A stretch of 64,000 nt of DNA from an uncultured Acidimicrobiia bacterium (lineage in GTDB: Bacteria > Actinomycetota > Acidimicrobiia > Spongiisociales > Spongiisociaceae), in NCBI GenBank assembly GCA_958295745.1, contig OY282370.1, positions 1,834,548-1,898,547 of the forward strand. Direction: 5' to 3'. The notes under the pieces are model-generated. The model saw nothing but the letters and a program-made list of their open reading frames with translations. It was not told the origin of the DNA and did not search any database. Every line of letters begins with the position of its first letter. Position 1 is the stretch's first letter. Positions 1 through 64,000 of the stretch are shown here, one piece after another. Both the position numbers and the translations under genes were made by a program.

Positions 1-423
1 GGTACGTCGATGATCGACGGCTGGGCGGGGATGTGGCGCTACGCCCCCCGCCTAGCGGTGCTGGGAGCGGTTTTCTTCTTCTCGCTGGCGGGGATCCCGC
101 CGCTGGCCGGCTGGTACGCCAAGTTCGCCATGTTCCTGGCCATCCTGCGCCCCGGCAACCCGTGGACGGCGGCCTTGGCGGTGATAGCGGCGGTCAACGC
201 GGTGATCGCCCTCGTGTACTACGCACGGGTGGGCAAGACCATGTGGATGGACCCCTTGCCCGACGGCGCCTCGGACGGTGAACGCACCGCCCGCCCCATG
301 AGCGGTGCCCTGGCCTTGGCCCTGGGCATCTCGGTCATCTTCGTGATCCTGGCCGGAGTGCTGCCCTTCCAGCTGGCCGGCGTCTTCGCCGAAGCCGCCA
401 AGGTGGTTACCGCCGGCATCTGA
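1..423 (+). CDS. nuoN: NADH-quinone oxidoreductase subunit N (NuoN), 3' end only
   Basis: This is the C-terminal part of a membrane subunit of respiratory complex I, which couples quinone reduction to proton translocation in the cytoplasmic membrane. The frame is open from the first base, so the gene starts outside the window. The visible protein has hydrophobic helices and the segment FSLAGIPPLAGWYAKF, a hallmark of NuoN/MrpD-type antiporter-like subunits near the C-terminus, followed by a last helix pair around VIALVYYARVGKTMW. NuoN is normally the last gene of the nuo operon, which fits the unrelated accessory DNA that follows. The identity is secure; the fragment could only be confused with NuoM/NuoL, whose C-termini differ. 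Confidence 0.9.
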   Translation, partial: GTSMIDGWAGMWRYAPRLAVLGAVFFFSLAGIPPLAGWYAKFAMFLAILRPGNPWTAALAVIAAVNAVIALVYYARVGKTMWMDPLPDGASDGERTARPMSGALALALGISVIFVILAGVLPFQLAGVFAEAAKVVTAGI

Positions 424-508
424 ACCCCGCGGGCAGGCCGCGGGAAACCTCTCGAGTGGTCAAAGGCTGCGGCCCGGTTGAAATTTTCCACTGTGAGCCG
501 CGAGGGTC

Positions 509-537
509 TTGATAGTTTGTATTATTTACGATATATT
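509..537 (+). promoter_or_regulatory. Predicted sigma70-type promoter of the accessory unit
   Basis: A TTGATA box (509-514) and a TATATT box (532-537) are separated by 17 bases, in a conspicuously AT-rich island between nuoN and the next gene. The start of transcription would fall near 544, only a few bases before the TTG start used for the 548 gene. Either that gene is read from a nearly leaderless mRNA or its true start is further downstream, for example TTG at 602. Confidence 0.55.
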
Positions 538-547
538 AGAGTAGACA

Positions 548-1078
548 TTGATAGAAACTTTGAGACTACGCCGAGAGAGCCCGCCCCCAGGCGACGTTAT
601 CTTGATCCACTTTGGGGTTGGTGTCCAGGCCCTCCACCAGCTGATCAGGAACAGCATCCTGCGTTACCGCGCCTACGCTCCGGTGCTGAGGGAACTGGGG
701 AGAGAGGGTGATGGTGCCCTGACCTTGTCCGTGTACGCCGTCAGGGGGGTTCCGATCGATGCGCTGCTCCGCGGTCCCGGTATTTGGAGGAAACGCTACG
801 GCATCGCCAAGGCAGCCCGGATCAAGTCGGCGGGCTTCGAGTTGTGGCCCACCTCCTTGGCAACGGACGGTAGGGCGGCACCCTTCTCCGAGTATCACTT
901 CGACATTCCGCTCCTCGTAGACGAAGTGGATATCGACGGGACGGCGCCGAAGTACCTCACTCTCAACCGCCGCGAGCAACGAGATCTCCGCGCTCGGCTG
1001 AGCGAGCCGTTCATAGAGCTGCTTGCGCTTTTCGAGCCGCGTTTTTCCAACTCCCACGCGGACAAGAGCAACTCATAA
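548..1078 (+). CDS. Unknown protein, first gene of a two-gene accessory unit
   Basis: A 176-residue soluble protein that I do not recognise. It has no signal peptide or membrane segment. Visible features are a basic N-terminal third, with a helix around ALHQLIRNSILRYRAYAPVL, and an acidic stretch with HFDIPLLVDEVDIDG near residues 118-132. The C-terminus ends 14 bases before the next start, and both genes lie behind one predicted promoter, so they probably form an operon and act together. The TTG start lacks a good ribosome site and is uncertain. The low-complexity reverse-strand frame here has no support. A partner or regulatory subunit of the large downstream protein is an inference from position only. 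Confidence 0.6.
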   Translation: MIETLRLRRESPPPGDVILIHFGVGVQALHQLIRNSILRYRAYAPVLRELGREGDGALTLSVYAVRGVPIDALLRGPGIWRKRYGIAKAARIKSAGFELWPTSLATDGRAAPFSEYHFDIPLLVDEVDIDGTAPKYLTLNRREQRDLRARLSEPFIELLALFEPRFSNSHADKSNS

Positions 1079-1092
1079 TCTAGGATGGCGTC

Positions 1093-4000
1093 ATGATTGA
1101 ACCCCTGCTCGTTGATCTTGGCTTTCCGACAGCTGATGGCGTCGTGAGGGGAAGCCTTGCCATTTCGGACCTGGATGATCTGGTTGTCGAGGTGGGTGAC
1201 ACCATCGAGGTCATGGACAGCGGCGAAGGACCCTACGAAGCCGAGGTCGTGGAGGTGAACGGGGACACGATCCGGGTTCAAGCTCCCGCCTTCAAACCGT
1301 ACCGCGGCAGGGAAAGGTCGTCGCCTGAACTGGTCCAGGCCAGGGATCTCATCAGATGGGCCGACAAGGTGGAGGCTCATCACGAGTTTCCCCGCATCGT
1401 CCGCCGCCTCTTGACCGGTGTGCCTGGAGTGCCCCACCCATTGATACGGGCGGGTGAGGGGGTGCGCTCCCCGGGGTGGGACGGCCTCGTCGAGTGTGGT
1501 CCCGGTGCTCCGTATGTTCCGGCCGGTAGGTCGGTCTGGGAGATCGGAACCGGGAATGATCCGGGTCGCAAGGCGCAGGACGACTACCGCAAGCGCAAAG
1601 ATGATCCATGCGGGGTTGACCCGGCCGAGACCGCCTTCGTGTTTGTTACCCCCCGGCGCTGGCCGAATAAAGAAAAGTGGGTCCACTCTCGTTCCGAGGA
1701 GGGCATTTGGCGGGAGGTGCGGGTGCTCGACGCCGATGACCTCGAGGGATGGCTCGAATCGAGCTACATCGATCATGTCTGGGTATCCGAGCAGCTCGGT
1801 CGGCGCCCTCTGGAAGCGGTGTCGCTGGACAGATGGTGGTATCGGTGGTCCACCCAGACGGAGCCGGTCCTGCCCCCGGCACTGCTGGTGGCCGGCCGCC
1901 AGGCTGAAGTAGGCTGCCTTCGCCGCGCAATGGACGGACCCCCAACGGTTACGGGAGTTCAGGCCGCCTCGCGAAAAGAGGCGATGGCCTTTGCGGCCGT
2001 TGCCCTCGGGGCATCCGAAAGTGATGCCGTGGATCTGCCGAGGGCGGTTGTTGTCTACTCTTCGGCGGTGTGGGATCGGTGCGCATCGGCGCCCGGTTCC
2101 TTCATCTTGATGCCCCAGTTCGAGGATTGCGACTCTAGAACCGCCATTCGGTCCGGCCATCACGTTCTGATCCCAATGGGGGCAGGGGACAGGGGGGAAG
2201 ACGCCCTTATAGTGCTTCCTCGGATCGGTCGGACGGAGGCTAGGGCCGCCTTCGCGGCAGTAGGCGCGCCGCCGGATAGGGCGGACAGGTACGCGGTCGC
2301 GGCGCGGCGAAGCCTGATGTCCCTCTATCGGCGGATTTCCCTGGATCCAAGGCTGGCCAGGCCTGCTTGGGCCCAGGGAGAAGAGGCTGATCTGTTGGTT
2401 GCGCTCGTACTGGTCGGATCGTGGTCCGTGACCAACGACCCTGATCACCGAATCGTGGAACGGATCACCGGACGCAACATCGAGGCGGTTGAGCGTCTGT
2501 TGCTCAGTTGGGAGAACACCTGGGATCCTCCGTTCCGACGCTCGGGAAATACGTGGCGGATGGCGAATCCTAAGGATGCCTGGTCGTTGCTCAGGCATAT
2601 GGTCACCCGCAATGATCTGAGGCGCTGGCGTGAGGCGGCAGTCGAAGTACTGGGCGGCCTCGATTCGGAACTCGATTTCTGGTCGCCCCTTTCTGCCGGC
2701 CAGAGGATCGAGGCGTCGATTTCCGATTTCCTTCGCGGCAAGCGGCCGAGGTGGTCATTCGATCTACGGAGGGGGTTGGCTCAGGGGGCGGCTCTCTTGG
2801 GCGGCTTGGATCTGCCGAAGGCCGTAGACGGCCAGACCGGTGCCGATCACGCCCGACAGCTGGTATGGGAGCTGCTCGATCGGGCAGGCGACGACCACAC
2901 CGGGAGGCTCTGGCAATCCCTCTCGGATGTGTTGCCTTTGTTGGCCGAGGCTGCGCCCGATGTCTTCCTAGAGGTTGTACGCCGAGATTCGGCCGCGGGA
3001 AACCCCCTGCTCGCCAAGATGTTCACCGACACTGACGAAGATGCCTTGTTGTGGGGCGGCTCTTCCCCGCATACCGGCCTGCTCTGGGCGCTGGAGACCT
3101 TGTGCTGGTCGCAGGAGCACCTTCCTGCTGCGCTGGATGCCTTGATGCGCCTGGCTGAGATTGATCCGGGAGGCCAGTTTGCCAATCGACCCTTGGACAG
3201 CGCACACCGGATCCTTCTACCTTGGCTTCCTCAAACAAGCGCCTCTCTCGAACGACGTATGGACGTGCTCGATGGTGTTTTGAGTCGGCATGAAATAAAG
3301 GGATGGGAGCTGTTGCTGAGCCTGGTTGCTTTGCGGAATAGTCATACATACGATATCAGCAAACCGCGATTCAGGGATTGGTTACCCGAGGATCATACTA
3401 TCACCGGAGAAGAATTTCATAATGCTATAGAAGCAATCACCTTTCGAGTTATCAGGAAGGTCGGTTCTAGTTCGTTTCTCTGGGCGCAACTGATCAAACA
3501 GATACCGGACCTTTCGCCTGAGCAGAGAGAACAGGTTATCGGCACTCTCGACAGCCTAGATATAGATGAACTCGCCGACAAGGATCGCTCTGAGATTTGG
3601 AAGTCCCTAAACAGGTTGCTCGATCGCCGCCTGGATCGTGATGCTCTAGAGAAGTGGTTGTCTACCGAGGGTCTTGAGCGTTTGGAAGATATAAGAGCCA
3701 GAATGCGTTCCGATACCCTAGAAGTAATGCTCCAAGATAAAATCAAGCTGTTCGATTGGTATCCGGAGCGTACGGATCAAAAGCGTCAGGATACTGTCAG
3801 AGAAATATATGAATCAGGGGGATTGAGTGCCCTCAGATGCCTGGCGAAGGAGGTAGTTCGTCCCGAATTGGTAGGTAGAATGTCAGCAGATGTTCTGGAG
3901 GATATAGTTGTAGAGGATATCTTTCCGTTGTTGGTCCAAGAAGGAACTGACTGTGCATTCGCTATGGCATGGATGGAGCGGAAGGCAGAACTGGGTGGAG

Positions 4001-5067
4001 TGGAATGGATAGAAGGAACGGCCAAGTCTCTTACTGAGCTACCTGATACTGTTCAAGCCAATTTTTGGCTCTCGTTGCGCCCTAACGCTGCCGTCTGGAA
4101 GCTACTGGAGGATATCCCTGGGCAGGTACGAGATATATATTGGCAACAGATCAGGGCGGCTAGGTTATACGGCTGTGATACTACTTTACTTGTAGATTAC
4201 CTTCTTGAGCATGACCGGCCTTTATTGGCGGTGAGGTTTATAGCCCTTCCAGATAATAAAGCTCAAAGTATTCCGAGCGAGATGATGGAGCGAGTATTGC
4301 TCAACTTGATTAATTCTAAAAGCGACCCTATTTATGGGCTGGATTCTTTCTATATCGGGAAACTCCTGGACCGTATGGAGAAGGAAATCCCGGAGTCAGA
4401 GACTTTGGTATTATTTGAGTTGGCCTTTTTCCAATCCTTCCGTATGCTTGAGGAACGTGCACCTGTTGCCCTATACCGGCGGCTCCAAGCGGACCCTTTG
4501 ATGTTCGTGGAGCTCGTCTGCAGCGTTCGCCGGACTTCCGACAGGAGAGCGCCGAGGCGTGTGATGGAGGTCGTTGTGCCGCAGGTTGTTGCTTGGTCGG
4601 TATTGAGGGAGTGGAGGACCCTTCCCGGCACCGAGGGCAGTACAGGGGAACTCGATCATGAGGAACTGCGTGCCTGGGTTCTCGAAGCGCGGCGGTTGCT
4701 GCACGAGCGGGAACGGGCCGATATCGGTGACCGGTACATCGGGCAGCTCCTGTCCGGTAGTCCCGAGGGTGAGGATGGAGTGTGGCCGGCCGAGCCGGTG
4801 CGTGATCTGCTCGAGGAGCTGGACAGCCAAAGCCTGGAAAGTGGTCTGGCAAACGGGCGCCTGGAAAGCAGAGGCGTAACCGTCCGTGATCCATACGAGG
4901 GGGGTGTTCAGGAGCGGACCTTGGCTTGTCAGTATCGCTCTTGGGCGCGGCAGGTCGAGGCCCGGTGGCTACGCGCCGGCCAGGTGCTGCGCCGGTTGGC
5001 CGATTCCTACGAGCAGGAGGCCCTCATGTGTGACGAAAGAGCGGAAGCCCTCGCCGATCAAGGCTGA
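1093..5067 (+). CDS. Large putative defence protein with N-terminal nuclease-like domain
   Basis: A 1324-residue protein; the ATG is preceded by an AGGATGG ribosome site. Residues 1-70 look like a small beta-barrel. Residues 125-225 resemble a PD-(D/E)xK-type nuclease fold: GWDG with D130, SVWEIG with E150, K160 in the stretch before DYRKRK, then AFVFVTPRRW and the LDADDLEGWLE segment. A central region (about 250-420) resembles the NTPase part of STAND-like proteins but shows no Walker A P-loop. The rest (about 420-1320) is long and helical, as in repeat-type sensor regions. The 3300-4480 part of the gene is clearly more AT-rich than its ends. The nuclease assignment is by motif reading and the function is inferred; it could be a degenerate or non-catalytic relative. 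Confidence 0.75.
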   Translation: MIEPLLVDLGFPTADGVVRGSLAISDLDDLVVEVGDTIEVMDSGEGPYEAEVVEVNGDTIRVQAPAFKPYRGRERSSPELVQARDLIRWADKVEAHHEFPRIVRRLLTGVPGVPHPLIRAGEGVRSPGWDGLVECGPGAPYVPAGRSVWEIGTGNDPGRKAQDDYRKRKDDPCGVDPAETAFVFVTPRRWPNKEKWVHSRSEEGIWREVRVLDADDLEGWLESSYIDHVWVSEQLGRRPLEAVSLDRWWYRWSTQTEPVLPPALLVAGRQAEVGCLRRAMDGPPTVTGVQAASRKEAMAFAAVALGASESDAVDLPRAVVVYSSAVWDRCASAPGSFILMPQFEDCDSRTAIRSGHHVLIPMGAGDRGEDALIVLPRIGRTEARAAFAAVGAPPDRADRYAVAARRSLMSLYRRISLDPRLARPAWAQGEEADLLVALVLVGSWSVTNDPDHRIVERITGRNIEAVERLLLSWENTWDPPFRRSGNTWRMANPKDAWSLLRHMVTRNDLRRWREAAVEVLGGLDSELDFWSPLSAGQRIEASISDFLRGKRPRWSFDLRRGLAQGAALLGGLDLPKAVDGQTGADHARQLVWELLDRAGDDHTGRLWQSLSDVLPLLAEAAPDVFLEVVRRDSAAGNPLLAKMFTDTDEDALLWGGSSPHTGLLWALETLCWSQEHLPAALDALMRLAEIDPGGQFANRPLDSAHRILLPWLPQTSASLERRMDVLDGVLSRHEIKGWELLLSLVALRNSHTYDISKPRFRDWLPEDHTITGEEFHNAIEAITFRVIRKVGSSSFLWAQLIKQIPDLSPEQREQVIGTLDSLDIDELADKDRSEIWKSLNRLLDRRLDRDALEKWLSTEGLERLEDIRARMRSDTLEVMLQDKIKLFDWYPERTDQKRQDTVREIYESGGLSALRCLAKEVVRPELVGRMSADVLEDIVVEDIFPLLVQEGTDCAFAMAWMERKAELGGVEWIEGTAKSLTELPDTVQANFWLSLRPNAAVWKLLEDIPGQVRDIYWQQIRAARLYGCDTTLLVDYLLEHDRPLLAVRFIALPDNKAQSIPSEMMERVLLNLINSKSDPIYGLDSFYIGKLLDRMEKEIPESETLVLFELAFFQSFRMLEERAPVALYRRLQADPLMFVELVCSVRRTSDRRAPRRVMEVVVPQVVAWSVLREWRTLPGTEGSTGELDHEELRAWVLEARRLLHERERADIGDRYIGQLLSGSPEGEDGVWPAEPVRDLLEELDSQSLESGLANGRLESRGVTVRDPYEGGVQERTLACQYRSWARQVEARWLRAGQVLRRLADSYEQEALMCDERAEALADQG

Positions 5068-5113
5068 GCTACAAGACTCGGTGGATCAAGCGCCGGTTAC
5101 GCAGCGCTGGCGG

Positions 5114-6181
5114 TTATCCGGCTATGAAGGTCTCCACGGCTTCGCGGGCGTCCTCGTCGCGCATCTGGCGGGGGGGTGACTTCATGAAGTAGGCGCTCGG
5201 CTCGTACAGAGGGCCGGCCAAGCCCCGGTCCAGACCCAGCTTGGCGCAGCGGAGGGCGTCGATCACCACCCCGGCCGAGTTGGGGCTGTCCCACACCTCC
5301 AGCTTCACCTCGGCGCTCATGGGGGTGCCGCCGAACCCGGTTCCCTCCAGGCGGATGTGCGCCCACTTGCGGTCGGTCAGCCAGGGCACATGGTCCGAAG
5401 GCCCCACGTGGATGTCCTCCACCGGCATCCGGGTTTCCAGCTGGCTGGTCACCGCCTTGGTCTTGGACTCCTTCTTCGACTCCAGACGGCTCCTCTCCAG
5501 CATGTTCAGGAAGTCGGTGTTGCCGCCGAAGTTGAGCTGGTAGGTGCGGTCCACCTCCACCCCCCGGTCCTGGAAGAGGTTCACCAGGGCCCGGTGCAGG
5601 ATGGTGGCGCCCACCTGCGATTTGATGTCGTCGCCCACGATCGGCAACCCCGCCTCGCGGAAACGGTCGGCCCATTCCTCGGTGCGGGCGATGAACACCG
5701 GGATGCAGTTCACGAAGGCGCACCCCGCCTCCAGCGCCTGCTCCACGTAGTACTCGGTGGCCTCCTGCGATCCGACCGGCAGGTAGGAGATCACGACATC
5801 GACGCGGGCCTTCCGCAGCTCTGCCGCCACATCGACCTCTTCCTCCAAGGACTCTTCGACCAGGTCGGCCACGTAGGAGCCTATCCCGTCCAAGGTGCGG
5901 CCCCTCTGCACGGTCACGTCCAAGTGGGGGACCCCGGCGAACTCGATGGTGTTGTTCGCCCCCGCCGTTACCGCCTTGGAGAGGTCTTGGCCCACCTTGG
6001 CCGCGTCCACGTCGAAGGCGGCCACGAACTCGATGTCCCCTATGTGGTATCCGCCCAGCTCGGGATGCATCAGCCCGGGGATGGTCTGGCCGGGGTCGGC
6101 GCCCCGGTAGTACTCCACCCCCTGCACGAGCGCGGAGGCGCAGTTGCCCACCCCCACGATCGCCACCCTTATCTTTGACAC
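5114..6181 (-). CDS. ino1: Inositol-3-phosphate synthase
   Basis: Converts glucose 6-phosphate to 1D-myo-inositol 3-phosphate with bound NAD, the first step towards phosphatidylinositol, mycothiol and inositol-based compatible solutes in actinobacteria. The 355-residue length fits the short actinobacterial/archaeal form. The N-terminus has the Rossmann dinucleotide-binding motif [16 protein letters not shown], followed by [20 protein letters not shown]; further on come [23 protein letters not shown] and [12 protein letters not shown], all typical of the family. It is convergent with the large accessory gene (47 bases apart) and divergent from the LysR gene, which could control it, although the LysR target is not visible. 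Confidence 0.95.
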
Positions 6182-6276
6182 GATCAGGTCCTCCTCTTGT
6201 AAAGACCCGCGAAGTATGCCCGGCCTCGTTACATCAGTCTAATAAATAGCTCTATGCTTATATACAGGTATTGCTT

Positions 6277-7200
6277 ATGGATATGCCCCCGATCAACTTC
6301 CGGAGCCTGCGCTGCCTGCAAGAGGCAGAGCGGTGCGGCTCGTTCACCGAAGCGGCCTGGTCGCTGCAGATCAGCCAGCCCGCCCTATCCCAATCCCTGG
6401 CGGAGCTCTCCAAACGGTTGGGGGCGCCCTTGTTCCGCAAGGAGGGCCGCCGGAGGGTGCTCACCGAAGCCGGATACCGGACGGCGCGCTACGCGGACCA
6501 GGTGGTCGGCCAGACCGCCGACCTGCTCCGATGGCTGGAGAGCTGGACGAAGGGAGAAGTCGGATTGCTCCGGGTGGGGATGATCGACACCGCCGGCCTC
6601 TACACCCTCCCCGCCGGGCTGTCCCGGCTGCGGGAGGAGCATTCCGGGATCGACCTGCAGCTGGTGGTGACCGACTCGGGGGCCTTGCTGTCGATGCTGG
6701 ACGACTACCGGCTGGATCTGGCCTTCGCGGTGGGGCCGGCCGGGGAGGGCTACGACTCGACCCCGATCACCACCGAGCACATGCATATCTACTCGCCGCC
6801 TTCGTTCCCCCCAAGCGGGGCAGATGACGGCGAGACCGCCCCCGCCGCCCCCGAAGGCTGGGCGCTCTTTCCGTCCGGGTCCCGCACCCGGCAGCTTGTC
6901 GACCAGGGCTTGGCCGGGCTGGGCATCCGCCCCCAAGTGGCCTTGGAGTCCACCAATCCCACCGTGCTGCGCCAGATGGCGGTGCTGGGCTACGCCCGGA
7001 CCGTGCTCCCCCGGCAGGTGGCGGAAACCGGCGGCGGTTCCGTCTTGGAGGAGGGTCCGCTGGTAGCCCTCAGGACGATAGAGGGGGTGTGGCGCTCCGA
7101 CGTGGATCCGGATCCGCGGGCGCGAAAGCTCATCCGGCTCGTGGAGAAAGAGAACGCCCCGGCAGAAGGCGGCCGACGGAGCGAATCGCAACGAAAATGA
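6277..7200 (+). CDS. LysR-family transcriptional regulator
   Basis: A DNA-binding regulator with an N-terminal winged helix-turn-helix (about residues 5-62: FTEAAWSLQISQPALSQSL and RLGAPLFRKEGRRRVLTEAG) and a C-terminal periplasmic-binding-protein-like effector domain (about 90-295). The effector part is somewhat short, and its middle is low in complexity (PPSFPPSGADDGETAPAAPE). ATG at 6277 was preferred over TTG at 6271 and ATG at 6283. It is divergent from ino1 across an AT-rich 95-base gap, the usual LysR arrangement, so ino1 is the first candidate target. The inducer is unknown. Confidence 0.85.
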   Translation: MDMPPINFRSLRCLQEAERCGSFTEAAWSLQISQPALSQSLAELSKRLGAPLFRKEGRRRVLTEAGYRTARYADQVVGQTADLLRWLESWTKGEVGLLRVGMIDTAGLYTLPAGLSRLREEHSGIDLQLVVTDSGALLSMLDDYRLDLAFAVGPAGEGYDSTPITTEHMHIYSPPSFPPSGADDGETAPAAPEGWALFPSGSRTRQLVDQGLAGLGIRPQVALESTNPTVLRQMAVLGYARTVLPRQVAETGGGSVLEEGPLVALRTIEGVWRSDVDPDPRARKLIRLVEKENAPAEGGRRSESQRK

Positions 7201-7219
7201 TATGGAATAGTATGCGGCC

Positions 7220-7465
7220 ATGGCTCGCCGTGAAGTTCTGGTGCAGCTCGATGACAACCTCGTAGAACAGATGGACCGGATAGCCGGTGCACAGGGTGCG
7301 AGCCGGTCCGAGTTGCTCCGACGGGGAGCTCGGGCGGTGATAGAAGCCGAGGAACTGGCGGCCGCCGACCGAGAGTTGGTTGCGGCTTATCGAAGTTTGC
7401 CCCCGGACCCCGATGTGGTCCTTTCTGCCGCCCGTCTCGCTGCCCGCACCGCGCCCGATTGGTAG
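7220..7465 (+). CDS. Ribbon-helix-helix antitoxin-like protein, no toxin alongside
   Basis: An 81-residue protein whose first 45 residues have the CopG/RHH pattern: the beta strand REVLVQLDDNLVEQMD, then helices with GASRSELLRRGARAVIEAEE. The C-terminal half (AADRELVAAYRSLPPDP up to the final APDW) matches the toxin-binding tail of MazE/VapB-type antitoxins as I know them. Such genes are normally followed directly by a MazF or PIN toxin. Here only about 30 bases remain before the convergent ATPase gene, and the frame after the stop soon closes, so the toxin seems to be lost. It may still act as a DNA-binding regulator. Confidence 0.75.
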   Translation: MARREVLVQLDDNLVEQMDRIAGAQGASRSELLRRGARAVIEAEELAAADRELVAAYRSLPPDPDVVLSAARLAARTAPDW

Positions 7466-7494
7466 CGAGAAACTAGATCCGGCCTCGAACCCGA

Positions 7495-8757
7495 TCAGGT
7501 CTGGTTCAACCCCCAGAGTCCGGCGATGGGCACCGCTTCGATTCGGTCGCCCAATCCGTAGCGGCGGGGGCCGGTGTGGAAGACCACACCCCCGGCGAAC
7601 CGCTCCGCCGGGAGCTGTCGGCGCAGCCAGTCGATGTGCCTGGCATCCCGGGGGCTGGGAGCGCTCGCGGTCTTGACCTCGAAGGCCGCAACCCGCCGCC
7701 CGAACTCCACGATCAGGTCGATCTCCCGCTCGCCGCCCTGGGTCCGCAGGTGGAACATATGCACACGTCCTCTCGACGCTTCTGCCTCCGTGCGTATCTG
7801 GGCCGTCACGTAGGTGTCGATGATCCGCCCCCTGGCGTCGGTGTCGCGTTTGAGGCCTTCGCGGTCGACCCCCATCAGCCAGGCGGCCAGCCCGGAGTCG
7901 GTCAGGTGTCGTTTTGGCATGGAGGTGAGGCGCTTGAGACGGTTGGAGTGCCAGGCCGGTACGTCTTGCATCAGGCGCAGCACGGTAAGTATCTCGTGGT
8001 ATCCCGCCGCCGTGCGGTGATCGAGGCCGGCGGATCGAGCCAGTGCGCTGCCGGGGACGACGCCGGAGGTATGCAGCGCGCAGGCGGTGAGAAACCTGCG
8101 GAGGGTCTCGGGGCTTCTCCGCCTGCCGTTGCCCGCGGACAGTTCATCCAGATCACGGGTCACCGCAACATCTACGTAGGTGCGCATCCAATCGTCGCGG
8201 ACGTCCGCCGCCGACGCCGCGACGGCGCCCGGGAACCCGCCGTCGAGGGCGATGTCGAGGTAGTCCAGGATGCCCGGCGGGTTGGCCGGGACCGCGAAAC
8301 GATCTTCCGTGTCCCATCGGTCGAACAGCGGCGGCGCGGACGCGTCCCCGAACCGCTCGCGCCCGGTCAGCGGCCAGAGCTGCAGGGCCAGTATCCGCCC
8401 GGTCAGCGGCCACTGGCCGGCGTGCAGATCGTTGCGGGCGGATCCGGTGATGATGTAACGGCCCGGCGGATACAGGTCGGCGTCGACGGCCTGCTTGACG
8501 GCCAGGAGCACATCGGGGGCGTGCTGCCATTCGTCGATCAGCAGGGGGAATGGGCCTTCTGCGATTGCGGCGTGGGGATCGTCCAGCACAAAGCCCCGCT
8601 CGGACGGGCGGTCGAGGCGCAACGCCGACCGCGCATACCGGAGGGCAGTCGTGGTCTTGCCCACTGCCCGCGGCCCGGTGATGAACTCCGCAGGCCAGGC
8701 GGCCAGATGGCGGGCCAGGGTACTGTCGGCGATGCGGAGGGTGTAGCCGGCGATCAT
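7495..8757 (-). CDS. AAA ATPase with DUF4143 nuclease-like C-terminus (copy 1)
   Basis: A 420-residue protein of the AAA_14/DUF4143 type. The Walker A is GPRAVGKT (residues 28-35) and the Walker B region is FPLLIDEWQ, followed by the sensor-like segment YIITGSARND. The C-terminal half has the DUF4143 signature LTDSGLAAWL and then EIDLIVEF with AFEVKTA, the D and ExK arrangement of a restriction-endonuclease-like fold. The biological role of this widespread prokaryotic family is not established. This is one of three members in the window (also 12462 and 46230). They share architecture but are divergent in sequence, so they are not recent duplicates. An AT-rich 178-base gap separates it from the divergent amidohydrolase. 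Confidence 0.88.
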   Translation of the reverse strand: MIAGYTLRIADSTLARHLAAWPAEFITGPRAVGKTTTALRYARSALRLDRPSERGFVLDDPHAAIAEGPFPLLIDEWQHAPDVLLAVKQAVDADLYPPGRYIITGSARNDLHAGQWPLTGRILALQLWPLTGRERFGDASAPPLFDRWDTEDRFAVPANPPGILDYLDIALDGGFPGAVAASAADVRDDWMRTYVDVAVTRDLDELSAGNGRRRSPETLRRFLTACALHTSGVVPGSALARSAGLDHRTAAGYHEILTVLRLMQDVPAWHSNRLKRLTSMPKRHLTDSGLAAWLMGVDREGLKRDTDARGRIIDTYVTAQIRTEAEASRGRVHMFHLRTQGGEREIDLIVEFGRRVAAFEVKTASAPSPRDARHIDWLRRQLPAERFAGGVVFHTGPRRYGLGDRIEAVPIAGLWGLNQT

Positions 8758-8935
8758 GACCTCCCGTCGTCTCGTTCTGATCCGATTCGGTTGCTCGATG
8801 CCGCGATTACGGATCAGTTCTTGTATTAATTATCACCCCACTTATTGTATGTATTAACGAACGGCATTTCCAATAACCCTGATCATTCATGCTGGGAGGC
8901 CCTCCGGCGGTGGGCGGGTATTCTGGGAGTGTTAG

Positions 8936-10270
8936 TTGCGCCGTCTGAGAACCCTGCGGAGACCGATGGACCGCTACGAAGCCGACCTGTTGCTCACCAT
9001 GTCCGAGGGGGAGGGGCCGATCTCCTCCGGTGTGGTGGATGTCGTGGATGGAAGGGTCGTGTGGTCGGGGCCGTCCTCGGAAGCGCCTTGCCGGCCCGAG
9101 GCGGCCGTTCACCGGATCGAGGGCATCCTCATGCCCGGCATGGTGAACATCCACTGCCACTCCCCGATGGTGCTGGTCAGGGGGGCGGGGGAAGGGCTTC
9201 CCGTGGATCGCTGGCTGCGTGAGGCCATATGGCCGCGGGAGGCGATGCTGACCGCGGACGATGTCCGGGCCGGGATGCGGATGGGCGCCGCCGAGCTGCT
9301 CTCGAACGGGATAACCACCTCGGTGGAGATGTACTTCCACGGCGACGCGGTGGCCAGGGGCGCCGCCGAGGCGGGGCTGAGGTGCCTGGTGACCGCTCCG
9401 GTGATCGAGGACGCCCGGTTGAGCAGGTTCGGCGTCTGGGAGGCGCAGATCGAAGAGATGGTCGCCACCCGCGACCGGTGGGCATCGAGCGGCCTGATAG
9501 AGGTGGGCATGGGGCCTCACGCCGCCTATTCGATCCCGGAAAGGTGCCTGCGCCGGATCGCTGAGATCGCCGCCGACACCGGGATGCTCGTCCATATCCA
9601 CGTGGCCGAACAGGAATGGGAAGACGCCGCCGTCCGAGAGCGATCGGGCATGTCCGCCCCCGCCTATCTCGAATCGATCGGGCTTCTCGAAGGCCGGGCT
9701 CTGGCGGCCCATGCGGTGTGGATTTCGGACGAGGACATCGACGTCTTCGCCCGCAACGGCGTGTCGGTCGCCCATTGCCCCTGTTCCAACGCCAAGCACG
9801 CCTCCGGGGTGGCCAGGGTCGACGACCTTCTGGCGGCGGGAATCCGGGTCGGGATCGCCACCGACGGGCCTGCTTCCCATCACCGGCTCGATCTCTTCGA
9901 GGAGATGCGAACCGCCATCCGGCTGGCCCGGATCCGTCAGGGAGACGCCCGGGCCCTTCCGCCCGCCTTGGCGCTCCATATGGTTACGGCCGGGGCCGCC
10001 GACGCCATCGACCGCCCCGACTTGGGCCGCCTCGCTCCCGGTGCCCGGGCCGACATGGCGGCCCTCTCGCCCCTCGAACCGTCCCTCCATCCCGTGATTC
10101 CCGGCGAGGACGACCCTGTTTCGAGGATCGTGTGGTCGGGTTCTCCCGCCTGCGTGGAATCGGTTTGGGTGGGCGGCCGGCAGGTGGTGGAAGGGGGCCG
10201 GGTCACTTCGGTCGATATGGAAGAACTGCGGGCCGACATGACCGGCCGGGCCGGTAGGTTGTCCGGGTGA
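8936..10270 (+). CDS. Amidohydrolase, MTA/SAH or guanine/cytosine deaminase-like (MtaD/TRZ group)
   Basis: A metal-dependent hydrolase of the TRZ/ATZ deaminase group. Metal-binding and catalytic motifs are visible: NIHCHS (H73, H75), HIHVAEQEWE, LAAHAVWI, HCPCSNAKHASG and TDGPASHHRLDLFEEM. The last resembles the TDGxASNNxLDLxxE signature of 5'-methylthioadenosine/S-adenosylhomocysteine deaminases. A purine nucleoside phosphorylase follows 100 bases downstream, so deamination of a purine nucleoside followed by phosphorolysis is a sensible pathway. The TTG at 8936 has GGGAG six bases upstream; ATG at 8966 is an equally reasonable start and gives a more usual N-terminus. The exact substrate cannot be told from sequence. 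Confidence 0.85.
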   Translation: MRRLRTLRRPMDRYEADLLLTMSEGEGPISSGVVDVVDGRVVWSGPSSEAPCRPEAAVHRIEGILMPGMVNIHCHSPMVLVRGAGEGLPVDRWLREAIWPREAMLTADDVRAGMRMGAAELLSNGITTSVEMYFHGDAVARGAAEAGLRCLVTAPVIEDARLSRFGVWEAQIEEMVATRDRWASSGLIEVGMGPHAAYSIPERCLRRIAEIAADTGMLVHIHVAEQEWEDAAVRERSGMSAPAYLESIGLLEGRALAAHAVWISDEDIDVFARNGVSVAHCPCSNAKHASGVARVDDLLAAGIRVGIATDGPASHHRLDLFEEMRTAIRLARIRQGDARALPPALALHMVTAGAADAIDRPDLGRLAPGARADMAALSPLEPSLHPVIPGEDDPVSRIVWSGSPACVESVWVGGRQVVEGGRVTSVDMEELRADMTGRAGRLSG

Positions 10271-10370
10271 CCGGACGGGCGGCGCCCTGTATCCCTGTCG
10301 GGAGTCGGATCGGAACCGGCCGGCCCGGCGTCGGGGTCACAGCCGCCGGGGCCACGGGGGCGGTCCGCCG

Positions 10371-11195
10371 ATGACGGGCCTCTACGAACGCCTGACCGAG
10401 GCCGCCGGGGCCCTCGCCCGGCTGACCGGGTTTGAGCGCCACGATGTGGTTGTGGTGCTGGGATCGGGCCTGGGCGGCTACCCCGCCTCTCTCGAGGATG
10501 CGGCGGCGGTGCCCTACACCGACCTGCCCGGGTTCCCGATCCCGCAGGCGGCGGGCCACGCCGGGACCGCCTATTCGGTGCGTATGGGCGGCAACCGGGT
10601 GCTGTTGCTCTCCGGTCGGGTCCATGACTACGAGGGCTATCCGGCCGACGTGATCACATTCCCCGTGCGCACGGCGATCCTGGCCGGATGCCGGACGGTG
10701 GTGCTCACCAATGCGGCCGGGGGGTGCGGAGAGGGAATCGAGCCGGGCGATCTGGTGCTGATCACCGACCACATCAACCTGGCCGGTGTAAGCCCCCTGC
10801 GGGGTGACAATGACGAGCGGCTCGGCCCCCGGTTCCCCGACATGACCGACTTGTACACCCCGGCGCTGCGAGACAAGGCCCGGGCCGCGGCGGCCGAGGC
10901 GGGGGTGACCCTCGGGGAAGGCGTATACATGTGGTGGCACGGCCCCATGTTCGAGACGCCGGCCGAGATCAGGATGGCGATGATCCTGGGCGCCTCCCTG
11001 GTCGGGATGTCGACCGTCCCGGAGGCGGTGGCCGCCCGCCATATGGGGGCGGATGTGCTGGCCGTATCCCTTTGCACCAACCGGGCGGCGGGCCTTTCCG
11101 GGCGGAGGATCACGTCGGAGGAGGTCATCGAGGCCGCGGCGCAGGCCGCCGGGCGGTTCAGGGCTTTCTTCGATGCCCTGCTCCCCGGGTTGTAG
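10371..11195 (+). CDS. punA: Purine nucleoside phosphorylase
   Basis: Phosphorolysis of purine nucleosides to base plus ribose 1-phosphate in the cytosol. At 274 residues it matches the trimeric PNP/MTAP family. Motifs seen: GSGLG (31-35) for phosphate, GRVHDYEGY (82-90), TNAAGG (113-118), the YMWWHGPMFETPAEI segment near the substrate pocket, MSTVPEAVAA, and CTNRAAG, where the family has a TN base-contact element. It probably shares a salvage role with the deaminase upstream and precedes a methyltransferase gene by 30 bases. It could prefer methylthioadenosine-derived nucleosides; the sequence does not decide this. Confidence 0.92.
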   Translation: MTGLYERLTEAAGALARLTGFERHDVVVVLGSGLGGYPASLEDAAAVPYTDLPGFPIPQAAGHAGTAYSVRMGGNRVLLLSGRVHDYEGYPADVITFPVRTAILAGCRTVVLTNAAGGCGEGIEPGDLVLITDHINLAGVSPLRGDNDERLGPRFPDMTDLYTPALRDKARAAAAEAGVTLGEGVYMWWHGPMFETPAEIRMAMILGASLVGMSTVPEAVAARHMGADVLAVSLCTNRAAGLSGRRITSEEVIEAAAQAAGRFRAFFDALLPGL

Positions 11196-11225
11196 GCGGC
11201 GTCCGTCCGGGCCCTCGCCGGGCGC

Positions 11226-12287
11226 GTGAGACAGTTGAAGGAGCGCATCGCCGCCGAGATCGCCCGGAGGGGTCCGATCCCCTTCGAACGGTTCATGGAG
11301 ATGGCGCTCTACGACCCTGACGGCGGTTACTTCGCCGCCGGTCCGCTCCGTTCCCACGAGCGGGGGGATTTTCTCACCAGCCCCGAGGTGAGCACGGAGT
11401 TCGGCATCGCCCTGGCCCGCTTCGTCGAGCGGGAGTATCACCGCCTGGGCGGCCCGCCCGGTTTCATGGTTATGGAGGCGGGGGCCGGATCCGGGTCCCT
11501 TCTGGCGTCCTTGCTCGACGCCCTTCCCTTCACCCCGCGGGCGGCGGCGGTGGAGGCCTCGCCGGCCGCCCGTGAGGCTGTAGGGGCCCGCCTTCCGCAG
11601 GTCGAGGTGTACCCCCGAAGCGGGCCGCCGGGCCGTTTCCGAGGGGTGGTGATCGCCAACGAGATGGTGGACAACCTGCCGGTAGCGGTCGCGGTGCGGG
11701 GCGCCGAGGGCTGGTCGGAGCGTTGGGTGGGGGCGGACGGCGCCGGATTGGTGCTGGTCGAGGCCCCCGTGCGCCCCGAAGTGTCGGTGTGGCTGGATGC
11801 GTACGCCGGTGAGGTTCCCGTCGGCGGGGTGGTGGAGTGCCAGCTCGAGGCGGCGGCCTGGATGGACAGGACGGCCGGGCTGCTGGAGGCCGGGTCGATC
11901 CTGGTGATCGACTACGGCGGCACCGCCGAAGGGCTGCTGCCCCGGCGCCGTGAGGGGACGCTGCGCACCTACCGGTCCCATCTCCCGGGGCCTCACCCCC
12001 TCGACGCCCCCGGCGCCTCCGACCTCACCTCCGACGTCAACTTCACGGCGCTCATGGAGGCCGCAATGGAGCGCGGCATGGAATGCGAGATGGTCCGCCA
12101 GGACGAGTTCTTGGCCGCTCTCGGTTTGGCCGACCGTCTGAAACGGCTGCGCAGGAAGGAGCTGGAGCTGGCCCGGACCGGCGGCCCGATGGAGCGCCTC
12201 CGGGTGCGCAGCAAGGTGAAGGAGATCGAAACCCTCATCGACCCCCGCGGCCTGGGCGGTTTCCGAATCCTGACAGCCCGCCGATGA
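11226..12287 (+). CDS. SAM-dependent methyltransferase, MidA/NDUFAF7 family
   Basis: A 353-residue protein of the family that includes the complex I assembly methyltransferase MidA/NDUFAF7. The N-terminus has the family segment IPFERFMEMALYDPDGGYF followed by DFLTSPEVSTEFG. The SAM-binding loop is EAGAGSGSLLASLL, and the later element IANEMVDNLPV corresponds to the usual NELLDALP. GTG is taken as start. It follows the phosphorylase by 30 bases, probably in one transcript. Its protein substrate in bacteria is not known. The nearby nuoN end is only a weak contextual link to complex I. Confidence 0.88.
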   Translation: MRQLKERIAAEIARRGPIPFERFMEMALYDPDGGYFAAGPLRSHERGDFLTSPEVSTEFGIALARFVEREYHRLGGPPGFMVMEAGAGSGSLLASLLDALPFTPRAAAVEASPAAREAVGARLPQVEVYPRSGPPGRFRGVVIANEMVDNLPVAVAVRGAEGWSERWVGADGAGLVLVEAPVRPEVSVWLDAYAGEVPVGGVVECQLEAAAWMDRTAGLLEAGSILVIDYGGTAEGLLPRRREGTLRTYRSHLPGPHPLDAPGASDLTSDVNFTALMEAAMERGMECEMVRQDEFLAALGLADRLKRLRRKELELARTGGPMERLRVRSKVKEIETLIDPRGLGGFRILTARR

Positions 12288-12391
12288 ACGGGGCATGAGC
12301 GGCCCGGCATCGCCGTGGGATGGCCGGGGAAGCGGGTCCTTTCCTTCTGAAATTTGTCCTGAAAATAGAGATTTCTCTCATAATAGGGACT

Positions 12392-12416
12392 GATTCTAGA
12401 GATTATTTCTAGAATC
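12392..12416. repeat. Perfect inverted repeat, probable operator of the downstream ATPase gene
   Basis: GATTCTAGA (12392-12400) and its exact complement TCTAGAATC (12408-12416) flank seven bases. A second perfect palindrome, AGAGATTTCTCT, lies at 12367-12378. Both sit in an AT-rich island that fills most of the 174-base gap before the ATPase start at 12462. This suits a dimeric repressor site or a transcription-start region. No T-tract follows, which argues against a terminator. Confidence 0.6.
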
Positions 12417-12461
12417 ACCACAATTATGGGTAGAGTGAGACCTCTCGGATAGGAGCAAGCC

Positions 12462-14528
12462 ATGTTGTATAGACGGCGCATACAGGATGTGGCTCTCCAA
12501 ATGATGGACGAGATTCCGGTGGTGATGCTGCAGGGGCCCAGGACGGTGGGGAAGTCGACTCTGTTGGGGGAGATGGCCCGGCCCTTCGGCGGCGGCATAT
12601 TGGATCTGGACAACCCGGCTGTCTTGGAGAGGGCGCCCTTCGAGCCGGACGTATTTGCCGGTGCCGGGCCCGTCTTCATCGATGAATACCAGAAGTTGCC
12701 GGAGACCTTGGATCAGATCAAGGCGGCTCTGAACCGGGGCGGCGCCAACGGCCGGTTCGTGCTTACCGGATCCGCCCGCCACGACGCCCTGCCTCGGGGC
12801 GCCCAGGCTCTGACCGGGCGGCTCTATCGAGTGCCGGTGCTGCCGTTGGCGCAGGTCGAGATGGCAGGGGTGGGCGGCAATTTCGTGGAGGACGCGTTCG
12901 AGAGGCTCGACGACCTGGCTGCGTCCGGTGCGTCTGTCACCACACGGGACCAGTACATGGAGAAGGCGCTGGTGGGAGGATTTCCGATGGCCGTCGCAAG
13001 CCCCGACGAGGAGGCCCGCGGGCGGTGGTTCGATCAGTACGTGAGCTTGTCGATCATGGAAGACGCCCGCGACCTGAGGAGGTTCCACAGACCTGACAGG
13101 CTTCCCCGGCTGCTGAGGCGGCTCGCCGCCCAAACCGGGCAACGCCTCAACATCTCCAAGGCGGGCAATGACACCGGAATCAACAACGCCACCGCTCATG
13201 TCTACACCAGGCTGATGGAGGCGGTTTTCTTGCTGGATCTGCTTCCTGCCTGGACCGAGACCGATCTCGGCCCGGCCCGGCGGCCCAAGGTGCATATGGT
13301 GGATTCGGGTGTGGCCGGCCGGCTGCTGGGGTTGACGACCGGCAGGCTGCGCAGCCGGGACCCGGTGTTCGCCGACCGGTTCGGCCGGCTGCTGGAGACC
13401 TTCGTGGTGGGTGAGGTTCGCAAGATGGTGCCGTGGCTCGGCGGCGCCTATCGATACAAGATGGGTTATTGGCATAGATCGAACGGGGAGGTCGATCTGG
13501 TGGTGGAGAGGCCTTCGGACGGAGGTGTGCTCGGCATCGAGGTGAAGGCCGGTCAACGTATCCGGCCTGACGACACCAGGGGTCTCCGCCTGCTGAGGGA
13601 GGAGCTGGGGGACCGATTCATCGCCGGGCTGCTGATGAACACAGGCGACCGCCCCTACCGGTTGGAGGACCGCATATATGTGATGCCCATCGACAAGCTG
13701 TGGCGGGGAGAGGCGGCGGCGCCGTCCGGCGGCGGGGCGGGTGATCCACAGGAGAGAAAGGTGATGGCGGGCGGGGGCCGGTTCATCGAGGATATCCAGG
13801 AGGAAGACCCGCTTCCGGCGTTCCTGCGCGCCGCGGCCTCGAGGCTGGCCGAAGAGATAAACCCCGAAGGGTTTCCATACTGGGAGATCGCCTTGATACC
13901 CGATAGGCCCGTCCTGTTCGAGGATTTCTATACGTCTGACGGTGTGGTGGGCGCTCTGGGGAGGGCGCAGGAGGCTCAATCGGTGGAACCCTCCTTCGGG
14001 CTCGGCGCCGGGGGGAGGGTGGAAGTCCGAGATCGGGTTGCGGTGCTCACGGATGCCGGGCGGGGCGTCCTTGTTCATCAGAGAGGATCGATGGCGGCGG
14101 TGGCGGTCTGCGGCCGGGCTTTCCTGACACAGGGCGGCGGCGCCGGGGTCACAGGACAATTCAACGTGGACCACCGCATGCTGACGGGCTGGGTTTTCGA
14201 GCTGGCCCGATTCGCTCACCGGGAGCTGCTGCCGCATCTTCCCGGTCCTCACTGGACATTTTGGTCGGCCGGTCGGCGCCTCCAGAGCCGCGACCCTTCG
14301 CTGTCGGTGGGGGACCACCCTCTGTTGTTTCGGCCGCATACCACGGGTATACCCCACTCGACCGCGGTAGCCGACAATCCCGCCCACAAGGCCGTAGATC
14401 CTTCGCACGATCCGGAGACGGACGGGTTCGGATTGCTGGCCTCCTTCTATGAATGGTTCGGGGTTCCGGCGCGGCTGCTGCCCGGCGCCGAGCAGAGGCG
14501 GCTGGTCGTTCCCCCGGATATCCGATGA
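12462..14528 (+). CDS. AAA ATPase with DUF4143 and an extra unknown C-terminal domain (copy 2)
   Basis: A 688-residue protein; the usual length for this family is about 400-430. Residues 1-412 are the standard AAA_14/DUF4143 architecture: Walker A GPRTVGKS (25-32), PVFIDEYQ, FVLTGSARHD, MVDSGVAGRLL, then EVDLVVERP and LGIEVKAG with D345, E360 and K362 placed like a nuclease fold. Residues 421-688 form an extra domain that I do not recognise, including YWEIALIPDRPVLFEDFY and PHWTFWSAGRRLQSRD. The ribosome site GGAG precedes the ATG. The linker at the junction (AAAPSGGGAGDPQ) suggests a fusion. Upstream palindromes may bind its regulator. Confidence 0.85.
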   Translation: MLYRRRIQDVALQMMDEIPVVMLQGPRTVGKSTLLGEMARPFGGGILDLDNPAVLERAPFEPDVFAGAGPVFIDEYQKLPETLDQIKAALNRGGANGRFVLTGSARHDALPRGAQALTGRLYRVPVLPLAQVEMAGVGGNFVEDAFERLDDLAASGASVTTRDQYMEKALVGGFPMAVASPDEEARGRWFDQYVSLSIMEDARDLRRFHRPDRLPRLLRRLAAQTGQRLNISKAGNDTGINNATAHVYTRLMEAVFLLDLLPAWTETDLGPARRPKVHMVDSGVAGRLLGLTTGRLRSRDPVFADRFGRLLETFVVGEVRKMVPWLGGAYRYKMGYWHRSNGEVDLVVERPSDGGVLGIEVKAGQRIRPDDTRGLRLLREELGDRFIAGLLMNTGDRPYRLEDRIYVMPIDKLWRGEAAAPSGGGAGDPQERKVMAGGGRFIEDIQEEDPLPAFLRAAASRLAEEINPEGFPYWEIALIPDRPVLFEDFYTSDGVVGALGRAQEAQSVEPSFGLGAGGRVEVRDRVAVLTDAGRGVLVHQRGSMAAVAVCGRAFLTQGGGAGVTGQFNVDHRMLTGWVFELARFAHRELLPHLPGPHWTFWSAGRRLQSRDPSLSVGDHPLLFRPHTTGIPHSTAVADNPAHKAVDPSHDPETDGFGLLASFYEWFGVPARLLPGAEQRRLVVPPDIR

Positions 14529-14604
14529 GCCGGGGTGACCGTGACCGGCTTCTCCGTCGGAGCGTGTTTCCTCATTACGTCCGGGTGCCGGTAGGATGGG
14601 GGGT

Positions 14605-15456
14605 ATGAACAACTTAAAGACCGTTGCCATGCTCAGCTTGATGAGCGCCCTCGTTTGGTTGATCGGTTGGGTGGTGTTCGGCGGGTCGCGCGGGATGCTG
14701 ATAGGTCTGCTGTTCGCCGTCGGCCTGAACCTCCTCGTCTACTTCTTCTCGGCCAAGATGGCGCTGGCCATGAGCCGGGCCCGCCCCGCCGCCGAGCACG
14801 AGCTTCCCAAGGTGTACGGCATCATCCGCCGGCTGGCCGCCACCTCGGACATGCCGATGCCCTCGATCCACCTGATCGACTCGCCGCAGCCCAACGCCTT
14901 CGCCACCGGCCGCAACCCGAAGAACGCCGCCGTGGCGGTGACCACCGGAATCCTCCAGATCATGAGGGACGACGAGCTCGAAGGGGTCTTGGCCCACGAG
15001 CTGTCCCACGTGCGCAACCGCGACATATTGATCTCCTCGATCGCCGCCATGCTGGCCGCCGCCCTGTCCATCTTCGCCCGCATGGCCTTCTGGACCGGAG
15101 GGGGCCGGGACCGCGGCCCCATAGGGTTGGTGATCACCATCCTGGCCCTCATCCTGGCCCCCCTCGCCGGCATCGTCATCCGCATGGCCATCTCCAGGGC
15201 CCGCGAATACCAGGCCGACGCCTCCGGCGCCCGCATGACCGGCCAGCCGCTCAGCCTGGCCAGGGCGCTGGACAAGATCGGCGCCGCTTCGGAACGGACC
15301 CCCATGAAGGTCAACCCGGCGGTCAGCCAGCTGTTCATCGCCGATCCCCTCAAGGCATTGGGGGGGAGGCGCTCCCGCCGCGGAGGCCTGTTCTCCACCC
15401 ATCCCCCCATCGAGGAGAGGATCCGGCGGCTGGAGGCGATGTACTACCAGCACTGA
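14605..15456 (+). CDS. htpX: HtpX-type zinc metalloprotease
   Basis: A membrane-integrated protease that degrades misfolded membrane proteins, with its active site on the cytoplasmic side. Two N-terminal membrane helices are seen at about 5-50. The zinc site HELSH (HExxH) lies in VLAHELSHVRNRD, and the third ligand glutamate is in SRAREYQADASGA. Two further hydrophobic segments follow the zinc site. Its 283 residues match the family (about 280-295). ATG at 14605 was chosen over the in-frame ATG at 14596 because the G-rich ribosome site AGGATGGGGGG lies immediately before it. The C-terminal THPPIEERIRRLE is typical. Confidence 0.95.
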   Translation: MNNLKTVAMLSLMSALVWLIGWVVFGGSRGMLIGLLFAVGLNLLVYFFSAKMALAMSRARPAAEHELPKVYGIIRRLAATSDMPMPSIHLIDSPQPNAFATGRNPKNAAVAVTTGILQIMRDDELEGVLAHELSHVRNRDILISSIAAMLAAALSIFARMAFWTGGGRDRGPIGLVITILALILAPLAGIVIRMAISRAREYQADASGARMTGQPLSLARALDKIGAASERTPMKVNPAVSQLFIADPLKALGGRRSRRGGLFSTHPPIEERIRRLEAMYYQH

Positions 15457-15539
15457 GCCGGCCTCGATCGATGGGATACGAGAGACGCGGCCGTCGGGGG
15501 GCGGCGAAGGCAGACGGCGGGGTGGTTTTTTAGCGCTTT

Positions 15540-15566
15540 TTGACATCGGTCCGCACCTACTAGAAT
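15540..15566 (+). promoter_or_regulatory. Predicted promoter of the tRNA-Tyr/Thr/Met (and possibly tuf) cluster
   Basis: TTGACA (15540-15545) and TAGAAT (15561-15566) are 15 bases apart, a slightly short spacer, just upstream of tRNA-Tyr. The preceding GACGG-rich hairpin followed by a run of six T (to about 15531) could end htpX transcription. Confidence 0.5.
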
Positions 15567-15608
15567 CCACCCGCGGGCGGCGCTCCGCGTATCGGGCGTC
15601 GAACCCGT

Positions 15609-15691
15609 GCCGGGATGCCCGAGCGGCCAAAGGGAGCAGACTGTAAATCTGCCGGTTGTTGCCTACGGAGGTTCGAATCCTTCTCCCGGCA
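15609..15691 (+). tRNA. tRNA-Tyr (GTA)
   Basis: A seven-base acceptor stem GCCGGGA pairs with TCCCGGC, with a T-loop TTCGAAT and a long variable arm as expected for a class II tRNA. The anticodon loop contains GTA in ACTGTAAATCT. The 3' CCA is not fully encoded. It is first in a run of three tRNAs. Confidence 0.95.
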
Positions 15692-15723
15692 CCGGACGGC
15701 GGGCGGTGACGTTCACCGGCCAA

Positions 15724-15797
15724 GCCCCCTTAGCTCAGTAGGCCAGAGCGCCTCCATGGTAAGGAGGAGGTCTCCGGTTCGAATCCGGAAGGGGGCT
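15724..15797 (+). tRNA. tRNA-Thr (GGT)
   Basis: Acceptor stem GCCCCCT/AGGGGGC and anticodon stem CCTCC/GGAGG around the loop ATGGTAA, which gives anticodon GGT. T-arm CCGG-TTCGAAT-CCGG. It lies 32 bases after tRNA-Tyr. Confidence 0.95.
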
Positions 15798-15840
15798 CTA
15801 CCGGGCGGCGCCGGCGGAGGGCCGGGGTTGCCCGGCGGGA

Positions 15841-15914
15841 GGCGGCGTAGCTCAGTAGGTAAGAGCGCTCGACTCATAATCGAGAGGTCGGCAGTTCGAG
15901 TCTGCCCGCCGCTA
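15841..15914 (+). tRNA. tRNA-Met (CAT), elongator type
   Basis: Anticodon stem CTCGA/TCGAG around the loop CTCATAA gives anticodon CAT. There is no run of three G:C pairs in the anticodon stem and no C1:A72 mismatch, so it is not the initiator. The acceptor stem reads GGCGGCG against CGCCGCT, leaving a G1-U72 wobble at the end, a slightly unusual terminal pair. tRNA-Ile2 (lysidine) also carries CAT and is a minor alternative; the Tyr-Thr-Met order favours Met. Confidence 0.88.
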
Positions 15915-16034
15915 CGGGAACGGCGGCCGCCTGCCGCAGGAGGCCGTCGAGCGAGTCTCGTAGAGCAGTAACCTACCGGACAATCCCAAAAACAAGAGAA
16001 CGAACCAAGAGAACCTTCAAGGAGAAGCAACACC

Positions 16035-17225
16035 ATGGCTAAGGCTAGGTTTGAGCGGGTTAAGCCGCATGTGAATGTTGGGACTATGGGTCATATTGAT
16101 CATGGTAAGACGACGTTGACGGCTGCGATTACTCGGGTGTTGTCTGAGCGGGTGCCTGGGCGTAATGTGTTTACGGTGTTTGATGATATTGATAAGGCTC
16201 CTGAGGAGCGTGAGCGTGGTATTACGATTTCGATTGCGCATGTGGAGTATGAGACTGATTTGCGTCATTATGCGCATGTGGATATGCCTGGTCATGCTGA
16301 TTATATTAAGAATATGATTACGGGGGCGGCGCAGGTGGATGGGGCTGTGTTGGTGGTGTCGGCGGCGGATGGTCCGATGCCGCAGACGCGTGAGCATGTG
16401 TTGTTGGCGCGTCAGGTGGGGGTGCCGTGTGTGGTGGTGGCGTTGAATAAGGTGGATTTGGTGGATGATGAGGAGTTGTTGGAGTTGGTGGAGTTGGAGG
16501 TGCGGGAGTTGTTGGGGGATTATGGGTTTCCTGGGGATGATGTGCCGGTGGTGCGGGTGTCGGCGTTGCGGGCGTTGGAGGGTGATGTGGGGGCTGCTGG
16601 GGGGGTGTTGGAGTTGATGGGGGCGGTGGATTCGTATGTTCCGGTGCCGGAGCGTCCGGTGGATCGGCCGTTTTTGATGCCGATTGAGGATGTGTTTTCG
16701 ATTACGGGTCGGGGGACGGTGGTTACGGGTCGGGTGGAGTCGGGTGTGGTTCGGGTGGGTGATCGGGTGGAGGTGGTTGGGTTGGGGGAGACTCGGGGGA
16801 CGGTGGCGACGGGGGTGGAGATGTTTCGGAAGTTGTTGGATGAGGGGTTGGCTGGGGATAATGTGGGGGTGTTGTTGCGGGGTGTGGGTCGGGGGGAGGT
16901 CGAGCGGGGTCAGGTGTTGGCGGCGCCGGGGTCGATTGAGCCTCATACGGGGTTCGAGGCGCAGGTGTATGTGTTGACGAAGGAGGAGGGTGGTCGTCAT
17001 AATCCGTTTTTTGGTGGGTATCAGCCGCAGTTTTATTTCCGGACGACGGATGTTACTGGTCGGGTGGGGTTGCCTGTGGGGGTGGAGATGGTGATGCCTG
17101 GGGATAATACGGTGATGTCGGTGGAGTTGGGTTCGGCTATTGCTATGGATGAGGGGTTGCGGTTTGCTATTCGTGAGGGTGGTCGGACTGTGGGTGCGGG
17201 CACCGTCACCAAAATAACCAAATGA
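16035..17225 (+). CDS. tuf: Elongation factor Tu with almost no C-ending codons
   Basis: A GTPase that delivers aminoacyl-tRNA to the ribosome. The 396 residues are complete: P-loop GHIDHGKT (19-26), switch I region [22 protein letters not shown] (M83 where most bacteria have Cys in DCPGH), NKVDLVD, and the C-terminal VGAGTVTKI. The ribosome site AAGGAG precedes the ATG. The gene stands alone behind three tRNAs, away from rpsL-rpsG-fusA. Its codon use is extraordinary: over codons 1-388 nearly every codon ends in G or T, only three end in C, none end in A, and all leucines are TTG. The last eight codons (GGC ACC GTC ACC AAA ATA ACC AAA) revert to C- and A-ending codons. Neighbouring genes use C-ending codons freely. 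The protein itself looks normal. Confidence 0.97.
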
Positions 17226-17303
17226 ACACGGAAACGATCGGCCGGATCCGATCGAATCCGACACCGACAGGTTTCGGACAGGTGATGAACGGGAAGAGAC
17301 ATC

Positions 17304-17483
17304 ATGGCTAAAAAAGGCAACCGCATAAAGATCACGCTCGAATGCACCGAGGCGCGGCCCGAGGGCAGGCCCCCGTCCCGTTACATCACCACCAAGAACC
17401 GCAACAACACCCGCGCCAGGTTGGAGCTCAAGAAGTACAACCCGTTTCTGCGGAGGCATACGGTTCACCGCGAGATCCGATAG
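17304..17483 (+). CDS. rpmG: 50S ribosomal protein L33
   Basis: A short (59-residue) protein of the large ribosomal subunit. It starts [16 protein letters not shown] and has the L33 signature [20 protein letters not shown] and a C-terminal [11 protein letters not shown]. Only one cysteine remains, so it is the zinc-free form. It lies 78 bases after tuf and 12 bases before the dehydratase gene, matching the actinobacterial order in which rpmG precedes had-type dehydratase genes, tRNA-Trp and secE. Confidence 0.93.
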
Positions 17484-17495
17484 AGGGCCTCGACG

Positions 17496-18380
17496 GTGAG
17501 CCCCATCGAGGCTCTCGTAGGCCGCTCTTACGGACCCTTCACCTTAGAGGTGGGCGCCGCGCAGGTGGCCGCCTTCGTCGAGGCCACCGGCGATGACCCG
17601 CGGCGGTGGGTGGACTACGCACCCCCTTCCTTCGCCGGGGCGGTGCTGTTCGCGGCGGCGCCGGAGTTCTTCGCCGATCCGGACGCTGCCTCCCACAAGG
17701 ATCTGCTGATCCACGGGGAGCAGGTATTCGATTGGAAGGCTCCTTGGCGTATCGGTTCCACCCTCACGGTCACCGGCCGGATCGACCGTCTGCGTATACG
17801 CGGGTCCACCGCATTCGCCGTCTTCGCCGCCGAGGCGGTAGACCATATGGGCCGGGAGATGCTGTCCTCCCGCTCGCTCTTCCTGATGTCGGACGAGCAA
17901 CCCCCCGGCGGGCGCACCGCCGAACGGGGCGAGCCGCCGCCCGAGGCCCGGCGGGACAACCGCCGCCCTGTCCTCCTCCGCCCGGCGTCTTCCCCCCTTC
18001 CGGCGGAGGGTTCGGCGCTCGAACCGCTTCCCAAGTCCGCCTCCCGCGCCGATCTGGTGCGCTACGCGGCCGCCAGCGGGGATTTCAACCCCATCCACTG
18101 GGATCACGGAAGGGCGGTCGATTCCGGGGTGGGGGGCGTCATATGCCACGGTCTGCTGCTGGCCGCCTGGGCCACCCAGCCGGCCGCCGCCTCGACGGAC
18201 CGCTGTGACCCTCTGGCCGGCGCCCGTATCCGTTTTCGCAGTCCGCTCTATCCCGACCAGGCCGCGCAGGTCAGAACCGTCGCGGCGGAACGAACCGACG
18301 GCTCGGTCACCTTCGAGGCGGAGGTGGTCTCGGAGGCGGGCAGGCACGTGTCCGCTGCTATCGTTGCCAGAACCGCCTGA
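17496..18380 (+). CDS. Double MaoC-type (3R)-hydroxyacyl dehydratase, HadA/HadB-like fusion
   Basis: A 294-residue hotdog-fold protein. Residues 1-135 resemble the non-catalytic FAS1/HadA-like half (PIEALVGRSYGPFTLEVG, DYAPPSFAGAVLF, LIHGEQVFDWKAPWRIG). Residues 170-290 carry the catalytic half with SGDFNPIHWDHGRA, the hydratase 2 motif with D and H, and GVICHGLLLAAWAT. In mycobacteria the equivalent position between rpmG and tRNA-Trp holds separate hadA, hadB and hadC genes for fatty-acid elongation; here two halves are joined by a charged, proline-rich linker. The pathway is inferred from position and family; the acyl-CoA or acyl-ACP substrate is unknown. Confidence 0.85.
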   Translation: MSPIEALVGRSYGPFTLEVGAAQVAAFVEATGDDPRRWVDYAPPSFAGAVLFAAAPEFFADPDAASHKDLLIHGEQVFDWKAPWRIGSTLTVTGRIDRLRIRGSTAFAVFAAEAVDHMGREMLSSRSLFLMSDEQPPGGRTAERGEPPPEARRDNRRPVLLRPASSPLPAEGSALEPLPKSASRADLVRYAAASGDFNPIHWDHGRAVDSGVGGVICHGLLLAAWATQPAAASTDRCDPLAGARIRFRSPLYPDQAAQVRTVAAERTDGSVTFEAEVVSEAGRHVSAAIVARTA

Positions 18381-18402
18381 TAAAGAGAGGTCTTGTAACC
18401 GC

Positions 18403-18966
18403 ATGCCGGGCGAACGGGTCGAAATCGACATCACCGAGCTGGTGGAAAGGTCCCGCCGAGGCGACCGGGCCGCCTTCGGTGATCTGGTACGGCTTCACCA
18501 ACACGAGGTGTTTACCTTGGCGGTCCGTTTGGTCGGGGATCGAACCCTTGCCGCAGACGTTACCCAGGAAGCTCTGGTGCGCGCCTGGAAGGCGATCGGA
18601 CGGTTCCGGGGAGACTCGAGCTTCAGCACCTGGCTGTACCGGATTACCACCAACGCCGCTTGGACGCTCAAGGGATCGACCGCCCGCAAGGCCACCTACG
18701 ACTTGGACAGCTTGGTGAGGCAGCCCATCGCCGACCGCAGGGGCGACCCCGAAACCGCGGGAGAGCAGGCCGAGCTCCGGGCCAACCTCGACCGCGCCCT
18801 GGGTCAGCTGCCTCGCCATCAAAGGGCCATCGTGGTGATGAAGGATGTCTACGGCTGGTCGCACAAGGAGATCGCCGAGGCGATGTCGATATCCGTAACC
18901 GCCTCCAAGGTGCGCCTGCATCGGGCTCATCTGCGGCTGCGGGAGATGCTGAGGGAGGCGAGATGA
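18403..18966 (+). CDS. ECF-type RNA polymerase sigma factor
   Basis: A 187-residue alternative sigma factor with only regions 2 and 4. Region 2 runs over about residues 22-90 (FGDLVRLHQHEVFTLAVRL, ADVTQEALVRAWKAI, FSTWLYRITTNAAW). Region 4 lies at about 125-180 (LPRHQRAIVVMKDVYGWSHK, then AEAMSISVTASKVRLHRA). The ATG at 18403 is 22 bases after the dehydratase stop. It overlaps the next gene as ATGA, and that gene has an anti-sigma zinc motif, so the two form a sigma/anti-sigma switch. The regulon is unknown. This insertion between the had-like gene and tRNA-Trp is an addition to the usual order. Confidence 0.92.
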   Translation: MPGERVEIDITELVERSRRGDRAAFGDLVRLHQHEVFTLAVRLVGDRTLAADVTQEALVRAWKAIGRFRGDSSFSTWLYRITTNAAWTLKGSTARKATYDLDSLVRQPIADRRGDPETAGEQAELRANLDRALGQLPRHQRAIVVMKDVYGWSHKEIAEAMSISVTASKVRLHRAHLRLREMLREAR

Positions 18967-19391
18967 TCCGTTCGGCGGCCGCCGGCCCCCATCATGCCCC
19001 CGCCCGGACCGGATTTGCCACTCTGCCTCGGTGGGCCGCCTGCCGGATGACACGCCGGATGCTCTACGAGGTCGAGTCCGGTGATGTCGGGATGCCGACG
19101 GTGCTCGACCGGCACCGCCGTGAATGCCTGGCCTGCCAGGCCGCCTCGGTCCACCAGCGGCATCTGATCAGAGGGCTTGCTTCCCTGCGCGGTTTGCTCG
19201 AGCCGATTCCTTACGATATGGCGGCGGTTTTCGATCATCCGGCGCCGGTCGCGTCGGAGCGGTACGGCCGGACCCGCCCCCTCCGCCCTGCTTCGGCGCC
19301 GGTGCGCGCCGCGGTCGCTTCGGCGGCTTCGCTGGCGGCGCTCGGCGTGGTGGTGGCGGCGGGCCGTTGGATCAGGTCGCACGCCGGCTGA
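18963..19391 (+). CDS. Membrane-anchored zinc-type anti-sigma factor
   Basis: A 142-residue protein translationally coupled (ATGA overlap) to the ECF sigma gene. HRRECLAC (H51, C55, C58) is the HxxxCxxC element of zinc-binding anti-sigma domains. It is followed by a helical stretch, then one membrane segment near the C-terminus (VASAASLAALGVVVAAG). The expected role is to hold the sigma factor at the membrane until a signal releases it. The N-terminus is poorly conserved-looking and rich in His/Ala/Pro. It is assigned by motif plus context; the inducing stress cannot be read from the sequence. Confidence 0.85.
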   Translation: MIRSAAAGPHHAPARTGFATLPRWAACRMTRRMLYEVESGDVGMPTVLDRHRRECLACQAASVHQRHLIRGLASLRGLLEPIPYDMAAVFDHPAPVASERYGRTRPLRPASAPVRAAVASAASLAALGVVVAAGRWIRSHAG

Positions 19392-19809
19392 AAAGCCCCC
19401 GGCCGCTTCCCCGCCGGGCCGGAACCGGGCGGGGCGCCGGAAAGGTGATCGATCTGTCACACCCCCCTGAGATACTGTGAACAACACAAACATCACTGTT
19501 GTTCCGGACTGCGGTGATCGAACCGCCCGCCTGCGGGGCCTCCGTGATCCTTACGGCGGCAACCTGTAAGGGCGGGCAACCTAGCCGAGCGACCGAACAA
19601 GTCGGGTACGCACCGGGCCGACGCGCCCCGTACCCCCGAACACGAAATTGGTGGTGGAGGCGGGGGCAGGGCCCGGCGAAGCCGGGAGTGGGGGTGCGAG
19701 AACGCGAAAATCGGGGGCGAGAACGCTCGATCGCGCAGGTGGATACAGTGGGCGGATAGGGTAGGCTGATCCGGGAAGAGGCCATTCCGCCGGAAGGCCG
19801 GGCGGGGGT
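19392..19809. other. Non-coding stretch before tRNA-Trp
   Basis: About 420 bases with no convincing gene. The small frames here have atypical composition and lack ribosome sites. G-rich hairpins such as CCCGGCGAAGCCGGG at 19663-19677 are present, and part of the stretch could be an untranslated or structured RNA, but I recognise no known family. Confidence 0.4.
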
Positions 19810-19839
19810 TTTACACTTTATCCCGCCCATTCTTATAAT
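19810..19839 (+). promoter_or_regulatory. Predicted promoter of tRNA-Trp / secE-nusG
   Basis: TTTACA (19810-19815) and a perfect TATAAT (19834-19839) are 18 bases apart, ending 13 bases before the tRNA-Trp 5' end. This is a strong housekeeping-type promoter that may also serve secE-nusG. Confidence 0.7.
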
Positions 19840-19852
19840 CCTGCCTACGCCG

Positions 19853-19928
19853 AGGGGCGTAGCTCGAAGTTGGTTAGAGCGCCGGTCTCCAAAACCGGAG
19901 GTTGTGGGTTCGAGTCCCTCCGCCCCTG
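19853..19928 (+). tRNA. tRNA-Trp (CCA)
   Basis: Acceptor stem AGGGGCG/CGCCCCT and anticodon stem CCGGT/ACCGG around CTCCAAA, which gives anticodon CCA. The T-stem has one mismatch (GTGGG against CCCTC). Its location immediately before secE is the classic actinobacterial position. Confidence 0.95.
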
Positions 19929-20030
19929 CCAGGACGGCCCGGAAGGTCACAAGGGTGGCCCGAAAGGCCGGTGGAATGGTTCGATGGTCGGCGGCCGCAG
20001 GCCCAGGACCCCGAAGAAAGACAGAAGAAT

Positions 20031-20345
20031 ATGAATCGCGAGATGCGACGGCTCGCCGAGCGGGAAGAGCGGCGGGGCAAGCAGAACGACCGCGGCCGCC
20101 GCTCGCCCATCATGGGGCCGGGCGGTCCGGGCGGCGCCGAGGCAGGCCGCCTGCAGCGGCTCGTCCAATTCCTGCGCGAGGTTAGGGTCGAGCTCAGCCG
20201 GGTAGGATGGCCGAGCCGCCAGCAGATGATCGCCTTCACCACGGTGACAGTCGTCACCGCCGGTGTGCTCACCGCCTACGTTTTCCTGGTCGATCTGGCT
20301 TTCAGCCGTTCGATATTGGCTTTCATCCGCGCACTGACTAGTTGA
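20031..20345 (+). CDS. secE: Preprotein translocase subunit SecE
   Basis: A small essential subunit of the SecYEG channel. The 104 residues have a charged N-terminal extension (MNREMRRLAEREERRGKQ), then the conserved amphipathic helix FLREVRVELSRVGWPSRQQM and one membrane helix (about 70-95). ATG at 20031 was chosen. The upstream open frame continues through the tRNA-Trp gene and is not credible. It is followed within 3 bases by nusG, with which it is co-transcribed. Confidence 0.95.
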   Translation: MNREMRRLAEREERRGKQNDRGRRSPIMGPGGPGGAEAGRLQRLVQFLREVRVELSRVGWPSRQQMIAFTTVTVVTAGVLTAYVFLVDLAFSRSILAFIRALTS

Positions 20346-20347
20346 AG

Positions 20348-21259
20348 ATGAGGTCGAAGTTGGCAGAACAGAATCCACCTCGGGTCGACGAGGTTTCCCA
20401 GGCGGCGGACCAGGCCGAAGAATCCCAGGAGGATGCGGTGGGTTCCCTGGGGGCGGCTCTGCTGTACGCCGGTTTCGGCACCGACGGTTCGTTGCCCGAC
20501 CCCGCCGAGATCGCATCCATGGCCGAAGAAGCCGAGGCCGGGATCGAACCGGCGCGGATGCCGGAGGCCTCTCCGTCGGGCTCTCTCACAGCCGAAGCCG
20601 AAGAAACCGCATCCGCCCCCTCCGGACGGACGGCCGCCGAGGCGGGCAGGACACCGGAGGCGCCGGACACCGAAGTTGCCGAGGAGGTGGAAGAGGAGGA
20701 GGTGATCAGCCCCTACGACCTGCCCGGATCCTGGTATGTGATACACGCCTACTCCGGTTATGAGAAGAAGGTGAAGGACAACCTGGCCACCCGCACCTCC
20801 TCCATGCATATGGAGGACCGCATCTTCGACGTGGTGATACCGACCGAGAAACGGATGAAGTTCAAGGGCGGGCGCAAGGTCGAGGTCGAGGAGAAGATGT
20901 TCCCGGGTTATCTCTTGGTGCGCATGTACCTGGACGACGGCTCCTGGCATGCGGTGCGCGACACGCCGGGCGTTACCTCCTTCGTGGGCATGGGAAGCGG
21001 CGCCAAACCCACCCCCCTGTCCAAGCGGGAGGTGGAGCGGTTCCTGGGTCTGAAGAAGGAAGCGGCCAAGGCGGCCCCCCGATTCCGTCCGGCCTGGAAG
21101 ATCGGAGAGCCCATTAGGGTCACCGTCGGTCCCTTCGCCGATTTCAACGGGGTGGTCGAAGACATCAACGTCCACCAGGAGAAGGTCAAGGTGCTCGTGG
21201 AGATCTTCGGCCGGGACACGGCCGTCGAGCTGGGGTTCGGGGACATACAGAAGCAATGA
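20348..21259 (+). CDS. nusG: Transcription elongation/antitermination factor NusG with acidic N-terminal extension
   Basis: NusG binds RNA polymerase and couples it to Rho or the ribosome. The protein has a long, very acidic, alanine-rich extension over about residues 1-115, then the NGN domain (SWYVIHAYSGYEKKVKDNL, FPGYLLVRMYLDD, TPGVTSFVG) and the C-terminal KOW domain (IGEPIRVTVGPFADFNGVV). Acidic extensions are known in actinobacterial NusG. The start is ambiguous between ATG 20348, TTG 20342 and later codons; ATG is used here. The sequence downstream of residue 115 is unambiguous. Confidence 0.95.
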   Translation: MRSKLAEQNPPRVDEVSQAADQAEESQEDAVGSLGAALLYAGFGTDGSLPDPAEIASMAEEAEAGIEPARMPEASPSGSLTAEAEETASAPSGRTAAEAGRTPEAPDTEVAEEVEEEEVISPYDLPGSWYVIHAYSGYEKKVKDNLATRTSSMHMEDRIFDVVIPTEKRMKFKGGRKVEVEEKMFPGYLLVRMYLDDGSWHAVRDTPGVTSFVGMGSGAKPTPLSKREVERFLGLKKEAAKAAPRFRPAWKIGEPIRVTVGPFADFNGVVEDINVHQEKVKVLVEIFGRDTAVELGFGDIQKQ

Positions 21260-21362
21260 CGGCGCCGAACAGGACAAGCAGTGACCGCAATCGTCCGCCG
21301 GCCCCGACCGGTGCGCCGACCGGTGCACTGGCAACGGACAGATAGACCGAAGGAACGACGGT

Positions 21363-21791
21363 ATGGGCAGAAAAAGGGTGGCCGCCATCCTGAAACTCCA
21401 GATTCCCGCAGGGGAGGCTTCCCCGGCGCCGCCGGTAGGCCCGGCCCTCGGCCAGTACGGGATCAACATCATGGAGTTCGTCAAGTCGTACAACGATGCG
21501 ACCCAGTCCCAGGTGGGCACGATCATTCCGGCGGAGGTAACCATCTACACCGACCGGTCCTTCACGTTCGTCACCAAGACACCCCCGGCGGCGGTGCTGA
21601 TCCGCCAAGCCGCCCGGGTGGAGAAAGGCTCGGCGGAGCCCCACCGGGAGAAGGTGGGAACCTTGTCCGGCAGCCAGTTACGGCAGATAGCCGAGACCAA
21701 GCTCCCCGATCTCAACACCACCGATATCGAGGGAGCGATGAAGATCGTGGCGGGCACGGCCCGGTCGATGGGGATACTCATCGCCGACTGA
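21363..21791 (+). CDS. rplK: 50S ribosomal protein L11
   Basis: Forms the GTPase-associated stalk base on 23S rRNA. The 142 residues start [19 protein letters not shown] and contain [19 protein letters not shown] and the C-terminal RNA-binding part ending with [10 protein letters not shown]. The size and order (nusG, rplK, rplA) are standard. The 100-base gap before the ATG probably includes the leader of this unit. Confidence 0.97.
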
Positions 21792-21897
21792 GCCGCGGGC
21801 CGGCCGACCGCGCGTGCCCGGACGCCGCAACACACACGGATACGAAAGAGTTGGGAGGGCCGCCGAGCGGCTCGCAGATACCACGAGGAGAGAAATC

Positions 21898-22599
21898 ATG
21901 GCCCGCAGGAGCAAGCGGTACAACCAGTCGTCCGCCGCGTTCGACAAACACCGCCCCTACCCGCCCTCGGAGGCGGTCCGCATGGTGAAGACGATGGCTT
22001 CGGCCCGCTTCGACGAGACGGTCGATGCGGTTATGAAGCTGGGGATCGATCCGCGGCGGGCCGACCAGCTGGTCCGGGGGACCGTCGTCCTTCCCCACGG
22101 AACCGGAAAGTCGGTGCGGGTGGCGGTGTTCGCAGGGGCCGACAAGCAACCGGAGGCCGAAGAGGCGGGCGCCGAGGTGATAGGCGGTGAGGACCTGGTC
22201 GAGAGGCTGGCTTCGGGGGGCGCGATCGAATTCGATGTGGCGATCGCCACCCCGGATATGATGCCGAAGGTCGGCAGGCTGGGGAGGCTGCTCGGGCCGC
22301 GCGGCTTGATGCCCAACCCCAAGGCCGGCACGGTGACGCGAGACGTCGGCCGAACCGTCGAAGAGTTCAAGGGCGGAAAGATCGAGTACCGAAACGACCG
22401 CTACGGCAACGTGGCGGCGCCCATCGGCAAGGCCTCCTTCAGCGAGGATCGCCTCTACGAGAACCTGACGACCTTGGTCTCCGAGATCGTCAGGGTCAAG
22501 CCGGCCGCTTCCAAGGGCGCCTACCTCAGGAAGCTGTCGGTGTCTTCGACGATGGGCCCGGGAGTCCGGGTGGACGTGTCGCGGATCGATCGTCCGTAG
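21898..22599 (+). CDS. rplA: 50S ribosomal protein L1
   Basis: Binds the L1 stalk of 23S rRNA and usually acts as a translational repressor of the L11-L1 operon. The 233 residues begin [12 protein letters not shown] after the ribosome site GAGGAGAG. Typical segments: [36 protein letters not shown] and [16 protein letters not shown] at 21898 was chosen over the longer upstream frame because of the ribosome site and family length. Confidence 0.97.
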
Positions 22600-22714
22600 T
22601 AAGAAGTAAACAGAGGCCTGACATCGGGGGGCGGAAAACAGGTTCGCCGGCGGGTTCTTTGGCGTTCTCCGTTTGCGCGGTTATCCTCCCCCTCGCGTCT
22701 CGGGGCCGAGCGCC

Positions 22715-22815
22715 GGGCGCATGGACCGTAGACAGCCGGTACCGAACGGCGGCGGGGTCTCCCGCCGCGTCGGTGTAAGCGATCCGGACGGATTCCGCCT
22801 GCCGAGGTCGATTCG
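22715..22815 (+). promoter_or_regulatory. L10 ribosomal protein leader
   Basis: The 316-base gap between rplA and rplJ contains CCGTAGACAGCCGGT (22726-22740) and CTGCCGAGGTCG (22799-22810), conserved strands of the leader to which the L10(L12)4 complex binds, with a GC-rich hairpin (GGCGGCGGGG/TCCCGCCGC) between them. This is the expected autoregulatory element of the rplJL operon. A further GGGG/CCCC hairpin at about 22814-22828 could be the attenuator. Exact ends are approximate. Confidence 0.8.
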
Positions 22816-22915
22816 GGGTCATTCCCCCGGTTCCCCTCTGCAGCCTGTTCCGGCCGGGCGCGTCTGCGCAACGATGCCGGGCCCCGCCGCACACCGTAAG
22901 CAACGGAGGAAAGGT

Positions 22916-23479
22916 ATGCCGCGACCCGAGAAGGTACAGGCGGTCGAGGAGATCAAGCACCACTTTTCGGTCTCCTCCACTTCGATCCTGACCGAATACC
23001 GCGGGCTAACGGTCGGCCAGCAGCAACAGCTCCGCAACTCGCTCCGCCAGGCCGGCGCCCGTTACAAGGTGTTGAAGATGACCCTGACCCGCCGGGCCCT
23101 GAACGATCTGGGCCAACACGGGCTCGACGAATGGCTGACCGGCCCTACTGCGATCGCCTTCGTGGAGGACGATCCGGTCCCGGCCGCCCGCGCGCTCATG
23201 GAGTTCGGCAAGCAACACGAGAACTTCGTGGTGAAGGCCGGCCTGATGAACGGCCGGGTGATGGGCGCCGACCAAGTGGCGGTGCTCGCCACCATCGAGG
23301 ACCGGGAAGTGCTCCTGTCCAAGATGGCGGGCGCTTTCAAAGGCCCCCTGTCCAAGGCGGCGTTCCTGATGGCTTCCTTCACGAGGGAGGCCGCTTCGGT
23401 GTTCTCGCAGCTGTTGGAGCGCAAGGAGGAGGAAGGGGCCGGGCGGGCGGCGTCCGATTCCCGCCAGGAGGGGCCCTAG
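22916..23479 (+). CDS. rplJ: 50S ribosomal protein L10
   Basis: Anchors L7/L12 dimers on the ribosomal stalk. The 187 residues start MPRPEKVQAVEEI after a GGAGGAAAGG ribosome site. The N-terminal rRNA-binding half has TEYRGLTVGQQQQLRNSLRQ and YKVLKMTLTRRAL. The C-terminal helix binds L7/L12 (SVFSQLLERKEEEG). ATG at 22916 was chosen over an upstream open frame that runs through the L10 leader RNA. rplL follows after about 100 bases. Confidence 0.96.
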   Translation: MPRPEKVQAVEEIKHHFSVSSTSILTEYRGLTVGQQQQLRNSLRQAGARYKVLKMTLTRRALNDLGQHGLDEWLTGPTAIAFVEDDPVPAARALMEFGKQHENFVVKAGLMNGRVMGADQVAVLATIEDREVLLSKMAGAFKGPLSKAAFLMASFTREAASVFSQLLERKEEEGAGRAASDSRQEGP

Positions 23480-23580
23480 AGGCCCGTGAAGATCGAACGG
23501 AGGACGGCGCCGAAGCCCCGGCAGAGGATTAGGTCTTTGACGGGGATTCGGGCCTGAGGCGACAAACCAGGAGGAAGATC

Positions 23581-23964
23581 ATGGCCAAGCTGAGCACCCA
23601 GGAACTGTTGGGTGTCTTCGAAGAGATGACGGTCTTGGAGCTCAAGGAGTTCCTCGACGCTTTCGAGGAGCATTTCGATGTGACCGCGATGGCGGGGATG
23701 GCGGTGGCCGCCGCCCCCGGCGCCGAGGCCGCCGAGGCCGCCGAGGAGGAGCAGGTCGAGTTCGATGTGGTGCTGACCTCGTCCGGAGACAAGAAGATAC
23801 AGGTCATCAAGGAAGTGCGCTCCATGACCAGCCTGGGCCTGAAAGAGGCCAAGGCGCTGGTGGACGGCATCCCCAACACCGTTCTAGAAGCCGTTACCAA
23901 AGAGGAGGCCGAGGCGGCCATGGCCAAGATCGAGGCCGTCGGCGGCAGTGTGGAGCTGCGCTGA
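23581..23964 (+). CDS. rplL: 50S ribosomal protein L7/L12
   Basis: A 127-residue stalk protein that recruits translation GTPases. It has an N-terminal dimerisation helix ([20 protein letters not shown]), an Ala/Glu hinge ([16 protein letters not shown]), and the C-terminal globular domain with [20 protein letters not shown] and [12 protein letters not shown]. The ribosome site AGGAGGAAG is ideal. Its C-rich codon use, like rplK and rplJ, contrasts with tuf. Confidence 0.97.
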
Positions 23965-24101
23965 CCGGTGCTCCGGTATACGGGTCGGCAAACCTCGGAT
24001 CAGGATCGGGCCGGCGTTGCACGCCCGCATCTCTCTCCGGGCAGATCCCTCTGTAAGGAGGGGGTCTCGGGCAGGCGGCGTTCCGCATCCGGGGGGTGTG
24101 T

Positions 24102-24130
24102 TTGACTTGTTTCGCGGAGGGCTGTATCAT
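24102..24130 (+). promoter_or_regulatory. Predicted rpoBC promoter
   Basis: TTGACT (24102-24107) and TATCAT (24125-24130) are separated by 17 bases in the 402-base gap between rplL and rpoB. This leaves a leader of about 230 bases before the rpoB GTG. No other gene is seen in the gap. Confidence 0.65.
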
Positions 24131-24366
24131 CGCCCTCCCAAAGGTGGACGGGATTTCGACCCGGAGGGGAATTGAGACGGGAGTCCGTCGATCATAGTTG
24201 AGCTGGTTAGGCAGGTCGGCCCGCGTGCTGTCCTGTCTTTTGACGCGCGGAGAGGGTTGTATGCCGTCAGGCCGTGCGGAAAGGTTTCGAGGATTACCGG
24301 TCTAGGAGGGTGGGGTTCCAGGCAAGGCCGGGAAGGGCGTCCGGTGGGAGAAATTAGGAGGAACCT

Positions 24367-27300
24367 GTGGTCGTAGCCCGCGCCGAGCGCGAGCGTCTGT
24401 CGTTCTCGAAGATAGAAGAAGTTCTGCCGTTGCCCGACCTGATCGAGGTCCAGCGCTGGTCCTTCGACTGGCTGATAGACGAGGGTCTGAGCCGGATATT
24501 CAAGCAGCTGTCGCCGATCGAGGACTTCTCGGGTTCCCTTGCCTTGGATCTCACCAACCACAGGTTCGGAGAGCCGCTGATGACGGTGGAGGAGGCCAAG
24601 GAACGCGACGCCAGCTACGCCAAACCCCTGCATGTGACCGCCCGGTTCCTGAACCGCGGCACAGGTGAGATCAAGGAGCAGAAAGTGTTCCTGGGGGACT
24701 TCCCGATGATGACCGCCAACGGCACCTTCATCATCAACGGGACCGAGCGGGTGGTGGTGAGCCAGCTGGTGCGCTCGCCGGGCGTCTATTTCGACCAAAC
24801 CATCGACAAGATCTCCCGCAAGGACATCTACGGCGCCAAGGTCATCCCGGGTCAGGGCGCCTGGATGCTGTTCGACATCGACAAGCGGGACACGGTGGGG
24901 GTCAAGGTGGACCGCAAGCGGCGCCAGTTCGTCACCTCGTTCGTTCGCGCCCTCGGCATCGCCGAGACCGACGAGGACATCCTCGATCTGTTCGACCACG
25001 CAGAGGTCATCGAGAACACCTTGGAGAAGGACCCGGTGAAAACCGCCGACGATGCGATGCTCGATTTCTACCGCAAGCAACGCCCCGGCGAGCCGTCCGC
25101 GGTCGAGTCGGCCCGCAGCCTCATCCTCTCCCTCTTCAAGAACAAGAAGCGGTACGACCTCACCAAGGTGGGCCGCTACAAGGTGAACCAGAAGTTCGCC
25201 AACCCGGACGACCACGCCTCCGACAGCGGCCTGCTCACCGAAGACGACCTGGTCGACACGATCCGCTACATGATCCATCTCCACGAGGGCAAGGAGTCTT
25301 TGACCACTTGGAGGCATTCGTACCTCGAGCGGAAACGCGAGGCGGAGGGGGCCGAGGTCCCATGGGAGGGCAACACGGTCAGGGTGCGGACCGACGACAT
25401 CGACCATTTCGGCAACCGGCGGGTGCGAACCGTCGGCGAGCTGGTGCAGAACCAGATTCGGGTGGGTCTCGCCCGGATGGAGCGTCAGGTGAGGGAACGG
25501 ATGACCACCCAGGATCCGGACGCCATCACCCCCCAGAGCCTCATCAACATCCGCCCTGTGGTCGGCGCCATCAAGGAGTTCTTCGGATCCAGCCAGCTCA
25601 GCCAGTTCATGGACCAGCCCAACCCCCTGGCGGGGCTGACCCACCGCCGGCGGCTGTCGGCCCTCGGTCCGGGCGGTGTGTTGCGGGAAAGGGCCGGGTT
25701 CCAGGTCAGGGACGTGCACCCTTCCCACTACGGGCGCATGTGCCCCATCGAGACCCCGGAGGGGCCCAACATCGGGCTGATCGGGTCCCTGGCCAGCTAC
25801 GCGAAGGTCAACCCGTTCGGCTTCATCGCCACCCCTTACCGGACGGTGAAGGGCGGAAAGGTGACCAGCAAAGTCCAATACCTGACGGCGCATGAAGAGG
25901 AGCGCTACGTGATAGCCCAGGCCAGCGCCCCCCTGGCCGAGGACGGTTCTTTCGTGGAGGACCGCGTCCTCGTGCGCCGGGCGGGCGGGGCTGTCGACTC
26001 CGTGCCGCCCGAAGAGGTCGATTTCATGGACGTGTCGCCTCAGCAGATAGTGTCGATCGCCACCTCGCTCATCCCGTTCCTGGAGCACGACGACGCCAAC
26101 CGGGCTCTGATGGGCTCGAACATGCAGCGCCAAGCGGTGCCCCTCCTGCGGGCCGAGGCCCCGCTGGTGGGTACGGGCGTGGAGGCCAAGGCCGCCCAGG
26201 ATTCCGGGGACCTGGTCACCTCCGCGGTGAGGGGCAAGGTCGTTTCTATCAAGGGAGACGAGATCGTGCTGCGGGAATACGGGACCAAGAAGATATTTCG
26301 CTACCCGCTGCGGAAGTTCGAGCGTTCCAACCAGGGCACCTCGATAAACCAGAAGTCGATCGTGACCGTGGGCCAGTGGGTCAAGAAGGGCGAGGTCATC
26401 GCCGACGGGCCGTCCACCGACCGCGGCGAGCTGGCGCTGGGCAAGAACCTGTTGGCGGCCTTCATGCCCTGGAAGGGCCACAATTTCGAGGACGCCATCG
26501 TGCTCAGCGAGCGGCTGGTGAAAGAGGACATCCTGACCTCTGTCCATATCGAGCAGCACGAGGTGGACGCCCGCGACACCAAGCTCGGATCGGAGGAGAT
26601 CACCCGGGACATTCCCAACGTGGCCGAGGAGTCGCTGCGCGATCTGGACGAAGAGGGCGTCATCCGGGTGGGGGCCGACGTGGGTCCGGGTGACTACCTG
26701 GTCGGCAAGGTTACGCCCAAGGGGGAGACCGAGATGACCCCCGAAGAACGCCTGCTCCGGGCCATTTTCGGCGAGAAGGCCCGCGAGGTCCGCGACTCAT
26801 CGCTGAGGGTGCCGCACGGCGAGACCGGAAAGGTGATCGACGTGAAGGTGTTCCGGCGCTCGGAGGGGCACGACGACCTCCAACCCGGGGTGAACGAGCT
26901 GGTGCGGGTCTACGTGGCCAGCCAGCGGAAGATCTCGGAGGGGGACAAGTTGGCCGGACGCCACGGCAACAAGGGGGTGATCGCCAAGATCCTTCCGGAG
27001 GAGGACATGCCGTTCCTGGCGGACGGAACCCCGGTCGATATCGTGCTCTCCCCGCTGGGGGTTCCCTCCCGGATGAACCTCGGGCAGGTGCTGGAGACCC
27101 ATCTCGGATGGGCGGCCGCCCAGGGTTGGGAATCCTACGAGTCCGACAGCTCCAGCAATGACGCGGTGAAGGGGGGGATGCCCCCATGGTCCACTGTGGC
27201 CACCCCGGTGTTCAACGGCGCCCGCGAGGATGAGATCGATGATGTCATCCGCCACAGCCGGCCCAACCGGGACAACGAGCGCCTCATCGACAAAGACGGC

Positions 27301-27804
27301 AAGGCGGTTCTCTACGACGGCCGCACCGGGCTGCCCTTCGACGCCCCGGTAACCGTCGGATACCACTACATACTCAAGCTGGTCCACCTGGTGGACGACA
27401 AGCTCCACGCCCGCTCCACCGGCCCCTACTCGATGATCACCCAGCAGCCGCTGGGCGGGAAGGCCCAGTTCGGCGGGCAGCGATTCGGGGAGATGGAGGT
27501 TTGGGCATTGGAGGCCTACGGCGCCGCCTACGCCCTCCAGGAGCTGCTGACCATCAAGTCGGACGACGTACTGGGCCGGGTGAAGGTCTACGAATCGATC
27601 GTGAAGGGCGACAACATTCCGGAACCCGGGATACCGGAGTCTTTCAAAGTGCTCATAAAGGAGATGCAGAGCCTGTGTCTGAACGTCGAGCTGCTGTCGG
27701 CGGGAGAGGAGATCCAGTTCAAGGACTTGGACGAGGATATCTACCGCACCTCCGAGTCGCTCGGCATCAATCTGTCGCGCCCCGAGCGCAGGGAAGAGGG
27801 TTGA
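24367..27804 (+). CDS. rpoB: DNA-directed RNA polymerase subunit beta
   Basis: The catalytic beta subunit, 1145 residues, starting at GTG after TTAGGAGG. Diagnostic parts: [10 protein letters not shown] near the N-terminus; the rifampicin-site region around [20 protein letters not shown] and [29 protein letters not shown]; the lysine-rich catalytic surface GRHGNKGVI; and the C-terminal clamp [20 protein letters not shown]. The residues visible in the rifampicin region look like the sensitive type. rpoC begins 5 bases after the stop. Long open frames on the opposite strand are shadows of its codon bias. Confidence 0.98.
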
Positions 27805-27808
27805 AATA

Positions 27809-30800
27809 GTGTATTGGGGTACCAAGCCGGAGCCGTTCGGCCAAAGTACGGGTTTTCGGAACCGCACCGCCGCGCCGGCTCGCGACGTATTCGACGAGCT
27901 CAAGATCGGGTTGGCCTCGCCCGACCAGGTGCGTTCCTGGTCGTTCGGTGAGGTCAAGAAGCCGGAGACCATCAACTACCGCACCTTGAAGCCCGAGAAG
28001 GAGGGCCTCTTCGACGAGCGCATATTCGGACCTCAGAAGGACTGGGAATGCGCCTGCGGCAAGTTCAAGCGGATCCGCTACCGGGGGATAGTCTGCGAGA
28101 AGTGCGGGGTGGAGGTGACCCGCAGCAAGGTCCGGCGGGAGCGCATGGGCCACATCGAGCTGGCCGCCCCCGTCACCCACATCTGGTTCTTCAAGGGCGT
28201 TCCGTCCCGCCTCGGTTATCTGCTCGACATGTCCCCCAAGGATATGGAAAAGGTCATCTACTTCGCCTCCTACGTGATCACCGATCTGGACGAGCGGAAG
28301 CGCCACACCGATCGACAGGATCTGGAGAAGAGGAAGAAGGCCGAGCTCGAGATCGTCCGGGAGGAGTTCACCGAATGGAGATCCGCCCGCCTCGAAGCGC
28401 TCGAGCAGCAGATGGAGCAGATGGAGGAGGGCGGAGCCAAGGCCCAGGAGATGACGGCCCGCCGCCGCGATGTGGAACGCGAGATCAAGGACCGCGAGCA
28501 ACGGTACGAGGATGAATGCGAGATGATCGAATCCGCTTTCGAGATTTTCTGCAAGATGAAGCCCAAGCAGCTGGTGGAGTCCGAGCAGCTCTGGCGGGCG
28601 ATCCACGACCGGTACTCCGCCTACTTCTCCGGCGGCATGGGCGCCGAGGCGGTCAAGAGCCTGCTTTCCAGGGTGGATCTCGACGCCGAGATGGAGGTGC
28701 TGCGGGAGAACCTCGTAGCCCGCTCCGCCCAGCGGCGCCATCGAGCCACCCAGAGGATCAAAGTGGTCAAGCCCTTCTGGGAGGGCAGGCACTCGCCGAA
28801 GAGCATGATCGTGGAGGCGGTGCCGGTCATCCCCCCGGAGCTTCGCCCGATGGTCCAGCTGGACGGTGGGCGTTTCGCCGCCTCTGACCTCAACGATCTG
28901 TACCGGCGGGTCATCAACCGCAACAACCGGCTCAAGCGGCTCCTCGACCTGAACGCGCCCGAGATCATCGTCAACAACGAGAAGCGCATGCTCCAAGAGG
29001 CCGTCGACGCTCTGTTCGACAACGGGCGCCGGGGCAAGGCGGTCACCGGCCAGGGCAACCGGCCGCTCAAGTCCCTCTCCGACATGTTGAAGGGCAAGCA
29101 GGGCCGGTTCCGCCAGAACCTGCTCGGCAAACGGGTCGACTATTCGGCGCGGTCGGTCATCGTGGTGGGGCCCCAGCTGGAGCTGCACCAGTGCGGCCTG
29201 CCCAAGGTGATGGCCCTGGAGCTGTTCAAGCCCTTCGTGATGAAGCGGCTGGTCGACAGGGATCTCGCCCCGAACATCAAGTCCGCCAAGCGGATGGTGG
29301 AACGGCGGCGGCCCCAGGTCTGGGACGTGCTGAAGGAGGTGATACAGGAGCATCCGGTGCTGCTGAACCGAGCCCCCACCCTCCACCGGCTCGGCATACA
29401 GGCCTTCGAGCCGGTGCTGATCGAAGGCAAGGCCATACAGATACATCCGCTGGTGTGCGAAGCCTTCAACGCCGACTTCGACGGGGACCAGATGGCCGTG
29501 CATCTTCCTCTGTCCGCCGAGGCGCAGGCCGAGGCCCGGATTTTGATGCTCTCCACCAACAACGTGCTGTCGCCGGCCAGCGGCCGCCCTATCGTCACGC
29601 CGTCCCAGGACATGGTGATCGGCCTCTACTACCTGTCCAAGAAGGAGAGCGATGCCAAAGGGGCGGGCCGCGCCTTCAGCGACATCGACGAGGCGGTCAT
29701 GGCGTACGACCTCGGCGAGCTGTCCCTCCACGCTCCTATCCGGCTGCGTTTGGGTGAGGCGGCGGGCGATCCCGGGGTCCACGCCGAGCTGAAGGACTTC
29801 ATGCCCCACCTGATCGCGGCTGAGCCGGTCGACGGCGGCCGTTCGTTCGAGACCACCCTGGGGCGGGCCCTGCTCAACCGGGCGTTGCCGGCGGACTTCC
29901 CGGTGATAGACGCCGACGTGCTGAAGAGCGACGTGAAGGTGTTGATCGAGGAGATCATCGAGCGGTACGACAAGAACGTGGTGCAGCACACCCTCGACGG
30001 GATCAAGGAGCTCGGGTTCGATTACTCCACTCGGGCGGGTCTGACCATCGGGCTCAACGATGTCGTAACCCCTCGCGACAAGCAGAGGATCATCACCCGT
30101 TTCCAGAAGCGGGCCGACAAGCAGAACGACTACTACCGGAAGGGGATCATCACCTATGACGAGCTCTCGCAGGTGCTGATCCAGATCTGGAACGAGGCCA
30201 TCAACGAGGTGACCGATTCGATGAAGGCCAGCCTGCGAAAGGGGCGTTTCAACCCGATCGACATGATGGTGCATTCGGGCGCCCGCGGGAACATGATGCA
30301 GGTGCGCCAGATCGCCGGGATGCGGGGTCTGGTAGCAAATAACACAGGGGTGATCATCCCGCACCCGATCAAGGCCAACTATCGCGAGGGGCTGACGGTG
30401 CAGGAGTACTTCAACTCCACCTACGGCGCCCGCAAGGGCCTGACGGATACGGCCCTTCGCACCGCAGACTCCGGCTATCTCACCCGGCGGCTGGTGGACG
30501 TGGCGCAGGAGATCATCGTGCACGACGAGGACTCCGAGGACCGGGGTATAAGGATCGAGATCCGGGAGGAGAACGGGCAACCGAAGCGCAACCTGTACAA
30601 CCGGGTCTTCGGGCGGGTGCTGGTCGAGGATGTAACAGCGGAGGGCCGCCCGGTGGCGATCAAGGACGGACGCCGGCTGGTGGCCGGGGAGGTGATCGAC
30701 CGGTACGGGCTGGCGGCGCTGGAGTCCACGCCCGAGGTACAGGTGATCAGGGTGCGCTCGCCGCTCTCCGACGAGATACGGCACGGGATCAGCCGGGCCT

Positions 30801-31876
30801 CCTACGGGCTCAGCATGGCCACCGGCAAGATGGTGGAGCCGGGCGAGGCGGTGGGGATCATGGCCGCCCAGTCCATCGGCGAGCCGGGCACCCAGCTGAC
30901 CATGCGCACCTTCCACACCGCGGGGGCGGTCGAGGCCTTCACCACAGAAACCAGGACGGTCAGAGGCGCCGGGGGCGCCAGGGAACGCAATGTGGTGGCG
31001 ACTATAGACATCACCCACGGACTGCCGCGGGTGGTGGAGCTGTTCGAGGCCCGCACCCCCAAGGGCAAGGCCACCCTGGCGGAGGTGAGCGGCCGGGTCA
31101 GGATCGATGAGGGCACCGACGAGGGCCGGCTGATCGTGATCGAGTCCTCCGACGGCGAACACACCTACGAGGTTTTCCGGCAGGCCCGTCTGGCGGTCCG
31201 CAACGGCCAGGAGATAACGGCCGGCACCCCGCTCACGGAGGGTCCCCTCGACCCCAAGGAGGTCTGCGACATCTCCGGCGTGAAGGCCTGCCAGCGCTAC
31301 CTGGTGGAACAGGTACAGGAGGTCTACCAGTCGCAGGGGGTGGACATCCACGACAAGCACATCGAGCTGATCGTCCGCCAGATGCTGCGCAAGGTGCGCA
31401 TCGTCAACTCCCACGACTCGGATTTCCTTCCCCGCCAGCTGGTGGATCAAGGAGAGTTCCGCGACGTGAATCGACGCCTGGTAGCCGAGGGCAAGCGGCC
31501 CGCCGAAGGGCGGCCGGAGCTGATGGGCATCACCAAGTCGTCGCTGTCCACCGACTCGTGGCTTTCGGCGGCTTCTTTCCAGGAGACCACCAGGGTGCTC
31601 ACCGAGGCGGCCATCAACGGACGCTCCGATTACCTGCGGGGTCTGAAGGAAAACGTGATCATCGGCAAGCTCATCCCGGCCGGGACCGGAGCGCCCCGGT
31701 ATCAGGCCGTTCAGCCCCATCTACCCGACGCCGCCGCGTTGCCGACCGGACTGGACGCCGATTGGCTGGCTTCGCTCCAGATACCGGGTGACGGCGACGG
31801 CGACGGCGACGGCGACCGGGACGGCGAGTACGAGAAGGCGGCCGACCCGGCGGAGTTCATTCCGGTCACCGGCTGA
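27809..31876 (+). CDS. rpoC: DNA-directed RNA polymerase subunit beta'
   Basis: The other half of the polymerase active centre, 1355 residues from a GTG start. Seen: the N-terminal zinc site [19 protein letters not shown], the magnesium-binding NADFDGDQM, the bridge-helix region and trigger loop ([20 protein letters not shown]), and a C-terminal second zinc-type region with [13 protein letters not shown]. The extreme C-terminus is an added acidic tail containing a run of Asp-Gly pairs encoded by a GACGGC-type tandem repeat at about 31789-31817, which could vary in length between strains. It is convergent with manC. Confidence 0.98.
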
Positions 31877-31902
31877 TCAGCCCCGCGTTATCGGCGCTGA
31901 TC
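31875..31902. terminator. Hairpin between convergent rpoC and manC
   Basis: GATCAGC (31875-31881) and GCTGATC (31896-31902) are perfect complements, with additional C/G pairing inside, spanning the ends of two convergent genes. There is no T-tract, so it would be a weak or Rho-assisted bidirectional terminator. Confidence 0.4.
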
Positions 31903-32982
31903 CGATCCTGTCTCGTCGGGGAGGGCGCGCCCTTGGACAGGGGGCGGCTTCACGGCTTGGGCGTGATCCATGCCTGCTACCAGGAGAGCGTTGCCGGCGT
32001 CGACCACTATCACCCCCTCGAGGCCGATCACGGTTACCGGGCGTTCCCGCGCCCGCACGTAGCTGCCGGTCACGTCCCGAAGGTGGGCGGGCCCCGACAC
32101 GACGTTTCCGGCCTCGTCCCGGGGTCCCAGCTCCCAGAGCGTGTACCAGGATCCCACGTCGCTCCAACCGGCCGCCAGCGGCGCCGTGGCCCCGCGGCGG
32201 GTTCGCTCCATAACGGCCCGGTCTATCGATTCGGACGGGCAACCCGAGAAGGATTCCGATTCCAGCAGGATCCCGCCCCGATCCAACAAGGCCCCGCCGG
32301 GGCGGGCGGCGGCCGCTAGGGCGGCTTCGGTTCGGGCCGGGATCTCGGGGTGGAGCATGCGGAGCTCCTCCAGGTAGGTTCCGGCCCGAAACAGGAACAT
32401 GCCGCTGTTCCACGAATGGCGGCCGGTGTTCAGATAGCGCCGGGCGGCGGCAAGGTCGGGTTTCTCCCGGAAGGACGCTATCCGGTAGACGCCGGCCAGG
32501 CCTTCGATCGGTTCACCGCGCTCGATGTAGCCGTATCCGGTCTCGGGCCGGTCGGGAACCACCCCGAACGTCACCAGCCAATCCGCCCGGGCGGCGTCGG
32601 CGGCCGACCGGATCGCCTCCACGAAGGCCCCGGTGTCTTCGATCAGGTGGTCGGCCGGAAGTATCAGCAAGAGGTCGTCCTCGTCGACGGCCAGCGCCGC
32701 CGCCGCCGCCGCCGGTGCAGTGCTGCGGCCCATCGGCTCCAGCAGGGCCGCGTAGTTGCGCAGTCCGATATCGTCGAGCTGGCGGGCGATGAGCGGATAG
32801 TGGGACTCGCCGCACACGATGAGGGGGGCGCCTGCGTCGGGTATCGCCGCGGTGCGGAGGGCCGTTGTCTGGAGCAGGGACAGGTCACCGGTCAGCCGGG
32901 CCAGGGGTTTGGGTCGTTCAGGACGCGACACCGGCCACAACCGGGTACCCAAACCTCCCGCCAGGATCACCGGTATGAGCAT
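31888..32982 (-). CDS. manC: Mannose-1-phosphate guanylyltransferase
   Basis: Makes GDP-mannose from mannose 1-phosphate and GTP for glycans and mannosylated lipids. The 364-residue, single-domain form lacks the fused isomerase. The nucleotidyltransferase signature GGLGTRLWPVSRPERPKP is at the N-terminus, followed by LILPADHLIED, ETGYGYIERG, FREKPDLAAA, SWNSGMFLF and GWSDVGSW. It is convergent with rpoC and 3 bases after the dNTPase gene, with which it is probably co-transcribed. Confidence 0.93.
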   Translation of the reverse strand: MLIPVILAGGLGTRLWPVSRPERPKPLARLTGDLSLLQTTALRTAAIPDAGAPLIVCGESHYPLIARQLDDIGLRNYAALLEPMGRSTAPAAAAAALAVDEDDLLLILPADHLIEDTGAFVEAIRSAADAARADWLVTFGVVPDRPETGYGYIERGEPIEGLAGVYRIASFREKPDLAAARRYLNTGRHSWNSGMFLFRAGTYLEELRMLHPEIPARTEAALAAAARPGGALLDRGGILLESESFSGCPSESIDRAVMERTRRGATAPLAAGWSDVGSWYTLWELGPRDEAGNVVSGPAHLRDVTGSYVRARERPVTVIGLEGVIVVDAGNALLVAGMDHAQAVKPPPVQGRALPDETGSDQRR

Positions 32983-32985
32983 AGG

Positions 32986-33981
32986 CTACCCGCAGAGCTC
33001 CGCGTGGCGGCGGAGGGCGAACCGGTCGGTCATCCCCGCCACGTAGTCGACCGCCCTCTCCAGCGCCGGTCGGTCGACCGGAAGGGCCTCGGGTATCTCA
33101 GACTGGTTGGCTTGGTAGTAACGCACCAGGTCCTCGACGATCTGCATGGCCCTCCGGCGGTGCTCCTCGCCTTCGGGGCGGAGATAGACCCGCTCGAACA
33201 TGAAGTTTCTGAGCTCCCCGACAGCCTCGGCGACATCGGCTTCCATGGTCACCTCCCCGGCGGACAGCGACCCGTCGACCACCGCGTGCACCATGGCGGT
33301 GACCCAGCGGCTGTGCCGGTCGCCCAGCAGCGCCTGGGCCCGGAACGGCAGCTCCTCATATCGGATGATCCCGGCCCGCATGGCGTCGATCAGGTCGTGG
33401 CTCAGGTAGGCGATCCGGTCGGCGAAGCGGCACAACGCCCCCTCCGGGGTGGCGGGCGGCGGTTCTACCTTCCAGGGGTGGGCCCGGATCCCGTCGAGGG
33501 TTTCCCAGCTGAGGTTGAGGGGTTCCAGTACCGACAAGACCCGCACGGAGTGATGCGAATGGATCCACCCGTCATCCACGATCCCGGCCAGGGCGTCCTC
33601 CCCGGTGTGGCCGAAGGGGGAGTGGCCTATGTCGTGGCCCAGGCAGATCGCCTCCGTGAGGGCTTCGTTGAGGCCGAGGGCCGCCGCCATCGACCGCCCC
33701 ACCTGGGCCACCTGCAGAGTATGGGTGAGCCTGGTTACGAAGTGGTCGTTGTCGGGGGCGATGAACACCTGGGTCTTGTGGGCCAGGCGGCGGATGGCGT
33801 TGGAGTGCACTATTCGGTCGCGGTCTCGCTCGAAGGCGGTGCGGAGCGGGTCGGGCGGTTCCGGCCGCTCCCGGCCCTTCGACTCGGAAGACCTGGTGGC
33901 GGCGACGGCCAGGCCGGAGCTTTCCATCCGCTCGCGTTCGAGCCGGTCGATCCTCCGCAGCTGGTCCATGGGTTCGTACAT
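32986..33981 (-). CDS. dgt: dGTPase-like HD-domain deoxynucleoside triphosphate triphosphohydrolase
   Basis: Removes triphosphate from dNTPs and so adjusts nucleotide pools. The 331 residues carry HD-domain metal ligands: H87 in TRLTHTLQV and H116-D117 in CLGHDIGHSPFGHTGE. Also present are the family N-terminal pattern RDRDRIVHSNAIRRLAHKTQ and the later DRIAYLSHDLIDAM. It belongs to the Dgt-like type 2 group common in actinobacteria. ATG at 33981 is used; ATG at 33969 is possible. The family includes members with antiviral nucleotide-depletion roles, but the context here is housekeeping. Confidence 0.92.
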   Translation of the reverse strand: MYEPMDQLRRIDRLERERMESSGLAVAATRSSESKGRERPEPPDPLRTAFERDRDRIVHSNAIRRLAHKTQVFIAPDNDHFVTRLTHTLQVAQVGRSMAAALGLNEALTEAICLGHDIGHSPFGHTGEDALAGIVDDGWIHSHHSVRVLSVLEPLNLSWETLDGIRAHPWKVEPPPATPEGALCRFADRIAYLSHDLIDAMRAGIIRYEELPFRAQALLGDRHSRWVTAMVHAVVDGSLSAGEVTMEADVAEAVGELRNFMFERVYLRPEGEEHRRRAMQIVEDLVRYYQANQSEIPEALPVDRPALERAVDYVAGMTDRFALRRHAELCG

Positions 33982-34121
33982 CCTCTCGGTGGGCGGCCAC
34001 CCCAGAATCTAACCCTGTTTGTTCATGAAGTTTCGAGGGTGTGCGACAGCGCGAAAAAAACGAGGCGCTCCGCGGGTTGCGGATAGGTTTCCTGTCACGG
34101 CGGACGAGTACGATTCCGGGT

Positions 34122-35939
34122 GTGGAATATCAGGCGCTCTACCGCAAGTACCGTCCGCAACGCTTCGACCAGGTAGTCGGGCAGGATCACGTCACCCATA
34201 CCCTGTCGAAGGAGATCGAGGAGGGGCGGGTGGCCCACGCCTACCTGTTCGCCGGACCGAGGGGCACCGGAAAGACCACCACCGCCCGCCTGCTGGCCAA
34301 GTCGCTCAACTGCCCGGACCGGGAGGCGGCGGGGGGCGAGCCGTGCGGCGCCTGTGATTCCTGCACCGCGGTGGCCGGTTCTTCCTCCATGGACGTGATG
34401 GAGCTCGACGCCGCCTCCCACAACAAGGTGGAGGACATCCGGGACCTCCGCGCCAGCGTGTCCACGGTGGCCTCGGTGGGGGGCGCCAGGCGGGTGTTCA
34501 TCCTCGACGAGGCCCACATGCTGACCAAGGCGGCAAGCAACGCACTGCTCAAGACCCTCGAAGAACCCCCCGATCACGTCCACTTCGTGCTGGCCACCAC
34601 CGAGCCCTACCGGTTGCTGGACACCATCCGCTCGCGCAGCCAGCGTTTCGACTTCCATCTGGTTCCGATCGATCTGATAGCCGGTCTTCTCGAACGGGTG
34701 AGCGCCGCCGAGGGTTATCAGGCCTCCACCGAGGCCCTGTACGGGGTGGCCCGCCGGGCGGCCGGTTCGGTCAGGGACGCCCTCAGCCTGCTCGAGCAGG
34801 TGGCGGCGCTGGACGGATCCGTCACGGAGGAGGGCATACAGAAAGCGCTGGGGGTGGCCGGGCGGGAAGCCATGCTGGCCTTGGTGGAGGCGATGGCCGC
34901 CGAGGACGCGGGGGCGGCTTTGGAGCTGCTGGCCGGTCTGGCGGCCCGGGGCGTGGATCTGCGGCGCTTCGCCGGGGACGCCCTCGGGTTCTTCCGGGGG
35001 GTGTTCCTGACCATTTACACCCCGAACGCGGCGGATCTGGTGGACGAGCCCGCCGAAATAGTCTCCGACTGGCGCGAGGTGTCCGGTCGCCTCTCCCCCC
35101 CGACGGTTATGAAGGCCATCGACCTGCTGGGGGAGGCGCTGGTGAAGCTCCGGGAGGGCCGCGAGGAACGCATGATGCTGGAACTGGCCGTCCTGAAGCT
35201 GGTCCGGCCCGAGCTGGACGACGACCACGGTGCGCTGCTGAGGCGTATCGAGAAGCTGGAGAAAGACCGGGCCGCTGCCCCGGCCGTCGCCCCCGCCCGT
35301 CAGGTTCCTGCCGCAGGGCCGCCGACTGCCGCCCCCGCCGGGCCGGCGCCTCCCCAGGGCGGGCCGCGGCGCCCGGCGGAAACGGCCGCTGCGCCGTCCG
35401 GTGGGGCGGCCGGTCGGGCGGCGGGGGTGGATGGGTCCGGCCCGGCGTCCGATCTAGAACGGATCTGGCCGCAGCTGATGGCCGGCGTCAGGGACGAGAT
35501 GGGGCCCCGGAGGGGAAGCCTGTTCCGAGAGGCGATGCCGGACGGTGTGGAGGGATCCACCCTGGTGTTCGTGGTTCCGGCCGAAAACACGTTCCACCTG
35601 CGGGAGCTGTCGCCCGACGACGATCTCAAGCGCTTCCTCGCCGAGCGGGCGGGCAAGTTGCTGGGGAGGAGCGGCCTGTCGGTGTCCTTTCGGTCGTCGG
35701 ACGGAGGGCCTGCGCCGGCGGCCCCGGACGAATGGCCGGTGGAAGAGCCGCCGGACCCAGAACCGCCCCCGGAATCGTCCCCACCTCCGCCGCGAGACCC
35801 GGAACCGCCCCCGGACCCGGAACCACCTCCGCCGCGGGACCCGGGTGCTGCCCGCCGGACCCGCTCCGCAAGACCCACTATCGACCCCCTCCCCCTGATG
35901 CAGGAGGCGCTGGGCGCCATGGTGATCGAGGAAAGTTGA
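34122..35939 (+). CDS. dnaX: DNA polymerase III subunits gamma/tau
   Basis: The clamp-loader ATPase of the replisome. GTG at 34122 gives the canonical start [20 protein letters not shown]; the frame is open upstream to 34041, but the extra residues are not family-like. The AAA core has Walker A GPRGTGKT, the zinc site CGACDSC, and the DEAH-like ILDEAHMLT with [11 protein letters not shown]. The C-terminal half is a Pro/Ala/Gly linker, a tau-like domain (about 450-540), and then a striking Pro-Glu-Arg-Asp repeat tract ([20 protein letters not shown]). I saw no clear slippage site for a separate gamma form. Confidence 0.94.
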
Positions 35940-36048
35940 CGCCCCGGCAGCGGGGGGAGGACTGCTCCGCTGTCCTATGCCCGGCGGGAGGGCCGCCAAG
36001 CCCGTAATCATCGGGAGGGTCTATCTGCTGGCTACCCTGATGAGCCGA

Positions 36049-36642
36049 ATGTTCGAGCCGCCCGTCCAGCGACTGATCGATGAGCTGACCCGGCTTCCCG
36101 GAATAGGCCGCAAGTCGGCGCAGCGTCTGGCCTTCCACCTCCTCAACGTGGAGGAGGACGAAGCCCGCAGCCTGGCGCGGGCCATCGTCGACATGCGCGA
36201 GCAGACCTCCTACTGCTCCCGTTGCTACAACGTGACCTCCGGGAGTGAGTGCTCGATCTGTCTGGACCCGCGCCGGGACCCCGATGTGGTGTGCGTGGTG
36301 GAGCGCGCCCAGGACATAGCGGTCGTCGAGCGCACCCGGGAGTTCAGGGGCCGTTACCACGTGCTGGGGGGCGCCCTCTCTCCCATCGACGGGATCGGAC
36401 CCGCCCAGCTGCGCATCGAGGAGCTGCGGCGCCGGACGCTCGACGAGTCCCTGACCGAGCTGATCATCGCCACCAACCCCACCATCGAAGGGGACACCAC
36501 CGCCATGTACCTGGCGCGCCGGTTCAAGCCCCTCGGCGTGACCGTCACCCGGCCGGCCAGCGGCCTCCCGGTGGGCGGTGACATGGACTATGCCGACGAG
36601 ATCACCCTGGGCCGGGCCCTGACCGGCCGCCGGGAGCTGTGA
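36049..36642 (+). CDS. recR: Recombination protein RecR
   Basis: Works with RecO/RecF to load RecA at gaps. The 197 residues from ATG 36049 begin [20 protein letters not shown], the usual RecR N-terminus. They include the helix-hairpin-helix region [15 protein letters not shown], the zinc finger [16 protein letters not shown] and a Toprim domain ([31 protein letters not shown]). ATG at 36040 and an upstream frame to 35977 are alternatives. dnaX-recR adjacency is standard in bacteria. Confidence 0.94.
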
Positions 36643-36696
36643 CCTCCTTACCGAGGAGCGCAAGCGGGACGGTGCGGAGGAGTGCGGCTCGTGTCG

Positions 36697-38025
36697 TCAT
36701 GGCGTCACCCATACGGCGTCGAGGACGCGATAGCCGTGGAGGGGAACCACCGGAACCAGGTTGCCGGTGTCATTGATGACGTTCAGCCAATCATTTGGCT
36801 CGAGCGTGAAGGCCAAAACCATTTCACCGTCTGCGACCTTCGTAGCCCAAAACAGCGGCTTGTACGGTTGTAGAGGCTCCGTACCATTGTACTCGGAGTA
36901 AGTGCTTATTTCTCGGGCCGACTGGTCGGCAAGGCTGACTGCATGCAGTGACCACTCCCCCGTGGTCGTACGGAAACCGATCACGAACTCATCAGCCGGT
37001 GTCCTGGTAAATGTACTCTCAGGTACGTATGGAATCATGGTATCGATCCAGGCACCAGGACCGGGTTTGGCTATGTGCTGAGCATAGTTTGTTTCGATAT
37101 CCGTAACCACCAATTCTTTGTCCGCGCCGATCAGAGCTACGTGTTGACCATGAGCGGCTACGATCCGGCCAGGATCTACAACAATATTTCGTAAGGTACC
37201 ATCACGTCCTAAGACGACTACTCTTCCGTCACCGTAATCCTCGTCCTCTTTAAGGAGCAACCCGCTGTCGACTATCCCCACCATGCCGTAGTCCCCTTTG
37301 AGGTCGGCAGTCATCACAGCTTTACCTGTATCGATGCTGACAAGATCTATCCACGTATCGCTAACTTTGGGACGGCCGTCCATGTCTTGATGGTCTCGCT
37401 GCAGTATCCAAACCAAAGAGGCTATCCGGTCTGCTGACACAGCCATAACAGAACCAATCCTTGAATGCTGGAGGGGTATAGGTTGCTTGCCAAAATCTGC
37501 GTTTGGTAAGAAGGATACATAGTCCGTCGAGCCGCCGAGCGTTACGACAATCGCATCTCCCCGTGCCGTGATCGACGCGCCGACCACGCTGCCTCCGGGT
37601 AGGTGATGATCACCATACCGGTAGGTCTTCAGTACTCCCTCGGTAAAGTCAGCCACGGCCAATCCGTAGCCGGCGAAGATAACCTTTACAGGAATCGGCT
37701 CAGCGGACCAGGCCAGAGGAATAACCGAAGGTATCTCTACCCGAGGAGCCGGTTTCTGGAAGACCGGCAGCCGATGCACGGTCAGAAGCGGAAGCTCCCT
37801 GGCGACCGGGGCTGGCACGGCAGCGGCCTCGGCTGTCGTGGTGTCAGTTTTCGGCGCTGTCATCGAAGAGGACGAAAGAGTCGTTGAGGACGCTTCAAGA
37901 AGAGGTGCCGGCAGCGTGTCGCTGGGATCCTGGGCGAACAGTATTCGGCTTGCGAGCATCAAGGCACCAATACCGACAACCACCAGTAGGATAATTCCGA
38001 CACGACATATCAACCGCTTTGTCAT
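36697..38025 (-). CDS. Membrane-anchored extracytoplasmic protein, probable beta-propeller
   Basis: A 442-residue protein that I cannot name. Residues 8-28 form one membrane helix (VGIILLVVVGIGALMLASRIL) with no lipobox cysteine. A low-complexity Ser/Thr/Ala/Pro linker follows over about 35-78, and then a long beta-rich region of repeated strand pairs (for example KVIFAGYGLAVADFTEGVLK and GRIVAAHGQHVALIGADKEL) looks like a propeller. Composition is less GC-rich than its neighbours, and it has no operon partner, so it may be accessory. A sensor or cell-wall-associated role would be guesswork. Confidence 0.75.
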   Translation of the reverse strand: MTKRLICRVGIILLVVVGIGALMLASRILFAQDPSDTLPAPLLEASSTTLSSSSMTAPKTDTTTAEAAAVPAPVARELPLLTVHRLPVFQKPAPRVEIPSVIPLAWSAEPIPVKVIFAGYGLAVADFTEGVLKTYRYGDHHLPGGSVVGASITARGDAIVVTLGGSTDYVSFLPNADFGKQPIPLQHSRIGSVMAVSADRIASLVWILQRDHQDMDGRPKVSDTWIDLVSIDTGKAVMTADLKGDYGMVGIVDSGLLLKEDEDYGDGRVVVLGRDGTLRNIVVDPGRIVAAHGQHVALIGADKELVVTDIETNYAQHIAKPGPGAWIDTMIPYVPESTFTRTPADEFVIGFRTTTGEWSLHAVSLADQSAREISTYSEYNGTEPLQPYKPLFWATKVADGEMVLAFTLEPNDWLNVINDTGNLVPVVPLHGYRVLDAVWVTP

Positions 38026-38484
38026 ACCCTGTTCTCCTCTAGATGGGTAGTTCCAAGGTCAACCCCGAAGACGCGGCGGTCTCGGTCGGTGTGCTCTCCC
38101 CGATGCCCGGTGTGTCGGCCGAGGCGGGGAGCACCCTCGCGTTGAAGGGGCCGCCCGCGCCGGAGGCGACCGTTCCGATACCCAGGTTGCTAATCAGATA
38201 TTGTCGTGTGGGCGGCCGCCTTCCGGGGTTCTTTGCGTCCACCAGTTCGCCTCCCCGCCTCACCTGATCATTCGTTCCTAGATCTCAAAGCATACCCGAT
38301 CCGATGCTAAGTGGTCAAATAATTGAAAATTATCTTCCTAATATAGTCTGTGTATCGATCGTGTTCCGTTCGACCGAGCGAGAGGGGCGGATGGCGGCCC
38401 GGTATGGCCGGTGCACGGGGGTATTCGGGAAATCCGGATACCTTGATATCGTTGGCCGTAATCTCTACGCGCTCGGAAAGGCAT
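38026..38484. other. Gap before metX with a doubtful short frame
   Basis: About 460 bases. 38039-38263 is open on both strands as 74-codon frames. The minus-strand frame has Gly/Thr-rich strand-like sequence (GTVASGAGGPFNARVLPAS) and ends 13 bases before the 38025 start, so it could be a gene remnant. 38290-38350 is AT-rich and probably holds the metX promoter. I saw no SAM riboswitch elements. Confidence 0.35.
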
Positions 38485-39657
38485 ATGGACGAAGGAATCG
38501 GACAGGTCGAAACGCAGTTCTTCACCTTCGGCAGCGAGGGGGCGCCGTTCGTGTTCGACAGCGGCGCCGCGTTGCCGGAGGTCACGCTGGCCTACGAGAT
38601 CTACGGGGAGCTCAACGAGGCCCGGGACAACGCCATCCTGCTGTTCCACGCCCTCACCGGCAGCCACCACGCCGCCGGCTACAACCCGTCCGTCCCGGGG
38701 ACGGGCGGCCGTTGGACCGAGGAGATGCACGTCGGGTGGTGGGATTCGTTCATCGGACCGGGCCGTTCCCTCAACACCGACAAGTTCGCGGTCGTCTGCG
38801 CCAACTGGGTGGGGCATTGCTACGGGTCCACCGGGCCTGCCAGCATTGACCCCGAGACCGGCGGGCCCTACGGACCGTCCTTCCCGCGGGTGTCGGTGGG
38901 GGACACCGTGCGGGCCCACTTCCGGCTGCTCGATCACCTTGGGGTGAAGCGGCTCCATGCCGTGGTGGGCGGAAGCGTGGGGGGCATGATGTGCCTGGAG
39001 GCCGCTACCCGTTACCCCGACCGGGTGCGCTTCGTGGTCCCCATAGCCGCCGGGCTGCGGGCCACGGCTTTGCAAGTGATACACGACTTCGAGCAGATCA
39101 GCGCCATCTACAACGACCCCAACTTCAACGGCGGGAAATATTACGACGGCCCTTCGCCCGACGAAGGTTTGGCCCTGGCCAGGATAATCGGCCACAAGAC
39201 CTTCGTCTCCCTCGACCAGATGAAGGAGCGGGCCAGGGACGAGGTGGCCCCCGGCTCCTCCGAGGTGGTGCGCCTCCCGCTCGAGAGCTACATGTGGCAT
39301 CAGGGCCAAGAGTTCGTCAAGCGCTTCGACGCCAACGCCTACCTGCGCACCATGTGGGCCTGGCAGGATTTCGACCTCTCCGCCGAGGCCGAGCGGTGCG
39401 GCGTCGAGCTGCCCGATCTGCTGTGCCGGGGTTCCGACTGCCACGAATACCTGGTGTTCTCCATCGATTCCGATGTCTGCTACTACCGTTGCGAGCAGGA
39501 GGAGCTGGTGGAGGAGCTCAAGAAAGCGGGGATCCGATTCGAATGGATCACCGTGCACTCCGAGAAGGGCCACGACGCTTTCTTGCTGGAGCCCCGGCTG
39601 TTCGAACCCCATCTCCGTTTTCATCTAGAATCCATGTGGAGCCCCTCCCTGAAGTGA
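38485..39657 (+). CDS. metX: Homoserine O-acetyltransferase
   Basis: Activates homoserine with acetyl-CoA for methionine synthesis. The alpha/beta-hydrolase fold of 390 residues shows the nucleophile elbow GGSVGGMM, the catalytic-acid and His region with HSEKGHDAFLLE, and FHALTGSHHAAG near the oxyanion hole. ATG at 38485 follows a GGAAAGG ribosome site; the open frame upstream to 38350 is not family-like. It forms an operon with metY, 24 bases downstream. Confidence 0.94.
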   Translation: MDEGIGQVETQFFTFGSEGAPFVFDSGAALPEVTLAYEIYGELNEARDNAILLFHALTGSHHAAGYNPSVPGTGGRWTEEMHVGWWDSFIGPGRSLNTDKFAVVCANWVGHCYGSTGPASIDPETGGPYGPSFPRVSVGDTVRAHFRLLDHLGVKRLHAVVGGSVGGMMCLEAATRYPDRVRFVVPIAAGLRATALQVIHDFEQISAIYNDPNFNGGKYYDGPSPDEGLALARIIGHKTFVSLDQMKERARDEVAPGSSEVVRLPLESYMWHQGQEFVKRFDANAYLRTMWAWQDFDLSAEAERCGVELPDLLCRGSDCHEYLVFSIDSDVCYYRCEQEELVEELKKAGIRFEWITVHSEKGHDAFLLEPRLFEPHLRFHLESMWSPSLK

Positions 39658-39681
39658 CACCCCCCCGAAAGGAACCCCGCC

Positions 39682-40962
<1,281 letters not shown>

Positions 40963-40963
40963 G

Positions 40964-41443
40964 ATGACCGAAGTGCTCGAAGCCGATCCCCGCACCCGTC
41001 TCCGGATCATCCGCGACGCCGAATCGGTGGCGCTCGTGGGGGTGTCCGGGAACGAGCTGCGGGCTTCCAATTTCGTGGCCGCCTACCTGGTGCGCACCTC
41101 CTTGCGCGTCTATCCGGTCAACCCGATGTACGAGGAGATACTCGGGTTGAAGTGCTATCCGTCTCTGGCCGACCTGCCCGAGACGCCGGACATCGTGTGC
41201 GTGTTCCGCCGTCCCGACGCCATCCCCGGTGTGGTTGAGGAAGCCATCTCGGCGGGCGCCAAGGTGGTGTGGATGCAGCTGGGGCTGCGCCACGACGAGG
41301 CGGCCGCCCGGGCGGTGGAAGCCGGTCTCGAAGTGGTGCAGGACCGCTGCCTGAAGATAGAGCACGCCCGGTTCTCGGGCCGCCTCAACCTGGCCGGTTT
41401 CGACACAGGCGTCATCTCCAGCCGCCGCCGCCGGGAGATCTGA
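40964..41443 (+). CDS. CoA-binding domain protein
   Basis: A 159-residue Rossmann-like protein of the CoA_binding_2 family: RIIRDAESVALVGVSGNELR at the nucleotide loop, SLRVYPVNPMYEEILGLKCY, DIVCVFRRPDAIPGVVEEA, and VVWMQLGLRHDEAAARAVEA. Such proteins often sit next to metY in actinobacteria and other phyla. The gene is tightly coupled to metY here, suggesting a role in acyl-CoA or sulfur metabolism. The precise reaction is unknown. Confidence 0.9.
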   Translation: MTEVLEADPRTRLRIIRDAESVALVGVSGNELRASNFVAAYLVRTSLRVYPVNPMYEEILGLKCYPSLADLPETPDIVCVFRRPDAIPGVVEEAISAGAKVVWMQLGLRHDEAAARAVEAGLEVVQDRCLKIEHARFSGRLNLAGFDTGVISSRRRREI

Positions 41444-41490
41444 GCCGCCGACCGCGCCTGTCCGACAAGCCTTAGAGGGTGCGCGGATAG

Positions 41491-41838
41491 TTGCTCACCT
41501 GGGGATACACTGCTTGCGACGGCCCCGATGAGATCACCCCCGCCAACGTGGAAGTTGCCATCCCGATTGCCGTCGACGAGCTCGACACCGGTTTCTTCCG
41601 GTTCCGTATGGGCCGGACCACCAACGCCGAACGGGACTACCTGGCGGCGATGGCCTCGCTCGGATCAGGGCCTTATAGCTCCGGTGATGTCGCCGCGGAG
41701 ATGGGCAAGACCACTGCCCAGGTGGGTCCCCACCGCAGCTCGCTCATCAAAAAAGGACTCTGCTACTCCCCCCGCCACGGTGCAGTTGCCTTCACCGTCC
41801 CGAAGTTCGACGATTTCTTGCGGCGCAATATGATGTGA
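41491..41838 (+). pseudogene. C-terminal fragment of an AAA ATPase (winged-helix end)
   Basis: A 115-codon frame that resembles only the last quarter of Orc1/Cdc6-like AAA ATP-binding proteins found in many bacteria. It has the segment IPIAVDELDTGFFRFRMGR, then a winged helix (ERDYLAAMASLGSGPYSSGD, EMGKTTAQVG, LIKKGLCYSPRHGAVAFTVP). No P-loop or other AAA part precedes it within the 47-base gap after the CoA-binding gene. I therefore read it as a truncated relic left by a rearrangement. It may still be translated as a small DNA-binding protein. The TTG start is doubtful. Confidence 0.65.
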
Positions 41839-42025
41839 GCGGTGCGACACTGCGGTGTTGCCGCCGCCCGAACCGCTTTCCGCCCCTCCGCGCAGTCTCA
41901 TGAACGATCAGGACCGGTCGCTGCAAAGCGGGAATATGATATAGTGTGACTCAGGTTATACTATTCGGATAGACTGAGAAGCACCGATCACGGGTCGGTG
42001 TCGAATGAGGCAAAAGGAGACACGA
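41839..42025 (+). promoter_or_regulatory. dnaK operon promoter region
   Basis: The gap is AT-rich from 41931 to 41972 and holds a TATACT box at 41957-41962, with ATAGT/ACTAT and CTCAG/CTGAG inverted repeats around it. ACTCAGG at 41949-41955 matches six of seven bases of one half of the HspR operator (HAIR), but the matching second half is not apparent. Control by the HspR encoded in the same operon is expected from the family. Confidence 0.45.
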
Positions 42026-43858
42026 ATGGCAAAGGCTGTCGGAATCGATCTGGGCACCACCAACAGCGTCATCGCGGTGTTGGAGGGCGGAGACCCCACC
42101 GTGGTCGCCAACGCCGAAGGCGCCCGCACCACCCCGTCGGTAGTGGCTTTCAAGGAGGGGGAGGTGCTGGTGGGGGAGGTCGCCAAGCGGCAGGCCATCA
42201 CCAACCCCGACAACACGATCCGGTCGGTCAAGCGGCATATGGGCACCGGTTGGTCCACAGACGCCGAAGGCAGGCGTTACACCTCCCAGGAGGTGTCGGC
42301 CCGCATCCTGATGAAGCTGAAGCGGGACGCCGAGGCCTACCTGGGCGCCGAGGTTTCTTCGGCGGTGGTAACGGTGCCGGCCTACTTCAACGACGCCCAG
42401 CGGCAGGCCACCAAGGAAGCCGGCCAGGTCGCCGGGCTCGAAGTGCTGCGGATCGTCAACGAACCCACCGCCGCCGCTCTCGCCTACGGGCTCGACAAGG
42501 AGGACGCCGATCAGACCATCCTCGTCTTCGATCTGGGGGGAGGCACCTTCGATGTCTCGATCCTGGAGATCGGGGATGGCGTGTTCGAGGTGAAGTCCAC
42601 CAGCGGCGACACCCAGCTGGGCGGGGACGACTGGGACGAGGCCGTCATCGACTGGTTGGTGGCCGAGTTCAAGAACGAGAACGGGGTGGACCTGGGCGCC
42701 GACAAGATGGCCGTCCAGAGGCTCAAGGAAGCCGCCGAGAAGGCCAAGATCGAGCTGTCCACCGTTCCGGAGACCGACCTCAACCTGCCCTTCATCACCG
42801 CCACCTCGGCGGGGCCGCTGCATCTGCAGAAGAAGCTCACCCGGGCCGAGTTCCAGAAGATGACCGAACACCTGGTCGAGAGGACCGAAGGCCCGTTCAA
42901 GCGCGCCGTGGCGGACGCCGGCATCACCACGTCCGAGATCGACCATGTGGTGCTGGTGGGCGGATCGACCCGTATGCCGGCCGTCCAGGATCTGGTCGAA
43001 CGGCTGACCGGGAAGGCGCCCCACCGCGGGGTGAACCCCGACGAGGTGGTGGCGGCGGGCGCCGCCCTGCAGGCCGGAGTGCTGACCGGGGATGTGAAGG
43101 ACATCCTGCTGCTCGACGTGACCCCGCTCACCCTCGGCATCGAGACCAAGGGCTCCGTGATGACCAAGATGATCGAGCGGAACACCACCATCCCCACCAA
43201 GCGGACCGAGATATTCACCACCGCCGATCACAACCAGCCGGAGGTCGAGATACACGTTCTCCAGGGTGAGCGGGCCATGTCCGGCGACAACAAGAGCCTG
43301 GGCAAGTTCCGGCTGACCGGGATACCTCCGGCGCCTATGGGCATGCCCCAGATCGAGGTGAGCTTCGACATCGACGCCAACGGGATCGTGTCGGTCAACG
43401 CCAAGGACCTCGGCACCGGGCGCGAGCAGGCCATGACCATCACCGGCGGCACCGCCCTCTCCGACGAGGATATCGATCGGATGGTCCAGGACGCCGAGAA
43501 GTACGCAGAGGAAGACGCCGGGAGGAGGGCGTTGGCGGATGCCCGGAACCGGGCCGACCAGGTGATCAACCAGACCGAGAAGCTGCTCGAGGAACACGGG
43601 GATCAGCTCGACGAGGGCGAGCGGGGGGCCGTCGACGCCGCGGTGGCCGATCTGCGGGGTGCGGCCGACGAAGACTCCGCCGACGCCGACGACATACAGT
43701 CGAAGATCGACGCCGTCTTCCAGGCTTCCCAGGTACTGGCCCAGAAGATGTACGCCGCCCAGGCCGCGGAGGGCGAGCCGGCGGCTGGCGCGGGCGCACC
43801 TATGGACGACGACGACATCGTGGAAGCCGAGATCGTGGACGACGGGGAGGAGCGTTGA
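42026..43858 (+). CDS. dnaK: Chaperone protein DnaK (Hsp70)
   Basis: An ATP-dependent chaperone, 610 residues. ATG 42026 lies five bases after AAGGAGA and gives [20 protein letters not shown] at 42005 is a poorer choice. Signatures: [37 protein letters not shown] and the linker/substrate domain start [13 protein letters not shown]. The C-terminal tail [13 protein letters not shown] is acidic, as usual. It is first of four co-directional genes with grpE, dnaJ and hspR. Confidence 0.98.
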
Positions 43859-43892
43859 TATCCGGGTGCACCGCGGACGAGAGGCCGAGATC

Positions 43893-44561
43893 ATGACCGG
43901 CGGGCAGGTAGATCGGGTAGAACCGGCCCCCGGGTCGGCGGGAGACGAGGCGGCGGCCGCGGTGGTCGAGGCGGTTGTCGATCCCGTCCCCGGAATCGAG
44001 CTGTCCGAGGACCCCGGCCAGGCGGTGGGGCTGCTGCTGGGCGAGCTGGCGGCGGCCCGGGCGGCCGAGGAGGCAGCCGTCGACAAATGGAAGAGGGCGG
44101 CGGCCGAGTTCGACAACTACCGCAGGCGGGCCCGCCGCGACCGGGCGGAGCTGGTCTCCCGGTCGTCCGAGCGGGTGGCGGGTCGGCTGCTCCCGGTCCT
44201 CGACAGCCTCGACTCGGCTCTGTTGCTGGACGTCGAGGCCGGTGCCTCGTCTGATGCGGGCATCCGGGAGGGTCTGTCGGGCACCCGGGATCTGCTCCTG
44301 TCGATCCTCGCCGCCGAAGGGTTGGTGCCGATCGAGGCCGTGGGTTCGGTGTTCGACCCCGCTCTCCACGAGGCCGTCCAGATAGGAGAAGGGGAAGGGG
44401 CGATGGTGGTGGCGGCCGAGCTGCGCCGCGGCTATATGCTGGGAGACCGAGTGATCCGGGCCGCCTTGGTAGTGGTCGGCTATCGACCCTCCGAAGCGCC
44501 CGAGGAGGCCGAAGCATCCGAGGAGGCCGAGGAAGACCAGGGGTCGGAAGGGTCGGAATGA
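43893..44561 (+). CDS. grpE: GrpE nucleotide exchange factor
   Basis: Exchanges ADP for ATP on DnaK. The 222 residues from ATG 43893 have a variable acidic N-terminus, a long coiled-coil helix with KWKRAAAEFDNYRRRARRD, and the C-terminal beta domain with FDPALHEAVQIGEGEG and GYMLGDRVIRAALVVVG. The tail is a run of Glu/Ala/Ser. GTG at 43866 is an alternative start. The position between dnaK and dnaJ is canonical. Confidence 0.94.
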   Translation: MTGGQVDRVEPAPGSAGDEAAAAVVEAVVDPVPGIELSEDPGQAVGLLLGELAAARAAEEAAVDKWKRAAAEFDNYRRRARRDRAELVSRSSERVAGRLLPVLDSLDSALLLDVEAGASSDAGIREGLSGTRDLLLSILAAEGLVPIEAVGSVFDPALHEAVQIGEGEGAMVVAAELRRGYMLGDRVIRAALVVVGYRPSEAPEEAEASEEAEEDQGSEGSE

Positions 44562-44580
44562 CAGGAACCGGCGGCAGAGG

Positions 44581-45696
44581 ATGAACCGCGACTGGCTCCG
44601 CAAGGACTTCTATCGGCTTCTCGATGTGGACGAGGACGCCGACCAGGCGGTCATCAAGAAGTCCTACCGCCGCCTCGCCCAGAAGCTGCACCCGGACGCC
44701 AACCCCTCCGACGACACCGCCGCCGAGCGCTTCAAGGAGGTGTCTGAGGCCTATTCGGTACTGTCGGATCCCGACCGGCGGAAGGAATACGACCAGGTCC
44801 GGGCAATGGGCGCCGGCGGTTTCGGAGGAGGCGGTTTCGACCGGGGATCCGGAAACTTCGGCGGCGGCGGGCAGGTGCGTTTCGAGGACATCGTGGGGGG
44901 ATTCCGCGGCGGCGGCTTGGGCGACCTGTTCGGGTTCGGGGGCGCCCGGCGGGGACCCAGGCGCGGTGCGGATGTTTCCGCCGCGCTCGATCTGACCTTC
45001 GAGCAGGCGGTCAAGGGCGCCACCACCGCGGTGGCCGTAGACAGCGACGTGAGGTGCGGACGGTGCGGCGGCAACGGCGCCGAGCCCGGAACCCAGATCG
45101 ACGTCTGCGGAGGATGCGGCGGTACGGGGACGGTGGCTTCCAACCAGGGTTTCTTCTCTTTCACGAACCCGTGCCGGCAGTGCGGAGGATCGGGCCGGAT
45201 GATCGACTCGCCCTGCGCCGGCTGCCGGGGCGCCGGACACGAGAGGAAGGCACGCACCATCAAGGTGAAGATCCCGCCGGGGGTGAAGGACGGAAACACC
45301 ATCCGGCTGCGCGGCAGGGGCTCCCCGGGGCTGCAGGGCGGGCCTCCGGGCGATCTGCTGGTGAAGCTGCGGGTTGCCGCCCATCCGCGCTTTACGAGGC
45401 GGGGCGACGATCTGGTGCTGAAGCTGCCGGTTTCGTTCACGGAGGCGGCGCTGGGGGCCAAGGTAGAGGTTCCGACCCTCAACGGGCCGGTGAACCTGAA
45501 GATACCGGCCGGTACCCCGTCCGGCAAGACCTTCCGGGTGCGGCGCAAGGGGGTGCAGAGGCGGAGGGGCGGCCCCGGCGATCTGCTGGTCACCGTCTCG
45601 GTGACGGTGCCCCCCAAGCTGCCGAGAGACGCCAGGAAGATGCTGGAGGAGTTTCGCGACCGCTACGAGACGGACGATCCGAGAGAGAATTTCTGA
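44581..45696 (+). CDS. dnaJ: Chaperone protein DnaJ (Hsp40)
   Basis: Delivers clients to DnaK and stimulates its ATPase. The 371 residues comprise a J domain with HPD (KLHPDANPSDD), a Gly/Phe-rich region (FGGGGFDRGSGNFGGGG), four CxxCxGxG-type zinc repeats (CGRCGGNG, CGGCGGTG, CRQCGGSG, CAGCRGAG) and two beta-sandwich client domains. It is full length. It is 19 bases after grpE and 15 bases before hspR. Confidence 0.97.
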   Translation: MNRDWLRKDFYRLLDVDEDADQAVIKKSYRRLAQKLHPDANPSDDTAAERFKEVSEAYSVLSDPDRRKEYDQVRAMGAGGFGGGGFDRGSGNFGGGGQVRFEDIVGGFRGGGLGDLFGFGGARRGPRRGADVSAALDLTFEQAVKGATTAVAVDSDVRCGRCGGNGAEPGTQIDVCGGCGGTGTVASNQGFFSFTNPCRQCGGSGRMIDSPCAGCRGAGHERKARTIKVKIPPGVKDGNTIRLRGRGSPGLQGGPPGDLLVKLRVAAHPRFTRRGDDLVLKLPVSFTEAALGAKVEVPTLNGPVNLKIPAGTPSGKTFRVRRKGVQRRRGGPGDLLVTVSVTVPPKLPRDARKMLEEFRDRYETDDPRENF

Positions 45697-45711
45697 GCGG
45701 AAGGAGGCGCG

Positions 45712-46119
45712 ATGGCCAAGAGACGGATCCCGAGCGAGATGGAGGCGGTGTACGTCATCTCGGTGGCTGCCTCCCTGTCCGGCATGCATCCCCAGACCTT
45801 GCGCATCTACGAACGCCGGGGTCTGATCGAGCCGTTCCGCACGCCGGGGGGCACCCGCCGCTACTCGGACGCCGACCTGGAGCGGCTCTCGCTGATACAG
45901 CAGCTGACCGAGCAGGGGATAAACATCGAAGGTGTGAAGCGGATCATGAAGCTCGAAGCCGAGAACGAAGCCCTGCGCGCCCGGGTGATAAGGCTGCGCC
46001 GACGGCTGGAGGCCACCGAGAAGGCCGCGGCCGCCGCCGTCCAGGAGGCGCACCGCTCCTACAGAAGCGAGATCATCGTCCGCCGCGACCTGATGGGTTT
46101 CCCCGACCTGCCAGTTTGA
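45712..46119 (+). CDS. hspR: HspR, MerR-type repressor of the dnaK operon
   Basis: A 135-residue repressor. The N-terminal MerR winged helix includes HPQTLRIYERRGLIEPF and TPGGTRRYSDADLERL, and a coiled coil follows (AENEALRARVIRLRRRLEAT). In actinobacteria HspR binds inverted repeats before dnaK using DnaK as co-repressor. Being the last gene of the operon it would close a feedback loop. Family, size and context agree. A short hairpin at about 46136-46154 follows. Confidence 0.95.
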   Translation: MAKRRIPSEMEAVYVISVAASLSGMHPQTLRIYERRGLIEPFRTPGGTRRYSDADLERLSLIQQLTEQGINIEGVKRIMKLEAENEALRARVIRLRRRLEATEKAAAAAVQEAHRSYRSEIIVRRDLMGFPDLPV

Positions 46120-46172
46120 AAGTAGAAAGGGCAAGTCTCCTCTCGAGGGGGAGAATTGTGGAATAGCGCCCT

Positions 46173-46204
46173 GGTAAATTGTCGATCAGTCAGCCGGTAA
46201 ATTG
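46173..46204. repeat. Pair of direct repeats upstream of the third DUF4143-type ATPase
   Basis: GGTAAATTG occurs at 46173-46181 and 46196-46204, 23 bases apart (about two helical turns), 26-57 bases before the GTG at 46230. The flanks GTCGATCAG and CTGATTAG also look alike. This is consistent with a promoter-overlapping operator. Confidence 0.5.
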
Positions 46205-46229
46205 CTGATTAGGCGCTAGAGTCGCTCTC

Positions 46230-47489
46230 GTGGAACTGATCGATCGGCACCTCCGGCCTCGCATCGACGAAGCGCTCGATGCTTTTCGCGTGGTCGTCCT
46301 GCACGGGGCCCGCCAGTGCGGAAAGACCACGCTCGCCCGGCTCGTAACCGAACAACGGGGCGGTACGTACGTTTCGCTCGACGACGATGCGGCGAGGGAG
46401 GCGGCCCTTGCCGATCCGATTACCTTCCTCGCCGATCGACGCCGCCCGCTGGCGGTCGACGAGATCCAGCTCGGCGGCGACCGGGTCGTCCGCGCCGTCA
46501 AGCAGCTCGTGGATGCCGATCCGGCGCCCGGCCGGTTCCTGCTGACCGGGTCCACCAACTTCTTGACCGTTCCCGCCATCAGCGAGTCCCTGGCCGGACG
46601 GGTTCGCATCCTGCGGCTCTGCCCGCTGTCGGAAAGGGAGCTGTCCGGCGGGCCCCCGCCCGACATCGGCCGGTGGTTCGAGGGGCCGGCCGGCCCGGCG
46701 CCGCTCGAGCCGCTCGGACGGGATGAATACCTGCGGCGTTTGTGTCGGGGAGGCTATCCCGAAGCCGTTCGCCTCGACCCCGCCATGAGGCGGGATTGGT
46801 TCGAGAGCTACATGGAAACGGTGATCCAACGCGATCTGGCAGCCCTCGCCGACATTCGCAAGGTTGCTGCTCTTCCGCGCCTGCTGCGGTGGACGGCAAC
46901 GCTCGGCGGAGGCGAGATCAACGTGTCCGCCGCTTCCCGTCGGCTGGGTATCGACCGCGCCACGGTCCTTTCGTACCTGGAATGGCTCCATGCCGTCTTC
47001 CTGATTATCCGGGTTCCGGCCTGGTCGCGGAACCTCACCGCCAGGGCCGCCCGCTGGCCCAAGATATATCTCACCGACTCCGGTCTCGCGGCCGATCTGA
47101 TCGGCGCCGACCCGGATGGCCTGGCGGCGCCCGTCCACCCGGCCGCCGGGCCGCTCATCGAGACATTCTCGATAAACGAGATCGCCCGGCAGGTCACAGC
47201 CTCGCCCGACCGCATCGATCTGTACCACTACCGCGATCACCGCGGTCATGAGGTGGACCTGATCCTGGAAAGACCCGACGGGACGATCGCCGCCGTAGAG
47301 GTGAAGGCAACTCGGTCTCCCACCTCCGCCCAGCTGGGCCATGTCCGCTGGCTGAGAGACAGGATCGACCGCGCCGCCCCCGGCCTTTTCAAAGCGGGGA
47401 TACTCCTGCACACCGGCAACCAGGCCGTTACGGTCGGCGACAGGCTCCACATGCGACCCATCCAAACCCTCTGGCAACCTGACGGGTAA
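46230..47489 (+). CDS. AAA ATPase with DUF4143 nuclease-like C-terminus (copy 3)
   Basis: A 419-residue protein of the same architecture as the ones at 7495 and 12462. Walker A is GARQCGKT (26-33), then RPLAVDEIQLG, FLLTGSTNFLT, GGYPEAVRL, LTDSGLAADLIG and EVDLILERP with AAVEVKAT at the nuclease-like end. The GTG start is used. It sits between the chaperone operon and the convergent helicase gene (22 bases from the helicase stop), so it forms the left edge of an accessory block. Function unknown; the C-terminal half could bind or cut nucleic acid. Confidence 0.88.
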   Translation: MELIDRHLRPRIDEALDAFRVVVLHGARQCGKTTLARLVTEQRGGTYVSLDDDAAREAALADPITFLADRRRPLAVDEIQLGGDRVVRAVKQLVDADPAPGRFLLTGSTNFLTVPAISESLAGRVRILRLCPLSERELSGGPPPDIGRWFEGPAGPAPLEPLGRDEYLRRLCRGGYPEAVRLDPAMRRDWFESYMETVIQRDLAALADIRKVAALPRLLRWTATLGGGEINVSAASRRLGIDRATVLSYLEWLHAVFLIIRVPAWSRNLTARAARWPKIYLTDSGLAADLIGADPDGLAAPVHPAAGPLIETFSINEIARQVTASPDRIDLYHYRDHRGHEVDLILERPDGTIAAVEVKATRSPTSAQLGHVRWLRDRIDRAAPGLFKAGILLHTGNQAVTVGDRLHMRPIQTLWQPDG

Positions 47490-47511
47490 CGAGCAACCGG
47501 CTCATCTCAAC

Positions 47512-50500
47512 TCAGCTCTCGCCGAATCCTTCCAGGTGCTCATCGACCCGCTCTGCCCAGGAGCCTTCCCCGGAGATGATTCCAGGCCGAGGCCGGACAT
47601 TGTCATCGGCCGTTGACAGGGCGGTCTTCGGGTATATGACGGCCATGCCGAGTATCTCCAGGGAGGAGCGAAGGCCGCTCCTCTGTTCTATCTCCGCCAG
47701 ATTTGATCGGGTCTCTTCCGCGAGACGGCGGTTCCAACCGCTGTAGAGGGTTCTCAGTTTGGAGTTCAGATCTTCTTTTGCCAGCTGGCGCTCGTTACGG
47801 ATTACTTGGCGTTCGGCATGGGATTTCACAGCCCGATTCGCCTTTTCGATGAGGATCTTTTCACGGGCTACGAAGGTGTCCGTGATGCTCTTGAACTGAT
47901 CCAGCAGGGTCTGTTCGGCCCGCGTCTTCAGGGTTTCCACATCGATGGAGGTTTCCGTATGCCCGGTCTCGGGCGACGACAACGCTTTCATCAATTCCTG
48001 CGCCCGTTCGACCGAAATGGGGTCGGCCCTTCCCGTCGTACAGTCGACGGCAGCGCATAGAAGCTCCACTCTCTTGGTATAGCCTTCCAGGGATCCCACC
48101 GCCCAGACCAGCATCGTGGTTTGGTCTGTCATCTCCGGCGGTGCCACGCTCCGGCACCATGGAGTGTCGGAGATCGGGCTTCCCGCCAGGTGTCTGGCCA
48201 GCAGCACCAAGGGATGGCGGATGTGGGCGAAGTCGACTCCCTCACCCCCCTCCACGAACGAGACCGATATGCTCCTGGATTGGCTGACCCGATTCCTGAA
48301 GCGGACTATCTCCGTGCGCGCATAGTGAGTCGCGGGGTATGCCTGCAGAAGTCCTTGGAGCGCGCCGTGAAGATCGTCGTTCCTGAGCACCTTGAACTCG
48401 CCCGTAGCAGCGGTTCGCTTCATGCAGCCGGGAAGACGACGCTCGATTGAGGCGTACACGAACTCGGCGAGTTCTTCGGGAGACAGGAATCTGGCTTCGG
48501 CCTCCTTGATTTCCTGTTGATCGGACTCGATCAGCTGGCGGCCCTGCGTCGAGATCACCCCTGATTCGGAAATCGATTCCCGCTGCAGTCTCTGGTTCTC
48601 GATTACCTGGCCGATCTGGTCGAGGCGTATCTCCTGCTGGCGGGGGGTCAGGTCGCGGGTGAACACATCCCTTCTGAACGAGGTGATGCGCTCTCCGAGT
48701 ATCACCTCCATATCACCCAGAGCCCTCTCGAAGATGTTCAATCTCGTATAGAGCCGGTCCAGGATCCTCGATTCGATAGTCCCGACGCTGGCCAGGTTCC
48801 CGACGTAGATCTTGTTGGAGGCTTGGCCGATCCGGTCGCAGCGTCCGATTCGCTGCTCGACGCGCATCGGGTTCCATGGGAGGTCGTAGTTGACGACCAC
48901 ATGGCAGTGCTCGAAGTCGAGCCCTTCGCCCGCCACCTCGCTGGCGAGCAGGATCTGGAACTCTCCCCGTCTGAACTCGGCCGCGATCCGTTCCCTGCTT
49001 TTCTCGCCGCGGCGGCAGTCCTCGTCCCTGGCCGGCGTGAGCCCGTACATCAGCTCCAGTGAATACCCGCTCGCCCGAAGCTCCCGCACGAGATAGTGGA
49101 GGGTGCCTCTGAAGGTCGAGAAGATGATCGCCCGGTCCGCCCGCAGGTCGCCGAACACATGAGCGAGCAGCTCGTGGAGAGCCTTCAGTTTCTTGTCCTC
49201 TGATCCGAGAGCCGCCCGGGCGAGCGGCGTCAAAGTGTCGATCTCGCCGCGGGCGAATCGAGCGCTGTAGTCATCTTCTTCGTCCTCGGCCGCATACTGC
49301 AGGATCTCGGACGCCACCGCGGGGACACAGCTGGCGGTTCGCCGCTCCGGCATCTGCGTCACGAAACCGGGCGGGTTTCCCTCCCTTAGGGCTCGTTCCA
49401 GACATATTTGATAGATCTCCCGGTAGAAGGCATCCTCTTCCGGGGTGAACTGCACCACGTTGGTGATGGCTTCCCTGGTCGGCCTGTTCTCATCTACGTC
49501 CGACCGAAAGGTTCGCGTCATGTGGGGGCTCAGCACCTGCAGGTCGCGGGCCGAGTCGATGACTACCGTTCGTTGCCTTCTGTCCGTTAGGTCCGACCCG
49601 GCCGCCAGCTGTCGGAACCCGCTCCAGCCCGGCCGATCTCGGCCGCCGCCGACTTCCAGCTTGTTCAGCAAGCGATCGGCCTCCTGCTTCCATCCTGGTG
49701 GACGGTGCCTGACGACGCGAACCCAGTCGTTCAGCCGCATGTCCCAGTACAGCTGTTCTTCGAGCAGTCCCGGGTCGGCGGCTACGTCCACACCCAAAGC
49801 GCTCATCAGGTGAACGATGTCCATCAGGCTGGTCTGCAACGGGGTGGCGGTGAGGAAGGCCGCTGCCTTCGAGTGTTGGCAGACGAACACAGCCAGGGAG
49901 TGGGACAGGGTGTCGGGGTTGCGTAGGTGATGTGCCTCGTCGAAGATGACCAGATCCCATGATATGGAAGACTCGCTCAACCTGGTCAGGTGTTCTTCGG
50001 TTCTGATCAGCTCAAGGTTGACGATGGACTTGGCGAATCTGGGAGGCAGGACACCGTCGCGTTCCAACGACACCAAGGCCTGCCGCAAATCTCCGGATGC
50101 CATCGGTTCGAGTCGAAGGTCGAACCGTCGATGCATCTCATCCTGCCACTTCCCCATCAGGGACTTCGGGCAGATCACCCAGACGTTCTCGAGGCCGTTC
50201 TTCGACCTGGACTCCAATTCCGCCCAGATCAAGCCCGCCTCTATTGTCTTTCCTGTACCCACCTCGTCCGCGATCAAAAGCCGATGGTCCGGCGACTCCA
50301 AGATCTTCTTGACCGGCAGGAACTGGTGGTAGTAGAGATCAGTCCTCGAAGCCTTGTAGGAGAAAAGCTGATCCGTGAGAGGATGTTCCAACCTCCGCCA
50401 GGTGAGGTAGTTCCTCAGGTCGCGAGGACTCATCTCCGTAATACCGGGCACCGGTTCGAGCTCTGCAAGAGGTACGAGTTTGTCAGAACCGTCTATGAAT

Positions 50501-50595
50501 ACCCTGGCGTGTTCACCATCTATCGCGATGACCCACCCGATAGTGGATGGATCAGCCCGGTATCTTACTCTCATATTGGGGCCTAGATCAATCAT
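47512..50595 (-). CDS. SNF2/RapA-like helicase of a putative defence pair
   Basis: A superfamily 2 ATPase of 1027 residues. A small N-terminal barrel (1-50) leads into the SNF2 core: Walker A DEVGTGKT (110-117), ICPKSLMGKW, DEAH at 219-222, LTATPLQTS. The second lobe has AIIFSTFRGTLHYLV, LASEVAGEGLDFE and QRIGRCDRIGQ. A long C-terminal part (about 640-1027) is helical and charged. The ATG at 50595 overlaps the stop of the upstream sacsin-type gene as ATGATTGA, so translation is coupled; an upstream ATG at 50637 would need a 50-base overlap. It probably remodels or translocates on nucleic acid for its partner. Confidence 0.88.
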   Translation of the reverse strand: MIDLGPNMRVRYRADPSTIGWVIAIDGEHARVFIDGSDKLVPLAELEPVPGITEMSPRDLRNYLTWRRLEHPLTDQLFSYKASRTDLYYHQFLPVKKILESPDHRLLIADEVGTGKTIEAGLIWAELESRSKNGLENVWVICPKSLMGKWQDEMHRRFDLRLEPMASGDLRQALVSLERDGVLPPRFAKSIVNLELIRTEEHLTRLSESSISWDLVIFDEAHHLRNPDTLSHSLAVFVCQHSKAAAFLTATPLQTSLMDIVHLMSALGVDVAADPGLLEEQLYWDMRLNDWVRVVRHRPPGWKQEADRLLNKLEVGGGRDRPGWSGFRQLAAGSDLTDRRQRTVVIDSARDLQVLSPHMTRTFRSDVDENRPTREAITNVVQFTPEEDAFYREIYQICLERALREGNPPGFVTQMPERRTASCVPAVASEILQYAAEDEEDDYSARFARGEIDTLTPLARAALGSEDKKLKALHELLAHVFGDLRADRAIIFSTFRGTLHYLVRELRASGYSLELMYGLTPARDEDCRRGEKSRERIAAEFRRGEFQILLASEVAGEGLDFEHCHVVVNYDLPWNPMRVEQRIGRCDRIGQASNKIYVGNLASVGTIESRILDRLYTRLNIFERALGDMEVILGERITSFRRDVFTRDLTPRQQEIRLDQIGQVIENQRLQRESISESGVISTQGRQLIESDQQEIKEAEARFLSPEELAEFVYASIERRLPGCMKRTAATGEFKVLRNDDLHGALQGLLQAYPATHYARTEIVRFRNRVSQSRSISVSFVEGGEGVDFAHIRHPLVLLARHLAGSPISDTPWCRSVAPPEMTDQTTMLVWAVGSLEGYTKRVELLCAAVDCTTGRADPISVERAQELMKALSSPETGHTETSIDVETLKTRAEQTLLDQFKSITDTFVAREKILIEKANRAVKSHAERQVIRNERQLAKEDLNSKLRTLYSGWNRRLAEETRSNLAEIEQRSGLRSSLEILGMAVIYPKTALSTADDNVRPRPGIISGEGSWAERVDEHLEGFGES

Positions 50596-53500
50596 TGAGT
50601 AGTTTTTCTGTCTTGAGCAGACGGCAAAGATATTCACGGTGTGGTCTACTGAATAGGATCGTTTCGATTATTTGCTCTGGCTTGGGTTCCCAGTTGAGAT
50701 ACAGGTTCGAAAACCTGATAGCGACCCGGGTAAGTGTGTCATCGTTGATTGAATCTGTAGAAGGACAAAGTATATCCTGCAGTTGGTCTACTAAATTATC
50801 TTTATCGATTGTTTGTTGGGTATCAGGGTGCAATAGGTCCCATTGGCCGTAACTGATCAGAGTGTAATGCCATCCACAAAGGCTCAGCCGATTACCAAAG
50901 TGATTCGTAAGTGAATGTTCCGCAGGTTTGACGATATGGGAAGCGAATATGTGTAGGTTGCCTTTTCTGGTCAGGAAGGACGAACCACATATTTGACACC
51001 GCTTTCCATAATCCTCCTTTAGCATAGTCTCAAATTTTTCAGCTCGTTCTTCAGCCTCTGGGCCAGGTGTAGATGATACTACATTCTGGATTTTAGGACT
51101 TCCTACCTTTCCTGAGCTAGCCGACGAGATAGTGTCTTGAACAGCTGATTCAACAGTCTTGGGTCCTCCTGAAGATATAGCAACGGGTTCGTCAGGGCCA
51201 GGGACTGGATCAATTGTCATTGCTTCGGCAAGTTGTTCTACAAACCGGGAATCATCACTAGGTACCTTATGAGCCAGTTCGGTATCATCTCTCTCTTGCT
51301 TAGTAGGCAAAAAATCACCAGGTGTTTTACCTTGTTTTTCCAACTCTGCTATTACACTAAGCCATTTAGGGTCAATGTCAGCTTCTTGCAACGCTTGGTC
51401 TAATTGAGGCAATTTAAATTTGATAATAGAAAGTAAGACGGGATCCTTTTCCCAGCCGAGATCATCAAAAAAGATATCGCTAGGAGGCTTTAAATTTAGA
51501 TCATCATATATATCAGGTATCCAAGCATAGGTACGTAATTGTTCTATAAAAGCAGCTTCGTCTGTTTCTCGGTAGTGGTCTTTATGACGAGTCCAGGTAT
51601 ATGTTGCTATAAATATGCTTGGATATTCTTCCTTTATGCTTATAAGCTCTTCCCATAGGAGCTTAGAAACCCGCTTACGCTGTTCAATATCAAGAGAAGA
51701 TATCCGTTCTAGTACATATTGTAATTCTCGAAGATCCCAATCAGTGAATCGCTCATTTGTTCCTGGTGTTTGTCTTTTGTTTTTTAATCTTTGCTTCTTT
51801 TCCTTCGACATGATTACTTTAATCGGATTTAAATGTTTCATAGCTCCGCATTTTTTAAGTAGGATGCGCATTTCTAGTAACTTGGTGTAGTTTTCATCTA
51901 TAAAACGGACATTATTTCTGCCAGCAAGTAATTCGTTAAGTCGTTTTGTTCGAAAATATAATTCGCATGGTTTCGATAAAAAAACTCTATTGTTATTATC
52001 TAAAGATAGAACAAATTCGGTTTGTTTCAGTTCGTATAATAACCGGTTTTTTTGTGCTTGACTATCAGTCTCATAGGCACGAGTTATTCGTGTTAGATCT
52101 CTTTCGTATTCAGTTATATCAATATCCTCAAAGTATTTGTTCCGATATTTTGGTAAAACATAACGAATAACATCATCTACAAGATCCGGTTCTCTTAGCC
52201 CTAGGTATTTAAGGAATCCAATGGTGTTACTATTACAGATATTAGGGTGAACAGTAGGAAAACCTGTTTTCGTTTTACTTGGTAGGTATACTTCTTCATG
52301 GGGTGTTACATGGTTTCCATTTTTAAGCCTGATAATAGGCAAAGATTTGAACAGATAACTCAATCCCTTACGGTCATTAATAAATTTATAAAAGTTAACT
52401 ATCCATTCTTCAGGTTGGTCTTCTAAGAATTTTTGATTGAGTTGCCTTAACAGTACTTCTGGAGTTATCTGCCGAACCTTCAATTCACGTAGGAGGTAAT
52501 CATATAAATCTCGCGTACGATTTCGTGTAATATTGCTATCAAGCCAGGCCAGCCTTTTATCCGTATTATAGATTACGGAAAGCTGCTCTATCGATAGCAA
52601 TTCATGTATCTCCTTAGATCTGCCCAACAGTGCCTCGTTAGCAGATACGTATTGACCTTCCTGAGTAGGTAGTAGTGGTTCAGATTTTAATAGTTCTTTT
52701 ACAAAGTTAAATAGAAAATCGAACCTGCCACCTATTTGTTGGAATGGTAGACAATTTAGTACATCAGTACCTAATTTGCCTACATCTCGCATCCAACAAA
52801 GGGCATCGCGAAGTAACAAGGCGGTTTCTCTTACTAGATGTTTATTCCATGGATTGTCTGGTATTGATTCCCGGCTCAATGTAGTTTGATAAGGTCCCTG
52901 TACAGTAAATTTCAGTCCAGTATCTTCTACTGTGGGAAAATAGGCTACCAAATTGGATCGATTCAACGGTACCATACCAGTATTAGAATTCAACAAGAAA
53001 GCAATTTCGACATAACCTGCTCCCTCGTTACTATTAGACACCGGGTGGGAGAAAATCAACCAATCCTCGTTTTGTTGAATCTCTTCATTGATCTGCTCAA
53101 TAAGCGTAATATGACGAGTAGTATCGTTGATAGATTCTGATTTTCTGCGATAGAAACCAGATATGTAATCCTCCCCGGACATATAATCCTCAATAATATA
53201 TTGGATCTCGTCAATTTCTCGCAGGAAAAGAAGCTTACGAGCTTCAAGATTTTCTAATCCATCAGCTATTTTTTCATAGCTTTTGCGTTCTTTGCCGGAT
53301 ATGAAAGGAAGTAAAAAAACGGTCTCATCAAGGTTTCGATTAATGGGTGATACTTCCTTGGGGTATATAGCCTTATTTATGATAAAGTCGACAGCATAAT
53401 CTCCTGACCCAGAATGTATGGCTGGGTGTTCTGTATATCTGTAGACTGATTTGAAACCCATGCCAAAACGGCCAATATTGGTCAGTTCATCTTTTGTGGA

Positions 53501-53779
53501 CACACCTATGCTACAGATTGCTCGAACATCTCTTTCATTAAATGGAACACCAAAATGGCTAATACGAAGTTGATTCTTGGATAAATAAAACTTAATTGTT
53601 CTACGATTCCATTGTCGTCCTCTTCGCCTGATTGAATCTTCAGCATTTTGTAATAATTCAAATATGAAATGTGTATTATCAGAGTATATAGTTTGAGAAA
53701 CAAACTTCAATAAGCGATCAAAAGATTCATCCTTCTTCTTTTCGCTTTCCTCATTTATTTGTTGTAAATTAATAGACAT
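50588..53779 (-). CDS. Sacsin/Hsp90-like ATPase with C-terminal HNH-like domain
   Basis: A 1063-residue protein. The N-terminus is a GHKL ATPase of the sacsin type: FELLQNAEDS (E41, N45, D48), FGVPFNERDVRAICSIGVST and IGRFGMGFKSVY (102-113). The middle (about 200-900) is long and unassigned, with a Ser/Pro-rich linker near 850-910. The C-terminus has CQIC (C928, C931), ASHIVKP (H948) and GNRLSLCGWH (N963, C968, H971), which reads as an HNH endonuclease with a zinc knuckle. The gene is strikingly AT-rich against its GC-rich neighbours, with many ATA, TTA and AAA codons, a sign of transfer. It is coupled to the helicase gene. A defence role is inferred, not shown. Confidence 0.85.
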   Translation of the reverse strand: MSINLQQINEESEKKKDESFDRLLKFVSQTIYSDNTHFIFELLQNAEDSIRRRGRQWNRRTIKFYLSKNQLRISHFGVPFNERDVRAICSIGVSTKDELTNIGRFGMGFKSVYRYTEHPAIHSGSGDYAVDFIINKAIYPKEVSPINRNLDETVFLLPFISGKERKSYEKIADGLENLEARKLLFLREIDEIQYIIEDYMSGEDYISGFYRRKSESINDTTRHITLIEQINEEIQQNEDWLIFSHPVSNSNEGAGYVEIAFLLNSNTGMVPLNRSNLVAYFPTVEDTGLKFTVQGPYQTTLSRESIPDNPWNKHLVRETALLLRDALCWMRDVGKLGTDVLNCLPFQQIGGRFDFLFNFVKELLKSEPLLPTQEGQYVSANEALLGRSKEIHELLSIEQLSVIYNTDKRLAWLDSNITRNRTRDLYDYLLRELKVRQITPEVLLRQLNQKFLEDQPEEWIVNFYKFINDRKGLSYLFKSLPIIRLKNGNHVTPHEEVYLPSKTKTGFPTVHPNICNSNTIGFLKYLGLREPDLVDDVIRYVLPKYRNKYFEDIDITEYERDLTRITRAYETDSQAQKNRLLYELKQTEFVLSLDNNNRVFLSKPCELYFRTKRLNELLAGRNNVRFIDENYTKLLEMRILLKKCGAMKHLNPIKVIMSKEKKQRLKNKRQTPGTNERFTDWDLRELQYVLERISSLDIEQRKRVSKLLWEELISIKEEYPSIFIATYTWTRHKDHYRETDEAAFIEQLRTYAWIPDIYDDLNLKPPSDIFFDDLGWEKDPVLLSIIKFKLPQLDQALQEADIDPKWLSVIAELEKQGKTPGDFLPTKQERDDTELAHKVPSDDSRFVEQLAEAMTIDPVPGPDEPVAISSGGPKTVESAVQDTISSASSGKVGSPKIQNVVSSTPGPEAEERAEKFETMLKEDYGKRCQICGSSFLTRKGNLHIFASHIVKPAEHSLTNHFGNRLSLCGWHYTLISYGQWDLLHPDTQQTIDKDNLVDQLQDILCPSTDSINDDTLTRVAIRFSNLYLNWEPKPEQIIETILFSRPHREYLCRLLKTEKLLND

Positions 53780-53875
53780 TGTTTCCGTTCTTTCTGTTGT
53801 TTAGATGATCCAAAACCGAAGAACTTGGAATCAAATTGGTCACCGCCGGGATTCTCTTCTATGCTATGAATCGTG

Positions 53876-54316
53876 ATGAGTGAGCAGATACATCTTAGCC
53901 GGGGGAGGCCCAGGGTGGTGTTGCCGGTGCCTGACTCGGATCTGACGGCGTGGATCGAGGGGGCTTCGAGCCTGGAGCGGCTGGCGGAGGTGGCGGAGGA
54001 GCATCCGTATTCTATGGATGTATGGGCGGCCTTGGGCGGTCGGTACGAGGCGGAGGCGGAATCGACGACGGCTGTCGTTGTGGCGTATGCGTGTTACCGC
54101 ATCGGGTATCACCGGGGGTTGGACGCTCTCAGGAAGAACGGTTGGCGGGGCGCCGAGCTGGTGCGGTGGGCGGATGAACCCAATCGGGGATTCCTGCGGT
54201 GCCTGGCCGGACTCCAACGGCTGGCCGGACAGATCGGCGAGCACGAGGAAGAAGCCCGGTGCGCCGACTTCCTGCTTCAGCTCGACCCGGACTGGCCTCC
54301 GGCGGAGTTGCCCTGA
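53876..54316 (+). CDS. DUF3151 family protein
   Basis: A 146-residue cytosolic protein of a family known to me from actinobacteria. Seen: RVVLPVPDSDLTAWIEGA at the N-terminus, HPYSMDVWAALG, CYRIGYHRGLDALRKNGWRG and EPNRGFLRCLAGLQRLAG. The helical, TPR-like pattern suggests a binding protein. Its function is undescribed as far as I know. ATG at 53876 was chosen; GTG at 53873 is adjacent. It is divergent from the AT-rich sacsin gene and marks the return to ordinary chromosomal composition. Confidence 0.85.
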   Translation: MSEQIHLSRGRPRVVLPVPDSDLTAWIEGASSLERLAEVAEEHPYSMDVWAALGGRYEAEAESTTAVVVAYACYRIGYHRGLDALRKNGWRGAELVRWADEPNRGFLRCLAGLQRLAGQIGEHEEEARCADFLLQLDPDWPPAELP

Positions 54317-54372
54317 GCCCGGGTCCTAGACATCCTCCTGGGCGTCGAACCTGAACCCAAGCCGCATCGGCG

Positions 54373-55137
54373 TCAGGCCCAGATCAGGGCGGCCGCTCCG
54401 GACGCCAGGCAGTAGAAGGCGAACGGCCAGAGGCCGCGGCGGAGCAGCACCTTGATCAGCAGGGAAATGGCCCAGTACCCGGAGACGGCCGCCACCGCGG
54501 TACCGACGATCAGCTCCGGGCTGAACGCCCCGGCTTCCGCCACCGACAGGGCTTCCCGAGCCCCGGCGCCCGCGATCACGGGGACGGCCATCAGGAACCC
54601 GAAGCGGGCCGCCTGATCTTCGGACAGGCCGCGCATCATCCCGGCGGTGATCACCATCCCCGAACGGGAGATCCCCGGCAGTAGGGCCAAGGCTTGGGCT
54701 AGGCCGATCACCACCGCATCCTCGATGCCCGTTTCCTCGGCGCGCCGGGGGCGTCCGGCGAAGAACCTCGACGACAGGAGAACTACGCCCGTGACTATCA
54801 ACGCCGCCCCTACCGCGCCGGTCGATTCCTGGAAACGCTCCACCGCCTCCGCCAGGAAAACCCCGGCAGCTACGGCGGGGACGGTGGCTGCGGCCAATAT
54901 CAGGGCTGTCCTGCGGGCGGCCGGATCGCGCCGTAGACCCCGAATCAGCCAGGCTGCGTCGAGGCGGTAGTAGGCGAGGACCGCGATCAGAGTTCCCAGG
55001 TGGAGCACCGCCGAGGCGGCCAGATCGGGGGGATCGAGGCCGAACAGGTCCGGGACGAGGCGCAGGTGCCCGCTCGACGAGACAGGCAGGAACTCGGTCA
55101 GTCCCTGTACCAGACCCCATACGATCGCTTCCAGCAT
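54373..55137 (-). CDS. uppP: Undecaprenyl-diphosphatase
   Basis: Recycles the lipid carrier for peptidoglycan and other envelope polymers by dephosphorylating undecaprenyl diphosphate. The 254 residues are mostly membrane helices. The N-terminal signature GLTEFLPVSSSGHL and the second motif LLPGISRSGMVITAGMMRGL hold the catalytic Glu, Ser and Arg residues. Overexpression of this family gives bacitracin resistance. It is convergent with DUF3151. Confidence 0.95.
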   Translation of the reverse strand: MLEAIVWGLVQGLTEFLPVSSSGHLRLVPDLFGLDPPDLAASAVLHLGTLIAVLAYYRLDAAWLIRGLRRDPAARRTALILAAATVPAVAAGVFLAEAVERFQESTGAVGAALIVTGVVLLSSRFFAGRPRRAEETGIEDAVVIGLAQALALLPGISRSGMVITAGMMRGLSEDQAARFGFLMAVPVIAGAGAREALSVAEAGAFSPELIVGTAVAAVSGYWAISLLIKVLLRRGLWPFAFYCLASGAAALIWA

Positions 55138-55161
55138 TCCGCCAAAGCTAACCGGCCCATC

Positions 55162-55716
55162 TCAGCCGTGGGCTTGCACCAGCACAGAAACCCGTTCCTC
55201 GGCGATGGCCACCGCGGCGGTGGCGGCCCGGTCCGGCGGGAGGGCCACCGCGCCGATCAGCTCGTCGCCCTGATATTCGGCGGGCCGCACCCCCGTCACC
55301 AGTCCGCCGATCGGTGGGATGGGGCGGTGGCCGGGCGAGGGGAGGATCACCAGCTGCACCTGTGTGCCGGCTGCGGCCTCCGCCGGAACCGCCACGTCCA
55401 CCAGCCACCATCCGGGCGGAACCATGGCCGGAACATCCGTGGTGTCTCCTGTGACCAACGGCTGTCCGGCGGTGAGGCGGCGGTCGGCGTAGCCGATCCC
55501 TTGCATGGGTTCCAGGACGCCTTGGGCGACAGGACGCCACTCCAGGGCGTCCTCCACCGGCTCTCCGCGCACGAGGTCACGGGTGAGGAAGGGGTGGGGC
55601 ACCGTGTCCGTAGGCCGGATCTCCAGCCATAGGCTCACGATCACCAGCAACCCGATGATTGTCCATCTAAGATAAGGTGGGCGAGCGATCCATAACATTA
55701 CTTGAATGTATCGCAT
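55162..55716 (-). CDS. Membrane-anchored protein with a SAF/CpaB-like region
   Basis: A protein of about 184 residues. One N-terminal membrane helix (WTIIGLLVIVSLWLEI) is followed by an extracytoplasmic part whose segment LEPMQGIGYADRRLTAGQPL looks like a SAF domain (the AFP-like, CpaB and flagellar FlgA group). The end, AVALPPDRAATAAVAIAEER, also fits a CpaB-like barrel. Pilus assembly is a possibility, but no pilus genes are near. ATG at 55716 or 55698; the frame further upstream is not credible. Confidence 0.7.
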   Translation of the reverse strand: MRYIQVMLWIARPPYLRWTIIGLLVIVSLWLEIRPTDTVPHPFLTRDLVRGEPVEDALEWRPVAQGVLEPMQGIGYADRRLTAGQPLVTGDTTDVPAMVPPGWWLVDVAVPAEAAAGTQVQLVILPSPGHRPIPPIGGLVTGVRPAEYQGDELIGAVALPPDRAATAAVAIAEERVSVLVQAHG

Positions 55717-55903
55717 CCGGCGGGCGGAGGGAAGGGGTTTGGTTGCCGAACCGCCGGGGTTTTTTCGCGGGCTGTGTGCTGGTTCTCTACCTCGTGGGCG
55801 GAGCTTCCGGCACCCTCCTAGAGTAAGTCGGCGCGGACGATCCGCACGCCGAGCGGTCGGCCGTCTGAGCCGACCGTGGATCGGCTCGGGAAGGAGAGCA
55901 AGG

Positions 55904-56923
55904 ATGGGACTGTTCATAGGAGCGGCGGTGTTACTGCTGGTCGCCGCCGGGTTGTGGGGGGTGCGGTTTACCGTCCGCACCCACGGCAAGTTCAACGCCC
56001 TCGGATCGAATCAGGAGGCCCCGCCCTGGGCTTTCACCCTGGCCGCGTCGTTGCCGACCGTAGCCGGCGCGCTGATGCTGGTGTTCTCGGCGGTGTTCAC
56101 CGTTCCCAACAACCACGCCGGGGTAGAGGTGCTGTTCGGCAGGATCACCGCCGCCCATTCCGAGGGCATACACCTCAAGAACCCGCTGAGCTCGGTGTAC
56201 AACATCCCCGGACTGCAGCAGGAATCCACCTACTCGGCCTCCGCCGGGGAAGGGGAGGTGAGAGGCAACGATGCGCTGGAGGCCGTAACCGCCGACCAGG
56301 CCCGTGTAGACATCGACGCCACCATCCTGTGGTCGCTCGACCTGTCGGAGGCGCAATACATATTCCGCGAGTACCGCACCCTGGATCAGGTGAGGGCCCG
56401 GTTGCTGCGCCCCACCGCCCGCGACAACGTACGCGACTGCGTAGCCCGGCACATTTTCCAGGATGCCCGCACCAGCGGACGTCAGGTCATCGCCGACTGC
56501 AGCCGGGACGCCATCAACACGGAAACCGCCGACCGCGGGCTGGTCGTCCATTCGGTGCAGATCCGGGGGATGGCGGCCCAGTCGACCGAGTTCCAGGCCG
56601 GCATCGACCGCAAACTGGTGGCCGACCAGGCCGCCCAGGAAGCCCTTTACAGGCAGCAGCAGGCGCAGGTGGACGCCGAGACGGCGCGCATCACCGCCGA
56701 GGGTGAGGCCAGGGCCGCCATCGAGCGGGCCAAGGGAGAAGCGGAAGCCAACCAGCGGGTGGAGGAATCCTTGACCCCGCAGCTGGTGGAGTACCGCAAA
56801 TACGAGTTCCTGTCCAAAGCAGGCAACACGGTATGGGTGATAGAAGGACAATCCCCGCCGATCCCGGTATTGCCGGTCACGTCCGGTCTGGCGGATGGAG
56901 AGGAGACCTCCGACCAGCAATGA
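55904..56923 (+). CDS. SPFH/prohibitin-family membrane protein
   Basis: 339 residues. Two N-terminal membrane helices (about 3-20 and 45-65) are followed by a Band 7/SPFH domain (VPNNHAGVEVLFGRITAAHS, GIHLKNPLSSVYNIPGLQQE, VRARLLRPTARDNVRD). A coiled-coil region is rich in Ala/Glu (AARITAEGEARAAIERAKGE-like), and a Pro-rich end completes it. Such proteins oligomerise into membrane scaffolds and often bind FtsH-type proteases. ATG 55904 follows AAGGAG; earlier codons in the open frame are not family-like. No protease partner is adjacent. Confidence 0.88.
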   Translation: MGLFIGAAVLLLVAAGLWGVRFTVRTHGKFNALGSNQEAPPWAFTLAASLPTVAGALMLVFSAVFTVPNNHAGVEVLFGRITAAHSEGIHLKNPLSSVYNIPGLQQESTYSASAGEGEVRGNDALEAVTADQARVDIDATILWSLDLSEAQYIFREYRTLDQVRARLLRPTARDNVRDCVARHIFQDARTSGRQVIADCSRDAINTETADRGLVVHSVQIRGMAAQSTEFQAGIDRKLVADQAAQEALYRQQQAQVDAETARITAEGEARAAIERAKGEAEANQRVEESLTPQLVEYRKYEFLSKAGNTVWVIEGQSPPIPVLPVTSGLADGEETSDQQ

Positions 56924-57022
56924 CCGTCGGGCCTCCCATCAGGCCCGATCGTTCATGAGGTTCTATTGCTGCCCCGATCTGGCGGCCCCGACCCGGCGGC
57001 CCGGTCGTGAACGATCAGGCGA

Positions 57023-57613
57023 TCAGGGCCGGCCCAGCAGGTCGAGCCGGAAGCGCTGCTCGGCGGCTATGACGGCGCCCGGCATGTCCATCGAATACCA
57101 GGAACGTCCGTCCTCGCCCCACGAAGACCAGACCTCGCGCTCGATGCGCGTCCAGGGAACCGAGCGCAGCATCTGCTGTATCGACCCGCCGGTCCTCACC
57201 TGGCGGGTTGCCTCATCCAGACAGGTGGACGCATAGGCGGCGCATGTGACCTGGGGTTTCTCGTCGACGCATACCACGGTCTCGTCCCCGGCGGCCAGCT
57301 CGGCCAGCCTGGTGAGGGTATCCGCCCGGACCAGCGGTTGGTCGACCGCCGTCACCACCAACGGACGATGGAAGGCGGCGAGGGCGGTGTACAACCCGCT
57401 CAAGGGGCCGCCCACCCCGGATCGGAGGTCGGGGATGGCGTCCAGACCGGCCAGACCCTTGCGACGGCCCACCATGACCACCGTATCGAATATGTCCATG
57501 GCGTCGGCCACCCATTCGGCCATCGACCGGCCCGCCACCTCGAACCTTGCTTTGTCGGCGCCCATGCGGCTGGACGAACCACCGGCCAGAACTATCCCTA
57601 TCACCTCTCGCAC
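57023..57613 (-). CDS. mobA: Molybdenum cofactor guanylyltransferase
   Basis: Transfers GMP to molybdopterin to form the guanine dinucleotide cofactor. The 196 residues show the nucleotidyltransferase signature VLAGGSSSRMGADKA at the N-terminus, then AIPDLRSGVGGPLSGLYTAL and VTAVDQPLV. It belongs with moeA and moaC at 59593-61303 as local molybdenum-cofactor genes, although it is on the opposite strand. The short N-terminal domain form and the motif make it distinct from the sugar nucleotidyltransferases nearby. Confidence 0.9.
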   Translation of the reverse strand: MREVIGIVLAGGSSSRMGADKARFEVAGRSMAEWVADAMDIFDTVVMVGRRKGLAGLDAIPDLRSGVGGPLSGLYTALAAFHRPLVVTAVDQPLVRADTLTRLAELAAGDETVVCVDEKPQVTCAAYASTCLDEATRQVRTGGSIQQMLRSVPWTRIEREVWSSWGEDGRSWYSMDMPGAVIAAEQRFRLDLLGRP

Positions 57614-57681
57614 CGCGCCTCCTCGAATCGAGACTTACAGCAAAGGCCGCCCGGCGGCGGGCCTCACGGCGGGGCGCCGGT

Positions 57682-57996
57682 CTAGGAGTCCTGTTTGGCC
57701 CCCGACTTGGCCGCCACCTTGTCGGCGGACGAGCGCTTGGAGGAGTCGGGGGACTTGCCGCCCTTGGAGTCCTTGGAATCTTTGGAGTCCTTGTCCGAGG
57801 AGGTCTTGGAGCGCGGCCGGCGCGAGTCGGTGACGTAGAATCCGGCGCCCTTGAACACCACCCCGGCGGGGAACAGAACCTTGCGCAGGGAGGCTTCCCG
57901 GCATTCGGGGCAGGTGTGGAGCGGCTCGGCCTTGAAGCTCTGGAAGATCTCGAAGCGGTGTCCACAGTCTCGGCACTCGTATACATAGGTAGGCAT
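57682..57996 (-). CDS. FmdB-type zinc-ribbon regulatory protein
   Basis: 104 residues from MPTYVYECRDCGHRFEIFQS, the typical start of this family. Four cysteines (CRDC and CPEC) form a zinc ribbon. The C-terminal half is a highly charged tail with repeated KDS units (SDKDSKDSKDSKGG), encoded by a short in-frame tandem repeat at about 57765-57800 that may vary in length. The open frame upstream to 58056 is not used. Members of this family are annotated as putative regulators, but the mechanism is unclear. Confidence 0.88.
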   Translation of the reverse strand: MPTYVYECRDCGHRFEIFQSFKAEPLHTCPECREASLRKVLFPAGVVFKGAGFYVTDSRRPRSKTSSDKDSKDSKDSKGGKSPDSSKRSSADKVAAKSGAKQDS

Positions 57997-58099
57997 GGGC
58001 AGGCCTTCTGTCGGGGGCGGCGGGCGGCCGGAGGGGTCTATGGCAACCCGGAGCAAAGATCATACCAGCCTCGGATAGACTCCGCCCGGTGAGCGGCAT

Positions 58100-58699
58100 A
58101 TGAACGTCAGCGCCATAGGAATCTCCGGAATCTCCGCCCTCTGCTTGGTTGCTTACCTGTCGGGGAGCGTCAACGCCGCACTGGCGGCGGCCCGGGCGCG
58201 CGGGGTGGACATCCGTTCGGAGGGCAGCGGCAATCCGGGCGCTTCCAACGTACTGCGGGTGCTGGGGCGGGGTCCGGCGGCGGTTGTCTACATCGTCGAC
58301 CTTCTCAAAGGTTTTCTCCCGGCTCTGATCGGCGCGGCGGTTTGGAGCCCGGCGGTGGGCGCCCTGGCCGGGCTGTGTGCGGTCGTCGGTCATTGCTATC
58401 CCGTCTTTCACCGGTTCCGGGGCGGTAAAGGGGTGGCGGCGGCGGGCGGGGCGGTGTTGGCTTTGGCGCCTTTGGCGATGATCGCCATGGCGGCGGTGTA
58501 CGCGATCGTTCTGAAGCTCACCAGGATCTCGGCGGCGGGCTCGCTGGCCGCGGCGGCGGCGGCGGCGCCGGCCTTGCTGCTGGCCGGGGTCGATACCTGG
58601 GCCGTGGTGTGGTGCGGGGTCATGATGGTGCTGATCGTCTTCAGGCACCGCTCGAACCTGGTGCGGATCCGGGCAGGAACCGAGCACAAGCTGCTCTGA
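58100..58699 (+). CDS. plsY: Glycerol-3-phosphate acyltransferase PlsY
   Basis: Uses acyl-phosphate to acylate glycerol 3-phosphate, the first step of phospholipid synthesis. It is a 199-residue protein with about five membrane helices. Signatures: AYLSGSVNAALAAARARGVD, EGSGNPGASNVLRVLG, HCYPVFHRFRGGKGVA and the end FRHRSNLVRIRAGTEHKL. It is divergent from the FmdB-type gene across about 100 bases. Confidence 0.94.
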   Translation: MNVSAIGISGISALCLVAYLSGSVNAALAAARARGVDIRSEGSGNPGASNVLRVLGRGPAAVVYIVDLLKGFLPALIGAAVWSPAVGALAGLCAVVGHCYPVFHRFRGGKGVAAAGGAVLALAPLAMIAMAAVYAIVLKLTRISAAGSLAAAAAAAPALLLAGVDTWAVVWCGVMMVLIVFRHRSNLVRIRAGTEHKLL

Positions 58700-58769
58700 T
58701 GAGGGTGCGTTCTGCCAGAGTTCTCCCGATGAATCCGGTGAACCCGGTGAACCCGATGGAGGGATCCCG

Positions 58770-59588
58770 GTGAAGGTGGAGGTGGCGCTGATTCCCGCCG
58801 CCGGGCGGGGGACCCGAATGCGGCCGGCCACCAACGCCGTCCCCAAGGCGCTGCTCACGGTGGCCGACCGCCCCAGTATCCAGTGGGTGGTCGAGGAGGC
58901 GGTCCGGTCAGGGGTCACCGAGGTGGTGATGGTGGTGGATTCCGACGCCGGCGCCATGATCGAGCGGCATTTCGACATGGGCGGCCATCTCCCCCGCATG
59001 CAGGGGGTAGAGGTTCGTTCCGTGGTACAGGAGGAAGCCAAAGGCTTGGGCCATGCGGTGCTGGTGGGAAGGGAAGCCGTAGGCGACCGCCCGTTCTACG
59101 TGCTGACGGCCGATGACCTGATCCGGCCTCACGAAGCGGTGCTTCCTTCGTTGGCCGCAGCCGCCGGGCGCGGTGTTTCGGTGGTGTGCGTACGCGAGCT
59201 GCCCGAAGAGGTCTTGACTTCCAAGGGAGTGATAACACCCGGCCCGCATGTGGAGGACGGCGTCTTGGAAGTGACCGGAGCGGTCGAGAAACCGCCTTCG
59301 GACGAGGTGCCTTCTCCTTACGGCATCCAGGGCCGTTACCTGTTCATGCCGGAGGTGTTCGATGTTCTGGAAGGAATCGAACCGGGTTTCGGGGGCGAGA
59401 TACAGCTGACCGACGCCATCGACGCCCTCGGCGGGAGAGGCCGGTGCCGGGCCCATGTGACCCGTACGGAGATCTTGGACACGGGATACCTGCAGGGCTT
59501 TCTTCACGCCACCTTTGCGATGGCGTCGGCCCACCGCGAGTACGGTAAGGAGTTCAAGGCGATGATGAGGAACCTGCTGACGGAATGA
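58770..59588 (+). CDS. galU: UTP-glucose-1-phosphate uridylyltransferase
   Basis: Makes UDP-glucose for envelope polysaccharides, glycolipids and trehalose. The 272 residues are close to, but slightly shorter than, the family norm of about 290. Motifs: IPAAGRGTRMRPATNAVPKA, WVVEEAVRSGVTEVVMVVD, EEAKGLGHAVLVG, YVLTADDLI and YLFMPEVFDVLEGI. GTG start. Three copies of a nine-base unit (like CCGGTGAAC) lie just upstream at about 58735-58758. It heads the actinobacterial galU-moeA-moaC-sepX order. Confidence 0.93.
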   Translation: MKVEVALIPAAGRGTRMRPATNAVPKALLTVADRPSIQWVVEEAVRSGVTEVVMVVDSDAGAMIERHFDMGGHLPRMQGVEVRSVVQEEAKGLGHAVLVGREAVGDRPFYVLTADDLIRPHEAVLPSLAAAAGRGVSVVCVRELPEEVLTSKGVITPGPHVEDGVLEVTGAVEKPPSDEVPSPYGIQGRYLFMPEVFDVLEGIEPGFGGEIQLTDAIDALGGRGRCRAHVTRTEILDTGYLQGFLHATFAMASAHREYGKEFKAMMRNLLTE

Positions 59589-59592
59589 CTGC

Positions 59593-60828
59593 ATGCGCCC
59601 GCTAGCCGAAGCCCAGAGAGACGTCTTGGCGGCGGTTCCCCCGCTGCCGGTGATCGAGAGCCCCTTGCATGAGGCCCTCGGGTTGGGCTTGGCGCGTCCG
59701 GTTCTGGCGCCTCATGACGTACCGCCCTTCACCAACTCGGCCATGGACGGGTACGCGGTGCAGGGCGCGGATGTGGGCTCGGCGCCGGTGACGCTGCGGC
59801 TGCTGGAAGATGTTCCGGCGGGGTATGTGGCCAGAGCCCGGGTGTCGCCCGGTACGGCCATAAAGATCATGACCGGCGCCCCCATGCCCGGCGGCGCCGA
59901 CACGGTGGTGAAGGTGGAGGTAACCGAGCCGGAAGGGGAGGGGGCGGTGCGTATCCTGGCGGCCACCGAGGCCGGAACGGCGGTCCGGCCGGCGGGCAGC
60001 GACCTGGCGGCGGGAGCGCCGGTGTTCGAGGCGGGGGAGCGGCTGACCCCCCGCCACGTTGCGGTGCTGGCGTCCTTGGGGGTGGCCCCGGCGGTGAGGC
60101 GGCGCCCGCGTGCGGCGGTGCTGTCCACCGGCGACGAGGTGCTGCCGCCCGACGCGCCCGTCCTCGGACCGGGTCAGATACGCGACACCAACCGGCCGCT
60201 GCTCATCTCGATGCTGGAGAGGTTCGGAGCGGAGGTGGTGGACCTGGGCATCGTGGGGGACGACGCCCCGGCGCTCCGGGCGGCCCTGGCCGAGGGAGCT
60301 GAGGAGGCGGACATGGTGATCACCTCGGGCGGGGTCTCCATGGGCGAGTACGACCTGGTGAAGACGATCCTCGCCGAGCTCGGAACCATCGACTTCTGGA
60401 AGGTGGCGATGCAGCCCGCCAAACCCTTCGCATTCGGCCACATCGACGGGACCCCGCTGCTCGGCTTGCCGGGCAATCCGGTTTCGGTCATGGTCGCCTT
60501 CGAGCAGTTCGCCCGCCCGGCCCTCCTCCACATGATGGGATGCACCGCGGTGTTCCGTCCTCTGGCAGCGGCGAGGGCCGCCGAAGGATGGCGCAGCGAT
60601 CCGGCCAAAACCGTGTTCACCCGGGTAGTAACCGAGATGGTGGACGGGGTGGTCTATGCGCGTCGAAGCGGCGCCCAGATGTCCAACGTGCTTTCATCGC
60701 TGGCCCGGGCGGACGCCTTCGCGGTTGTTCCGGTGGGGACCGGCCTGGTCGAGGAGGGGGACTGGATGACCCTCGAGATGTTCCGCTCGCCGGAGTCCCG
60801 TTCCGCTTCGGAGGCGCTCGATGGATGA
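59593..60828 (+). CDS. moeA: Molybdopterin molybdenumtransferase MoeA
   Basis: Inserts molybdenum into adenylated molybdopterin. The 411 residues contain the family motifs PPFTNSAMDGYAVQGAD, KIMTGAPMPGGADTVVKVE, LSTGDEVL, GQIRDTNRPLL, ITSGGVSMGEYDLVKTIL and LLGLPGNPVSVMVAFEQF. The start is 4 bases after the galU stop, and the end overlaps moaC by 8 bases, so galU, moeA and moaC are one transcript. Confidence 0.96.
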   Translation: MRPLAEAQRDVLAAVPPLPVIESPLHEALGLGLARPVLAPHDVPPFTNSAMDGYAVQGADVGSAPVTLRLLEDVPAGYVARARVSPGTAIKIMTGAPMPGGADTVVKVEVTEPEGEGAVRILAATEAGTAVRPAGSDLAAGAPVFEAGERLTPRHVAVLASLGVAPAVRRRPRAAVLSTGDEVLPPDAPVLGPGQIRDTNRPLLISMLERFGAEVVDLGIVGDDAPALRAALAEGAEEADMVITSGGVSMGEYDLVKTILAELGTIDFWKVAMQPAKPFAFGHIDGTPLLGLPGNPVSVMVAFEQFARPALLHMMGCTAVFRPLAAARAAEGWRSDPAKTVFTRVVTEMVDGVVYARRSGAQMSNVLSSLARADAFAVVPVGTGLVEEGDWMTLEMFRSPESRSASEALDG

Positions 60829-61303
60829 GGGCGGGCTCACCCATGTGGACGGCCGGGGCCGGGTGCGGATGGTGGACGTGGGCGACAAGCCCGTCAGCAA
60901 CCGTAGGGCGACCGCCGAGGCGGCCGTGGTCATGTCCGAGGGGACGCTGGATCTGATCTTCGAGGGCGGCCTTCCCAAGGGAGATGCGGTCGGTGCGGCC
61001 CGTCTGGCCGGGATCATGGCGGCCAAGAAGACCTCCGAGCTGATCCCCCTCTGCCATCCGCTGTCCATATCGGATGTGGACGTGGAGGTAGCCAGGTCCG
61101 GGTCGGGCGCCCGGATCACCGCCTCGGTGAGGACTACCGATCGAACCGGAGTCGAAATGGAAGCCATGACGGCCGCCTCGATAGCGGCTCTCACGCTCTA
61201 CGACATGATCAAAGGGGTAGAGCGGGGCGCCCGGATAGAGCAGGTGCGCCTGTTGACCAAGTCGGGGGGCCGCTCCGGCGGCTGGTCGGCCGGATCCGGC
61301 TGA
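60821..61303 (+). CDS. moaC: Cyclic pyranopterin monophosphate synthase MoaC
   Basis: Completes the first stage of molybdenum cofactor synthesis. The 160 residues have VDVGDKPVSNRRATAEA, GDAVGAARLAGIMAAKKTSE, IPLCHPL (catalytic region), and the end CTxxSV-like TVRTTDRTGVEMEAMTAAS (here SVRTTDRTGVEMEAMTAAS) and LTLYDMIKG. moaC overlaps moeA. Its partner moaA is not in the window. Confidence 0.96.
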   Translation: MDEGGLTHVDGRGRVRMVDVGDKPVSNRRATAEAAVVMSEGTLDLIFEGGLPKGDAVGAARLAGIMAAKKTSELIPLCHPLSISDVDVEVARSGSGARITASVRTTDRTGVEMEAMTAASIAALTLYDMIKGVERGARIEQVRLLTKSGGRSGGWSAGSG

Positions 61304-61418
61304 TATCCGGTTCGGCGCTTCTCTGACGTGAGGAGTCCGGGAAAACCCTTGAAAACTGCTCGGGTATGGGTCTAACCTATCCCTTCGTGCGGAGTAGGGA
61401 GCGTCGCGAGGAGATGAT

Positions 61419-61901
61419 TTGGCGCTCTTTCTGTTGATTGCCGCGGTTTGGGCGGTTTTTCTACTGCCCCCGTTGTGGGCAGGTTGGTACTCTTCCCCTT
61501 TGAGCAGCACCCGGCGTTATTCCAAGATGTCCGACCGGCTGGAAAACACCCGGTTGCCTTCCCACGACACCTATCACAGCTCCGGCGGCGCCAACGGCGC
61601 GGGTCCTCGCGACCGGGATCGCGCCGGAAAGCTGGCCCGCCGCCGCCGGGTCTTGTTCGTCTTGACGGCGGCCGCGTTGGGGACCTTGCTGTCGGCGGCC
61701 GTATTCAGGAGTGTCTGGATATTGGTGCTGCACGCCGCGGCGGGGGCCATGTTGGTGTGGTATATGGTGATGCTGCGCCGGATCAAGGGGCGGGAAAGGG
61801 CGGCGGAGGCCGTGCGCGTGCGCACCGAGCCGAGGCGGCGCCAAACGATGCGTTACCGTCCCGAGACCGCGGTCCGCCAGGTGCGGTCCCGGGTTCGGTG
61901 A
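61419..61901 (+). CDS. SepX/GlpR-like actinobacterial membrane protein
   Basis: 160 residues. The start is an N-terminal membrane helix (LFLLIAAVWAVFLLPPLWAG), followed by a charged loop with STRRYSKMSDRLENTR. A second hydrophobic region (RRRVLFVLTAAALGTLLSAA and VWILVLHAAAGAMLVWYMVM) comes before a basic tail. The topology and the position after galU-moeA-moaC match SepX/GlpR, a divisome-associated protein of actinobacteria, although rimJ, usual in that cluster, is absent. The TTG start has GAGGAG upstream. The assignment leans on synteny and pattern. Confidence 0.65.
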   Translation: MALFLLIAAVWAVFLLPPLWAGWYSSPLSSTRRYSKMSDRLENTRLPSHDTYHSSGGANGAGPRDRDRAGKLARRRRVLFVLTAAALGTLLSAAVFRSVWILVLHAAAGAMLVWYMVMLRRIKGRERAAEAVRVRTEPRRRQTMRYRPETAVRQVRSRVR

Positions 61902-62521
61902 AGGTCCCCGACTTCTCTTCCATCGAGGCGGCGGCGCGTTCGGAGCTCGATTCGAAGTTCTCCGCCCGGGAGACGGCCATTGCGAACGGACGGCGGGTCA
62001 TCCAATTGTCGGCCAAGGCCATCCGTTCGGGCCACCGGGGTGAGATCGACGAGGCCGGGTCGTTGCTCGAGGCGGCGCAGGCGTTGCTCGATGAATCAGG
62101 CGCCGCCATGGCCGGCCACCCCGATATCAATGTCGGCATTCTCAACGACGCCGCCAAGGAATACGCCGAAGCCCGGCTGTTTCTGGCTCTGGCGGGCGGC
62201 GTCGAGATACCCGCCGCCGCGGACCTGGGCGCCTACATGTACACGGCGCCCTATCTCAAGGGTTTGGGCGAAGCGGTGGGCGAGCTGCGGCGCCGGTTGC
62301 TCGACCTGCTGCGCGGTGAGGAATTCGAGGAGGCGGAGAGTCTGCTGGCGGTCATGGACGAGGTGGTGGACCTGTTGGCCTCCCTCGACTATCCCGACGG
62401 TATGACGGGAGGTCTGCGCCGCACCACCGACATGGCGCGCGGCCTGACCGAACGGAGCAGGGCCGATCTCACGTCTGCTTTGGTGGCGGAGCGCCTCCGC
62501 CGCGACCTGCGCGGCGGTTAG
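61898..62521 (+). CDS. Translin-family RNA-binding protein
   Basis: A 207-residue helical protein. Motifs of the translin family are clear: SARETAIANGRRVIQLSAKA, IRSGHRGEIDEAGSLLEAAQ, EYAEARLFLALAGG, YLKGLGEAVGELRRRLLDLL, and LDYPDGMTGGLRRTTDMARG with ERSRADLTS near the end. Translins are nucleic-acid-binding octamers in eukaryotes; archaeal and rare bacterial members are little studied. The GTG start overlaps the previous stop (GTGA), so it is coupled to the SepX-like gene. Confidence 0.85.
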   Translation: MKVPDFSSIEAAARSELDSKFSARETAIANGRRVIQLSAKAIRSGHRGEIDEAGSLLEAAQALLDESGAAMAGHPDINVGILNDAAKEYAEARLFLALAGGVEIPAAADLGAYMYTAPYLKGLGEAVGELRRRLLDLLRGEEFEEAESLLAVMDEVVDLLASLDYPDGMTGGLRRTTDMARGLTERSRADLTSALVAERLRRDLRGG

Positions 62522-62558
62522 CCGACCGCGCGAACGAAACTGTCCGCCGACGCCGTAA

Positions 62559-62606
62559 CGGTCGACTCGCGGTACGGTCAGCTCGCGGTACGGCCGACTC
62601 GCGTTA
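62559..62606. repeat. Three tandem 16-base repeats upstream of tRNA-Ala
   Basis: Units at 62559-62574, 62575-62590 and 62591-62606 share the pattern CGGTCGACTCGCGGTA with a few changes. The third runs into a TACAAT box (62605-62610) that is well placed as the -10 element of tRNA-Ala. The array may be slipped DNA or a small binding-site cluster. Confidence 0.6.
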
Positions 62607-62625
62607 CAATGGGGCCAGACCGCCA

Positions 62626-62699
62626 GGGGCTGTAGCTCAGTTCGGCAGAGCACCTCGTTCGCAACGAGGGGGTCAGGGGTTCAAATCCCCTCAGCTCCA
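62626..62699 (+). tRNA. tRNA-Ala (CGC)
   Basis: Acceptor stem GGGGCTG/CAGCTCC, D-arm GCTCAGTTCGGCAGAGC, and anticodon stem CCTCG/CGAGG around TTCGCAA, which gives anticodon CGC. T-arm AGGGG-TTCAAAT-CCCCT. It reads GCG codons, frequent in this genome. Confidence 0.95.
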
Positions 62700-62742
62700 C
62701 CCACGGACCCGATGACCTCAAGGGGGGGGGGCTTTGGTGGTC

Positions 62743-63060
62743 TCAGCGGCCTTCCGCCACCAAGGCGGCGTTGTAGGGTTCGATCATGATGCACTCGCCG
62801 GGGCATTCCTCGGCGGATTCGATCACGTCCTCTATGAGCTCGTCGGGCACTCTGGCCACCCCGCGGGACCCTTCCGGTCCGTGGCCGTCTCCGTTCTCCG
62901 CGTCGAACACGAGGGTCGAGCCGAAGTACCTGGCGTCTTCCTTCACCACCCACAGTCCGTCGTCGCGGCCTTCGAACACATCCGGCGCGATCTCCTCGCA
63001 GATGCCGTCGCCGGTGCAAAGGTCCTGATCGATCCACACCATCATCTTGTCGCCGGACAT
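62743..63060 (-). CDS. Ferredoxin, 3Fe-4S/4Fe-4S single-cluster type
   Basis: 105 residues. VWIDQDLCTGDGICEEIAPD has the Cys-x2-Asp-x2-Cys arrangement typical of 3Fe-4S (or Asp-ligated 4Fe-4S) ferredoxins, and the last ligand is in AEECPGECIMIE. Between them lies an insert (ARYFGSTLVFDAENGDGHG) that makes it longer than the usual 62-80 residues. Such ferredoxins carry electrons to cytochromes P450 or other oxygenases, but no partner enzyme is in sight. It is convergent with tRNA-Ala and separated from it by about 43 bases. Confidence 0.9.
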   Translation of the reverse strand: MSGDKMMVWIDQDLCTGDGICEEIAPDVFEGRDDGLWVVKEDARYFGSTLVFDAENGDGHGPEGSRGVARVPDELIEDVIESAEECPGECIMIEPYNAALVAEGR

Positions 63061-63424
63061 GCCTACTGACTCCTTGGGCTTCTGAAACCTCTGGTATCCC
63101 GATTATTGCCGCCGCCCGACCGGATTCACAATCGACCGCCGCCGGGCATGCGGCGTGCGGCAGTGCCGCCTTCATCCTCCAGGTTACCAGCAGAGGGCGG
63201 GTAACGGATGCCATCCGCGCTGTGTTCATACCGGGGCGGGCGGGGATGCCCCCAGACGGGCAGTTCCGAGGTGACCGCCCCATCTATGCGGTCGGGATAC
63301 ACTCCCGGGTTGTCCGGCGTCGAGAAGGGTTGGTGCATGTCGGTCGGTCTGATGGGTTGTTCGGCATCGTGCGGAGGGTCATGACCGTCCTCCTCGCGGA
63401 GCCTCCGCCGGTACCTGCCTGAGG
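63061..63424. other. Gap between divergent ferredoxin and membrane-protein genes
   Basis: About 360 bases between divergently oriented genes. Short open frames exist on both strands but have no ribosome sites and no family-like sequence. I see nothing further in it beyond the expected promoters. Confidence 0.4.
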
Positions 63425-64000
63425 ATGGGCCGGCGCTCCGCGTACGTACGCCAAGTGTTGTGGCGCACCCCGATCATGTTGTTCGGCTTGGTGGTGTTCG
63501 GCGCCGGCATCGCACTGAACATACGGTCCAACCTGGGTCTTTCACCTTGGGACGTGTTCCACGAGGGTTTGGCGCGACGCACCTCTCTCAGCTTCGGTGT
63601 CGTCACCATCCTGGTCGGCGCCGCGGTGTTCCTGGGGTGGATCCCGCTCCGCCAGCGGATCGGGCCCGGCACCCTCATCAATCCGGTCGCGGTGGGTCTG
63701 GTCATAGACCTCACCCTGTCCTTGGTGGACGACGCCCCCACCCACCTGCTCCGGTGGGTCTACCTGCTGGGGGGTCTCGTGCTGCTCGCCATAGGTTCCG
63801 GCCTCTATATAGGAGCGAGGCTGGGACCCGGCCCCAGGGACGGCTTGATGACCGGCCTGGCCGCCAAGGGTCTGTCGATCCGTATGGCCCGATTCATCAT
63901 CGAAGGGGTGATGCTGGTTGCCGGGTGGTCGCTGGGCGGCACGGTCGGGATGGGTACGGTGGTGTTCACCGTGTTGGTCGGCCCCTTGGTGCAGTCCTTC
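63425..64000 (+). CDS. YczE/YitT-like integral membrane protein, 5' part
   Basis: The frame is open from ATG 63425 to the window end (192 codons) and has no stop. The protein has about five membrane helices. RTPIMLFGLVVFGAGIALNI and SNLGLSPWDVFHEGLARRTS match the YczE-type family (integral membrane proteins related to YitT), as do GSGLYIGARLGPGPRDGLMT and LGGTVGMGTVVFTVLVGPLV. Functions in this family are unclear; some are transport- or regulator-linked. It is divergent from the ferredoxin. Confidence 0.85.
   Translation, partial: MGRRSAYVRQVLWRTPIMLFGLVVFGAGIALNIRSNLGLSPWDVFHEGLARRTSLSFGVVTILVGAAVFLGWIPLRQRIGPGTLINPVAVGLVIDLTLSLVDDAPTHLLRWVYLLGGLVLLAIGSGLYIGARLGPGPRDGLMTGLAAKGLSIRMARFIIEGVMLVAGWSLGGTVGMGTVVFTVLVGPLVQSF

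What the first reader, a model, noticed from the sequence alone, without database searches (positions are those of the whole stretch)
47512..53779. Coupled pair: sacsin/Hsp90-like ATPase fused to an HNH-like domain, plus SNF2 helicase
Seen: the upstream gene (50588-53779) joins a GHKL ATPase head (FELLQNAEDS, IGRFGMGFKSVY) to a C-terminal C-x2-C ... H ... N-x4-C-x2-H domain; the helicase start overlaps its stop as ATGATTGA; the first gene is far more AT-rich than the chromosome. Known: prokaryotic GHKL/sacsin proteins, SNF2 helicases and HNH nucleases recur in defence islands. Inference: the two form a phage-defence or plasmid-exclusion module in which the GHKL part gates a nuclease and the helicase loads or senses DNA. 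I do not recall a named system with exactly this gene pair.
Basis: partly seen in the sequence, partly recalled or inferred. Interest (0 to 1): 0.85.

Follow-up and report, generated by a model that had tools for sequence, protein, structure and literature searches.

The report
Hsp90-like ATPase paired with helicase
Two neighbouring bacterial genes, one for an Hsp90/sacsin-like molecular switch ending in a broken DNA-cutting domain and one for a DNA-translocating motor, travel together across about nine phyla of bacteria and archaea and probably form a still unnamed defence module against phages or plasmids.

Summary
The first gene is 38% GC, the helicase 60%, the window 64%. The pair is real and recurrent: 25 further loci in about nine phyla, including archaea and plasmids, in either gene order, mostly abutting or overlapping. 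It sits in a 7.8-kb insertion between hspR and a DUF3151 gene that nearly abut in relatives; one relative has a restriction/defence island at the same site. The fold is HNH (McrA/TagI type), but the nuclease reading fails: TagI's metal-binding His (H254) is Y972 here and non-His in all 18 aligned proteins, and D258 is gone here too. Only the zinc site and base His (H948) remain. The Hsp90-like ATPase set (E41, N45, R303) is invariant in 41 of 41 relatives. Partner helicase and broken HNH go together; relatives without the helicase carry a DUF3883 nuclease-like tail, often in type III restriction operons. Closest named parts are Tiamat TmtA and DISARM DrmD; the pair belongs to neither. Best reading: an ATP-gated, probably non-nucleolytic DNA-sensing defence module. 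Untested against phages.

The parts
50588..53779 (-). Gene 1: sacsin/Hsp90-like protein, 1063 aa. N+M Hsp90-like ATPase about residues 15-440, helical/alpha-beta middle to about 815, low-confidence linker about 817-906, C-terminal zinc/HNH-like domain about 907-1063.
50591..51061 (-). C-terminal HNH-like (McrA/TagI-type) domain, residues 907-1063; zinc ligands C928, C931, C968, H971; base-like H948 and N963 kept; catalytic metal ligands replaced by Y972 and S976.
53387..53668 (-). Bergerat-type ATP site, residues 38-131 (E41, N45, D48, H75-x-G77, IGRFGMGFKSVY).
47512..50595 (-). Gene 2: SNF2/RapA-like DEAH translocase, 1027 aa; Walker A DEVGTGKT, DEAH box, motif VI QRIGRCDRIGQ intact; nearest named family DrmD.
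50588..50595 (-). 8-nt start/stop overlap ATGATTGA (translational coupling).
46120..53872 (.). 7.75-kb insertion between hspR and the DUF3151 gene: DUF4143 ATPase, helicase, sacsin-like gene. Empty (the two genes nearly abut) in at least 7 family relatives.
46230..47489 (+). AAA_14/DUF4143 ATPase, PADLOC candidate defence family PDC-S01, convergent with the pair and 22 bp from its end; probably same island, membership in the module not shown.
45712..46119 (+). hspR (left chromosomal flank; name from sequence and position beside grpE/dnaJ).
53873..54316 (+). DUF3151 gene (right chromosomal flank).

Best explanation
A two-gene anti-mobile-element (most likely anti-phage) module. Gene 2 is an ATP-driven dsDNA translocase of the RapA/DrmD type. 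Gene 1 is an Hsp90-like N+M ATPase that is proposed to close on ATP like other GHKL proteins; its C-terminal McrA-derived HNH domain has lost the catalytic metal site and is proposed to bind or read DNA, or to dock the helicase, rather than cut. Proposed cycle: the translocase engages invading DNA, the GHKL protein clamps it through the zinc/HNH-like domain, and ATP-driven closure blocks replication or transcription of that DNA or hands it to another nuclease. Shown here: the pairing, its coupling, the fold assignments, the conserved ATPase residues, the loss of the HNH metal ligands, and the island setting. Inferred: defence role, DNA clamping, and the absence of cleavage.
For: Pair conserved at 25 other loci in about nine phyla, abutting or overlapping in most, in both gene orders. 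Identities of the two proteins co-vary across 21 pairs (Mantel r 0.74, p 2e-4; partly shared descent). Hsp90 N+M fold (best Z 16.1) with E41, N45, D48 and R303 invariant in 41 of 41. HNH fold: EcoKMcrA E 5e-8, TagI Z 8.8; metal-ligand His lost in 18 of 18. Helicase partner goes with the broken HNH; relatives without it carry DUF3883 tails, 53 of 63 with the G(x)DL...ExK motif. Defence contexts: TmtA and DrmD profile hits, PDC-S01 neighbour, Qat beside a relative, type III R-M plus GajB-like UvrD genes, YprA-type and NERD-UvrD helicases upstream, plasmids, and the hspR-DUF3151 site holding a type IIG R-M/HKD-SNF2 island in a relative.
Against: No phage or plasmid assay exists. The helicase's nearest solved relative is RapA, an RNA-polymerase recycling factor. 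H75 replaces the adenine-binding Asp of Hsp90 in all 41 relatives, so nucleotide binding may differ. Relatives of the helicase at 32-35% identity also occur without a sacsin gene (L112, L113). The defence contexts were read case by case, not tested against a matched background.
Confidence: 0.55

Rival explanations
1. GHKL-gated HNH nuclease: the HNH still cuts, using H948 as base and unorthodox metal ligands, when the helicase delivers DNA.
For: H948 and N963 are kept in the window protein, H948 in all five sacsin-then-helicase members; zinc site intact; fold matches TagI and EcoKMcrA.
Against: The residue aligned to TagI metal ligand H254 is Y, F or S in these five and S, A, T or F in the other 13; D258 is S, Q or R in the five; TagI needs these residues for activity (PMC6212794). 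H948 itself is Y, E or Q in 13 of 18.
Confidence: 0.15
2. Housekeeping DNA repair or RNA-polymerase recycling module, RapA-like, with an Hsp90-like co-factor.
For: Closest solved relative of the helicase is RapA.
Against: Very patchy distribution (3 of 295 other genomes of the phylum), plasmid carriage, island insertion with an empty site in relatives, R-M and other defence contexts of relatives.
Confidence: 0.12
3. The pair is the sensing arm of a larger system whose cutting enzyme lies elsewhere (another gene at the locus or a host nuclease); the pair alone is not sufficient.
For: A 1129-aa TM0106/RecB-like nuclease-helicase follows the pair in Ensifer, a NERD-UvrD gene precedes it in L104, a YprA-type helicase in L100, and a small extra ORF sits between or before the genes in several loci.
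Against: These extra genes differ between loci; the window and the four Chloroflexota loci show no shared third gene.
Confidence: 0.15

Closest known systems
Tiamat (TmtA, PADLOC-DB)
   Same: Same sacsin-like head and middle region: TmtA profile E 2.2e-72 over residues 12-773.
   Different: TmtA profiles are 1302-1782 positions long; the window protein has no DUF3883 tail, ends in a broken HNH and is coupled to a helicase partner.
DISARM DrmD
   Same: DrmD-type SNF2 helicase: PADLOC E 1.2e-102, NCBIfam E 1e-83.
   Different: Scores 282 bits against a NCBIfam cut-off of 610; no DrmA, DrmB, DrmC or methylase beside it.
MORC/paraMORC restriction operons (Iyer 2008, PMC2292703)
   Same: GHKL ATPase next to SWI2/SNF2 helicase, often with HNH nucleases; a DNA-looping role was proposed there.
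   Different: The head here is of the sacsin/SACS type, the HNH is fused and degenerate, and no methylase or separate nuclease is conserved.
EcoKMcrA / TagI HNH domains
   Same: HNH fold with CxxC...Cxx(C/H/D) zinc site.
   Different: Catalytic metal ligands missing; no modified-base reading domain recognised.
Eukaryotic sacsin SR1 / Hsp90
   Same: Bergerat ATPase plus middle domain with catalytic Arg (PMC9880540).
   Different: Single repeat, bacterial/archaeal, fused to an HNH-like domain, paired with a DNA motor.

Membership tests
Tiamat (TmtA) | Sacsin-like head matched by TmtA profiles | tested here: met
   PDLC03972 E 2.2e-72, residues 12-773
Tiamat (TmtA) | Full-length match including the C-terminal DUF3883-type region (1300-1780 positions) | tested here: not met
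   No listed TmtA match has its best stretch beyond residue about 775 of the window protein; the DUF3883-tailed relative in L038 does match there (887-1051 to 1341-1510 of PDLC03969)
Tiamat (TmtA) | Anti-phage activity as a single gene | not testable with these tools
   needs a phage assay
DISARM | DrmD at or above the curated cut-off | tested here: not met
   NF038317 282 bits against 610
DISARM | drmA, drmB and drmC plus methylase adjacent | tested here: not met
   Neighbours are DUF4143 ATPase, hspR, DUF3151, BacA/UppP and SPFH; MZB-domain genes, a mark of YprA/DrmA/DrmB-type proteins, lie about 96 kb and 600 kb away
Active HNH (beta-beta-alpha metal) endonuclease | Fold and structural zinc site | tested here: met
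   TagI Z 8.8 over 101 residues; EcoKMcrA profile E 5e-8; C928, C931, C968, H971
Active HNH (beta-beta-alpha metal) endonuclease | Base His, Asn and metal-ligand His all present | tested here: not met
   H948 and N963 present, metal His replaced by Y972; 0 of 18 aligned proteins have it
GHKL/Hsp90-like ATPase | Catalytic Glu, Mg-binding Asn, Gly-rich lid motif and middle-domain Arg | tested here: met
   E41, N45, G103, G106, G108 and R303 invariant in 41 of 41; fold Z 16.1 to Hsc82; the adenine-binding Asp is His in all 41
MORC/paraMORC | Methylase or restriction genes beside a MORC-type GHKL+S5 protein | tested here: not met
   Pfam and NCBIfam assign the sacsin family, not MORC; no methylase or nuclease gene in the insertion

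The most novel reading that the evidence does not exclude
A new, widespread two-gene immune system in which an Hsp90-type ATP clamp with a catalytically dead McrA-type HNH reader works with an SNF2 translocase to block invading DNA without cutting it; a DUF3883-tailed sister form works with type III R-M genes, so that tail and partner are exchanged together.
Probability: 0.3. Interest if true: 0.78.

Novelty: new variant of a known kind. Interest (0 to 1): 0.55.

Why it matters
Hsp90/sacsin-like proteins are frequent but mechanistically dark parts of prokaryotic defence loci. This pair gives a minimal, portable two-gene test case, with members in cultured hosts (for example the Rhizobium bangladeshense and Methanomethylovorans hollandica plasmids, Planotetraspora, Desulfobacter latus), and predicts that an Hsp90-type switch plus a DNA motor can act through a dead nuclease domain. 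If true, it would show defence by DNA clamping or remodelling, and would give sacsin-type ATPases a DNA-conflict role to compare with the eukaryotic chaperone.

Tried and rejected
Single-sequence scan of genome contigs with the window protein found nothing; a profile of four found 464 relatives. Independent double origin of the pairing, suggested by the 86-row tree, was tested and dropped: holding all helicase-partnered rows together is not rejected (p-AU 0.68, 27 rows); of 4 independent pairs, 3 go the same way and 1 does not differ, too few for significance. The AU test on 86 rows did not finish. A swap of gene 1 into the window pair, suggested by 40% versus 67% identity, was not concluded: gene 1 evolves faster than gene 2 in nearly all pairs, and in L086/L091 the helicases are 92% but the sacsins 52% identical. 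No shared word of 7 nt or more was found between the two insertion ends. No broken helicase next to the HNH-type sacsin L092. Pfam has no HNH hit in gene 1; it needed the profile and the model. Paper searches for sacsin/GHKL with SNF2, HNH or anti-phage terms found no description of the pair; most subscription papers are not held.
Full report
1. Observation. Both reading frames, the motifs and the coordinates are as described. The upstream protein is 1063 aa; the C-terminal motif is C928-x2-C931, H948, N963-x4-C968-x2-H971. The helicase most likely starts at the ATG at 50595, overlapping the upstream stop by 8 nt. GC is 38.3% for gene 1, 60.1% for gene 2, 64.0% for the window. In all 20 other pairs measured the sacsin-like gene has lower GC than its helicase, so this is a recurrent trend, strongest here.

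2. What the proteins are. Gene 1 matches the SACS domain (PF25794, E 5.9e-12) and NCBIfam's sacsin ATP-binding domain (E 2.2e-22), and PADLOC's TmtA (Tiamat) profiles over residues 12-773. An AlphaFold2 model of the full protein (mean pLDDT 80.6) matches Hsp90 N and M domains (Hsc82, Z 16.1, 281 residues aligned), with GyrB and topoisomerase VI B close behind. E41, N45, D48, the glycine-rich lid motif and R303 are invariant in 41 of 41 relatives; I equate E41, N45 and R303 with E33, N37 and R380 of yeast Hsp90 from the profile alignment (first two) and from general knowledge of the LSRE motif (R303). H75, also invariant, stands where Hsp90 has the adenine-binding Asp; sacsin also departs there (PMC9880540). 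Gene 2 has SNF2 and Helicase_C domains with intact motifs; its best families are DrmD (PADLOC E 1.2e-102; NCBIfam 282 bits, below the cut-off of 610) and, among solved structures, RapA.

3. The HNH domain. Pfam finds no HNH, but a profile of 18 C-termini from helicase-partnered proteins (A3) finds EcoKMcrA (E 5e-8) and TagI (E 5.6e-5) in the PDB. The predicted C-terminal model (pLDDT 77.7) matches TagI first by Foldseek (probability 0.97, though its E-value is only 0.025) and by VIA-align (Z 8.8, rmsd 3.0, 101 residues), followed by other HNH nucleases (VcaM4I, Cas9, EcoKMcrA, Cap5). In TagI, H229 is the base, N245 stabilises, and H254 and D258 hold the catalytic metal; they are needed for activity; a CxxH variant of the zinc site is described as equivalent to CxxC (PMC6212794). 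Aligned to this, the window keeps H948 and N963 and a CxxC/CxxH zinc site, but has Y972 and S976 in place of H254 and D258. Across the 18, the H254 position is Y, F, S, A or T (never H) and H948 is kept only in the five proteins of the window's own subgroup. The archaeal relative L010 keeps the second His but has lost the first; the Rhizobium ones have lost both. So this is an HNH fold that has probably lost catalysis. That is a prediction from residues, not a measurement.

4. The pair recurs. A profile scan of 84,980 species' genomes found 464 relatives of gene 1; 80 loci were kept. With plasmid and same-family genomes added, 25 loci besides the window have a relative of gene 2 beside gene 1 (two of them only as a fragment at a contig end): Chloroflexota, Nitrospirota, Thermodesulfobacteriota, Latescibacterota, Binatota, Bacillota, Pseudomonadota, Actinomycetota and Euryarchaeota. 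Four Chloroflexota loci (L025, L026, L049, L061) share the window's order, with helicases 65-68% and sacsins 38-40% identical; the others have the helicase first. Most pairs abut or overlap; three have a 200-240 aa ORF between and one an inserted gene. Identities of the two proteins co-vary (Mantel r 0.74, p 2e-4, n 21), which common descent alone could also give. In the window's phylum the helicase family is rare (3 of 295 other genomes), and none of those three shows an adjacent sacsin gene (one is cut by its contig end); so the helicase family is wider than the pair.

5. Two forms. Every helicase-partnered gene 1 whose C-terminus could be read ends in the zinc/HNH-like domain (L018/L019 in a variant spacing); relatives without the helicase end in DUF3883 (53 of 63 with G(x)DL...ExK), a domain described as a restriction-endonuclease fold (PMC3710099), with the exception of L092, HNH-like without the helicase. 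About 40 loci, nearly all of them of the second kind, carry a GajB-like UvrD-PDDEXK helicase, many with a type III-like methylase and ResIII-type restriction genes. One origin of the helicase-partnered form is not rejected (p-AU 0.68).

6. Setting in the window. hspR and the DUF3151 gene nearly abut in at least seven family relatives; in the window 7.75 kb separates them: a DUF4143 ATPase (PADLOC candidate PDC-S01) and the pair. In relative G004 the same gap holds 16.5 kb with a type IIG R-M gene and an HKD-SNF2 helicase; in G006 it holds 22 kb of genes that I did not identify. The site therefore accepts islands, at least one of them defensive. The host is probably an actinobacterium (DUF3151 and hspR context, my inference).

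7. Mechanism. What is shown: a conserved two-gene unit, an intact-looking Hsp90-type ATPase, an intact SNF2 motor, a zinc-binding HNH fold without its metal ligands, and mobile, defence-rich settings. What is inferred: that it is immune; that the GHKL part clamps DNA; that the HNH-like part reads or docks. Iyer and colleagues proposed DNA looping for GHKL proteins in R-M operons with SF2 helicases (PMC2292703), which is the nearest published idea.

8. Verdict. Real, recurrent, not found under any name in PADLOC-DB or in the open papers searched; built from known parts (Tiamat-like head, DrmD-like motor, McrA-like tail). New variant of a known kind.

Noticed in passing
L038, L043, L059, L060, L065, L067 and about 35 more loci: A sister form of gene 1 with a DUF3883 tail sits in a conserved operon with a UvrD-PDDEXK (GajB-like) helicase, a type III-like DNA methylase and a ResIII-type gene across several phyla, and on three viral contigs (L105-L107). 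It may be an undescribed composite restriction system.
   Followed up: partly
window 46230-47489: AAA_14/DUF4143 ATPase, a PADLOC candidate defence family (PDC-S01, E 2.9e-142), in the same hspR-DUF3151 insertion as the pair; relative G004 has a distant DUF4143 gene at the same site.
   Followed up: partly
L086 and L091: Helicases 92% identical while the coupled sacsin-like proteins are only 52% identical, dropping to 21-32% around residues 500-800: strong diversification or recombination inside gene 1.
   Followed up: no
window 46120-53872; L117, L118, L119: The hspR-DUF3151 junction is an insertion hotspot in this family: 7.75 kb here, 16.5 kb with R-M genes in G004, 22 kb in G006, nearly abutting genes in seven others.
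   Followed up: partly
L128 (G000:C1:2480438-2480707): A 1716-aa frame with an MZB (YprA/DrmA/DrmB-type) domain elsewhere in the genome, possibly another defence helicase.
   Followed up: no
L112: Another relative of the helicase in the phylum lies next to genes matching HEC-06/Orf5/SspE-like and HEC-07/NsnC-like profiles, not a sacsin gene.
   Followed up: no
window 53555-53557 (codon of residue 75): Invariant His in place of the adenine-binding Asp of Hsp90 in all 41 sacsin-like relatives aligned (A4); nucleotide binding may be unusual.
   Followed up: no
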